A stretch of DNA of 35,125 bases from an uncultured Pseudomonadota bacterium (GTDB lineage Bacteria; Pseudomonadota; Gammaproteobacteria; Methylococcales; Methylomonadaceae). Shown one piece after another: positions 1 through 35,125 of the stretch (the stretch's first letter is position 1; each line of letters starts with the position of its first letter). Below the pieces are notes generated by a model. The model was given only the letters and a program-made list of their open reading frames with translations. It was not told the DNA's origin and ran no database searches. Where the stretch lies: contig CAINDC010000003.1 of the NCBI GenBank assembly GCA_903847275.1, positions 1 through 35,125 on the forward strand, given 5' to 3'. Made by a program: the position numbers and the translations under genes.

Positions 1-192
1 CTTCGCAAATTCATTTTACAAATCCCTGAAAACAGCACTGTGATTATTGATGCCTCGAAAACGGATTTTGTCGATTACGATATTTTAGAAGTGATTGAAG
101 AATTTTTAGAATCTGCTGCCGAAGATAATATCACTGTTGAATTGGTCAATTTTTATGGCAAGAAAAAGTTTGAACGCTATGCCAGAATTTAA
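1..192 (+). CDS. SulP-family anion transporter, C-terminal (STAS-like) end, partial
   Basis: An open frame enters from the left edge and stops with TAA at 190-192, giving 63 residues. The segment VIIDASKTDFVDYDILEVI followed by an acidic helix and VELVNFYGKKK resembles the cytoplasmic STAS-type tail of SulP permeases (sulfate or bicarbonate class). In that family this domain follows the membrane core and contributes to regulation. The membrane part lies outside the window, so substrate cannot be judged. It is followed by a 75-bp gap with a promoter for the next cluster, so the two units are probably separate. Confidence 0.6.
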   Translation, partial: LRKFILQIPENSTVIIDASKTDFVDYDILEVIEEFLESAAEDNITVELVNFYGKKKFERYARI

Positions 193-203
193 CTTGAATT
201 AGC

Positions 204-232
204 TTGAGTTTGCTCATTTGCAAGAACATAAT
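204..232 (+). promoter_or_regulatory. Predicted sigma70-type promoter of the lipoprotein cluster
   Basis: TTGAGT (204-209) and CATAAT (227-232) are separated by exactly 17 bases and lie 35 bases before the start codon at 268. Five of six bases of the -10 box and four of six of the -35 box match consensus. An AGG-type ribosome site lies just before the ATG. This is prediction from pattern only. Confidence 0.5.
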
Positions 233-267
233 CGCCACCCTTACAAAATAATTTTTAGGTAACGCTT

Positions 268-1770
268 ATGAAACAAAAAAGAAGTTATGCTCTATTTGCT
301 GCATTTTTAACTTTAAATGGTTGCGCGACATTTAGATCTTACAATTCAGAAACGCAAACGCTTGTTTCAAGCATTGCGACTGGGCAAGTTGATCAAGCTA
401 TTACTGAACATGAAGCTAAAACAGGTTCAGATAAAGATTTGCTTTATTTCATGGAAAAAGGCGAATTGCAGCGTTTGAAAAAACTGTATCCAGACACGAT
501 TGCAACGTGGACAGAAGCCGATAAAATCATCGCGCAATGGGAAAGTGAAGCAAAAATCAGCGGTGCAAAAGTGGGTCAAGCCGTTGGTTCTGTTGTCGTG
601 AATGATAAATTACGCCGTTACGATGGCGAAGATTATGAAAAAGTCATGCTTTCAACTCGTCTTGCGTTGGCTTATTTAGCCGCTGGCAAAACAGAAGACG
701 CACTGGTTGAAATTAAAAAAACGTGGGAACGCGAAAATTTAATCAAAACGCTGCATGAAAAAGACATTGATGAAGCAGAAAATACAGCGAAAGAAAAAGG
801 CTACAAAACAAAATCGGAAGATTTAAAAGGCTATCCGATTGCGACGCTTAATAGTCCAGATGTCACCAATTTAAAAAATGGCTACCAAAATGCGTTTAGT
901 CATTATTTATCAGGATTTTTGTATGAAGCAGCGGGTGAAGAAAGTTTAGCAGCGGCAAGTTATCGCACTGCGATTGAGCTACAACCTTCTTTGGGTGTTT
1001 TAAAGGACGGTTTAATGGGTATGGATAATCGTTTTGCAAAACCTGCAATCGCGGCGGCGGTAAATGTCGAACAATCATTACCTGTCACAAAATCAACGGC
1101 AAAAAAATCTAAAAAGAAAGGCAAAAAAGGTAAATCAGTGCAACAAATTGCTGCTGCGCCGATTTCTACCCCCGTACCTGTTCAAACTTCGCCATTTATC
1201 GCACAATCTAACGAAAGTGATGTTTTGTTTGTCGTTGAAACAGGCGTTGCACCGTTTAAAAAATCAATCATGATTCCGTTGCCAATTCCTTATGCGGGCG
1301 TTGTGCCGATTTCGTTCCCTGTTTTAGAAACTAATCCCATTTCGGCAAATAAAGCGGCATCGATTACTTTGCCAAATAATTCGATTACACAATTAACGAC
1401 CATTGCGAGCATTGAAAATTTATCACGTCGTTCATTAAAAGATAATTTGCCTTGGATTATGGTGCGTGCGGCAATTCGTGCAGCAGTTAAAGGCGGAGCG
1501 CAAGCAGCGGTTTATCAGCAAAATGCACTCGCGGGCGTTGCTCTTAATGCTATCAATGTTGCTACTGAACAAGCTGATGAACGTGTTTGGGGCTTATTGC
1601 CTGCTGAAATTACTATTGCGCGTGTGAAACTTCCAGAAGGTCAATCGACGGTAAAAATTCAAACATCACAAGGCATGAAAGAAGTTTCTGTGAATGTTTC
1701 AGGCAAACACGTTGTGATTCCAATTCGTTTAATTGGTAATTCTATTTATAACCTGCAAGCAGGTTTATAA
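268..1770 (+). CDS. COG3014-family outer-membrane lipoprotein, TPR-like
   Basis: 500 residues. The N-terminus is a lipoprotein signal peptide ending in the lipobox LNGC (Cys19), so the mature protein should be membrane-anchored in the periplasm. The first half is helical and TPR-like, with a segment around residues 210-240 (YLSGFLYEAAGEESLAAAS) typical of a tetratricopeptide helix pair. A lysine-rich linker (KKSKKKGKKGK, about residues 276-288) separates it from a more beta-rich C-terminal half. The length and order match the COG3014 family, which has no established biochemical role. It is first in a cluster with YcfL and LpoB, which suggests a peptidoglycan-synthesis or envelope role. A terminator after this gene probably lowers expression of the following three genes. 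Confidence 0.75.
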   Translation: MKQKRSYALFAAFLTLNGCATFRSYNSETQTLVSSIATGQVDQAITEHEAKTGSDKDLLYFMEKGELQRLKKLYPDTIATWTEADKIIAQWESEAKISGAKVGQAVGSVVVNDKLRRYDGEDYEKVMLSTRLALAYLAAGKTEDALVEIKKTWERENLIKTLHEKDIDEAENTAKEKGYKTKSEDLKGYPIATLNSPDVTNLKNGYQNAFSHYLSGFLYEAAGEESLAAASYRTAIELQPSLGVLKDGLMGMDNRFAKPAIAAAVNVEQSLPVTKSTAKKSKKKGKKGKSVQQIAAAPISTPVPVQTSPFIAQSNESDVLFVVETGVAPFKKSIMIPLPIPYAGVVPISFPVLETNPISANKAASITLPNNSITQLTTIASIENLSRRSLKDNLPWIMVRAAIRAAVKGGAQAAVYQQNALAGVALNAINVATEQADERVWGLLPAEITIARVKLPEGQSTVKIQTSQGMKEVSVNVSGKHVVIPIRLIGNSIYNLQAGL

Positions 1771-1791
1771 TCTACGCGGAAACAAAACGAG

Positions 1792-1820
1792 AGGCGGTTT
1801 TTATAACCGCCTTTTTTTAT
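1792..1820 (+). terminator. Intrinsic terminator after the COG3014 gene
   Basis: AGGCGGTT, a five-base loop and AACCGCCT form an 8-bp perfect stem followed by a run of seven T. It lies in the 69-bp gap before ycfL. It may be a partial terminator, because no clear separate promoter is seen for ycfL. Confidence 0.85.
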
Positions 1821-1839
1821 ATTTTTCAGGAAAATATAC

Positions 1840-2241
1840 ATGAATAAAAACACTTTTTTGAAATCGTGCTGCATTTTTGCACTGACTCCAATCTTACTCG
1901 CAGGTTGTGTTAGTCAGCCGCCACTTCCTCCGCCAGCACCGAATTCAGCGGCTGCAAAAATAATGTATCTTGGCGATTTGTCTTACATTTCTGTGAATGA
2001 TTTACGCATGGGCGCGACAAATAATTTTAATGTTGTGAATGCCGATGTTGTTAATAACAGCAATGATTACACGGCTATTGAATACCGTTTTCAATGGCGA
2101 GATAAAGGTGGAATGGCTGTTGGAATAGACGAGAATTGGAAAACACTACCATTGTCACCAATGCAAACACAGCGCATTCAAGGTACTGCAACTTCAAAAT
2201 ATGCGGTAGATTTTAAACTTGAACTGAAAAGTAAAAACTAA
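1840..2241 (+). CDS. ycfL: YcfL-like lipoprotein (DUF1425)
   Basis: 133 residues with a lipoprotein signal peptide and lipobox LLAGC (Cys at about residue 23), followed by a proline-rich stretch. The C-terminal domain, with NVVNADVVNNSN and EYRFQWRDKGGM, is typical of DUF1425/YcfL, an immunoglobulin-like fold family. In enterobacteria ycfL is next to lpoB, and the same order holds here. The ribosome site AGGAAAATATAC precedes the ATG. The molecular role of YcfL is not firmly established. The link to LpoB makes an envelope-assembly role likely. Confidence 0.8.
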   Translation: MNKNTFLKSCCIFALTPILLAGCVSQPPLPPPAPNSAAAKIMYLGDLSYISVNDLRMGATNNFNVVNADVVNNSNDYTAIEYRFQWRDKGGMAVGIDENWKTLPLSPMQTQRIQGTATSKYAVDFKLELKSKN

Positions 2242-2253
2242 GGAGATAAAATT

Positions 2254-2877
2254 ATGAATACAAAACGTACACACATTTTAGGTTTGGTAATCGCATTAAC
2301 CGCAACGCTAGGCGTTTCAGGTTGTGCTTCAAATAAACCTGCATTTTCTTCTGGTAATGTGGCTTACGGTGATACAAAAGCAGAAGAAAATCTCACCAAT
2401 GAAATTGGTTTAACCGATTTTCAAATGATGGCTGAAAAAATGACCACGTCGCTTTTGACTAGTCCGTTGATTGCAACCAGCAAACAAAAACCTACGATAA
2501 CGATTGCCGAGATCAAAAACAAAACTAGCGAACACATCGATACTCGCTCGATTGCGTTAAAAATCAAAACACAGCTTTCAAAATCACAAACCGTTAGATT
2601 TATGACTGATAAAGCCGATGATGCAGGGTCTTTGACAGAATTACAAAGACAGTCACAGTCTGGTTTATACAAACAGTCTAAAGCCGCAAAACCTGGTAAC
2701 AGAGAAGCAGCAAAATATAGACTTCATGGCGAAATCACTTCAATCGTGAAACGTGCAGGCGATATTAAAAATATCGATTACATTTTGAACTTAACCCTTG
2801 AAGATGTTGATGCTGGTGAAGATGTTTGGAGCGAAGAAAAAGAAATCCGTAAAACCTCAGAACGTCCTACGTTCTAG
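2254..2877 (+). CDS. lpoB: LpoB, outer-membrane activator of class A penicillin-binding protein
   Basis: 207 residues. The lipobox VSGC (Cys24) marks an outer-membrane lipoprotein. Conserved LpoB features are the GDTKAEEN linker, the DFQMMAEKMTTSLL helix, the strand TITIAEIKNKTSEHIDT, and the C-terminal YRLHGEITSI and YILNLTLEDV strands of the TolB-N-like domain. In Escherichia coli LpoB crosses the peptidoglycan and stimulates PBP1B. Here the disordered linker after the lipobox is short. The gene follows ycfL by 12 bases with a strong ribosome site (AAGGAG) and is probably co-translated with the next gene 9 bases downstream. PBP1B is not in the window. Confidence 0.85.
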   Translation: MNTKRTHILGLVIALTATLGVSGCASNKPAFSSGNVAYGDTKAEENLTNEIGLTDFQMMAEKMTTSLLTSPLIATSKQKPTITIAEIKNKTSEHIDTRSIALKIKTQLSKSQTVRFMTDKADDAGSLTELQRQSQSGLYKQSKAAKPGNREAAKYRLHGEITSIVKRAGDIKNIDYILNLTLEDVDAGEDVWSEEKEIRKTSERPTF

Positions 2878-2886
2878 GTCGTGAGA

Positions 2887-3765
2887 ATGAAAATTTTAGC
2901 GACATTTTTTGCTGGTTTAGTTTTTGTAAGTCCCGTGATGGCAAAATCCATTGCGGTCACAGATTTGGCTTATTCAGAAACGATTCAAGAATATATCCAC
3001 GAAGTGGATTATCACAACACGAGTAAGCTATCTGCATCAGCAAGTTCTAAATCAGCTGCAAGTGGTTATGCAGGTGCAGCGGTTGATGGTTATGGTGGTG
3101 GCGCGGCAGTTGCGGGTTATGCAGCCTCAGCATCGTCCAAAAGTAAATTGAACGCGAGCAGTAAAACCGATTATCACGAATACGAACACAATTTTTCGTA
3201 TGTGGAATACGGTGAATTGAAAAAATTTACAGGCGATATTCGAGGGGAGTTAATCAATTCACGCCGATTCACATTGACGCAAGCCAAACCAGCACCAATG
3301 AAAAGACATGAAGGTGTCTACGATATTATTGCTCGAATTAAAAAAGGCGATTTTCCTCATGCCGATTATGTTTTGTTCGGTAAATTGAACGAAATGAGCT
3401 TTAACGACAGCACTTATCAAGTCAGCGACAGCATGACAAATATCATTTTGAGTTTGACGCTGTCGGCTGAATTTAGCTTAATTAACACCAAAACTTACGA
3501 AGTGATTGCGAGCTTTACTGCCACAGGTGATGGGCAAGATACAAAAATTATTACGCCTGGCACTTATGCAGAACCTAATCGCCCGAAAGTGATTACTCTA
3601 GTTTCAAAAAGTTTAGGGGAAGATGTTTTCAGACAAATTGAAGAACAAGTTTTTGATCAAGTTTCAGGTGAACCAATGGGCAGAAGTTCAAATGTCGATT
3701 CGCGCCAAAATAATGGAATTGAACCGCCACCGCAAAAGCCTCAAGGCGTGACAGTTTTTCAATAA
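2887..3765 (+). CDS. Secreted LpoB/CsgG-like envelope protein of unknown function
   Basis: The track starts at GTG 2881. I prefer ATG 2887, because the AGG ribosome site is then about 8 bases upstream and the protein begins MKILATFFAGLVF with a clean signal peptide cut near VMA-KS. It has 292 residues from that start. There is no lipobox, so it is probably soluble periplasmic. After a short strand (IAVTDLAYS) comes a low-complexity Ser/Ala/Gly block (about residues 45-95), then a domain with HADYVLFGKLNEM and a second half resembling the LpoB/CsgG TolB-N-like fold. It is the last gene of the COG3014-ycfL-lpoB cluster. Function is not known. The fold assignment is by resemblance only. Confidence 0.65.
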   Translation: MKILATFFAGLVFVSPVMAKSIAVTDLAYSETIQEYIHEVDYHNTSKLSASASSKSAASGYAGAAVDGYGGGAAVAGYAASASSKSKLNASSKTDYHEYEHNFSYVEYGELKKFTGDIRGELINSRRFTLTQAKPAPMKRHEGVYDIIARIKKGDFPHADYVLFGKLNEMSFNDSTYQVSDSMTNIILSLTLSAEFSLINTKTYEVIASFTATGDGQDTKIITPGTYAEPNRPKVITLVSKSLGEDVFRQIEEQVFDQVSGEPMGRSSNVDSRQNNGIEPPPQKPQGVTVFQ

Positions 3766-3774
3766 ATTTTCTCG

Positions 3775-3809
3775 AAAAAATGGGGCATTCAACATTTTGC
3801 CCCATTTTT
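3775..3809. terminator. Bidirectional terminator between convergent units
   Basis: AAAAAATGGGGC and GCCCCATTTTT pair as a hairpin flanked by A and T runs on both sides. It therefore serves the plus-strand lipoprotein cluster and the minus-strand histidine kinase, which converge here. Confidence 0.85.
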
Positions 3810-3816
3810 ATTTGTT

Positions 3817-6426
3817 TTAAACCAACGGAAATAACAATCTAAACTTTGTACCTCGATTAGGTTCTGTCAGGTTTGAATCAATCAAAATATGCCCCCCTGC
3901 ACGATGCACCAAACCACTCACTGCCGATAATCCTAAACCAGTCCCCTCACCTTGTTCTTTGGTGGTGAAAAAAGGATCAAAAATTCGTTTAATAATTTTT
4001 TCCTCAATCCCAGTACCATTATCAGCAACACTCAATTCAATAAACGAACCGTCTACAGGCAAAGCACACGCTAAACAATGCCGCTTTTCTGTCGTTGTTA
4101 CTTTCAGCGAAACAGAAATCTTACCGCCCTGCTCTTTCATTGCATCACGCGCATTCACTGCTAAATTGGTCAAAATCTGATGCAAGTCAATCGCGTCAAT
4201 TTGAATATCGGTCGTATCACAATGACTTCTTATTTCACAAGTATCACACCCAGAATCATTAACATGACAATCATCAACAAATTCTAATTGAATTCGACTA
4301 GTTAACGCAGGAAGTAGCATTGCCAAGACTTCTTTAATAACGCCTTGCGTGGGTTTTACGTCTAGTTTCCCTTGCTTTGGTTCTTGGCGGCAATACGCCA
4401 TCATTTTTTCAATCAATGACACTGCCCGTTGCCCCGCATCATGGATTTGCTTTGTGTTATTGGCGAGTTCGACTTTTAAATTTTCATCAGTCATGTCTTC
4501 ACTGATATATTCATTCATGCCGTTATAACCCAACATACACGCCAAAATGTTGTTGAAATCGTGAGCAATACCAGATGTTAAACGCCCAATACTTTCCAAC
4601 TTCTGCATTTGATTAACTTGCTGATACAAACTTTCATTTCGTTCGTATGCAATGGTAAGTTCATTATTTTGTGACAATAGTTCTTCGTTAACCTTCGCTA
4701 ATGATGCATTTGCCATCGAAAATTCCGAAATCCACGCTTCCGCTTCAGCACTTTTAAGAGCTAATTCGTGATTCATAACAACTTCACCACTTAAAAGCTG
4801 TTGAAGTTTGCGTTGATGACCTGAAGATACTAGCGAAACGACGCTCGTTAAAACCGTTAATATGATGCCACCCAACAAAATTAACCAAGCATTTGCAGAA
4901 CGATTTTGGACAAAATAACTAGCAGTCGGTACAACGTCAAACCGCCAAGTACGTCCACCAATAGGTAAAATAGTGCTGTAAATGAGAGTTTGTTCCTCTG
5001 AAAAAATACTCTTTCTTTGCAGAACAAACGGCACAAATTCTTTTTCATTGCTAGCAAAAATTAAATCTTCCGCACCAGAGGTTATATCCACCAATCGATA
5101 AGACAAACTTGCTAAATTATAGGAATCAAGGACTTCTGTAATAATATCGCAGCCACGAAGTACCACGGTAACAAGACCCGAAACATTACGGCGGCGTTCT
5201 TCAATTGTTTCATGTGGCAAGTTATGATGATAAACAGGAATAAAAGCTAGAAAACCGTTTTGCTTATTTTTCTCTTGAACCAAAATAATTTTTGCCGTCA
5301 GTGCAAGCGCGTCATTATCAATGGCTCGATCAATCGCTTCATGCCGAATCGCATCAGAATGTATATCGTAACCAGCCGCTTTTTCATTACCTTTAAAGGG
5401 TTCAATAATTGCCACGGGATAGTATTCGGGACGATTTCCCGCCCGTATCAATTTTTTATCCGCATCGCGCTCAGTAATTTGAAAATTAGAATAACCTTCT
5501 AACCTCATATTTTTTTCAAACGCTTCTCTTTCAGAAGCTAAAACACGATGATTGTAACCCAATGCTTGTATGCCTTTAAAATCGTCTAATGATTGCGTCA
5601 CGAAAGTGTTGAAATCTTTTGAACTAACAGTTTTAGAAGCAGCATAGAAACTATTAAGTGACCTTAAAACATTTAAATTCGCCCTCAATGAATTGTTTAA
5701 CTCGAGATTCATCGCTTCGGTACTTTTTTCAAATCCAATTTTTACCCGCTCATTACTGCTGGTAATTTCATAAAAAACAGCGAGAACTGTTATGCCAAAC
5801 ATAACAAAAATAGGCACAGTGATTGCCAATCGTCTACCTTGAAAAGCTGAAAAGCGGGACATCCAAACCAAAAATAATGGCGTAAAAATCATAATGCCTA
5901 ACGCATCACCGCCCCACCACGTTAACCAATTAATAAAATACTCTACTACTGAAATTTGTCCTGTGACAACGAGTAATGAAACTGAAAAAGTCGAATTCAC
6001 TAACGCACTGACAATGCCGCCATAAAATAAAAATAATAAGACACTTTTTTCATCAGCGAATTCGTTAGGGAAATCAGCAAAGCGGCGGACTAAATATGCG
6101 CCCACGATAGCTTGAATGCTCGAACCGCTGGCAATTAAAAAGGCAATACCTGTTGAATTCAAATTTTCGACAAAATCATTCGTGATAGCAGACGTTGATA
6201 TATTCAAGAAAAATGAACCTAACAATACTCCCCAGAAAATACGATTTCCGTAAATTAAAATACACGCTAACGCAATGCCAGAGGCGGGAAATACAATGGT
6301 TGCGTAACCTGGTGGAATGGCGAGTATCGTTCCCAATTTTCCTGTTACAAAATAAGCGGCTGCCACCCCAATAATTTGCAGTAACAATATAAAAGTGGAG
6401 CGTTCCGAAACATTTTTTAAAATCAT
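3817..6426 (-). CDS. MASE1-CHASE membrane sensor histidine kinase
   Basis: 869 residues. The N-terminus is a MASE1-type multi-helix membrane domain (about 10-220, with PPGYATIVFPASGIALA). A CHASE-like periplasmic sensor follows (about 240-500), then a membrane helix near 513-535 and a coiled coil (about 545-605). The kinase core has the H-box with phospho-acceptor His622 (GIAHDFNN), N-box NLAVNARDAM, G1 box DNGTGI and G2 box GEGTGLGLS. It ends at the ATPase domain with no receiver, so the partner regulator is elsewhere. Cysteines cluster before the N-box (720, 727, 730, 736) and before the G1 box (784, 787, a CxxC). It follows a Tsx-like porin gene by 27 bases and is likely co-transcribed. 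The signal is unknown. CHASE domains usually bind small extracellular molecules. Confidence 0.85.
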   Translation of the reverse strand: MILKNVSERSTFILLLQIIGVAAAYFVTGKLGTILAIPPGYATIVFPASGIALACILIYGNRIFWGVLLGSFFLNISTSAITNDFVENLNSTGIAFLIASGSSIQAIVGAYLVRRFADFPNEFADEKSVLLFLFYGGIVSALVNSTFSVSLLVVTGQISVVEYFINWLTWWGGDALGIMIFTPLFLVWMSRFSAFQGRRLAITVPIFVMFGITVLAVFYEITSSNERVKIGFEKSTEAMNLELNNSLRANLNVLRSLNSFYAASKTVSSKDFNTFVTQSLDDFKGIQALGYNHRVLASEREAFEKNMRLEGYSNFQITERDADKKLIRAGNRPEYYPVAIIEPFKGNEKAAGYDIHSDAIRHEAIDRAIDNDALALTAKIILVQEKNKQNGFLAFIPVYHHNLPHETIEERRRNVSGLVTVVLRGCDIITEVLDSYNLASLSYRLVDITSGAEDLIFASNEKEFVPFVLQRKSIFSEEQTLIYSTILPIGGRTWRFDVVPTASYFVQNRSANAWLILLGGIILTVLTSVVSLVSSGHQRKLQQLLSGEVVMNHELALKSAEAEAWISEFSMANASLAKVNEELLSQNNELTIAYERNESLYQQVNQMQKLESIGRLTSGIAHDFNNILACMLGYNGMNEYISEDMTDENLKVELANNTKQIHDAGQRAVSLIEKMMAYCRQEPKQGKLDVKPTQGVIKEVLAMLLPALTSRIQLEFVDDCHVNDSGCDTCEIRSHCDTTDIQIDAIDLHQILTNLAVNARDAMKEQGGKISVSLKVTTTEKRHCLACALPVDGSFIELSVADNGTGIEEKIIKRIFDPFFTTKEQGEGTGLGLSAVSGLVHRAGGHILIDSNLTEPNRGTKFRLLFPLV

Positions 6427-6453
6427 TTTTAAGTATGCCGTTTTAAATCCGAA

Positions 6454-7242
6454 TTAGAATTTCCACAAAATTAACGCTTGTGGCAAACTTTCGCTTAATC
6501 CTTTGATGCCGTATTTATTATAAAAATACTGGTATTCAACGCCCACAAAAAGATGATTTTTATCACCCCATAAATCACCTACATCTAAACGTAATTGCGG
6601 TTGCGACAATATGTTGTAGTGATAATTGCCCCCTTTTGAACCGATAAAATCGGTAAATCCTTCTAAACTCCATTTTGTATCCGCGATTGAAAAAGGCAGT
6701 TTCCACACAGGCGTAAATTGCCAAGATGAATTTTGTACGGTGAGAGCAGGTTCGAGAATTTGATGACGAAGAACATCAACGGAGAAAAGTGTAAAACCAG
6801 GTAAATTAAAATCGACGGTAAAACCATACAGTGCAATGCGTGTACCGCTTTTCGGACTATCGAAATTTTCCCCCGCGTTCACACCAATCGTTGCGTTAAT
6901 ATTTTTAAAAATGCTAAATGACAAATCTTTGCCGAGTATTTTTCCTGCACTGAAATAACTATAAGCCTCTCCATAAACGTTCGTTTGCGAAGGTTGTCCA
7001 TCTTCGGTAATTGACGTATCCATAAACATAAAATTATGTCCATATTTCCAACCATCTGCGTGCGTAAAAGTGATAATAGATTGGCTAATGTCGCGAGGAT
7101 TTGCGGGCATTCGATAACTGTCGCCGTGAAGATATTGAATTTCGGTATTCGTCCACTCAAAAAAATCAGCATTTGCTAACGATGAAAAACTTAATAGACC
7201 GCATAAAAAAGCAAATCGGATTTGTTTGTGTGAAAAAATCAT
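6454..7242 (-). CDS. Tsx/OmpK-like outer-membrane channel protein
   Basis: 262 residues. A signal peptide ends near LANA-DFFEW. The mature part has alternating beta strands and an aromatic C-terminus (LILWKF), the signature of an outer-membrane beta barrel recognised by the BAM machinery. The start DFFEWTNTEIQYLHG and the repeated aromatic girdles resemble the Tsx/OmpK nucleoside-specific channel family. Substrate is not established here. It is the first gene of a probable two-gene unit with the MASE1 kinase, so the kinase might sense what this channel admits. That is inference. Confidence 0.65.
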   Translation of the reverse strand: MIFSHKQIRFAFLCGLLSFSSLANADFFEWTNTEIQYLHGDSYRMPANPRDISQSIITFTHADGWKYGHNFMFMDTSITEDGQPSQTNVYGEAYSYFSAGKILGKDLSFSIFKNINATIGVNAGENFDSPKSGTRIALYGFTVDFNLPGFTLFSVDVLRHQILEPALTVQNSSWQFTPVWKLPFSIADTKWSLEGFTDFIGSKGGNYHYNILSQPQLRLDVGDLWGDKNHLFVGVEYQYFYNKYGIKGLSESLPQALILWKF

Positions 7243-7301
7243 GACGTTTTAATTTCCTATTCAATTTGAAACGATTGTAGCTATTCTAAATCATCAAGTT
7301 T

Positions 7302-7340
7302 AAAACTAAAATGCCCTAAAACATTAGTTTTAAGGCATTT
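7302..7340. terminator. Hairpin/terminator-like region with interlocked repeats
   Basis: AATGCC (7310-7315) pairs with GGCATT (7334-7339), with T and A runs on the outer sides. It would stop transcription leaving the DUF4389 gene on the minus strand. A second pair, AAAACTAA (7302-7309) with TTAGTTTT (7324-7331), is interlocked with it, so both cannot form as simple nested hairpins. Confidence 0.55.
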
Positions 7341-7382
7341 TTAAAAACTCGATAGTGTCACTATTTTTTTTGCGAGAGATTT

Positions 7383-7685
7383 TTAATTTTCATCTGGCGA
7401 TTTTAATTCAGCAGACATCGCCCACGGTGAAAATGGAAACGGTAAGATTTCTGTACCAAAAACCAAAAATGATAAAAGATGGTAATCGTAAACAGCTAAG
7501 CCCCGTCCGAAACTCAAAATGTGAACATTTTTTTCACCTGACACCAAAACAAAAAATAATTGCAATAGAATCACTGCCCACGCTAACCAGCGCACCATTG
7601 TGATGACCACAGCAAACAACAACATTAGAAAAATACGTTTCCAAATTTGTAGTTGTGATAAATGGGTATTGAGTTGTTCTTCCAT
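7383..7685 (-). CDS. DUF4389 small membrane protein
   Basis: 100 residues. It has two hydrophobic segments: about 17-45 (IFLMLLFAVVITMVRWLAWAVILLQLFFVL) and a shorter one near 62-75. The layout NTHLSQLQIWKRIFLMLLF followed by GRGLAVYDYHLLSFL fits the DUF4389 family of inner-membrane proteins of unknown function. It begins 4 bases after the DUF2333 gene stops, so the two are almost certainly one transcript. The pairing suggests a shared envelope role that the sequence does not reveal. Confidence 0.7.
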   Translation of the reverse strand: MEEQLNTHLSQLQIWKRIFLMLLFAVVITMVRWLAWAVILLQLFFVLVSGEKNVHILSFGRGLAVYDYHLLSFLVFGTEILPFPFSPWAMSAELKSPDEN

Positions 7686-7689
7686 TGTT

Positions 7690-8778
7690 TTAACCTCTGT
7701 TCATAATGTCGCGTAAATCAAGCGCAGCAGCATTCGCACGCGCAATATAGTTCGCCATTGATAACGAATAGTTAGCAAATAAACCATAACCACTGCCGTC
7801 TAAAACCATTGGACTAAGCGTTGGCGTTAAACTATTTTCAAGTTCACGAATCATGACATCAACAGTACGCATGGCGCGTTTATCAAGCAAAATATCGTGG
7901 AAATCGTGTTTAATCGCTCGCAAAATGTGTAACAAAGCCCAACTCGCACCACGTGCTTCATAGAACACGTTATCGATTTCAAACCACGTTACTTTTGCTG
8001 CCACTTTACCGCTGGCTTCTTCTAGTTCTAAATTAGTCAAACCTGGTGCAAAGTTACTGCTCGATGCGTTAGAACTTAGGCGTGTTGATAAATCGCCCAA
8101 CCGTTTAATGACAACCTCAGTGTATTGCCACAAGTTATCCGCCCGTGAATAAAATTGGGCTTTTTTACTTGCATTTGGATCTTGTAAACGCGCCATGTAT
8201 TTGTGTAAAGCTTGAACACCTTTTTCATATTCCGCTTCAGTCGCTGGTAATGCCCACGAATTTGGTTCGTAATAGAAATAAGGTTCAGCAACCGCTAAAT
8301 CTGGATCTTGTTCAGATTGAGATTGATCGCGGGCAAAATGGTTCCGTAACGCAGTGGTTGCATCGCGTAACATAACCAATGCCCCAAATTCCCAACTGGT
8401 AATGTTATCCAATAACACGCCAGGCGGTGCGACGTCATTAGTAATATAGCCGCCACTTTTATTCAGCAACGTGTCGGCAATATGCGCTAATGTTGCAGTG
8501 TAAGTGTAGCCAAGGGGCAACTCCGCTGCTAAAACTTCATAACTTGGTGCTGTTGCTGCTTCACCATGTCCCGCATTGGCATTTTCTTCTTCTGGTGGTG
8601 CCTCTGGGGTAAGTCCCGCTTGAGAAATTGCCGATTCTAAAATGTTAAACTGCCCTGGTTCACGCCCCCACCACTGACTTAATATAAACATAATTAAGGT
8701 GATGATTATTCCTAAAACGCCGAGTATCCACGCCGTTCCTTTTGATTTAATGTCTGATATTTTTTCGCTTGCCGCCAT
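7690..8778 (-). CDS. DUF2333 inner-membrane protein
   Basis: 362 residues. A single N-terminal membrane anchor (about 17-40, AWILGVLGIIITLIMFILSQWWGREP) is followed by an alanine/glutamate-rich linker and a helical periplasmic domain. YFYYEPNSWALPATEAEYEKG and the C-terminal SLSMANYIARANAAALDLRDI match the DUF2333 family found in many Gammaproteobacteria. The function is not known. It is upstream of and coupled to the DUF4389 gene. An 89-bp gap separates it from xerC. Confidence 0.75.
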   Translation of the reverse strand: MAASEKISDIKSKGTAWILGVLGIIITLIMFILSQWWGREPGQFNILESAISQAGLTPEAPPEEENANAGHGEAATAPSYEVLAAELPLGYTYTATLAHIADTLLNKSGGYITNDVAPPGVLLDNITSWEFGALVMLRDATTALRNHFARDQSQSEQDPDLAVAEPYFYYEPNSWALPATEAEYEKGVQALHKYMARLQDPNASKKAQFYSRADNLWQYTEVVIKRLGDLSTRLSSNASSSNFAPGLTNLELEEASGKVAAKVTWFEIDNVFYEARGASWALLHILRAIKHDFHDILLDKRAMRTVDVMIRELENSLTPTLSPMVLDGSGYGLFANYSLSMANYIARANAAALDLRDIMNRG

Positions 8779-8867
8779 AATTTGAACCTTTTAAGGAAAT
8801 AGATTTTGCGTTGATTGAGATTTAAAGTGTGGCGCATAGTAGCAGGTTTTGAGTGCTTTTTGCGCGG

Positions 8868-9773
8868 CTAAACGGGCTTTTTTTTTGCTCGTGGATGTGC
8901 GTTGTCGTAAACCTTCGCCAAATGTTCAAAATCTAAATGGGTATAAATTTGTGTGGTGCTAATGTTGCTATGTCCAAGTAATTCTTGAACAGCGCGTAAA
9001 TCTTGACTAGATTGCAATAAATGACTAGCAAAAGAATGACGTAATGCATGAGGATGAACGTGTTGAGCGATGCCTTTTTTAATGCACCATTTTTCAAGTC
9101 GATATTGAACGCTACGCTGGCAAAGTCGATTTCCATTTTTAGATAAAAAAACAGCGAATTCTGTTTCATTTCGCGCCACGCGGTGTTTTAACCAATTTTG
9201 AATTGCTAAAATCGCTTTGCTACCAATAGGTAAAATCCGTGCTTTACCGCCTTTTCCCGACTGAACGCGCAACGATTTATCGCTCAAATCTAAATCCGCC
9301 AAATTCAAATCAACCAATTCACTCAAACGTAAACCTGACGAATAAAACAATTCAAACATCGCTACATCACGCACTTCTAAAACTGAATCTGTGCCAGCGT
9401 CTAACAAACCACAGACTTGATCTACGTCTAAGGTTTTGGGTAATTTACGAATTGATTTTGGAGCTTTGACATAATGCGCGGGATTTAGTGTCACTAAATT
9501 ATTTTTCACTAAATAATGATAAAAAGAGCGCGTTGCTGACAATTCACGCTGCAAACTCGCACTTCCCAAGCCTTGCCGATGACGATTCGCAACGTGTTGA
9601 CGAATATGATTTGGCTGCAATTCTGACCAATGTTCAAACTGTTGTTTCACACAGAAATCCGTCAGGTGGCGCAAATCACGCTTGTAATTAGTCAGCGTAT
9701 GAAGTGATACGCGCTTTTCAATTTCTAATTGCGTGAAAAAATCGGCGAGTTGCTTTGCGGCAAGTGCATTCAT
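8868..9773 (-). CDS. xerC: XerC tyrosine recombinase
   Basis: 301 residues, the usual XerC/D length. The N-terminal SAM-like domain (about 1-90) binds the core site. The catalytic domain carries the tyrosine-recombinase residues: Arg in SSGLRLSEL, HxxR in HALRHSFASHLL, His in LLGHSNIS and the nucleophile Tyr in TQIYTH. With XerD it resolves chromosome dimers at dif under FtsK control. I call XerC rather than XerD from context, because it follows dapF and DUF484, the classic order. An LTA-synthase-like gene and a membrane protein are inserted before it. It starts 3 bases after the sulfatase stop. Confidence 0.9.
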   Translation of the reverse strand: MNALAAKQLADFFTQLEIEKRVSLHTLTNYKRDLRHLTDFCVKQQFEHWSELQPNHIRQHVANRHRQGLGSASLQRELSATRSFYHYLVKNNLVTLNPAHYVKAPKSIRKLPKTLDVDQVCGLLDAGTDSVLEVRDVAMFELFYSSGLRLSELVDLNLADLDLSDKSLRVQSGKGGKARILPIGSKAILAIQNWLKHRVARNETEFAVFLSKNGNRLCQRSVQYRLEKWCIKKGIAQHVHPHALRHSFASHLLQSSQDLRAVQELLGHSNISTTQIYTHLDFEHLAKVYDNAHPRAKKKPV

Positions 9774-9776
9774 AAT

Positions 9777-11681
9777 TTAGGGATAACGACTCAATCGATG
9801 CGTCCAAATATAATCTGCCGATTGATAATAACTCATTACATCATTAAGCAATTCAGATTGTGTTTCTGGTTTCAAAATCTGATGTTCACCGAGCGGATCA
9901 TCGACCATATCGACTTTTTGCTGTGGTGATAAATAGACCAATTTGTTGTCTTTAAACAAACCCAATTTTTGATAATTACTCACCAACGCACGCCCTTTTT
10001 CGGGCGACATTTTAAAAATATCCTGTCCATAAAATTGGCTTTCATAATTCAAATTCAACAACCCTAAAATGGTCGGAGCAACATCGATTTGACTGGAAAG
10101 CGTTGCATTTTCAACAGCGGGAACGTGTTTGGGTGCATAAATAAACAATGGAATATGATATTTATCAACAGGCAATTCGGTTTTTCGCGCACTTCCAGCA
10201 CAATGATCCGCGACCATGACAAAAATTGTATTTTCAAACCACGGTTTCGTTTTTGCCGTTTTGATAAATTCTTGCATCGCGTAATCGGTATATTTCACTG
10301 CGCCTTCACGACTTTGACCCGATGGAATATCAATTTTTCCTTCTGGGTACGAATACGGACGATGATTTGTCGTGGTCATGATTTGAAAGAAAAACGGTTT
10401 ATTTTCAACAAAATCTTTATCCGCTTCTTTCACTGTTCGATTAAAAATTACGTCATCGGACACCCCCCACGCATTTTTAAACGTCATTTCTTCGTTGGTA
10501 AATTCAGTTTGATCAACAATGCGATAACCGTTGCCCGAATAAAATTCGTTCATATTGTCGAAATAACCGCGTCCACCATATAAAAACGCCGTATCGTAGC
10601 CGCGTTCTTGTAAAACGTGACCCAAATTAAATAATTTTCCATTGTCGGGACGTTTCACAATCGATTGTCCTGCCGTCGGTGGAATCGATAATGTCAACGC
10701 TTCCAAACCACGAATGGTGCGCGTTCCTGTCGCATAAAAATTGGTAAACAATGCGCCATCTTTAAACCACTCGTCCATAAATGGCGTGATTTTTTGGGTA
10801 TTGCCAAATTTAGTCAAATAATCCGCGCTCAAACTTTCAACTGTAATCAAAATAACATTCAAACGTTTTTCTGCGCCCTGCCCTTTGATTTCACGTTTGA
10901 TGTTATATAAACCTTCGCTATTTGCTCCGAGTTCCGTTTTAATTTTTGCCGATAATTGCGCGTCATCTGCTAAACGATAAAATTGATGATAATCCAATTC
11001 ATTCGTGCGAAATGCTGAAAAGAATTGATACGCGCCATTTGCTGCGACTTCGTTTAAATAAGTATTTTGCGAGAATTGATACGTTGTACGACCAATGGCG
11101 AAGTAACTTATTACGGGTAATAAAAATAAAAATCCCGCAATTTTTGCTCGCCGCTTGAAACTTTCGGTTGCATAAAATGTGACGGCTAACGTACTTTTCA
11201 CCAGCCAAAAACAGCCAATCGAAATAATCAAAATACCTGTTAATAATTTTCCAAGCGGATACGATTCAATAATGTTTTGTACAACTTCATGCGTATAAAT
11301 TAAATAATCGACCGCAATGAAATTGAAACGCACACCGAATTCATCCCAAAATGTCCATTCAGAAAGAATCAGAAAAAATAACCCGTACAAATTCAACAAA
11401 AAGCCTGAAAACACAAACCATTTGTGTGGTTTACTTTGATACCAACGATTCGGAATCACCAATAAATACAGCGTGAATGGAATCAACAAATAGCTGTAAA
11501 ACGCCAAATCGTGAATCGCGCCCAAAATAAACGCAAAGGCAATTTGATAAAATGGCGTATCAATATCTGCCCACTGTTTAGCAAGTAACGCGATTCGCAG
11601 CAGCGCAAACGTGACTAAATTAATGAGTAAAAATAGTCCTAAAATGCTAAAACGTGACTTTGAAAATAATGCTAAACGCAT
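9777..11681 (-). CDS. LTA synthase-like membrane sulfatase/phosphotransferase
   Basis: 634 residues. About five N-terminal membrane helices (roughly 10-210) are followed by an extracytoplasmic alkaline-phosphatase/sulfatase-fold domain (about 270-570). Seen motifs are VILITVESLSADY (metal-binding Glu), GTRTIRGLEAL (likely catalytic Thr), TTTNHRPYSYPEG and FVMVADHC (metal Asp-His). This architecture is shared by lipoteichoic acid synthases and by Gram-negative phosphoglycerol or phosphoethanolamine transferases (OpgB and related). In a Gram-negative cell it more likely modifies periplasmic glucans or another glycan than makes teichoic acid. It sits 3 bases after the four-TM protein gene and 3 bases before xerC. 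Confidence 0.8.
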   Translation of the reverse strand: MRLALFSKSRFSILGLFLLINLVTFALLRIALLAKQWADIDTPFYQIAFAFILGAIHDLAFYSYLLIPFTLYLLVIPNRWYQSKPHKWFVFSGFLLNLYGLFFLILSEWTFWDEFGVRFNFIAVDYLIYTHEVVQNIIESYPLGKLLTGILIISIGCFWLVKSTLAVTFYATESFKRRAKIAGFLFLLPVISYFAIGRTTYQFSQNTYLNEVAANGAYQFFSAFRTNELDYHQFYRLADDAQLSAKIKTELGANSEGLYNIKREIKGQGAEKRLNVILITVESLSADYLTKFGNTQKITPFMDEWFKDGALFTNFYATGTRTIRGLEALTLSIPPTAGQSIVKRPDNGKLFNLGHVLQERGYDTAFLYGGRGYFDNMNEFYSGNGYRIVDQTEFTNEEMTFKNAWGVSDDVIFNRTVKEADKDFVENKPFFFQIMTTTNHRPYSYPEGKIDIPSGQSREGAVKYTDYAMQEFIKTAKTKPWFENTIFVMVADHCAGSARKTELPVDKYHIPLFIYAPKHVPAVENATLSSQIDVAPTILGLLNLNYESQFYGQDIFKMSPEKGRALVSNYQKLGLFKDNKLVYLSPQQKVDMVDDPLGEHQILKPETQSELLNDVMSYYQSADYIWTHRLSRYP

Positions 11682-11684
11682 GAT

Positions 11685-12200
11685 TTAAATATCCATAAAC
11701 AGCATTGGAATGCCGTAAGTGAGAATGAAATAACTGAACGCCAAAGTTAAACTTTTGCTGACGTTGTACTTAAAAAATCGACGCAAAATATAAGCAACAA
11801 TCGCTAAATACCAACTTACTAAAAATATGGCTAAACCAATACCAACATATTCATGATATTCATAGTGCATCTTAATCAGTACGACATCTAAAATTTCACA
11901 CAAAATCGCTAACGTCATAATGAAGTTTTCACAGACAAAAATTGCCGTAAAAACACGTTGAAATAACAAGATATTTTTTTCAGCAAAAAATAGAAATGTG
12001 GCAACTGACGAAAACGCCATAATCGCTCGTAATGAAACTTCCAACGTTCCGTCAGCAGGATCAGCAATTAAACCTTCGACGATAATTCCTGAAATGAAAT
12101 AGAAAATAATGACGCTGCGCGAAAAAACACGACTTGGCATTAAATCGGTCGGATCGTTTTTGAACCAACACAATTTGAGATAAGAAATGAGTAATGACAT
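11685..12200 (-). CDS. Predicted four-TM membrane protein, unknown
   Basis: 171 residues, not recognised. Hydrophobic segments occur near 28-45 (SVIIFYFISGIIVEGLI), 58-75, 85-110 and 122-170, which predicts four or five membrane helices and little else. It lies 7 bases after DUF484 and 3 bases before the LTA-synthase-like gene, so it is part of the same transcript. The tight coupling suggests it may assist the sulfatase or its lipid substrate. No catalytic motif is visible. Confidence 0.65.
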   Translation of the reverse strand: MSLLISYLKLCWFKNDPTDLMPSRVFSRSVIIFYFISGIIVEGLIADPADGTLEVSLRAIMAFSSVATFLFFAEKNILLFQRVFTAIFVCENFIMTLAILCEILDVVLIKMHYEYHEYVGIGLAIFLVSWYLAIVAYILRRFFKYNVSKSLTLAFSYFILTYGIPMLFMDI

Positions 12201-12207
12201 GGCGAAA

Positions 12208-13005
12208 TTATTTAGCGGATTGTAAAAGGGTGATTAAACGGGTGGCGATAACTTCGCTCATTTGTGTTAAAAATAAATGCCCCATACTCGCGTGAAAACG
12301 GTTTTCATCTCGACTTCCAATGGCAAGCAAACCTTCTAATTCTGTAAATAATAACGGCACAATCGCACATGATTTCACTTCGTTCGCTTGAAAACCAAAC
12401 AGCATTCGAGCTTGCGTCAAAGTTGGTTTACCACAACGAGGCTTGCCTATTTGTAATTCTTCTGCAAAAGGTTTTAATTCATTGCTATCAGCCGCAACAA
12501 AAAGTCCATTTACATCAGAATTTGGAGCATCTTGAATCAAACGAATGGCGACAAAATCGGTCAAAAAATACTCCGACAACACGATATTTAAATTCGTTAC
12601 AACATCTTCCAATGTTGTTGCGTCGAGTAACGCCAAATTCAATTTGTGCATTCGAGTGACAGCAGTATCGTTGCCACGCGCAATTTCAATCAATTCAATC
12701 AATTGATTTTCCATTTCTTGCGAACGCGAACGGAATAATTCGAGCTGTTTCGAAATCAACGAAACCGCGACACCGCTAGGATGTGGGATACTTAACTGTT
12801 CAAGTAAATGAACGTGTTCAATAAAAAAATCGGAGTGCGATTTTAAATAATCGGCAACTTGCGCTGCATTGATTTCAGTTATTTTTTCAACTTTTTCTTT
12901 AACCACTTTGGGTTTAACGATTTTTTCAACTGTTGATTCTTTGGGTTTTAAAACACGCGGCTTGCGTGTTTTTTTAACAGACTTATTTTTTAATTCTTCA
13001 CTCAT
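12208..13005 (-). CDS. DUF484 family protein (GAF-like)
   Basis: 265 residues. An unusual Lys-rich N-terminal tail (about 1-45) precedes the DUF484 body, which opens with [25 protein letters not shown], the family signature. A coiled coil and a GAF-like domain with [16 protein letters not shown] follow. The start overlaps the dapF stop by four bases (ATGA). In enterobacteria the homologue yigA lies between dapF and xerC. Its function is unknown. The basic tail could bind nucleic acid or membrane, but that is a guess. Confidence 0.8.
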
Positions 13006-13826
13006 AATGCAATAAATCCTTCAAAAATAGAAACGGCTGCGCCCGTCATAAAAACAGGTTCACCACGTCCTGCCCAACTGATATTTAATTCACCGCCAGG
13101 CAATTCAACACGGACAGTCTCGTTTAATAAATTTTGCTCAATTCCAATCACAACTGCCGCACACGCGCCACTTCCACAGGCTTGCGTTTCACCTGCACCA
13201 CGTTCAAAAACCCGTAATTTAATCGCATTTTTATCGACAACTTGCATAAAACCAATGTTGGCACGTTCTGAAAAAATTTTGTGACTTTCGAGAGTCGCGC
13301 CAATTGTTTCGACGGGCGCGGTTTTAATGTCATTCACTTGCAAAACTGCGTGTGGATTTCCCATTGAAACTGCACCGAAGGCTTTTTCAACACCATTCAC
13401 ATTGACGGTATAAAAACGTGCTTCTTGCTCCATAACCATTGGGATTTCAGCGGGTAAATGTTTTGGAATGCCCATATTGACAGTGATTAAATCGTTGTCA
13501 GAAAAACTTAAAACGAGTTGCCCTGATTTAGTTTCAACGACAATTTTGTCTTTGTCCGTTAATTTTTTGTCACGCACAAATCGCGCAAAACACCGTGCGC
13601 CGTTGCCGCATTGTCCGACTTCACTGCCATCGGCATTAAAAATTCGATATTTAAAATCGGCGTTTTCTTGATTGGTTTTTTCCACAACTAACAATTGGTC
13701 AAAACCAATTCCCGTGTGTCGATTCGCCATAAAACGAATTTTTTTTGGAGTCAGTGCAATGCGTTGATTTATCGCATCGACCACGACGAAATCATTGCCG
13801 AGACCGTGCATTTTGGTAAATTTCAT
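13002..13826 (-). CDS. dapF: Diaminopimelate epimerase DapF
   Basis: The track ORF begins at 13931, but the family start [13 protein letters not shown] is at ATG 13826, giving 274 residues, the usual DapF length. The added upstream residues overlap tldD and have no family support. The two catalytic cysteines are in GQCGNGARC (Cys73) and QACGSGAC (near 220). The enzyme converts LL- to meso-diaminopimelate for lysine and peptidoglycan. The start is 14 bases after the tldD stop, and the stop overlaps DUF484 by ATGA. dapE, the preceding pathway step but one gene group away, is also in the window. Confidence 0.95.
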
Positions 13827-13840
13827 GAGTTTTTCTGTCG

Positions 13841-15283
13841 TTAAATCTGTGTTCCACCGACAGTTAAACCGTCGATTTTTAAAGTAGGTTGACCGACACC
13901 GACTGGCACGCTTTGACCGTCTTTGCCGCACGTTCCGACACCGCTGTCGAGTTCCAAATCGTTGCCGACCATCGACACTTTTGTCAAAACATCTGGGCCA
14001 TTTCCGATTAAGGTTGCACCTTTGACTGGGCGCGTGATTTTTCCATTTTCGATTAAATATGCTTCACTCGCAGAAAATACGAATTTGCCAGACGTAATGT
14101 CTACTTGTCCGCCTGCAAAGTTTTTCGCATACAAACCATTTTTCACTGAAGCAATAATTTCATCGGGTTGATGTTTCCCTGCAAGCATATAAGTGTTGGT
14201 CATACGAGGCATTGGCAAATGTGCGTAAGATTCACGGCGACCATTTCCAGTCGGGGCAACTCCCATCAAGCGTGCATTCAAACGATCTTGCATATACCCT
14301 TTTAAAATACCGTTTTCGATTAATACCGTGTTTTCAGTTTGCGTACCTTCGTCGTCAATGCTCAATGAACCACGTCGCCCGTACAATGTGCCATCGTCCA
14401 CAACCGTGCATAATTCAGACGCAACCCGTTCGCCAACCCGTCCGCTAAATGCCGATGTGCCTTTGCGATTAAAATCCCCTTCCAAACCGTGACCAATCGC
14501 TTCGTGCAACAAAATTCCAGGCCAACCAGAACCTAAAACAACCGTCATATTTCCAGCAGGAGCTTCATCAGCTTCAAGATTTACAAGAGCTTGACGCACT
14601 GCTTCTTTTGCGTAATTTAAAGCCATATTTTGTTCAAAAAACATCGCGTAATCACACCGCCCACCACCGCCCATACTGCCTTGTTCGCGTTTGCCATTTT
14701 CAACCACAATCACTGTGACATTCAAACGCACCAATGGGCGAACGTCTGCCAACAAATGCCCGTCTTGATTCGCCACCAAAATATGTTCGTGAACACACGA
14801 CAAGCTGATAATCACTTCCTCAACACGAGAATCTAACGCGCGAGTTTGACTGTCGAGTTGTTTTAAAAAATCAATTTTTTGTTGGTCTTCCAGTGATTTC
14901 AACGGATTTAACGTTGGATAAAGTAACCGCGCATTTTGTTCAATCGCTTTCAAATTCACTTGTGCGTTTTGGGCTTGGCGCGTAATCGCTTTGACGTTGT
15001 TGATTGCCTCGAATAAAACAGGAATTTCCAAACGGTCGCTGTAGGCAAAACCTGTTTTTTCACCTGAAACCGCCCGCACGCCTGCACCCTGTTCGATGCT
15101 GTGATGTCCTTCTTTCACAATGCCGCTTTCAAGCACCCATGATTCAGAATGGCTCGATTGAAAATAAATATCCGCCGCATCGACTTCTGCACTAAGCAGA
15201 TGATTCATCAATTTTTCAATGTCAGAATCTTGAATGTTTGCGGGGGTTAAAATGGCTTGTCGTGCGAGTTGAAGTAAGTGCAT
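13841..15283 (-). CDS. tldD: Metalloprotease TldD
   Basis: 480 residues, full family length. The zinc motif HEAIGH is at residues 260-265, followed by [10 protein letters not shown], and the C-terminal beta-rich domain is complete. TldD works with TldE/PmbA as a heterodimeric metallopeptidase that trims unfolded peptides, for example in microcin B17 and CcdA turnover. No pmbA is seen here. It heads the block that runs through dapF to xerC and probably provides its transcription. Confidence 0.92.
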
Positions 15284-15315
15284 AAGACCTGATTTGATTA
15301 TAAAAATGGTGCATA

Positions 15316-15341
15316 AAGGGCGCGTTTAGAACTCGCCCCTG
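15316..15341 (-). terminator. Possible weak terminator after the NlpE-like gene
   Basis: On the minus strand GGGGCG and CGCGCCC can pair around a short loop and are followed by TTTATG. The T run is short, so termination may be weak. It sits in the 73-bp gap between the NlpE-like gene and tldD. Confidence 0.4.
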
Positions 15342-15356
15342 CAAAATAGAATGTGG

Positions 15357-15875
15357 TTAATGAATATGAACTTCGCGTGTTTGAACGGTGTCGCTGCGAC
15401 GCAAAATATAACTATCCGCTTTCTCGCCTGTGAATGGCTTTCCATCATCGTTAAGTTGAATCAAGGTGCCTTCGTCTTTAATTCGATACATTTTCGTGTT
15501 GGATTCACTATTTTTTGGTGTCAAAAGAACCAATTTATTTTCTTCATCCCAAGTGTATTTTCCTTTTTCGTAAAATTCTCTTGAAGATTCTTTTGCAGGT
15601 TGCGTAACGAGCAAGTAATTATTATTATCTTTTAAAGATAGCGTGGCTTTGATGCCATTACAGTTATCGCAAGGCAAAAAACCGTAAAAAACACCACGAA
15701 ATTTTTTGCTTTCTTCAACAGCGGTTAAATGATTTGTATGATCGCCTTCTTGTTGATGCGTAGCGACTCGTGCCTCAAGAAATTTTTGTTGTGCCGAAAG
15801 ATCCGTCGCGGCAAACGTTGAATTAGCTAAAACTAATACGCCTAAAAAAGTTAAAGTTTTTTTCATTGTTTTCAT
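15357..15875 (-). CDS. NlpE-like periplasmic protein without lipobox
   Basis: 172 residues. The signal peptide ends TFA-ATD, a signal peptidase I site with no cysteine, so it is predicted soluble in the periplasm. The core FRGVFYGFLPCDNCNGIKATLSL is the NlpE N-terminal domain with its CxxC. Later strands (KGKYTWDEENKLVLL) continue the barrel. NlpE proteins are usually lipoproteins tied to copper or envelope stress. The first ATG is supported by GGAG about ten bases upstream. It is 25 bases after dapE stops, and is either at the end of that transcript or separately expressed. Confidence 0.7.
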   Translation of the reverse strand: MKTMKKTLTFLGVLVLANSTFAATDLSAQQKFLEARVATHQQEGDHTNHLTAVEESKKFRGVFYGFLPCDNCNGIKATLSLKDNNNYLLVTQPAKESSREFYEKGKYTWDEENKLVLLTPKNSESNTKMYRIKDEGTLIQLNDDGKPFTGEKADSYILRRSDTVQTREVHIH

Positions 15876-15900
15876 AAAACGTATTCTCCAAAAGTTGTTT

Positions 15901-17037
15901 TTAATTTGTAGTTACAAGTAAATCAACCAACATCTGCTCATAAATTTTGCTCAAAATTTCTAAATCCGCAACGCCAATATGTTCGTTTACTTTGTGAATA
16001 CTGGCATTTAATGCGCCAAGTTCAAGAACTTGTGCGCCTGTCGGAGCAATGAATCGTCCATCTGACGTACCGCCACCTGTATCATCAACGGTTTCAAAAC
16101 CTGTGACTGTTTTAATCGCAGAATGCGCCGCATCAATCAACGCGCCTTTTGAGGTTAAAAAGGGATTTCCTGACAAACGCCACACAATGTCGTATTTCAA
16201 ACCGTGACGATTCAAAATCTCTGCAGTGCGTTGTTTGATTATTTCGTCGGTTAATTCGGTGCTAAAACGCAAATTAAACTGCACATTTGCGGCGGCTGGA
16301 ATGACATTTTCTGCACCAGCACCGCTGTGAATGTTGGAAATTTGCAAACTGGTTGCAGGGAAAAATTCGTTGCCGTTGTCCCAAACTTCATTCACCAAAT
16401 CGTTTAACGCGGGTGTGATTTTATGAATCGGATTGTCAGCCAATTCGGGATACGCAACGTGACCTTGAATGCCGTGAACCGTTAAATTTGCATTCAACGA
16501 ACCCCGTCGTCCCACACGAATGACATCACCAATTTGTTTGTCACTCGATGGTTCACCGACTAAACACCAATCAATTTTATCGCCGCGATTTTCTAAAACA
16601 TCGACAACTTTTATTACGCCATTTGTCGCTGCACCCTCTTCGTCGCTGGTCAACATAATCGCAATCGAGCCTGCATGATTTGGATAGTTTTTTACGAATC
16701 GTTCAACCGCAGTAATAAAACACGCGATGCCGCCTTTCATATCCGCCGCGCCACGTCCATATAACTGACCGTCACGAATCGTTGGCTCAAACGGCGGCGA
16801 TTCCCACAAATTCAACGCGCCAACAGGTACAACATCCGTGTGACCTAAAAATACAAAAAGCGGTTTTTCTGCACCACGTCGAAGCCACATATTTTCAGTG
16901 TCGCCAAAATTCAAACGTTCATCGATGAAACCTAATGTCGTTAAACGATTAGCACACAATGCCAAACAGCCTGCGTCATTTGGCGTTACCGATTCACGGC
17001 GAATTAAATCTTTTAAAAGTTCTAATGTATCTGTCAT
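15901..17037 (-). CDS. dapE: Succinyl-diaminopimelate desuccinylase DapE
   Basis: 378 residues, normal length. M20 peptidase metal ligands and catalytic groups are visible: GHTDVVPVG, the GRGAADMKGG loop, the DEEGAAT glutamate, GGGTSDGRF and the C-terminal NEHI histidine. The lid/dimer domain occupies the middle (about 180-290). It hydrolyses N-succinyl-LL-diaminopimelate, two steps before meso-DAP. Its start overlaps the ArsC-like stop by four bases, the arrangement seen in many gammaproteobacteria. Confidence 0.95.
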   Translation of the reverse strand: MTDTLELLKDLIRRESVTPNDAGCLALCANRLTTLGFIDERLNFGDTENMWLRRGAEKPLFVFLGHTDVVPVGALNLWESPPFEPTIRDGQLYGRGAADMKGGIACFITAVERFVKNYPNHAGSIAIMLTSDEEGAATNGVIKVVDVLENRGDKIDWCLVGEPSSDKQIGDVIRVGRRGSLNANLTVHGIQGHVAYPELADNPIHKITPALNDLVNEVWDNGNEFFPATSLQISNIHSGAGAENVIPAAANVQFNLRFSTELTDEIIKQRTAEILNRHGLKYDIVWRLSGNPFLTSKGALIDAAHSAIKTVTGFETVDDTGGGTSDGRFIAPTGAQVLELGALNASIHKVNEHIGVADLEILSKIYEQMLVDLLVTTN

Positions 17038-17378
17038 AAAAAATGTTTTTCATACATTCGTGTATCAAAACCGACCAGTAAAACAGAGCCGTTATCAATC
17101 ACGGGACGTTTCATTAGCGTGCGATTTTGAGCAATTAACGGCAACGCGGTTTCAATGTTCGTGCAAAGTTGTTGATCTAGCGACAATTTCCGCCACGTCA
17201 TGCCTTTACGGTTCAACAAAACTTGCCAATCCTCAAGCCGTGCTGCAAATTGTTTTAACGTTTCCAACGTCAAACCTTGGCTACGAATATCGTGGAATTT
17301 GTATTCAATTTGATGCTCATCAAACCAAAGTCGTGCTTTTTTGACCGTATCGCAATTTGTTAAACCGTAAATAATCAT
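17034..17378 (-). CDS. ArsC/Spx-family reductase (YffB-like)
   Basis: 114 residues with the thioredoxin-like ArsC fold. The N-terminal YGLTNCDTVKKARLWF carries the single active-site cysteine (Cys9), and RPVIDNGSVLLVGF is the conserved C-terminal strand. The family usually sits just upstream of dapE, as here with a 4-base overlap. YffB is thought to be a glutathione-dependent thiol reductase rather than a true arsenate reductase. Physiological substrate unknown. Confidence 0.85.
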   Translation of the reverse strand: MIIYGLTNCDTVKKARLWFDEHQIEYKFHDIRSQGLTLETLKQFAARLEDWQVLLNRKGMTWRKLSLDQQLCTNIETALPLIAQNRTLMKRPVIDNGSVLLVGFDTRMYEKHFL

Positions 17379-17382
17379 TCAA

Positions 17383-17628
17383 TTAGCCTTCTGCGCCGCC
17401 GAGTAAATCTTCGATAGCTGGCAATTCAGGGTCTGTTTTCAAACGGATTTTGTAAAGATCGATAAGTTCCATTAAGGCTTGCTCCAAATCGCCTAAAATT
17501 TCTTCTTCGTTTTCGATTTCGTCGTCAGGCACTTCGCCCGATTCTAAATAATCTTGTTGAGTATTGACTGAATCTTCAACTGATAAAATTGAATACATCA
17601 AGGTGGTACTAGAAATTTCTTTGCTCAT
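17383..17628 (-). CDS. Small acidic protein, unknown
   Basis: 81 residues, strongly acidic (DDEIENEEEILGDLEQALMEL). One amphipathic helix is predicted in the middle and the C-terminus is LPAIEDLLGGAEG. No family recognised. It lies 28 bases after queC and 4 bases before the ArsC-like gene, so it is probably translated in that operon. It has an ATG and a preceding GAGGCAAAACC ribosome site. Length and charge suggest a binding or regulatory protein rather than an enzyme. Confidence 0.65.
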   Translation of the reverse strand: MSKEISSTTLMYSILSVEDSVNTQQDYLESGEVPDDEIENEEEILGDLEQALMELIDLYKIRLKTDPELPAIEDLLGGAEG

Positions 17629-17656
17629 GGTTTTGCCTCTTGGTTAAGTAAAATAG

Positions 17657-18328
17657 TTAATTTGTGTAACGCGTAGAATCTTCAATTCCCGCTGCTAAAA
17701 AACCCGCTTTTCGTAATCGACACGCATCACACGTTCCGCAGGCTTCGCCGTTTTCATTGGCAGAATAACAGGAAACAGTTTGTCGATAATCTACGCCCAA
17801 TTTTGTACCTGTTTCAATAATTTCAGCTTTGCTCAAATGAATTAAAGGTGTATGAATTTTAAACGGTTCGCCTTCAACGCTGGCTTTTGTGGCTAAATTT
17901 GCCATTGTTTCAAACGCGCTGATAAATTCTGGTCGGCAATCAGGATAACCCGAATAATCCACTGCATTCACACCGATAAAAATATCTTGCGCGTGTAATA
18001 CTTCTGCCCAACCTAACGCGAGCGACAAAAAAACGGTATTTCGTGCAGGAACATAAGTTACTGGAATGCCTGTTTCCAAGGTTTGCGGTACGGCAATTTC
18101 GGAATCTGTCAATGCACTGCCGCCAATTGTTCCTAATCCTAAACTCACGACTTTACGCGTCACGCCATAATCTGCGGCGATTTTTTCACCAGCTTGTAAT
18201 TCGGCTTTATTGCGTTGCCCGTAATCGAAACTCAGCGCATAGCATTCATAACCTTGTGCTTGCGCCATTGCTAAAACGGTGACGGAATCCAATCCGCCTG
18301 AAAGTAAAACGACTGCTTTTTTTTGCAT
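17657..18328 (-). CDS. queC: 7-cyano-7-deazaguanine synthase QueC
   Basis: 223 residues. The PP-loop ATP motif LSGGLDSVT is at about residues 9-17, and the C-terminal zinc cysteines lie in [17 protein letters not shown]. It converts 7-carboxy-7-deazaguanine to preQ0 using ATP and ammonia. It begins directly after the queE stop, which means translational coupling with the enzyme making its substrate. Confidence 0.95.
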
Positions 18329-18964
18329 TTATTTTCCTTGTGCGTCTTGCCACAAGAGTTTGTGAAGTTGAATTTGAAAACGAACGGGTAATCTGTCTGC
18401 TAAAATTTTTTCCGCCAATTCTGTAGAATTTTGCGTTGGCACGACAGGCGAAAATAAAATTTGGCAACGTTGCGCTAAATCGTAATCAGTCATGGTTTTT
18501 TTAGCCCAGTTGTAATCGTTATCGTCGGCAATCACAAATTTCACTTGGTCTTGCGTGGTTAAAAATCCGACATTTTCATAACGATTTTTTTCAACTTCAC
18601 CACAACTAGGTGTTTTTAAATCCATGACCTTGACGATTCGCTTATCAACTTTTGAAACGTCTAACGCGCCGCTGGTTTCGAGTGAAACATTAAAATTTGC
18701 GTCAGCTAATTTTGTTAATAATTCTAAACACGCTGGTTGTGCCAGCGGTTCGCCGCCTGTGACACAAACGGTTTTGCAATCGTATTTTTGAATTTCAGTC
18801 AAAATTTCTTCAAGCGACATTTTCACACCGCCAGAAAACGCATAACTCGTATCGCAATAATTACAACGCAATGGACAACCTGTTAAACGGACAAAAACAG
18901 TTGGCAATCCGACTGTGTTGGATTCACCTTGAAGGGAATAAAAAATCTCGCTAACTCTTAGCAT
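18329..18964 (-). CDS. queE: 7-carboxy-7-deazaguanine synthase QueE
   Basis: 211 residues. The radical-SAM cysteines C30, C34 and C37 are in GCPLRCNYCD, and the glycine-rich SAM loop TGGEPLAQP follows. QueE contracts 6-carboxytetrahydropterin to CDG, the substrate of QueC. It is immediately downstream of cpoB, as in many gammaproteobacteria, so the deazaguanine genes ride on the tol-pal transcript. queD and queF are not present in the window. Confidence 0.95.
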   Translation of the reverse strand: MLRVSEIFYSLQGESNTVGLPTVFVRLTGCPLRCNYCDTSYAFSGGVKMSLEEILTEIQKYDCKTVCVTGGEPLAQPACLELLTKLADANFNVSLETSGALDVSKVDKRIVKVMDLKTPSCGEVEKNRYENVGFLTTQDQVKFVIADDNDYNWAKKTMTDYDLAQRCQILFSPVVPTQNSTELAEKILADRLPVRFQIQLHKLLWQDAQGK

Positions 18965-19756
18965 CTAGTTTGATGTGCCATTGAGTTGTTGCAATTTTTT
19001 TGCCGCAACTTCAGCAGATTTTGAACTTGGATAATCAGTAATCACGCGCGTTAAATACTCTTTTGCTTTTGCCACATTTTTCGCATCCATTTCGATTGAA
19101 CCGAGTTTTAAAAGCGCATCTGGCACTTTTTGACTGGTGGGATATTTTTCTAAAACCGCGTTAAAGGCTTTTTTTGCTGACGGAATATCTTTATTTACAC
19201 GATACGCTTCACCCAACCAAAACTGTGCATTATTTGCTAACAAGTTTGTTGGGTCTTTAGCTAATAACGCATTAAATTGGTTAATCGCTTCAGCAACTTG
19301 ACCATTTTTAAATGTGGTAAAAGCTTCTTGATATGGTGTTTGTGAACCCGTTGGCGATGCGGGATTTACAGCAGCAGGAACAGCAGGTTTTACCTCAACG
19401 GGTTCAGCAGATTCTTTTGTCGATGGTGCTAATTCAGACGGTTTAGCACCACTTGATTTATTTTCAACTTGTTGCAAACGGTCATCAAAATCAACATACA
19501 TTGCCGATTGCTTCTTTTTCATTTCAGCAATCAAATTTGCTTGTTCTTCAAGTTTGCCATTGAGTTGTTGAATTTCTGCCTGCGCTTCATCCAAACGAGT
19601 CATCAATTCAAATGTGCTATTCATCGGCGCACTTACGGCAACAGGCGTTTGAGTGGAAACGCCCATTGGATAATTTGAATTATCAATCACGGGTGCGAGT
19701 GAATCTGCAATTGCAAATGAACTCGCAAAAAGTAAAAACGCAGGAAGTTTTTTCAT
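18965..19756 (-). CDS. cpoB: CpoB (YbgF), Tol-Pal associated TPR protein
   Basis: I use ATG 19756 (MKKLPAFLLFASSFAIADS), which gives a clean signal peptide cut after AIA or ADS. The track start is a TTG 18 bases upstream that would overlap pal. 263 residues. A coiled coil (about 50-95, RLDEAQAEIQQLNGKLEEQ) is the trimerisation region. A Pro/Ala-rich linker and three TPR-like repeats follow (FTTFKNGQVAEAINQF and later copies). In E. coli CpoB links PBP1B-LpoB and Tol-Pal at division, and lpoB is also in this window. Confidence 0.9.
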   Translation of the reverse strand: MKKLPAFLLFASSFAIADSLAPVIDNSNYPMGVSTQTPVAVSAPMNSTFELMTRLDEAQAEIQQLNGKLEEQANLIAEMKKKQSAMYVDFDDRLQQVENKSSGAKPSELAPSTKESAEPVEVKPAVPAAVNPASPTGSQTPYQEAFTTFKNGQVAEAINQFNALLAKDPTNLLANNAQFWLGEAYRVNKDIPSAKKAFNAVLEKYPTSQKVPDALLKLGSIEMDAKNVAKAKEYLTRVITDYPSSKSAEVAAKKLQQLNGTSN

Positions 19757-19757
19757 T

Positions 19758-20336
19758 TTAGTAAGCAAGTTCAACGCGACGGTTTAATTCCCAAGACGAT
19801 TCATCGTGTCCCATGGCAACAGGTTTTTCTTCCCCGTAACTAACGATGCCAAGTTGGCTTTCAGAAACACCTTGTGCTTTCAACATACCTGCGACGGTTT
19901 TTGAACGTTGTTCACCTAATGCAATGTTGTATTCACGCGAACCACGTTCGTCGCCATTACCTTCTAAAACAATGTGTTGACTAGGATTTGCTAATAAATA
20001 ACGAGCATGAGCTGCGATTACGGGAACAAAATCTTGTTGAACTTGGCTGCTGTCGAGCATGAAATAAATCGTGCGTTTTGAAAGCGGATTATTTGGATCA
20101 CTAAATTCTGGTGGCAAACCATTTGCGCCGCGTGCGCCATATTTACCATTTGCACCAAAACGTCCACCACCATTCATGCCCGAACCGTCGCCTAAACCGC
20201 TGACAGACGCGTCGTTCATGCCGCCATTTAGACTACCATCAGTCAAACTGGCATCTTTTTCTTCATCAGAGCTACAACCTGTTAAAGCTAATGTACTTGC
20301 GATAGCCATTGCCACTAAAGTTTTTGTAAATTTCAT
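19758..20336 (-). CDS. pal: Peptidoglycan-associated lipoprotein Pal
   Basis: 192 residues. Lipobox LTGC (Cys21) is followed by a long Gly/Asn/Ser-rich linker (about 35-75, longer than in E. coli). The OmpA-like peptidoglycan-binding domain carries LEGNGDERGSREYNIALGEQRS and ELNRRVEL. It anchors the outer membrane to the cell wall and is the periplasmic end of the Tol-Pal chain. A ribosome site AGGAAAAATAAGT precedes the ATG. Confidence 0.95.
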   Translation of the reverse strand: MKFTKTLVAMAIASTLALTGCSSDEEKDASLTDGSLNGGMNDASVSGLGDGSGMNGGGRFGANGKYGARGANGLPPEFSDPNNPLSKRTIYFMLDSSQVQQDFVPVIAAHARYLLANPSQHIVLEGNGDERGSREYNIALGEQRSKTVAGMLKAQGVSESQLGIVSYGEEKPVAMGHDESSWELNRRVELAY

Positions 20337-20372
20337 ACTTATTTTTCCTAAATTTTAAGGGTTAAAAAATGT

Positions 20373-21653
20373 TTATTTCGGCGACCAAGCAGGTTCGCGA
20401 ACTTCAGAGCTATCAAAAACGAGTCGTTGCTGCATTCTACCATTGATAGAAACTGCGGATAAATAGCCTGTATTTCCTTTGCGTGACGCATATAAAACCA
20501 TGTCACTATTCGGTGCAAAACTCGGTGATTCATCGAGAGGACCCGACGTTAAAACGCTAATGGATTTCGAGTTTACCTCCATCACACCGATTCGATAATC
20601 ACCACCGTTACCATGAACCATTGTAATAAATTTACCGTCGGGTGAAAAACTCGCTCGAGCATTATAACTGCCGCTAAATGTAATTCGCTTTTCTTCTCCG
20701 CCTTGCACTGGAACCGAATATAACTGCGGTTTACCGCCACGATCTGAAGTGAAAACGATATTTCTACCATCAGGCGACCACGTTGGCTCAGTATCAATTG
20801 CTCTATTTTTGGTTAATTTAGTGACATTACGCGAACCTAAATCCAAAATATAAATATCAGGACTGCCATCTTTCGATAATGTAACCGCGAGTTTTGAACC
20901 GTCAGGCGACCAAGCAGGTGCGCCATTAATACCAGGGAACTCAGCAACACGCTCACGTTGTCCCGTCGCTAATGTTTGCGTAATGACAGAAGCGGTTTTA
21001 TATTCAAATGAAACGTAAGCGATGCGTTTCGCGTCGGGCGACCACGCAGGTGACATTAACGGTTCAATTGATGTAGCAATTGCTTGTGCATTTGCACCAT
21101 CCGCATCAGCAACAATTAGTTTGTGATTACTCTGTGTGCCTTGACGTGTCGAAGTAATATAAGCAATTCGACCGCTAAATACGCCTTTTTTACCGAGCAA
21201 TTTTTCATAAATCATATCGCTAATGTGATGCGCGGTTTTACGCAAATCATTTGCTGACGAAGTCATTCGATAGCCTAACAATTGCGAACCGTTCGACACA
21301 TCAAATAGTTGAAATTCAACGTTATATGCACTGCCATTCGGTTGCACGCGCCCAATCACAATGTAATTTTGTCCAATCGATTGCCAGCTGGGAAAATTGA
21401 TTCCATCTGCAGAGGTTGGTTTGGCTGGCATATTTTGGGGTGACAAGGTTTTAAAATAACCACTGCGCGTCAAATCCGAATCTACAACGCTACTCACATC
21501 AAGCGACGCACCTTGTGACGCAAACGGCACAATCGCAATCGGCATTGCACTTTCAATACCTTCAGTAATTTCAATCGACATTTCAGCATTCACAGTTGGT
21601 GCGAAACACGCGCCAATCGCAAATGCCAAAACCAGTTTTTTAAATAAATTCAC
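20373..21653 (-). CDS. tolB: TolB periplasmic beta-propeller
   Basis: 426 residues. Signal peptide up to about VNA-EMS, then the N-terminal domain and a six-bladed propeller visible as repeated AWSPDGSKLAV, TWSPDGRNIVF, SFSPDGKFITM and AWSPK motifs. TolB shuttles between Pal and the TolA complex. It is in normal order between tolA and pal. Confidence 0.95.
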   Translation of the reverse strand: MNLFKKLVLAFAIGACFAPTVNAEMSIEITEGIESAMPIAIVPFASQGASLDVSSVVDSDLTRSGYFKTLSPQNMPAKPTSADGINFPSWQSIGQNYIVIGRVQPNGSAYNVEFQLFDVSNGSQLLGYRMTSSANDLRKTAHHISDMIYEKLLGKKGVFSGRIAYITSTRQGTQSNHKLIVADADGANAQAIATSIEPLMSPAWSPDAKRIAYVSFEYKTASVITQTLATGQRERVAEFPGINGAPAWSPDGSKLAVTLSKDGSPDIYILDLGSRNVTKLTKNRAIDTEPTWSPDGRNIVFTSDRGGKPQLYSVPVQGGEEKRITFSGSYNARASFSPDGKFITMVHGNGGDYRIGVMEVNSKSISVLTSGPLDESPSFAPNSDMVLYASRKGNTGYLSAVSINGRMQQRLVFDSSEVREPAWSPK

Positions 21654-21676
21654 GGGATACCTTCTCTAACTATTTT

Positions 21677-23002
21677 TTATTTTGGGTCGAATACAAACGT
21701 AAAGGATTTAAATTCTTTAGCAAATAAATCTTTATCAGATGGAACTGGCAAATGACTTCCGACTGCATTTTCAGCCGAACGATCGAAAATTTCGTCCCCG
21801 CTGCTTTGAACAACCGTTGCGTCCAAAACCGTCCCGTCAGCAGATAAACGTACACGAATAGTACATTTTAAATTCGCGCTTTCTTGTGGACGAATCCAAC
21901 GACTATTTACCGTTCGTTTGATTTCAGCCATTGCTTTTGCTTTCGCTTCTGCTTGTGCATTAACAGCTGCGGCAGCTGCAGCTTTTGCATTGGCAACGGC
22001 GGCTTCTTGTTTAGCAGCTTCAATTCTAGCTTGATTTGCGGCTTCACGTTCAGCCGCTTGTTTTGCCAATGCGTCAGCACGCGCTTTTTCATTTGCAGCA
22101 CGTTCGGCATCAGCTTTTGCACTAGCTTCTTTTGCAGCCTTATCCGCTGCTTGCTTCGCTGCATTCTCAGCTTTTTCAGCGGCTTGTTTTGCGGCTTTAT
22201 CCGTCGCTAATTTTTCAGCTTCTGCTTTTTTAGTGGCTTCTTTTTTAGCATCAGCCTCAGCGGCTTTTTTAGCATCAATTTCTGCTTTTTTCGCTTCTGC
22301 TTTATCCGCTGCTAACTTTTCAGCTTTTTCTTTTTCAGCGGCTTCTTTCAAAGCTGATTTTTTAGCATCTGCTTTTTCGGTAGCTAATTTTTCTGCTTTT
22401 TCTTTTTCAGCTAATTCTTTGGCATTTGCTTTTTCTTCAGCCTTTTTAGCTTCAGCTTTTTCAGTCGCTTCTTTTTCATGCTCTGCTTTTTTAGCGTCTT
22501 CAGCTTCTTTTGATTTTACGCGCTCAATTGCTTTTCTTGCTTCTTCAACTTTTTGCGCTTCTGCTTTTTCAGCAGCGATTTTTTCTGCTTTTGCTGCTGC
22601 TTTTTTTGCTAAATCTTCTTTTGGTGGCTCGACAGGTTTTGGCGGCTCCACCTTTTTAGGTTCAACGATTGGCTTTGGTGGCTCAACTTTTTTTGGCAAC
22701 TCAACAGGTTTGGGCGGTTCAATCGGCTTTGGTGGTTCAATTGCTTTCGGTTTTTCAACAACAGGTGGCAATATCGGTTCTGGCTCTGGCTCAACAACAG
22801 GCGCAGGTTTTTCAACAATCGGTTCGGGCTTTGCCACTGGCGGTGGATTCAATTCAACCATTGTTGCATGAATAATTTCAGGCTCTGGTGGTGGCGGCGG
22901 TGGCGCAGGTTTATAAATTGCACTCAGCGCAAACAACGCCAAAAGCGTCAAATGAAACGCCAATGCCAATAAAAAAGGTTTTGAAAATTTTTGATTAGAC
23001 AT
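21677..23002 (-). CDS. tolA: TolA envelope-spanning protein
   Basis: 441 residues. One N-terminal membrane anchor (about 12-30), a Pro/Glu/Lys-rich stretch (to about 130) and a long Ala/Lys/Glu helix of imperfect repeats (about 130-345) are followed by a C-terminal TolA III domain (NSRWIRPQESANLKCTIRV to the end). TolA transmits the proton-motive force from TolQR to the outer membrane. The repetitive coding creates the long false ORFs on the opposite strand. Confidence 0.95.
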   Translation of the reverse strand: MSNQKFSKPFLLALAFHLTLLALFALSAIYKPAPPPPPPEPEIIHATMVELNPPPVAKPEPIVEKPAPVVEPEPEPILPPVVEKPKAIEPPKPIEPPKPVELPKKVEPPKPIVEPKKVEPPKPVEPPKEDLAKKAAAKAEKIAAEKAEAQKVEEARKAIERVKSKEAEDAKKAEHEKEATEKAEAKKAEEKANAKELAEKEKAEKLATEKADAKKSALKEAAEKEKAEKLAADKAEAKKAEIDAKKAAEADAKKEATKKAEAEKLATDKAAKQAAEKAENAAKQAADKAAKEASAKADAERAANEKARADALAKQAAEREAANQARIEAAKQEAAVANAKAAAAAAVNAQAEAKAKAMAEIKRTVNSRWIRPQESANLKCTIRVRLSADGTVLDATVVQSSGDEIFDRSAENAVGSHLPVPSDKDLFAKEFKSFTFVFDPK

Positions 23003-23010
23003 TGAATCTG

Positions 23011-23454
23011 TTAATCATCTGATTTAGTCATTAAGCCAACCGTCGGAACGCCCGCTTTTTTCAACGCAGCCATTGTCACGACAACCGTGCCGTAATCGAT
23101 ATTTTTGTCGGCGTTAATCAAAATTTGCGTGGTTGGTTTATTTTTCAAAACTACCTCAATACGCGGATAAATCTGTTCTAATTCAACTGGTTCATCTTCG
23201 CCATCGCCTACATTAATAAAATACTTGCCCGCACCGTCCGCATTTTGAATCGAAATAATAAACGGCGGCGTATCGTCTTTTTGATCAATCATTGCCGCTT
23301 GCGCTCTGGGCAAATCAACTTCCACGCCTGATTGCAACATCGGCGTGGTAATCATGAAAATAATTAGCAACACCAACGTCACGTCGATGTAAGGCACAAC
23401 GTTAATTTCAGCCATCGGACGACGGCGACCCGCTTTTTTATTGCTTACGTTCAT
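23011..23454 (-). CDS. tolR: TolR
   Basis: 147 residues. The membrane helix carries the conserved aspartate (PYIDVTLVLLIIFMIT), followed by a periplasmic ExbD-like domain with ILINADKNIDYGTVV. With TolQ it forms the proton channel powering TolA. The start overlaps the tolQ stop by four bases. Confidence 0.95.
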   Translation of the reverse strand: MNVSNKKAGRRRPMAEINVVPYIDVTLVLLIIFMITTPMLQSGVEVDLPRAQAAMIDQKDDTPPFIISIQNADGAGKYFINVGDGEDEPVELEQIYPRIEVVLKNKPTTQILINADKNIDYGTVVVTMAALKKAGVPTVGLMTKSDD

Positions 23455-24128
23455 TTGCTATGTGCCTGTCTTTGCAATAATACGATGAATTCTTCGACGA
23501 ATAATTCATAACGTCCCGTTAATCTGTCCAAACGAGTTGAAAAACGGTTGTACGCGACAACGGCAGGAATCGCGGCAAATAAACCAATCGCAGTGGCAAT
23601 CAACGCTTCAGCAATACCTGGTGCAACTTGGGCGAGCGTGGCTTGTTTTACGTTTCCTAACGCCATAAATGAATTCATAATCCCCCAAACTGTTCCAAAT
23701 AAACCCACATAAGGGCTAGTTGAACCAACGGTCGCCAAAAATGCTAAATGTTCATCTAATCGGTCAAGTTCGCGCAATAATTCAATTCGCATCACACGTT
23801 GTGCGCTTTCAACTTGCACCGCTGGTTCGACGTTGCCGCTCAAACGCATTCTGGAAAATTCTTTATAACCCGCTAAAAAGATTTTTTCGATGCCTTCGGG
23901 TTCAAAATCTTTCGCCGCGAGCTTGCGATAAAGTTCCGATAACGAAACGCCAGACCAAAATTGTTCTTCAAATTCGTCAGTAATTTCGATGGAACGGTTG
24001 AGTTCTTTACGTTTGGAAAAAATAAATGTCCACGAAACTAATGATGCCGTGAATAAAATCAGCATCACAAACTGCACGACAAAGCTGGCTTCGGTGACTA
24101 AATGGAAAATCGATAAATCAGTATTCAT
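23451..24128 (-). CDS. tolQ: TolQ
   Basis: 225 residues of the MotA/TolQ/ExbB family. A first helix near 15-38 and the hairpin helices at about 130-195 (VGLFGTVWGIMNSFMALG and LIATAIGLFAAIPAVVAYN) are complete. It is the stator partner of TolR. The start overlaps the ybgC stop by 11 bases. Confidence 0.95.
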   Translation of the reverse strand: MNTDLSIFHLVTEASFVVQFVMLILFTASLVSWTFIFSKRKELNRSIEITDEFEEQFWSGVSLSELYRKLAAKDFEPEGIEKIFLAGYKEFSRMRLSGNVEPAVQVESAQRVMRIELLRELDRLDEHLAFLATVGSTSPYVGLFGTVWGIMNSFMALGNVKQATLAQVAPGIAEALIATAIGLFAAIPAVVAYNRFSTRLDRLTGRYELFVEEFIVLLQRQAHSK

Positions 24129-24534
24129 TGTTTTTAGTTAAAAATGCGTCAAATAAAAAATCAGGAATGGCAGTCGGTTTCAAATTGTCTGCGTCTAAGC
24201 AAGCAATCCGACAGCTACAAGTGCAAAGCATAATATCACCGCACTTTATGGTTTGTTCAAAAGTTAAACTGGCTTTTTTTGTGTGTGAAATCGCCGCGCT
24301 AACGTGTACTAAATCGTTGAATTTCGCGGGGCGTAAATACTCAATTTGCATCGTTCTTACAGCAAAAATAACGCCACTTTGTTCGCGTAATTCATTTTGT
24401 TCAAAACCCAAATCACGCAACATTTCGGTTCGGGCGCGTTCAAAAAAGTTTAAATAATTTGAATGATACACCACGCCGCCCGCGTCGGTGTCTTCGTAAT
24501 AAACGCGAGTGGGTAAAATAAAGGGTGCTTTCAT
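24118..24534 (-). CDS. ybgC: YbgC acyl-CoA thioesterase
   Basis: 138 residues with a hot-dog fold. The active-site signature YYEDTDAGGVVYHSNYLNFFERARTEML is at the N-terminus. It is the usual first gene of the tol-pal operon. Members hydrolyse short-chain acyl-CoA and are linked to phospholipid metabolism at the membrane. Confidence 0.93.
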   Translation of the reverse strand: MKAPFILPTRVYYEDTDAGGVVYHSNYLNFFERARTEMLRDLGFEQNELREQSGVIFAVRTMQIEYLRPAKFNDLVHVSAAISHTKKASLTFEQTIKCGDIMLCTCSCRIACLDADNLKPTAIPDFLFDAFLTKNNEY

Positions 24535-24547
24535 GAATTAAATCAAC

Positions 24548-24820
24548 CTACAAAACAGAATGTTCTAACGAATGCGTTTGTAACCATTGTTTCAAAACAT
24601 GATTGATTTGATTTTGCCAATCTGCACCTGTCGTGCGAAATGCCTCAAAAACATCACGGTCAAATTCCATTGTCGTGGATATTTTCTCAGATTTCTGTAA
24701 ATTCAATTTTTGGCACAACGACAATGGCAACACTTCGGCAACGGGCTTGAAGCGTTTGAAATCGGCTTCAGTTAGTTCCCGAACATCGCCAATTTCATTG
24801 GTTAAAGGTTGGTTTTTCAT
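24548..24820 (-). CDS. brnA: BrnA antitoxin
   Basis: The track ORF starts at 24865. The likely start is ATG 24820 (MKNQPLTNEIGDVRELTEADFKRF), giving 90 residues. The N-terminal segment is the toxin-neutralising arm with the family pattern TEADFKRFKPV. The C-terminal FDRDVFEAFRTTGADWQNQINHVLKQWL is a ribbon-helix-helix DNA-binding domain. BrnA binds BrnT and represses its own promoter. It overlaps brnT by 26 bases. The pair lies between ybgC and ruvB, two host genes often adjacent. Confidence 0.88.
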   Translation of the reverse strand: MKNQPLTNEIGDVRELTEADFKRFKPVAEVLPLSLCQKLNLQKSEKISTTMEFDRDVFEAFRTTGADWQNQINHVLKQWLQTHSLEHSVL

Positions 24821-25076
24821 ATTTTTTAGCCTCTCTGCTGTTCGCTTTACGAAAACTAATGACACGAATGCCTAACGCTGTTTCGGTAAAACATAAAATG
24901 TGTAAGCGTTCGTCCAAATAACCTGCCGCAATATAACGTGTTTCGCCATAATCGCGTCGGTCATCAATCGTAACGGTTACCGTTCCAAAATCAAATTCCT
25001 GTACACGCTCAAAACTTAATTCACGTTCGCGGATATTCTTTTCATTTTTTATCGGATCAAATTCAATCGTTATCAC
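24795..25076 (-). CDS. brnT: BrnT ribonuclease toxin
   Basis: 93 residues starting at GTG 25076, with GGAGG upstream. The fold opens with IEFDPIKNEKNIRERELSFERVQEF, the BrnT signature, and ends with ETALGIRVISFRKANSREAKKYE, which holds the conserved basic and Glu/Tyr residues of the RNase active region. It looks intact. BrnT is a RelE-fold ribonuclease that arrests growth until bound by BrnA. A promoter is expected in the 71-bp AT-rich gap before it, but none is convincing. Confidence 0.88.
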   Translation of the reverse strand: MITIEFDPIKNEKNIRERELSFERVQEFDFGTVTVTIDDRRDYGETRYIAAGYLDERLHILCFTETALGIRVISFRKANSREAKKYEKPTFNQ

Positions 25077-25147
25077 AAAAAGTTAAACCTCCAAAAAAAT
25101 CAAAACTCACAAAGTAAAATCAATAAAACAACGTCTTTTAGGAATTT

Positions 25148-26185
25148 TCAGGATTCAAACAAATCAACATTCGCCGCTGCCACTTTTGGGGCGGTCAAAC
25201 CAAAATGCAAATAAGCCGCCGCCGTGGCAACTCGTCCGCGCGGTGTTCGCATAATAAAACCTTGTTGCAACAAATACGGTTCTAAAACATCTTCAATCGT
25301 GCCGCGTTCTTCGCTAATTGCCGCCGCCATCGTGTCTAAACCGACAGGCCCGCCAGAGAAATTTTCAATCAATGTTAATAAGAATTTTCTGTCCAAACTA
25401 TCAAAGCCGTTGCCGTCCACTTTTAACATGGTTAAGGCTTCCGCCGCAACGTGTTCAGTGATGATGCCGTTGCTTTTGACTTGAGCAAAATCCCGCACCC
25501 GCCGCAATAATCGGTTTGCAATGCGAGGCGTGCCGCGTGAACGTTTGGCAATTTCGATTGCGCCTTTCGGTTCGATGCCCATTTTTAAAACCTGTGCCGA
25601 GCGCATGACGATATGCGTTAATTCTTCAACCGTATAAAAAACCAAACGTTGCACAATCCCGAATCTATCGCGCAACGGCGAAGTCAACAAACCCGCCCGA
25701 GTCGTCGCGCCAATCAACGTAAAAGGCGGCAAATCAATTTTAATCGAGCGTGCCGATGCACCTTCGCCAATCATCAAATCGAGCTGATAATCTTCCATTG
25801 CAGGATATAAAATTTCTTCCACGGCGGGACTTAAACGGTGAATTTCGTCAATAAAAAGCACGTCGTGTTTTTCTAAATTCGTCAGCAACGCAGCTAAATC
25901 GCCTGCTTTTTCCAAAACGGGCGCGGCAGTTTGACGTAAATTTACACCCATTTCGTTGGCGATAATTAACGCTAACGTCGTTTTTCCTAAACCTGGTGGC
26001 CCGAAAATTAACGTGTGGTCGAGAGCTTCTTTTCGCGCTAATGTAGCTTCAATAAAAATTGCCATTTGGGTGCGGCATTCTTCTTGTCCGACGTAATCCG
26101 CCAAACGTTTTGGACGCATCGCACGGTCGTGACCTTCTTCGCCCTGCCCTGCATTCGCGGTAATTAAACGATCTTCTTCAATCAT
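25148..26185 (-). CDS. ruvB: Holliday junction helicase RuvB
   Basis: 345 residues. Walker A is [11 protein letters not shown], Walker B is the DEIHRL segment, and the sensor motif is [12 protein letters not shown]. The C-terminal winged helix ends in [14 protein letters not shown]. It is the motor for branch migration with RuvA. The start overlaps the ruvA stop by 4 bases. Confidence 0.97.
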
Positions 26186-26769
26186 TTCGCGGCACTTTGC
26201 AACGCCAAACGAATAATCGTTTCACACGTTTTGCCTTCGGGTTGAATCGCAGAAACCATGCGGCTCGCATCGAGTGGTTTATAACCCAACGAACACAACG
26301 CACTAATGGCTTCGGCTCGTGCATTACCAAAATTTCCAACGTTTGCAAGCTGTGGCACGTCGTCGGATTTCGGCAATTTATCGCGCAATTCCATCACCAA
26401 ACGTTCTGCGGTTTTTTTGCCCACACCAGGCAATTTTACCAACGCCGTTACGTCATTATTTTGAATGCAAGTTTGAAATTGCTCCGCACTTTGTCCCGAT
26501 AAAATAACTAATGCCAATTTTGCCCCAACGCCGCTAATTTTAATCAACGTTTTAAACATCGTTTTGTCGGCTTCAGTCGCAAAACCAAATAAATTATGTG
26601 CGTCTTCACGAACGACCAAATGGGTTTGCAAGGTAATTTCCGCACCGATTTCAGGCAAATTATAAAACACCGTCATCGGAGCTTCGATTTCATAACCCAC
26701 GCCATTTACGTCTAAAACAATCAGCGGCGGAGCTTTCAAAGCAATTTTGCCGCGTAAAAATCCAATCAT
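26182..26769 (-). CDS. ruvA: Holliday junction protein RuvA
   Basis: The family start [15 protein letters not shown] is at ATG 26769. The track start at 26823 lies inside ruvC. 195 residues: an OB-fold, then two helix-hairpin-helix motifs ([16 protein letters not shown] and [17 protein letters not shown]), then the RuvB-contacting C-terminal domain. It tetramerises on the junction. The start overlaps the ruvC stop as ATGA. Confidence 0.96.
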
Positions 26770-27263
26770 ATTTTCATTCCCGTTTGTAGACGTTGCGCGG
26801 TTTGTGCGAAATGTGCGTGACAAATTGCAATCCCCAGCGCGTCACTCGCGTCGATTTGTAAATTACCTTGAATGTTTAACAACAGTTTGACCATTTGCTG
26901 AACTTGTAATTTATCCGCGCTGCCTTTGCCGACAATCGCCTGTTTGACTTGCCGCGCAGCGTATTCAAAAACTGGAATGTCGTGTGTCTGCACGGCACAA
27001 ATCGCTGCGCCACGCGCTTGTCCAAGTTTTAACGCAGAATCGGCATTTTTACTCATAAACACTTGTTCGATTGCCATTTGATCGGGCTGATACATTTCGA
27101 CCAGTTGCAAAATTCCATCGAAAACTTGTTTGAGTTTGCGCGGAAAATCATCGGCTTGAATTTTCAACGCGCCACTTGCAATGTATCGATAACCGTTCGG
27201 CACGATTTCAATAATGCCGTAACCCGTCAATCTCGAACCTGGATCGATGCCGAGAATTTTCAA
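26766..27263 (-). CDS. ruvC: Holliday junction resolvase RuvC
   Basis: 165 residues. The RNase H-like catalytic acids are in [11 protein letters not shown] (Asp7), MAIEQVF and [14 protein letters not shown]. The start is TTG at 27263 and overlaps the yebC stop (TTGA), so translation is probably coupled to yebC. Confidence 0.95.
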
Positions 27264-28006
27264 CCCATCGTCGCCATAATTTCGTCACTAATGTCGCCAT
27301 TTGAATAAACGTTTTGCACGTCGTCTAAATCTTCTAAACGCTCGATTAACAACATCATTTTTTCAGCATTTTCTTTATCTAATTCGGCTTTTGTCGCCGC
27401 TTGCATGGTAATTTCAGAACTTTCTGGCACAAAACCCGCTGCTACCAACGCTTCTTTGACATTCAAATAATTTTCAAGTGTTGTCATTACGTCTTTTGAA
27501 TTGTCTTCATTTGTCACAACGTCGTCAGCACCTGCTTCAATGGCAGCTTCCATCAACGCATCTTCGTCAGTTTCTGCACCATAACTAATAATCCCAACTG
27601 TGCTAAACATATACGCTACAGAACCGTCTGTGCCTAAATTTCCACCCGATTTGCTGAAAGCATGACGAACTTCACCAACAGTACGTTGTTTATTGTCCGT
27701 CAAACAATCGACAATAACCGCCACGCCGCCTGCACCGTAACCTTCATAACGAATGGATTCATAATTTACGCCTTCCAATGTTCCCGATGCTTTTTTAATG
27801 GCAGTATCAATAGTGTCGCGACGCATATTTGCGCCTAACGCTTTATCAATCGCGGAACGTAAACCTGGATTACTTGCAGGATCAACACCGCTTGTTTTTA
27901 CTGCAACGTTAATTTCACGCAAAATTTTGGTGAAAATTTTACCTCGTAACGCATCTTGTCCTGCTTTACGATGTTTAATGTTTGCCCATTTACTGTGACC
28001 AGCCAC
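27260..28006 (-). CDS. yebC: YebC/PmpR-family protein
   Basis: 248 residues, typical length. It opens [18 protein letters not shown], the strict family N-terminus, from a GTG at 28006 with GGAG six bases upstream. An out-of-frame ATG lies just before it. Members are transcriptional regulators or, as shown more recently for several bacterial homologues, ribosome-associated factors that relieve stalling at proline stretches. It leads the yebC-ruvCAB unit. The mobile element integrase ends only 33 bases upstream, so the original promoter may have been replaced. Confidence 0.95.
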
Positions 28007-28039
28007 TCATTACTCCATTATTGCTATAAGTTAGATAAA

Positions 28040-29089
28040 TCAAGCCCTACGCTGTATATCAGTGATAGGGCTTTTTTGTGGGTATGACAGAATTTTGTCA
28101 TTGACCTTAGAATTATTCGCATAACTAATTAGGTTTTCACTCGACAAATGCGCGTAACGTAAAACCATCTTTAAATCTGACCAACCGCCTAATTCTTTTA
28201 AGACGTGTAGCGGTGTTCCATTTTGAATATGCCAACTCGCCCAAGTGTGCCGTAAATCATGATAGCGAAAATTCTCAATTCCTGCACGTTTTAAGGCATT
28301 TCGCCAAGTATCGTTATTCACCACATTAACGGGTTTTCCTGCATAAGTAAAAACACTTATTTCATGCTTGCCAATTTGGGAGCGCAACGCCGACAGCGCG
28401 TCATCATTCAATGGAACGGCGATTGACTTGCCTGATTTTGTTTCATTTGCATCAATCCACGCGGTGCGTTTTTGTAAATCAACATTCGACCATTTTAAGT
28501 GAATCACGTTTGATGCGCGTAAACCCGTTGCTAGTGAAAATTGCGCCATTGCCTTGGTCAACGGAGGCAATTCTGCAAATAAACGTGCTACTTCTTCATG
28601 TGTCAACCAGCGAACCCGCTCGTCTTTAACAGGCAATAACTTTACGATAGGATGATTTTCTAGCCATTCCCATTCGCGATGCGCGGCGATTAAAATACCA
28701 CGCAAAACGGCAATAGTTCGATTTACAGTGCTATTTTTTGCCCCCGTCGATAACTTATGCGCCTTAATCCGTTCAATTAAATGGCGGTTAATTTCGTCGA
28801 GCATCTTATCTGCTAAATGCTGATTTAAATAACGTAACGCTTGCTTATCCGAACGCAATGATTTTTTGTGTGCGCGTTCATTCAACCAACGCACCACCGC
28901 CTGCTGCCAACTATAACGTGGTTTTTCACCGACATTTTTAACGCGCCACGCTTCAACTTTTAATCGGTCATGCAATTCTTGCGCTTGTTGCTTGTTTTCA
29001 GTCCCAGCAGATTGGCGTACTCGTTTGCCGTTTGCGTCAATGAAGTCAATGTACCAGTTGCCGCTTTTTTCTTGTTTGTAGATTGCCAT
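28040..29089 (-). CDS. Phage-type tyrosine integrase
   Basis: 349 residues. An N-terminal arm-binding domain (YKQEKSGNWYIDFIDANGKR) and a SAM-like core domain (about 65-150) precede the catalytic domain. Catalytic residues are visible as the Arg in ATGLRASNV, HDLRHTWASWH and the Tyr in VLRYAHLSS. A strong ribosome site (AGGAG) precedes ATG 29089. The gene overlaps the upstream HTH gene by 130 bases in another frame. It would integrate and excise the element near yebC. Its last codons run into a hairpin. Confidence 0.93.
   Translation of the reverse strand: MAIYKQEKSGNWYIDFIDANGKRVRQSAGTENKQQAQELHDRLKVEAWRVKNVGEKPRYSWQQAVVRWLNERAHKKSLRSDKQALRYLNQHLADKMLDEINRHLIERIKAHKLSTGAKNSTVNRTIAVLRGILIAAHREWEWLENHPIVKLLPVKDERVRWLTHEEVARLFAELPPLTKAMAQFSLATGLRASNVIHLKWSNVDLQKRTAWIDANETKSGKSIAVPLNDDALSALRSQIGKHEISVFTYAGKPVNVVNNDTWRNALKRAGIENFRYHDLRHTWASWHIQNGTPLHVLKELGGWSDLKMVLRYAHLSSENLISYANNSKVNDKILSYPQKSPITDIQRRA
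28042..28077 (+). terminator. Strong hairpin with plus-strand T run at the integrase/yebC junction
   Basis: AAGCCCTA and TAGGGCTT pair perfectly. An inner stem CGCTG/CAGTG (with a G-U that favours the plus strand) closes a TATAT loop. It is followed by TTTTTT on the plus strand. No plus-strand gene precedes it, so its purpose is unclear. It encodes the last integrase residues on the other strand. Confidence 0.6.
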
Positions 29090-29307
29090 TGTTTACTCTC
29101 CTGTGTTGATAAACCGCCATCAATCACACTTAAACCACGCGATTGATTATTACGCCCACTGACATAATCAGCAAGATGTTCTCGAATAAATACCCATTTT
29201 CGCCCGACTTTTTTAGCGGGAACTTCACCTGCTTTTGCCTTGCGCGTGAGTGTTGAAACGCCGCAGTTTAAAAACGCCGCTGCTTCTTTGATGTCAAAAC
29301 TGACCAT
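28960..29307 (-). CDS. Excisionase-like helix-turn-helix protein
   Basis: 115 residues. The first 50 (SFDIKEAAAFLNCGVSTLTRKAKAGEVPAKKVGRKWVFIREHL) form a MerR/excisionase-type winged HTH. The rest is polar and probably disordered, and its coding overlaps the integrase start by 130 bases. AAGGAG precedes the ATG. Position directly before the integrase supports a recombination-directionality role. Confidence 0.75.
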   Translation of the reverse strand: MVSFDIKEAAAFLNCGVSTLTRKAKAGEVPAKKVGRKWVFIREHLADYVSGRNNQSRGLSVIDGGLSTQESKQWQSTNKKKAATGTLTSLTQTANEYANLLGLKTSNKRKNCMTD

Positions 29308-29321
29308 TTTCTTCTCCTTAT

Positions 29322-29582
29322 TTAATTTGAATCTTTGCGTCTAAGAACCCCCACAGCTTGCATTGTTGTCATTTCTCTAAAATTCATATCCCTCCTAAAT
29401 TTTGAAACTACGCAATCTCCAAAAGAACCAATAATCGAAATCAAGCCCTCGTCTTCGTCTGCTTCATCTAAATTTCTAATGTATTCAATGGCGTAATTGC
29501 CATTCATATCAATCGTTTTTAGGACGACAATTTGCCCGTATTTTTTGCTGTTAAAGATTTTTGCAAATTTGTTTTCATTCAT
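29322..29582 (-). CDS. Small phage-type protein, unknown
   Basis: 86 residues. No family recognised. The middle reads as beta strands (YGQIVVLKTIDMNGNYAIEYI) followed by an acidic loop (NLDEADEDEG). It ends 14 bases before the excisionase-like gene and is preceded by a terminator, so it may have its own start of transcription or depend on readthrough. A ribosome site GGAAATGA-like purine run precedes the ATG. Confidence 0.55.
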   Translation of the reverse strand: MNENKFAKIFNSKKYGQIVVLKTIDMNGNYAIEYIRNLDEADEDEGLISIIGSFGDCVVSKFRRDMNFREMTTMQAVGVLRRKDSN

Positions 29583-29594
29583 TTCCTTCTCCCA

Positions 29595-29631
29595 TAAAAA
29601 AAGCCCCGCAAGTTAAAAACCTGCGAGGCTT
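29595..29631 (-). terminator. Intrinsic terminator
   Basis: On the minus strand AAGCCTCGCA pairs with TGCGGGGCTT (one G-U, which fits this strand only), followed by seven T. It closes the antirepressor/coiled-coil transcript before the 86-aa gene. Confidence 0.88.
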
Positions 29632-29650
29632 GTTGTTGTAATAGTTGTTG

Positions 29651-29902
29651 TTATCCGTAAGCCTTCACAATCAAAGCAATGACACCTGCTAAAATTGCTG
29701 CAACGGTTGTTTTTAATGCCATCAAATCTAGTTTTATTGGGTTAAACTCTTTTTCAAGTTTGTAATCCAAATACTCACGATTCACTAAATCCTTTTGCGC
29801 TATCGTTAGCGTCTCGACAATTTCATCGGCTTGCGTATCGGTAAAACCCGCTACCTTTAAGCGTTTAATGACCGCGTGTGTATCAATGGTTAATGTTGAC
29901 AT
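29651..29902 (-). CDS. Small coiled-coil membrane-anchored protein (DUF1640-like)
   Basis: The track starts at 29935, but AGGAGG lies 4-5 bases before ATG 29902 (MSTLTIDTHAVIKRLK), giving 83 residues. The helical body (GFTDTQADEIVETLTIAQ, then REYLDYKLEKEF) resembles CCDC90/DUF1640 proteins. A C-terminal membrane helix (TTVAAILAGVIALIVKAYG) follows. Such genes are common in prophages, and their function is unknown. Confidence 0.7.
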   Translation of the reverse strand: MSTLTIDTHAVIKRLKVAGFTDTQADEIVETLTIAQKDLVNREYLDYKLEKEFNPIKLDLMALKTTVAAILAGVIALIVKAYG

Positions 29903-29956
29903 TTTGCCCTCCTGTTTTTTCTCAAATTGTGCCACGTCCTTGTGGCGGGTGAAAGG

Positions 29957-30787
29957 TTAGGCTTTCAAAACGCCTTTCATTTTGTCTACTTCATGCTTGG
30001 TTAAAACTAAACCGCCCGATTTTTCAACGACAAACTTCAAATCATCAAACTGGTATTTGAGTGATGATTTTTGTTCTAACTCTTGAATCCATTTTGTGGC
30101 GACTAACGCCATGCTATCAGGGATTTGAAAACTAACTGATTGCACTGGTGCAGACAATGCTTTTACTTGTTGTTCGAGTTCTAACAGATATTCTTGTTTC
30201 ACGATAACGTACTCGTCGAGCGTCGGTTCACGCAATCCTAAAAACGCCAACATTTCATCGACTTTACCCGTAGGCAAATCTTCAAGTCGTGAAACATGAT
30301 AAGCGTAGTGCAAGCGATGCCAATAATACGAGTGCGCTTCTTTTGTTTTTGCGACGTGCTTTTCAATCGCCGTGCGAAGCAGCAGTTTTTCTTTTGAAGT
30401 GACGAATGGGGAAACGGGTAAATCAACAAGACCGTTTCGTTTTGGCATAAAGTGATTTGCCAGCACGTCGAAACATTCTTCTTGGTATTTGATTACCAAA
30501 TCTTTGATTTCAGGTTTGACGCGAGTTGAATCAACACCGAAAAGCCAACCGTTTAACATTTTCAACGGAAGCATTAACATCTCTTGCAATCCGCCTTTTG
30601 AAGGTGTGGTTATCATAACCATACCTTTGCTAAGTATCGGATGACGCTTGATTTTTTGAACTTGAGCAGACCAATCAAGCCCGATATTTTCACAAATTGG
30701 TTTCATCGCAACGTAAGGAACGTTGTCGATTAGGGTTGCGAACAAAGATTGATTGTTGAAATTTACTGCAATGATATTTTGAGACAT
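29957..30787 (-). CDS. Phage antirepressor-like protein (P22_AR_N domain)
   Basis: 276 residues. The N-terminal domain (about 1-115) with VPYVAMKPICENIGLDWSAQVQKI and LKMLNGWLFGVDSTRVKPEIK matches P22_AR_N, found in phage antirepressors that inactivate repressor proteins. The C-terminal half is helical and not clearly an ANT or KilA-C domain. Lower-quality spacing (GTGAG) precedes the ATG. The unusual structured stretch upstream suggests post-transcriptional control. No repressor gene is visible in the window for it to act on. Confidence 0.82.
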   Translation of the reverse strand: MSQNIIAVNFNNQSLFATLIDNVPYVAMKPICENIGLDWSAQVQKIKRHPILSKGMVMITTPSKGGLQEMLMLPLKMLNGWLFGVDSTRVKPEIKDLVIKYQEECFDVLANHFMPKRNGLVDLPVSPFVTSKEKLLLRTAIEKHVAKTKEAHSYYWHRLHYAYHVSRLEDLPTGKVDEMLAFLGLREPTLDEYVIVKQEYLLELEQQVKALSAPVQSVSFQIPDSMALVATKWIQELEQKSSLKYQFDDLKFVVEKSGGLVLTKHEVDKMKGVLKA

Positions 30788-30950
30788 AATAATTACTCAC
30801 TAAGTTAATGAACTGTGGTCGTGATGACCATTGTTGAACTACTTAACCGTCGTCGTAATTTCTGAGATTATGGCGACGGGTTCATTTCGAGTTACTACCA
30901 CTGGTGACTAAAGCAAAACCAGCCCGCATAAAGCGGCTCGCAACAAACCC

Positions 30951-30956
30951 ATCATA
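30951..30956 (-). promoter_or_regulatory. Possible -10 box for the antirepressor transcript
   Basis: On the minus strand this reads TATGAT, five of six matches to TATAAT, downstream of the bidirectional terminator. It would give a leader of roughly 150 bases covering all four hairpins. No good -35 box is seen. Confidence 0.25.
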
Positions 30957-30966
30957 AATGAAAGGC

Positions 30967-30991
30967 AAAAAAATAGAGCTTGCGCTCTTTT
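30967..30991. terminator. Bidirectional terminator-like hairpin
   Basis: AGAGC-TTGC-GCTCT with TTTT on the plus side and seven A (T on the minus strand) on the other side. It would separate the 61-aa gene from the antirepressor on the minus strand and could end the plus-strand RNA. Confidence 0.7.
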
Positions 30992-31083
30992 GTCGCTTTA
31001 GGTCAATCAGCGGGGTAGTAATCCGCACACTCGTTTTTTTCAAGTGCGAGAAAAGAATACACCCGCCGAATAGTTCACGTCAA

Positions 31084-31269
31084 TTATTTTTTGTTGTGAA
31101 GTGTTACTTTGCCACCCGATGCACGCGCCGAAAGCATAGAGCGATTAAACTCTTGTTTATCAACGCCATGTCCGCGAATAAAAGCACGGTTAGGCGATTC
31201 TTGCTTTTCTTTAGGTTCTGCATTGGCTTTGCGTTCTTCAAACGTACCACGTTGTTTTGCTTGTCCCAT
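31084..31269 (-). CDS. Small basic protein (MGQAKQRG type), unknown
   Basis: GGAG is seven bases before ATG 31269, so I use that start (61 residues) rather than the track start at 31296. The opening MGQAKQRGTFEERKANAE is found on small proteins of phages and proteobacterial genomes with no known role. It is basic and hydrophilic, probably a nucleic-acid- or protein-binding peptide. It sits immediately after two tandem terminators. Confidence 0.6.
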   Translation of the reverse strand: MGQAKQRGTFEERKANAEPKEKQESPNRAFIRGHGVDKQEFNRSMLSARASGGKVTLHNKK

Positions 31270-31284
31270 TTTGTATCTCCAAGT

Positions 31285-31308
31285 AAAAAGCCCCACTTTC
31301 GCAGGGCA
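31285..31308 (-). terminator. Second of two tandem intrinsic terminators
   Basis: On the minus strand GCCCTGC-GAAA-GTGGGGC forms a 7-bp stem with two G-U pairs and a GAAA loop, then TTTTT. It ends only about 15 bases before the start codon of the 61-aa gene. Confidence 0.7.
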
Positions 31309-31329
31309 TAAAAAAACCGCTTTCGCGGT
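31309..31329 (-). terminator. First of two tandem intrinsic terminators
   Basis: On the minus strand ACCGC-GAAA-GCGGT is followed by seven T, a classic compact terminator after the 109-aa gene. Confidence 0.88.
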
Positions 31330-31368
31330 CAGTGTAAATGTCTAGCAATGTCTAAACAAATATCTAAA

Positions 31369-31698
31369 TCATTGCGTGGCTTTGGCGATTGCAGCACGGG
31401 CTTTTTCCCAATCCGCACAAACTTCACACACGGCATCATCAATATCCCAGTGTGCTTTATGAAGATGACAATGATGCGGCGATTCACCGTTGTTCCTATC
31501 GTAATGCTTGAAAATTAACTGCAAAGCCTCAAGCAAATCTGGTGCTGCTGCGATAAGTTTTGCGTTTGACTTGTCTTTTAAGTTTGGAAAATAGGCGATT
31601 TGCTCGCCTGATTCTGATTCGACAACGCTATCAATGTCGTGATTCGTCCATTTTCTTGTTTTTAAAATCCAAGGGGCAGGCGTGTGTTTAGTTGTCAT
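31369..31698 (-). CDS. Phage protein of the HTPAPW...LIAAAPDLLEAL type
   Basis: 109 residues. The opening KHTPAPWILK and central NAKLIAAAPDLLEALQ define a very common phage and prophage family of unknown function. A middle insert with HHCHLHKAHWDIDDAVCEVC is rich in His and Cys and could bind metal. The start overlaps the stop of the preceding small ORF by TGA/ATG coupling, and a terminator pair follows. Confidence 0.75.
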   Translation of the reverse strand: MTTKHTPAPWILKTRKWTNHDIDSVVESESGEQIAYFPNLKDKSNAKLIAAAPDLLEALQLIFKHYDRNNGESPHHCHLHKAHWDIDDAVCEVCADWEKARAAIAKATQ

Positions 31699-31844
31699 TT
31701 GTTTATTTTCCAGACGCTGTTAAGTTTTTCAGATTTTACGATTCGCACGCAAATCGGGTTCTTTTCGCACCATGCCAGTTTGTCGATGATTTTCTGGCAT
31801 TTTTCAGGCGATAAATAATTAACTGGCTTATGACTTGAAAACAT
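31695..31844 (-). CDS. Small ORF (49 aa) between thyX and the 109-aa gene
   Basis: Not in the ORF track. It reads from ATG 31844 inside the end of thyX to a TGA overlapping the next ATG, with 49 residues containing SPEKCQKIIDKLAWCEKNP and RIVKSEKLNSVWKINK. It fills what would otherwise be a gap in a closely packed operon, and the composition looks protein-like. There is no clear ribosome site, so it would depend on coupling to thyX. Function unknown. Confidence 0.45.
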   Translation of the reverse strand: MFSSHKPVNYLSPEKCQKIIDKLAWCEKNPICVRIVKSEKLNSVWKINK

Positions 31845-32397
31845 TGGGGGCAATACTCGACAATTGAGTTTTAATTTCTTGAGCGACGGCGCGTATTTCC
31901 CATTGCGCCTCTTTTGTATCGCGTAAGTTTATGAAATCGAGCCACGCTTGAAAGTTACCGACGACAATCAATTCCGTTGTGGTGCATTGCGGCAGAATTA
32001 GTCGCGCGTCTTCTTTTTTCATGCCGCTTTCAATTAAGTTACGATACATCTCAAAAGACTTGCTAATCGCATAATGAAAATCCCCGACTTGTTGATCATT
32101 ATCAAATTTCGGCTCGACAATGCTTGCTTTGCTGTCATTACAATAACGCTGTGAACGCTGTAAAAAATCTAAATGTTTAGATCGGACAAGTTGGTGAGAA
32201 CACACGCGACTGATTCCACTAACTCGAAACGTAGCGTGTGCGAATCTAAGCGTCGAGAGATGACCTTTTTCAACACAATGCGCCGCACGCTTAATGCAGG
32301 TTTCGTTGTCGGTGGTTTCTTTTCCATAACAAATACCCGCCATTTGACCGATAAAGATTTCAGGATTTGGGGTTGCTTGTAAGAGTTCTATTTTCAT
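31828..32397 (-). CDS. thyX: Flavin-dependent thymidylate synthase ThyX
   Basis: 189 residues. The family core is visible: GHLSTLRFAHATFRVSGISR, CSHQLVR and FLQRSQRY, and the C-terminal helix EAQWEIRAVAQEI. ThyX makes dTMP from dUMP using FAD and NADPH. The usual RHR signature is RSK here (residues 72-74) with the later Ser-Gln-Arg-Tyr intact. It overlaps the next upstream gene by 4 bases and would serve phage DNA synthesis alongside SSB. The family is common in phages and in bacteria lacking ThyA. Confidence 0.9.
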   Translation of the reverse strand: MKIELLQATPNPEIFIGQMAGICYGKETTDNETCIKRAAHCVEKGHLSTLRFAHATFRVSGISRVCSHQLVRSKHLDFLQRSQRYCNDSKASIVEPKFDNDQQVGDFHYAISKSFEMYRNLIESGMKKEDARLILPQCTTTELIVVGNFQAWLDFINLRDTKEAQWEIRAVAQEIKTQLSSIAPNVFKS

Positions 32398-32606
32398 TCG
32401 TAATTTGCAGGTGTGGGTTGCAAGAATTCAACGGTTTCCATGATTTTTTGTAAATACACACACAAATCCATTGCTTCATCCTGTGCGTGTTGTAGCCATT
32501 CAACAGGTGATAAATCATTGCGCTCCATAGATACGCCGTATTTATTTAAACCAAAATCAGCGCGGGTTTTGATTTTTTCAATAACTGCTTGTTCGATTCT
32601 ACTCAT
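32394..32606 (-). CDS. Small phage protein with possible MazG-like helix
   Basis: 70 residues. SRIEQAVIEKIKTRADFGLNKYGVSM followed by SPVEWLQHAQDEAMDLCVYLQKI is a frequent phage pattern resembling a short MazG-type nucleotide pyrophosphohydrolase. However, the full set of metal-binding glutamates is not visible, so activity is doubtful. It overlaps thyX by four bases, which fits a nucleotide-metabolism context. Confidence 0.55.
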   Translation of the reverse strand: MSRIEQAVIEKIKTRADFGLNKYGVSMERNDLSPVEWLQHAQDEAMDLCVYLQKIMETVEFLQPTPANYE

Positions 32607-32841
32607 TTAATGCTCCAAAAAATGAATCATAAAAGCGGGCGCGTTGCTGTGCGTCGATGTGCTGAAATGATTGATAAAGTTTTTTTAAATTACCTTTTGA
32701 TTTTTTAATCGCTTGCTTAACTGAGCGATTCCATTTCGTTGGATTTAGTTCGCTGACTAAACCCAGTGACACTAAGTCATCACAAAACTTGTCTTTTTGC
32801 TCGACGGTTAAACGTTGAAATAACGTTACTGTGCTAGTCAT
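32599..32841 (-). CDS. Small helical protein, unknown
   Basis: 80 residues, basic and helical (KWNRSVKQAIKKSKGNLKKLYQSF, then QRARFYDSFFGALN). It overlaps the next gene by 8 bases and begins 2 bases after the SSB stop. No family recognised. The location suggests a replication or DNA-handling accessory, but this is inference. Confidence 0.55.
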   Translation of the reverse strand: MTSTVTLFQRLTVEQKDKFCDDLVSLGLVSELNPTKWNRSVKQAIKKSKGNLKKLYQSFQHIDAQQRARFYDSFFGALNE

Positions 32842-32843
32842 AA

Positions 32844-33284
32844 TTAGAATGGAATGTCATCGTCGTAAGGCGGTGGCGTTTGCTGATTATGTACAGCAAC
32901 AGCTTGTCTATGCGCTTCATGTGGTGGTGTGTAAGCGGCTACAGGTGCGGGTTGATATGATGACGGTGCGTCTGATTTTTTACCGACTAAATCCAAAACC
33001 GTCACATTTAATGCCAACGTGGTTTTTGTGCCGCTACCGTCTTTAGCTTGGTATTCACGGGTTGATAATTCACCGCTAATAAATACCGATTGCCCTTTCG
33101 TTAAATACTGTGCGACAGTTTCAGCACGTTTTCCCCAAAGTGTACAATCAAGCCAAAGCGTGGTTTTTTTATCGCCAAAACCGATTGAATTTGCGACTGC
33201 AAAACTAACCAGTGATTGATTATTGACAGTTTTCAATTCGCCGTCACGCCCTAAACTGCCCGTAAAACTAAACACATTACTCAT
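32844..33284 (-). CDS. ssb: Single-stranded DNA-binding protein
   Basis: 146 residues. The OB-fold (about 1-105) begins NVFSFTGSLGRDGELK and includes LWLDCTLWGKRAETVAQYL and SVFISGELSTREYQAKDG. A flexible Pro-rich tail ends DDDIPF, the partner-docking tip. It overlaps the upstream small membrane gene by ATGA. It is likely the element's own SSB for replication or recombination. Confidence 0.95.
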   Translation of the reverse strand: MSNVFSFTGSLGRDGELKTVNNQSLVSFAVANSIGFGDKKTTLWLDCTLWGKRAETVAQYLTKGQSVFISGELSTREYQAKDGSGTKTTLALNVTVLDLVGKKSDAPSSYQPAPVAAYTPPHEAHRQAVAVHNQQTPPPYDDDIPF

Positions 33285-33493
33285 TTTTTATTTCCCTTTG
33301 TTATTAAAAATTCTTTGCCACAATTGATGCAAACCTGCTTGCCGTAACTGTCATAGGTCACCTTATGTATATGCTCGCATTCTTCGCAATCACTGACCGC
33401 GTAATGTACGAAATAAAACACCACAAAAAGCAAACCAACCGCTAATAAAACGCCCGTTAAAATACTTTCAATCACAACTCCTTTACCTCCCAT
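33281..33493 (-). CDS. Small membrane protein with zinc-ribbon-like tail
   Basis: 70 residues from ATG 33493. GTG 33475, which overlaps the DUF1064 stop as GTGA, is an alternative start (64 residues). One membrane helix (SILTGVLLAVGLLFVVFYFVHYAV) is followed by CEECEHIHKVTYDSYGKQVCINCGKEF, two CxxC pairs that could form a zinc ribbon in the cytoplasm. Not recognised as a family. Confidence 0.55.
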   Translation of the reverse strand: MGGKGVVIESILTGVLLAVGLLFVVFYFVHYAVSDCEECEHIHKVTYDSYGKQVCINCGKEFLITKGNKK

Positions 33494-33849
33494 TTATGCC
33501 CAATTAGGCGTAATTCCCGAAAAATCAAATCGGGATTCAATTTTAAAAACCGTTTGCGCTTACTCTTATAAACCGCTGTTTCCACGCCTTTTACATCCTC
33601 AATCACCGTTTGATAATCCTCACGATATTCAAAATCGGCAATGTAAAACTCAGCTTGAAACTTACAGCCGTTTCGCGTGAAGTTTTCAGTCAGTAAGAAT
33701 CGCGGTTGACATCGCAGATTTGAAATAAGACCGCGTGTCTGTCTATCGAATAAATCAACGTAACGCGCCCTTTCAGCTTGAGAATCGAACTGTAGAATTT
33801 CGTTACCGTTATCAAACTTACACTTCTTGTTTTTGTACTTACTCGCCAT
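33472..33849 (-). CDS. DUF1064 nuclease-like phage protein
   Basis: 125 residues. FDSQAERARYVDLF near the N-terminus, YIADFEYREDYQTVIEDVKG in the middle and KRKRFLKLNPDLIFREL near the end match DUF1064. The family has the look of a PD-(D/E)xK nuclease: Glu26, Asp72 and Asp85-Val-Lys87 are the candidate active-site residues. It is often placed next to SSB and replication genes in phages. A Holliday-junction or recombination role is plausible but unproved. Confidence 0.82.
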   Translation of the reverse strand: MASKYKNKKCKFDNGNEILQFDSQAERARYVDLFDRQTRGLISNLRCQPRFLLTENFTRNGCKFQAEFYIADFEYREDYQTVIEDVKGVETAVYKSKRKRFLKLNPDLIFRELRLIGHKWEVKEL

Positions 33850-33991
33850 TTTTCCGCCTTGCTGCGTAACCCGCCGACCTTTTGGCGCGGTTTATTCGTT
33901 CGTTTTCCAAAATTTCAGCTTCCGATGTTCGTTTGGTAATAATGAAGCCCGTCATCCAGTTGTGTTTTTTCTTTTTGGGTTTTTCTGTCAT
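33839..33991 (-). CDS. Small basic ORF (50 aa) upstream of DUF1064
   Basis: Not in the track. From ATG 33991 (MTEKPKKKKHNWMTGFIITKR) to TAA 33839, overlapping the DUF1064 start by 11 bases. It is highly basic, with a helical middle (TSEAEILENERINRAKRSAGY). A purine-rich GAGAAAGAA lies just before it. The tight overlap and the terminator upstream suggest it is the first gene of the SSB/thyX transcript. Function unknown. Confidence 0.55.
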   Translation of the reverse strand: MTEKPKKKKHNWMTGFIITKRTSEAEILENERINRAKRSAGYAARRKNGE

Positions 33992-34003
33992 TTCTTTCTC
34001 GCA

Positions 34004-34036
34004 TAAAAAAACCGCCTTTCATTTCTGATTGGCGGT
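34004..34036 (-). terminator. Intrinsic terminator after the HEPN gene
   Basis: On the minus strand ACCGCC pairs with GGCGGT and is followed by seven T. It separates the HEPN gene from the SSB/thyX operon. Confidence 0.85.
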
Positions 34037-34061
34037 GTGTGGTGGTAAGTAATTTATTGTT

Positions 34062-34472
34062 TTAGTTGTTGGCGAATACCATTAGTTCATCAATCAACGG
34101 GGTTAATATCGCAACATCTTTGCGATAGATTTTACAGTCAATCAAGAAGTTATAACGATAGGCTTCAGCGCAAACGGTGATTGCCGTTAAATGCGCCTCG
34201 TACTTATCAATGTCGGTTTTAAAATCGGTTTCTTTTACCAATTGTGCAAGTAAACGGCCCAATTTGTGCGTGCGTGGATAAGCCCCAAATTCACTGCGCG
34301 TTTCCAGTAAGTGCTTAAAAAGCAATTCAAACAACTGTTGAAAGTGGAAACAGTGCATTGAGCAATCTTTGACGGGCGATTTCTCGAAAAAATCACAGGC
34401 AATCGCGTGTTCCCATGCTTTGCCGCCTAAGTTTTCGACGTTCTCAAACGCCTTGAGTTTTTCTGCGTACAT
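34062..34472 (-). CDS. HEPN-domain protein
   Basis: 136 residues. HCFHFQQLFELLFKHLLETRSEFGAYPRTHKLGRLL is the core of the HEPN fold (helical, often in RNases and nucleotide-binding toxins), and a second helix pair with AEAYRYNFLID follows. The usual Arg-x4-6-His catalytic motif is not evident: RYNFLID lacks the His. It may therefore be a non-catalytic HEPN protein. AGGAG stands before the ATG. The common MNT nucleotidyltransferase partner is not seen. Its only neighbour is the unknown 170-aa gene 16 bases upstream. Confidence 0.75.
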   Translation of the reverse strand: MYAEKLKAFENVENLGGKAWEHAIACDFFEKSPVKDCSMHCFHFQQLFELLFKHLLETRSEFGAYPRTHKLGRLLAQLVKETDFKTDIDKYEAHLTAITVCAEAYRYNFLIDCKIYRKDVAILTPLIDELMVFANN

Positions 34473-34488
34473 TTTGGTCTCCTGTTGA

Positions 34489-35001
34489 TTAGCTCGGTTT
34501 TTTTACCTTGTAAATAGGGTCTTTGAACGTCAAGGAATTTGTTTCTTTATCTCTTGTAACACCAGTTACAATGCGGGTTAAATCGTTTCCACTAACAAAT
34601 GCCCTAATGCAATACTGCGTAACCATAAATGAAACTCTTGCATTCGTAAAGCCACCGCTATTTCCTTTTAATCCAAGTTGCGAAAAGATTTTAAACGGGT
34701 CTTTTAAGTATTGGTGACAAACAAGAGCAGCGTTTGAATCGACTGAATGCTTAAATGTTGCACCACGCAAAACAGAAGCACAAAACAAGGACAGTTTTTC
34801 ATTATCAACATAATTAGCCGCGCAAGCGACAGCCGCCCTTGTCCCCGCATTGTTAATACTGCGAACAGTTGATGAAAAATTATCCTCTACAAAAGAAAGC
34901 CCTTTTTTGTTTTCCAGTAAAACAGCCTCGATAAAGTTGCTATCTAGGTTTTTGTCATAGCCACCAGTTTGCATAATGCGAACCACCCTATGTGTCACCA
35001 T
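34489..35001 (-). CDS. Unknown 170-aa protein paired with the HEPN gene
   Basis: No family recognised. The first residues (MVTHRVVRI) may come from DNA next to the transposase. A second start MQTGGYDKN at 34974 is possible. AAGGAA precedes the ATG at 35001. It looks globular (NFSSTVRSINNAGTRAAVACAANYV, then FTNARVSFMVTQYCIRAF) without membrane helix or signal peptide. It is co-oriented with and 16 bases upstream of the HEPN gene, suggesting a two-gene unit. The 5' end may be altered by the insertion beyond it. Confidence 0.6.
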   Translation of the reverse strand: MVTHRVVRIMQTGGYDKNLDSNFIEAVLLENKKGLSFVEDNFSSTVRSINNAGTRAAVACAANYVDNEKLSLFCASVLRGATFKHSVDSNAALVCHQYLKDPFKIFSQLGLKGNSGGFTNARVSFMVTQYCIRAFVSGNDLTRIVTGVTRDKETNSLTFKDPIYKVKKPS

Positions 35002-35027
35002 AATTGTCGCTTCCTTTAGGAAACATT

Positions 35028-35125
35028 ATGAGCGTCAAATTTAGTTTAGAATTTAAAGAACAATTAATCGAAAAAGCATTGCAAAGAAAGGACGGCGAAA
35101 GTCTTAAATTTATCGCGGAAAATGA
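35028..35125 (+). CDS. Transposase (HTH, OrfA-type), partial
   Basis: The frame opens at ATG 35028 after TAGGAA and leaves the window: MSVKFSLEFKEQLIEKALQ then a helix with SLKFIAEN. This resembles the N-terminal helix-turn-helix of IS3-like OrfA transposases. It is the only plus-strand gene of the right part and is probably an insertion sequence within the element. Its inverted repeat should lie just upstream but cannot be fixed from one end. Confidence 0.5.
   Translation, partial: MSVKFSLEFKEQLIEKALQRKDGESLKFIAEN

Follow-up and report, generated by a model that had tools for sequence, protein, structure and literature searches.

The 300 bases between a promoter-like site (31083–31054) and the start of ant, encoding an antirepressor, most likely serve as the immunity leader to the antirepressor operon of a prophage, in which early leader termination promoted by a C4 antisense RNA would keep ant off (probability about 0.8). 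An earlier note on this DNA had proposed an RNA-based immunity element ahead of the antirepressor gene, and a C4 RNA was found there. On sequence grounds the element is a C4 antisense RNA operon of the ordinary kind, with an upstream-only target as its uncommon trait. With the strand corrected, the prophage can be assigned an immunity of the C4/CI class, and its natural C4 locus, with a leader target alone, would allow experiments to tell C4 control by termination from C4 control by translation.

The window, by which we mean the whole 35,125-nt stretch of DNA that was analysed, consists of host DNA ending in a prophage, whose leftward-transcribed genes follow the integrase as far as the contig end (Table 1). 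No direct DNA relatives of 30700–31320 were found among phage records, nor of 30600–31060 among plasmid records. A 53-aa open reading frame spanning leader and C4 (30882–31043, minus strand) had no Pfam or PHROG match and was regarded as a chance frame. The early region of the prophage also encodes a 136-aa protein (34062–34472, minus strand) with a marginal match to a HEPN domain (23.6 bits, cut-off 22). Two further C4 loci of the same genome, L001 and L002 (contigs C24 and C104), adjoin AlpA-type genes, that of L002 also lying ahead of a Toprim protein, and both look like P4-like satellites.

Table 1. Features of the antirepressor operon and its leader, in window coordinates.
Feature	Position	Strand	Basis or remark
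Integrase	28040–29089	−	Prophage gene
ant, controlled gene, antirepressor with P22_AR_N domain	29957–30787	−	276 aa; PF10547, E 3.6e-37; PHROG 524, anti-repressor Ant
13-bp stem: 3′ strand of C4 P1 (CCGTCGCCATA) and downstream partial copy of P1 5′ strand	30847–30879	−	Fold, homologues
C4 antisense RNA, three-helix fold (P1, P2, P3)	30869–30959	−	RF01695 score, covariation, fold
a′, GGUAGUAA, between P3 and 3′ strand of P1	30892–30899	−	Rfam match; complementarity search
b′, GCUUUAG, loop of C4 hairpin P3	30908–30914	−	Rfam match; complementarity search
Intrinsic terminator of leader, AGAGCGCAAGCTCT followed by an A and a run of seven T	30967–30988	−	Stem 30988–30975 and U run
isrK/c4-a1b1-like leader RNA	30969–31047	−	RF01394, 29.5 bits, E 2.9e-4; below the gathering score of 50 and therefore not classed as an isrK member
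b1 target, CUAAAGC, single-stranded linker	30995–31001	−	7-nt complement of C4 b′ loop
a1 target, UUACUACC, exposed in loop of hairpin II	31014–31021	−	8-nt complement of C4 a′
Promoter-like site: −35 TTGACG (31083–31078), 18-nt spacer, −10 TATTCT (31059–31054)	31054–31083	−	9/12 match, not above shuffled expectation alone

Identity, strand and fold of the C4 RNA

C4 antisense RNA (RF01695) is the only RNA in the whole window to exceed its curated Rfam cut-off, matching 30959–30869 on the minus strand over the full model length (1–87) at 47.7 bits (cut-off 45). A comparison with the Rfam C4 family had been suggested in the earlier note, which named C4 of P1/P7 and the CI RNA of P4 as precedents; these are the correct family, but the P22 sar-like RNA that it also named is unsupported here. 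C4 RNAs are processed from a longer transcript and act via their a′ and b′ loops (PMC5320573), and both c4 and c4-a1b1 are among the motifs listed by Weinberg et al. (PMC2864571). A criterion for the family is RNase P processing to an RNA of ~77 nt; by homology to P1, the mature C4 RNA would here be about 30953–30872. The RNA is longer than the family consensus, and its 5′ sequence is GAU, where a GGW motif has been reported for C4 processing (PMC5320573).

The stretch 30788–31083 is more strongly structured than shuffled sequences on either strand, with z = −3.73 for plus and −3.69 for minus, and folding energy is therefore uninformative as a strand test; the minus-strand fold of 30959–30869 gave z = −3.83. 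C4 loci were gathered from the same genome (3), the genus (12 of 18 genomes) and the family (110 of 237 genomes). Among 30 aligned C4 RNAs, 98.2% of cells were paired in the minus-strand fold, versus 77.0% when shuffled, and sliding the alignment by 1–3 columns reduced pairing to 29–50%. Compensatory changes on both sides of a pair were found in 17 of the 24 C4 pairs; the covariation that the earlier note wished to see sought in homologues is thus present, for the minus-strand fold. Read on the minus strand, the C4 helices of 57 homologous loci hold 210 G-U pairs against 9 A-C, while those of the window itself comprise 14 G-C, 5 A-U and 5 G-U pairs, with zero A-C and no broken pair. These patterns indicate that the structured stretch is real and that its RNA comes from the minus strand, upstream of ant and on the strand and in the transcript of that gene.

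The strand and the geometry are where the earlier note went astray. Its hairpins can be drawn, and both the hairpin 30847–30879 and the terminator-like hairpin exist, but the larger minus-strand fold was missed. The two odd pairs of 30847–30879 are indeed G-U on the plus strand and A-C on the minus strand; they are unrepresentative, however, because the local hairpins overlap the larger fold, and the wobble-based argument for a plus-strand RNA reverses once the 210 G-U and 9 A-C pairs of the minus strand are counted. The bases of another of its hairpins, 30890–30909, belong to the P3 arm of C4 and to its a′ segment, and inspection of the sequences shows that the nearest relatives have not conserved this hairpin. 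The 13-bp stem at 30847–30879 and P1 are mutually exclusive, and the stem sits where relatives show a2. Hairpins of this type are cognate-specific in the family (7.28 versus 5.62, 0/5000 permutations), with an unexceptional 6.0 for the window itself, and in homologues they carry 64 G-U and 69 A-C pairs, with no strand preference.

The earlier note favoured a plus-strand RNA, antisense to the leader of ant, which would resemble sar of phage P22. The gene controlled by sar is an antirepressor of the same family, and sar, a true antisense RNA, is read from the strand opposite to it; an opposite-strand RNA of the sar type is unsupported at the window locus. A plus-strand fold with z near −3.7, one promoter-like site at 30762–30790 (9/12) together with the terminator-like stem 30847–30879, and a report of two antisense RNAs to C4 copies in Acinetobacter (PMC5320573) would suit such an RNA, but it is made very improbable by the wobbles of the conserved helices, to which the neutral stem adds nothing, by zero Rfam family matches on the plus strand, and by promoter-like sites in no excess over shuffles (3 versus 1.7, sd 1.2). 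A view of the inverted repeats as operators bound by a repressor protein, and not as RNA structure, seems hardly credible: operators would not be expected to show the compensatory changes or the strand bias in wobble pairs that the C4 helices have, and they leave the loop-to-leader complementarity described below without explanation; this reading would cover at most the inverted repeat at 30816–30830, near the ant start, which has no RNA explanation here.

Leader targets and the proposed control of ant

The transcript is predicted to start near 31047 on the minus strand, and TTGAC-type −35 boxes lie at the same place in relatives. The leader is made up of hairpin I (31047–31027), hairpin II (31026–31010), a single-stranded linker and the terminator, and it ends 9 nt ahead of C4, with order, spacing and fold as in relatives, where isrK scores 30–62 bits at the same place. 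No match to c4-a1b1 (RF03163) was listed in the Rfam search. Nearly all homologous loci have a stem followed by a T run ahead of C4.

Targets were sought as stretches of at least 6 nt complementary to the loop region of C4, a search that recovers the annotated a1, b1, a2 and b2 of phage P1 and, in P4 and Gifsy-1, finds sites that recur upstream and downstream of C4. The 8-nt match of a1 to a′ in the window was equalled in 0 of 55 other leaders, and a1 and b1 occurred jointly and in the right order by chance in 5 of 20000 leader shuffles. The terminator comes after both, giving the sequence of leader target and then intrinsic terminator that is seen in P4-type leader termination. Complementarity of this kind is specific to each locus across the family: upstream, the mean longest match was 6.88 for a′ and 6.95 for b′ in the RNA's own leader versus 4.66 and 4.80 in other leaders (0/5000 permutations), and downstream it was 6.79 and 7.27 for cognate versus 4.35 and 4.58 for non-cognate regions (0/5000 permutations). 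An ordered a1-b1 pair was present upstream in 46 of 57 loci, compared with 1.3% of non-cognate combinations, and an ordered a2-b2 pair downstream in 48 of 57, compared with 1.2%, several of the latter overlapping the Shine-Dalgarno (SD) sequence. From these patterns, C4 appears to act by short loop complementarity to its own leader and not as an opposite-strand antisense transcript.

The downstream side of the window is different. No match to a′ or b′ of at least 6 nt was found there, the longest being 4 nt for each, and the window locus (L003) is one of six upstream-only loci among the 57. Its clade mates tend the same way: L021 is without an ordered downstream pair, the pair of L022 is displaced, and L072 has one short downstream match. 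No icd-like frame coupled to ant was found either; the sole frame, of 9 codons (30831–30805), ends before ant, and it was rejected as an icd/orf45-like coupling peptide because it was not seen in the nearest relative, L059. The inverted repeat at 30816–30830, TGGTCGTGATGACCA, lies just ahead of ant and overlaps the start of this frame.

Three known systems share the layout to different degrees. The Gifsy-1 locus isrK-STnc1160/orf45-anrP has the same parts in the same order and on the same strand, namely a promoter, isrK with an intrinsic terminator, C4 and an antirepressor-like gene (PMC4825925), and scores 79.3 bits for isrK and 69.0 for C4 (RF01695); it differs in its downstream sites, TTGGCGT at +6 and ATCACCG at +36, and in the coupled orf45, neither of which the window has. 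There, isrK RNA reads through into a processed ~80-nt RNA and anrP, and isrK was likened to seqA of P4 (Hershko-Shalev et al., PMC4825925). The P4 immunity leader, seqA-CI RNA-seqC, likewise gives an isrK/c4-a1b1 match (60.8 bits for isrK) followed by a C4 match (74.9 bits), with a leader target before a terminator, and pairing of CI RNA with seqA and seqC brings about termination (PMC4825925). Unlike the window, P4 has matching downstream sites too (GTGAGAA, TTCACAGGA) and controls replication genes instead of an antirepressor. The immI region of P1/P7 (c4-icd-ant) is alike in its C4 RNA, its upstream a1 and b1 at similar distances and its downstream antirepressor; in the P1 record, a1 and b1 are annotated upstream of c4, and a2 and b2 downstream, at the icd ribosome-binding site. 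Translation of icd/ant is repressed through a2/b2 in P1, whereas the window has neither these sites nor icd, and the P1 mechanism is therefore not transferable as it stands.

The identity and strand of the C4 RNA, its fold, the a/a′ and b/b′ complementarity, the gene order and the terminator can be read from the DNA itself; processing, action in trans, termination as the output and a role in lysogeny are inferred from P1, P4 and Gifsy-1. On this analogy, a minus-strand transcript would run from the isrK-like leader and its intrinsic terminator through C4 into ant, and read-through RNA would be processed to a stable C4 RNA. The a′ segment and b′ loop of this RNA would then pair in trans with a1 and b1 of newly made leader RNA, and the pairing would favour termination before ant, so that the antirepressor stays off in the lysogen. 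Silencing would not extend to an incoming phage whose a and b sequences differ. Against this stands the finding in Gifsy-1 that anrP is activated by isrK given in trans, an effect that constitutive expression of the C4-equivalent RNA did not prevent (PMC4825925), which leaves the regulatory outcome tentative even in that model system.

Control of the P1 type, in which C4 would pair with the ribosome-binding region of ant and block its translation as a2/b2 do before icd, would fit the 48 loci with ordered downstream pairs, several on the SD sequence, and the recovery of P1's own a2/b2 by the same search. With a2/b2 and a coupled icd-like frame missing from the window, and its 9-codon frame not seen in L059, translational blocking is less likely here and leader termination is favoured, and we regard the P1-type reading as improbable. 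The absence of a2/b2, taken with an isrK-like element below threshold and a C4 longer than the consensus, might instead reflect a decaying locus that has lost half of its targets and no longer regulates ant. Decay is quite unlikely for a locus in which a1 and b1 are exact and ordered, no C4 pair is broken and the 276-aa ant frame is intact.

Module exchange and sRNA-Xcc1 in the C4 position

In the window's clade, the same type of isrK-C4 leader precedes antirepressors with P22_AR_N (window, ant), Bro-N (L022:572–1423) and pRha (L072:931–1680) domains. These three proteins differ in their N-terminal domains and are similar in their C-terminal parts, which suggests domain shuffling behind one RNA module; module and protein therefore seem to have been exchanged independently. 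L059, a relative from the same family, carries tandem C4 RNAs at 562–646 and 1364–1453, the second of which precedes an ant with an early stop.

The RNAs around 105 relatives of the window antirepressor were counted within 400 nt upstream (median 64 nt). C4 lay just upstream in 19 and sRNA-Xcc1 (RF02221) in 81, counts that are not independent events because many of the loci are redundant. sRNA-Xcc1 takes the place of C4 directly upstream of P22_AR_N antirepressors at L077:1379–1464 and in L085, L086, L088, L090, L091, L102, L103, L116, L118, L128 and most of L082–L186. Like C4, it is built of a closing helix, an inner hairpin and P3, whose loop is variable, with a further segment following P3. 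The two RNAs are alike in position, in their three-helix layout and in a loop complementary to leader and SD sequence; they are unlike in that sRNA-Xcc1 is a separate sequence family, with no shared Rfam clan, and has a conserved AAUACAAUACC internal loop that C4 is without.

Complementarity of the sRNA-Xcc1 P3 loop, examined for 36 distinct loops, is also locus-specific, both to its own leader (6.89 versus 4.73, 0/5000 permutations) and to the downstream region (6.69 versus 4.74, 0/5000 permutations). Downstream, the loop usually matches the gene's SD sequence, as ACTTGTGA does with TCACAAGGAG...ATG. Most of the ten loci listed from a search based solely on RNA family show the same complementarity, the exceptions being L187 and L192, with one side only, and L196, with neither convincingly. 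sRNA-Xcc1 is therefore probably a C4-like immunity RNA, and an orphan family outside any Rfam clan gains a probable, testable function. Previous reports tie it to virulence regulators (HrpG/HrpX) or symE integron cassettes, with no mechanism given (PMC2996969, PMC12189769, PMC12444791), and none of the top literature matches for both terms mentioned sRNA-Xcc1 together with an antirepressor. It is possible, if rather doubtful as a whole, that the slot before P22_AR_N, Bro-N and pRha-type antirepressors takes either C4 or sRNA-Xcc1, working alike, and that the C4 of the window's small clade has lost its ribosome-binding-site arm and silences ant via the leader only. A second, weaker sRNA-Xcc1-like RNA (42.9 bits, model R2) was seen downstream in the same Moraxella locus (L087/L118:3720–3808).
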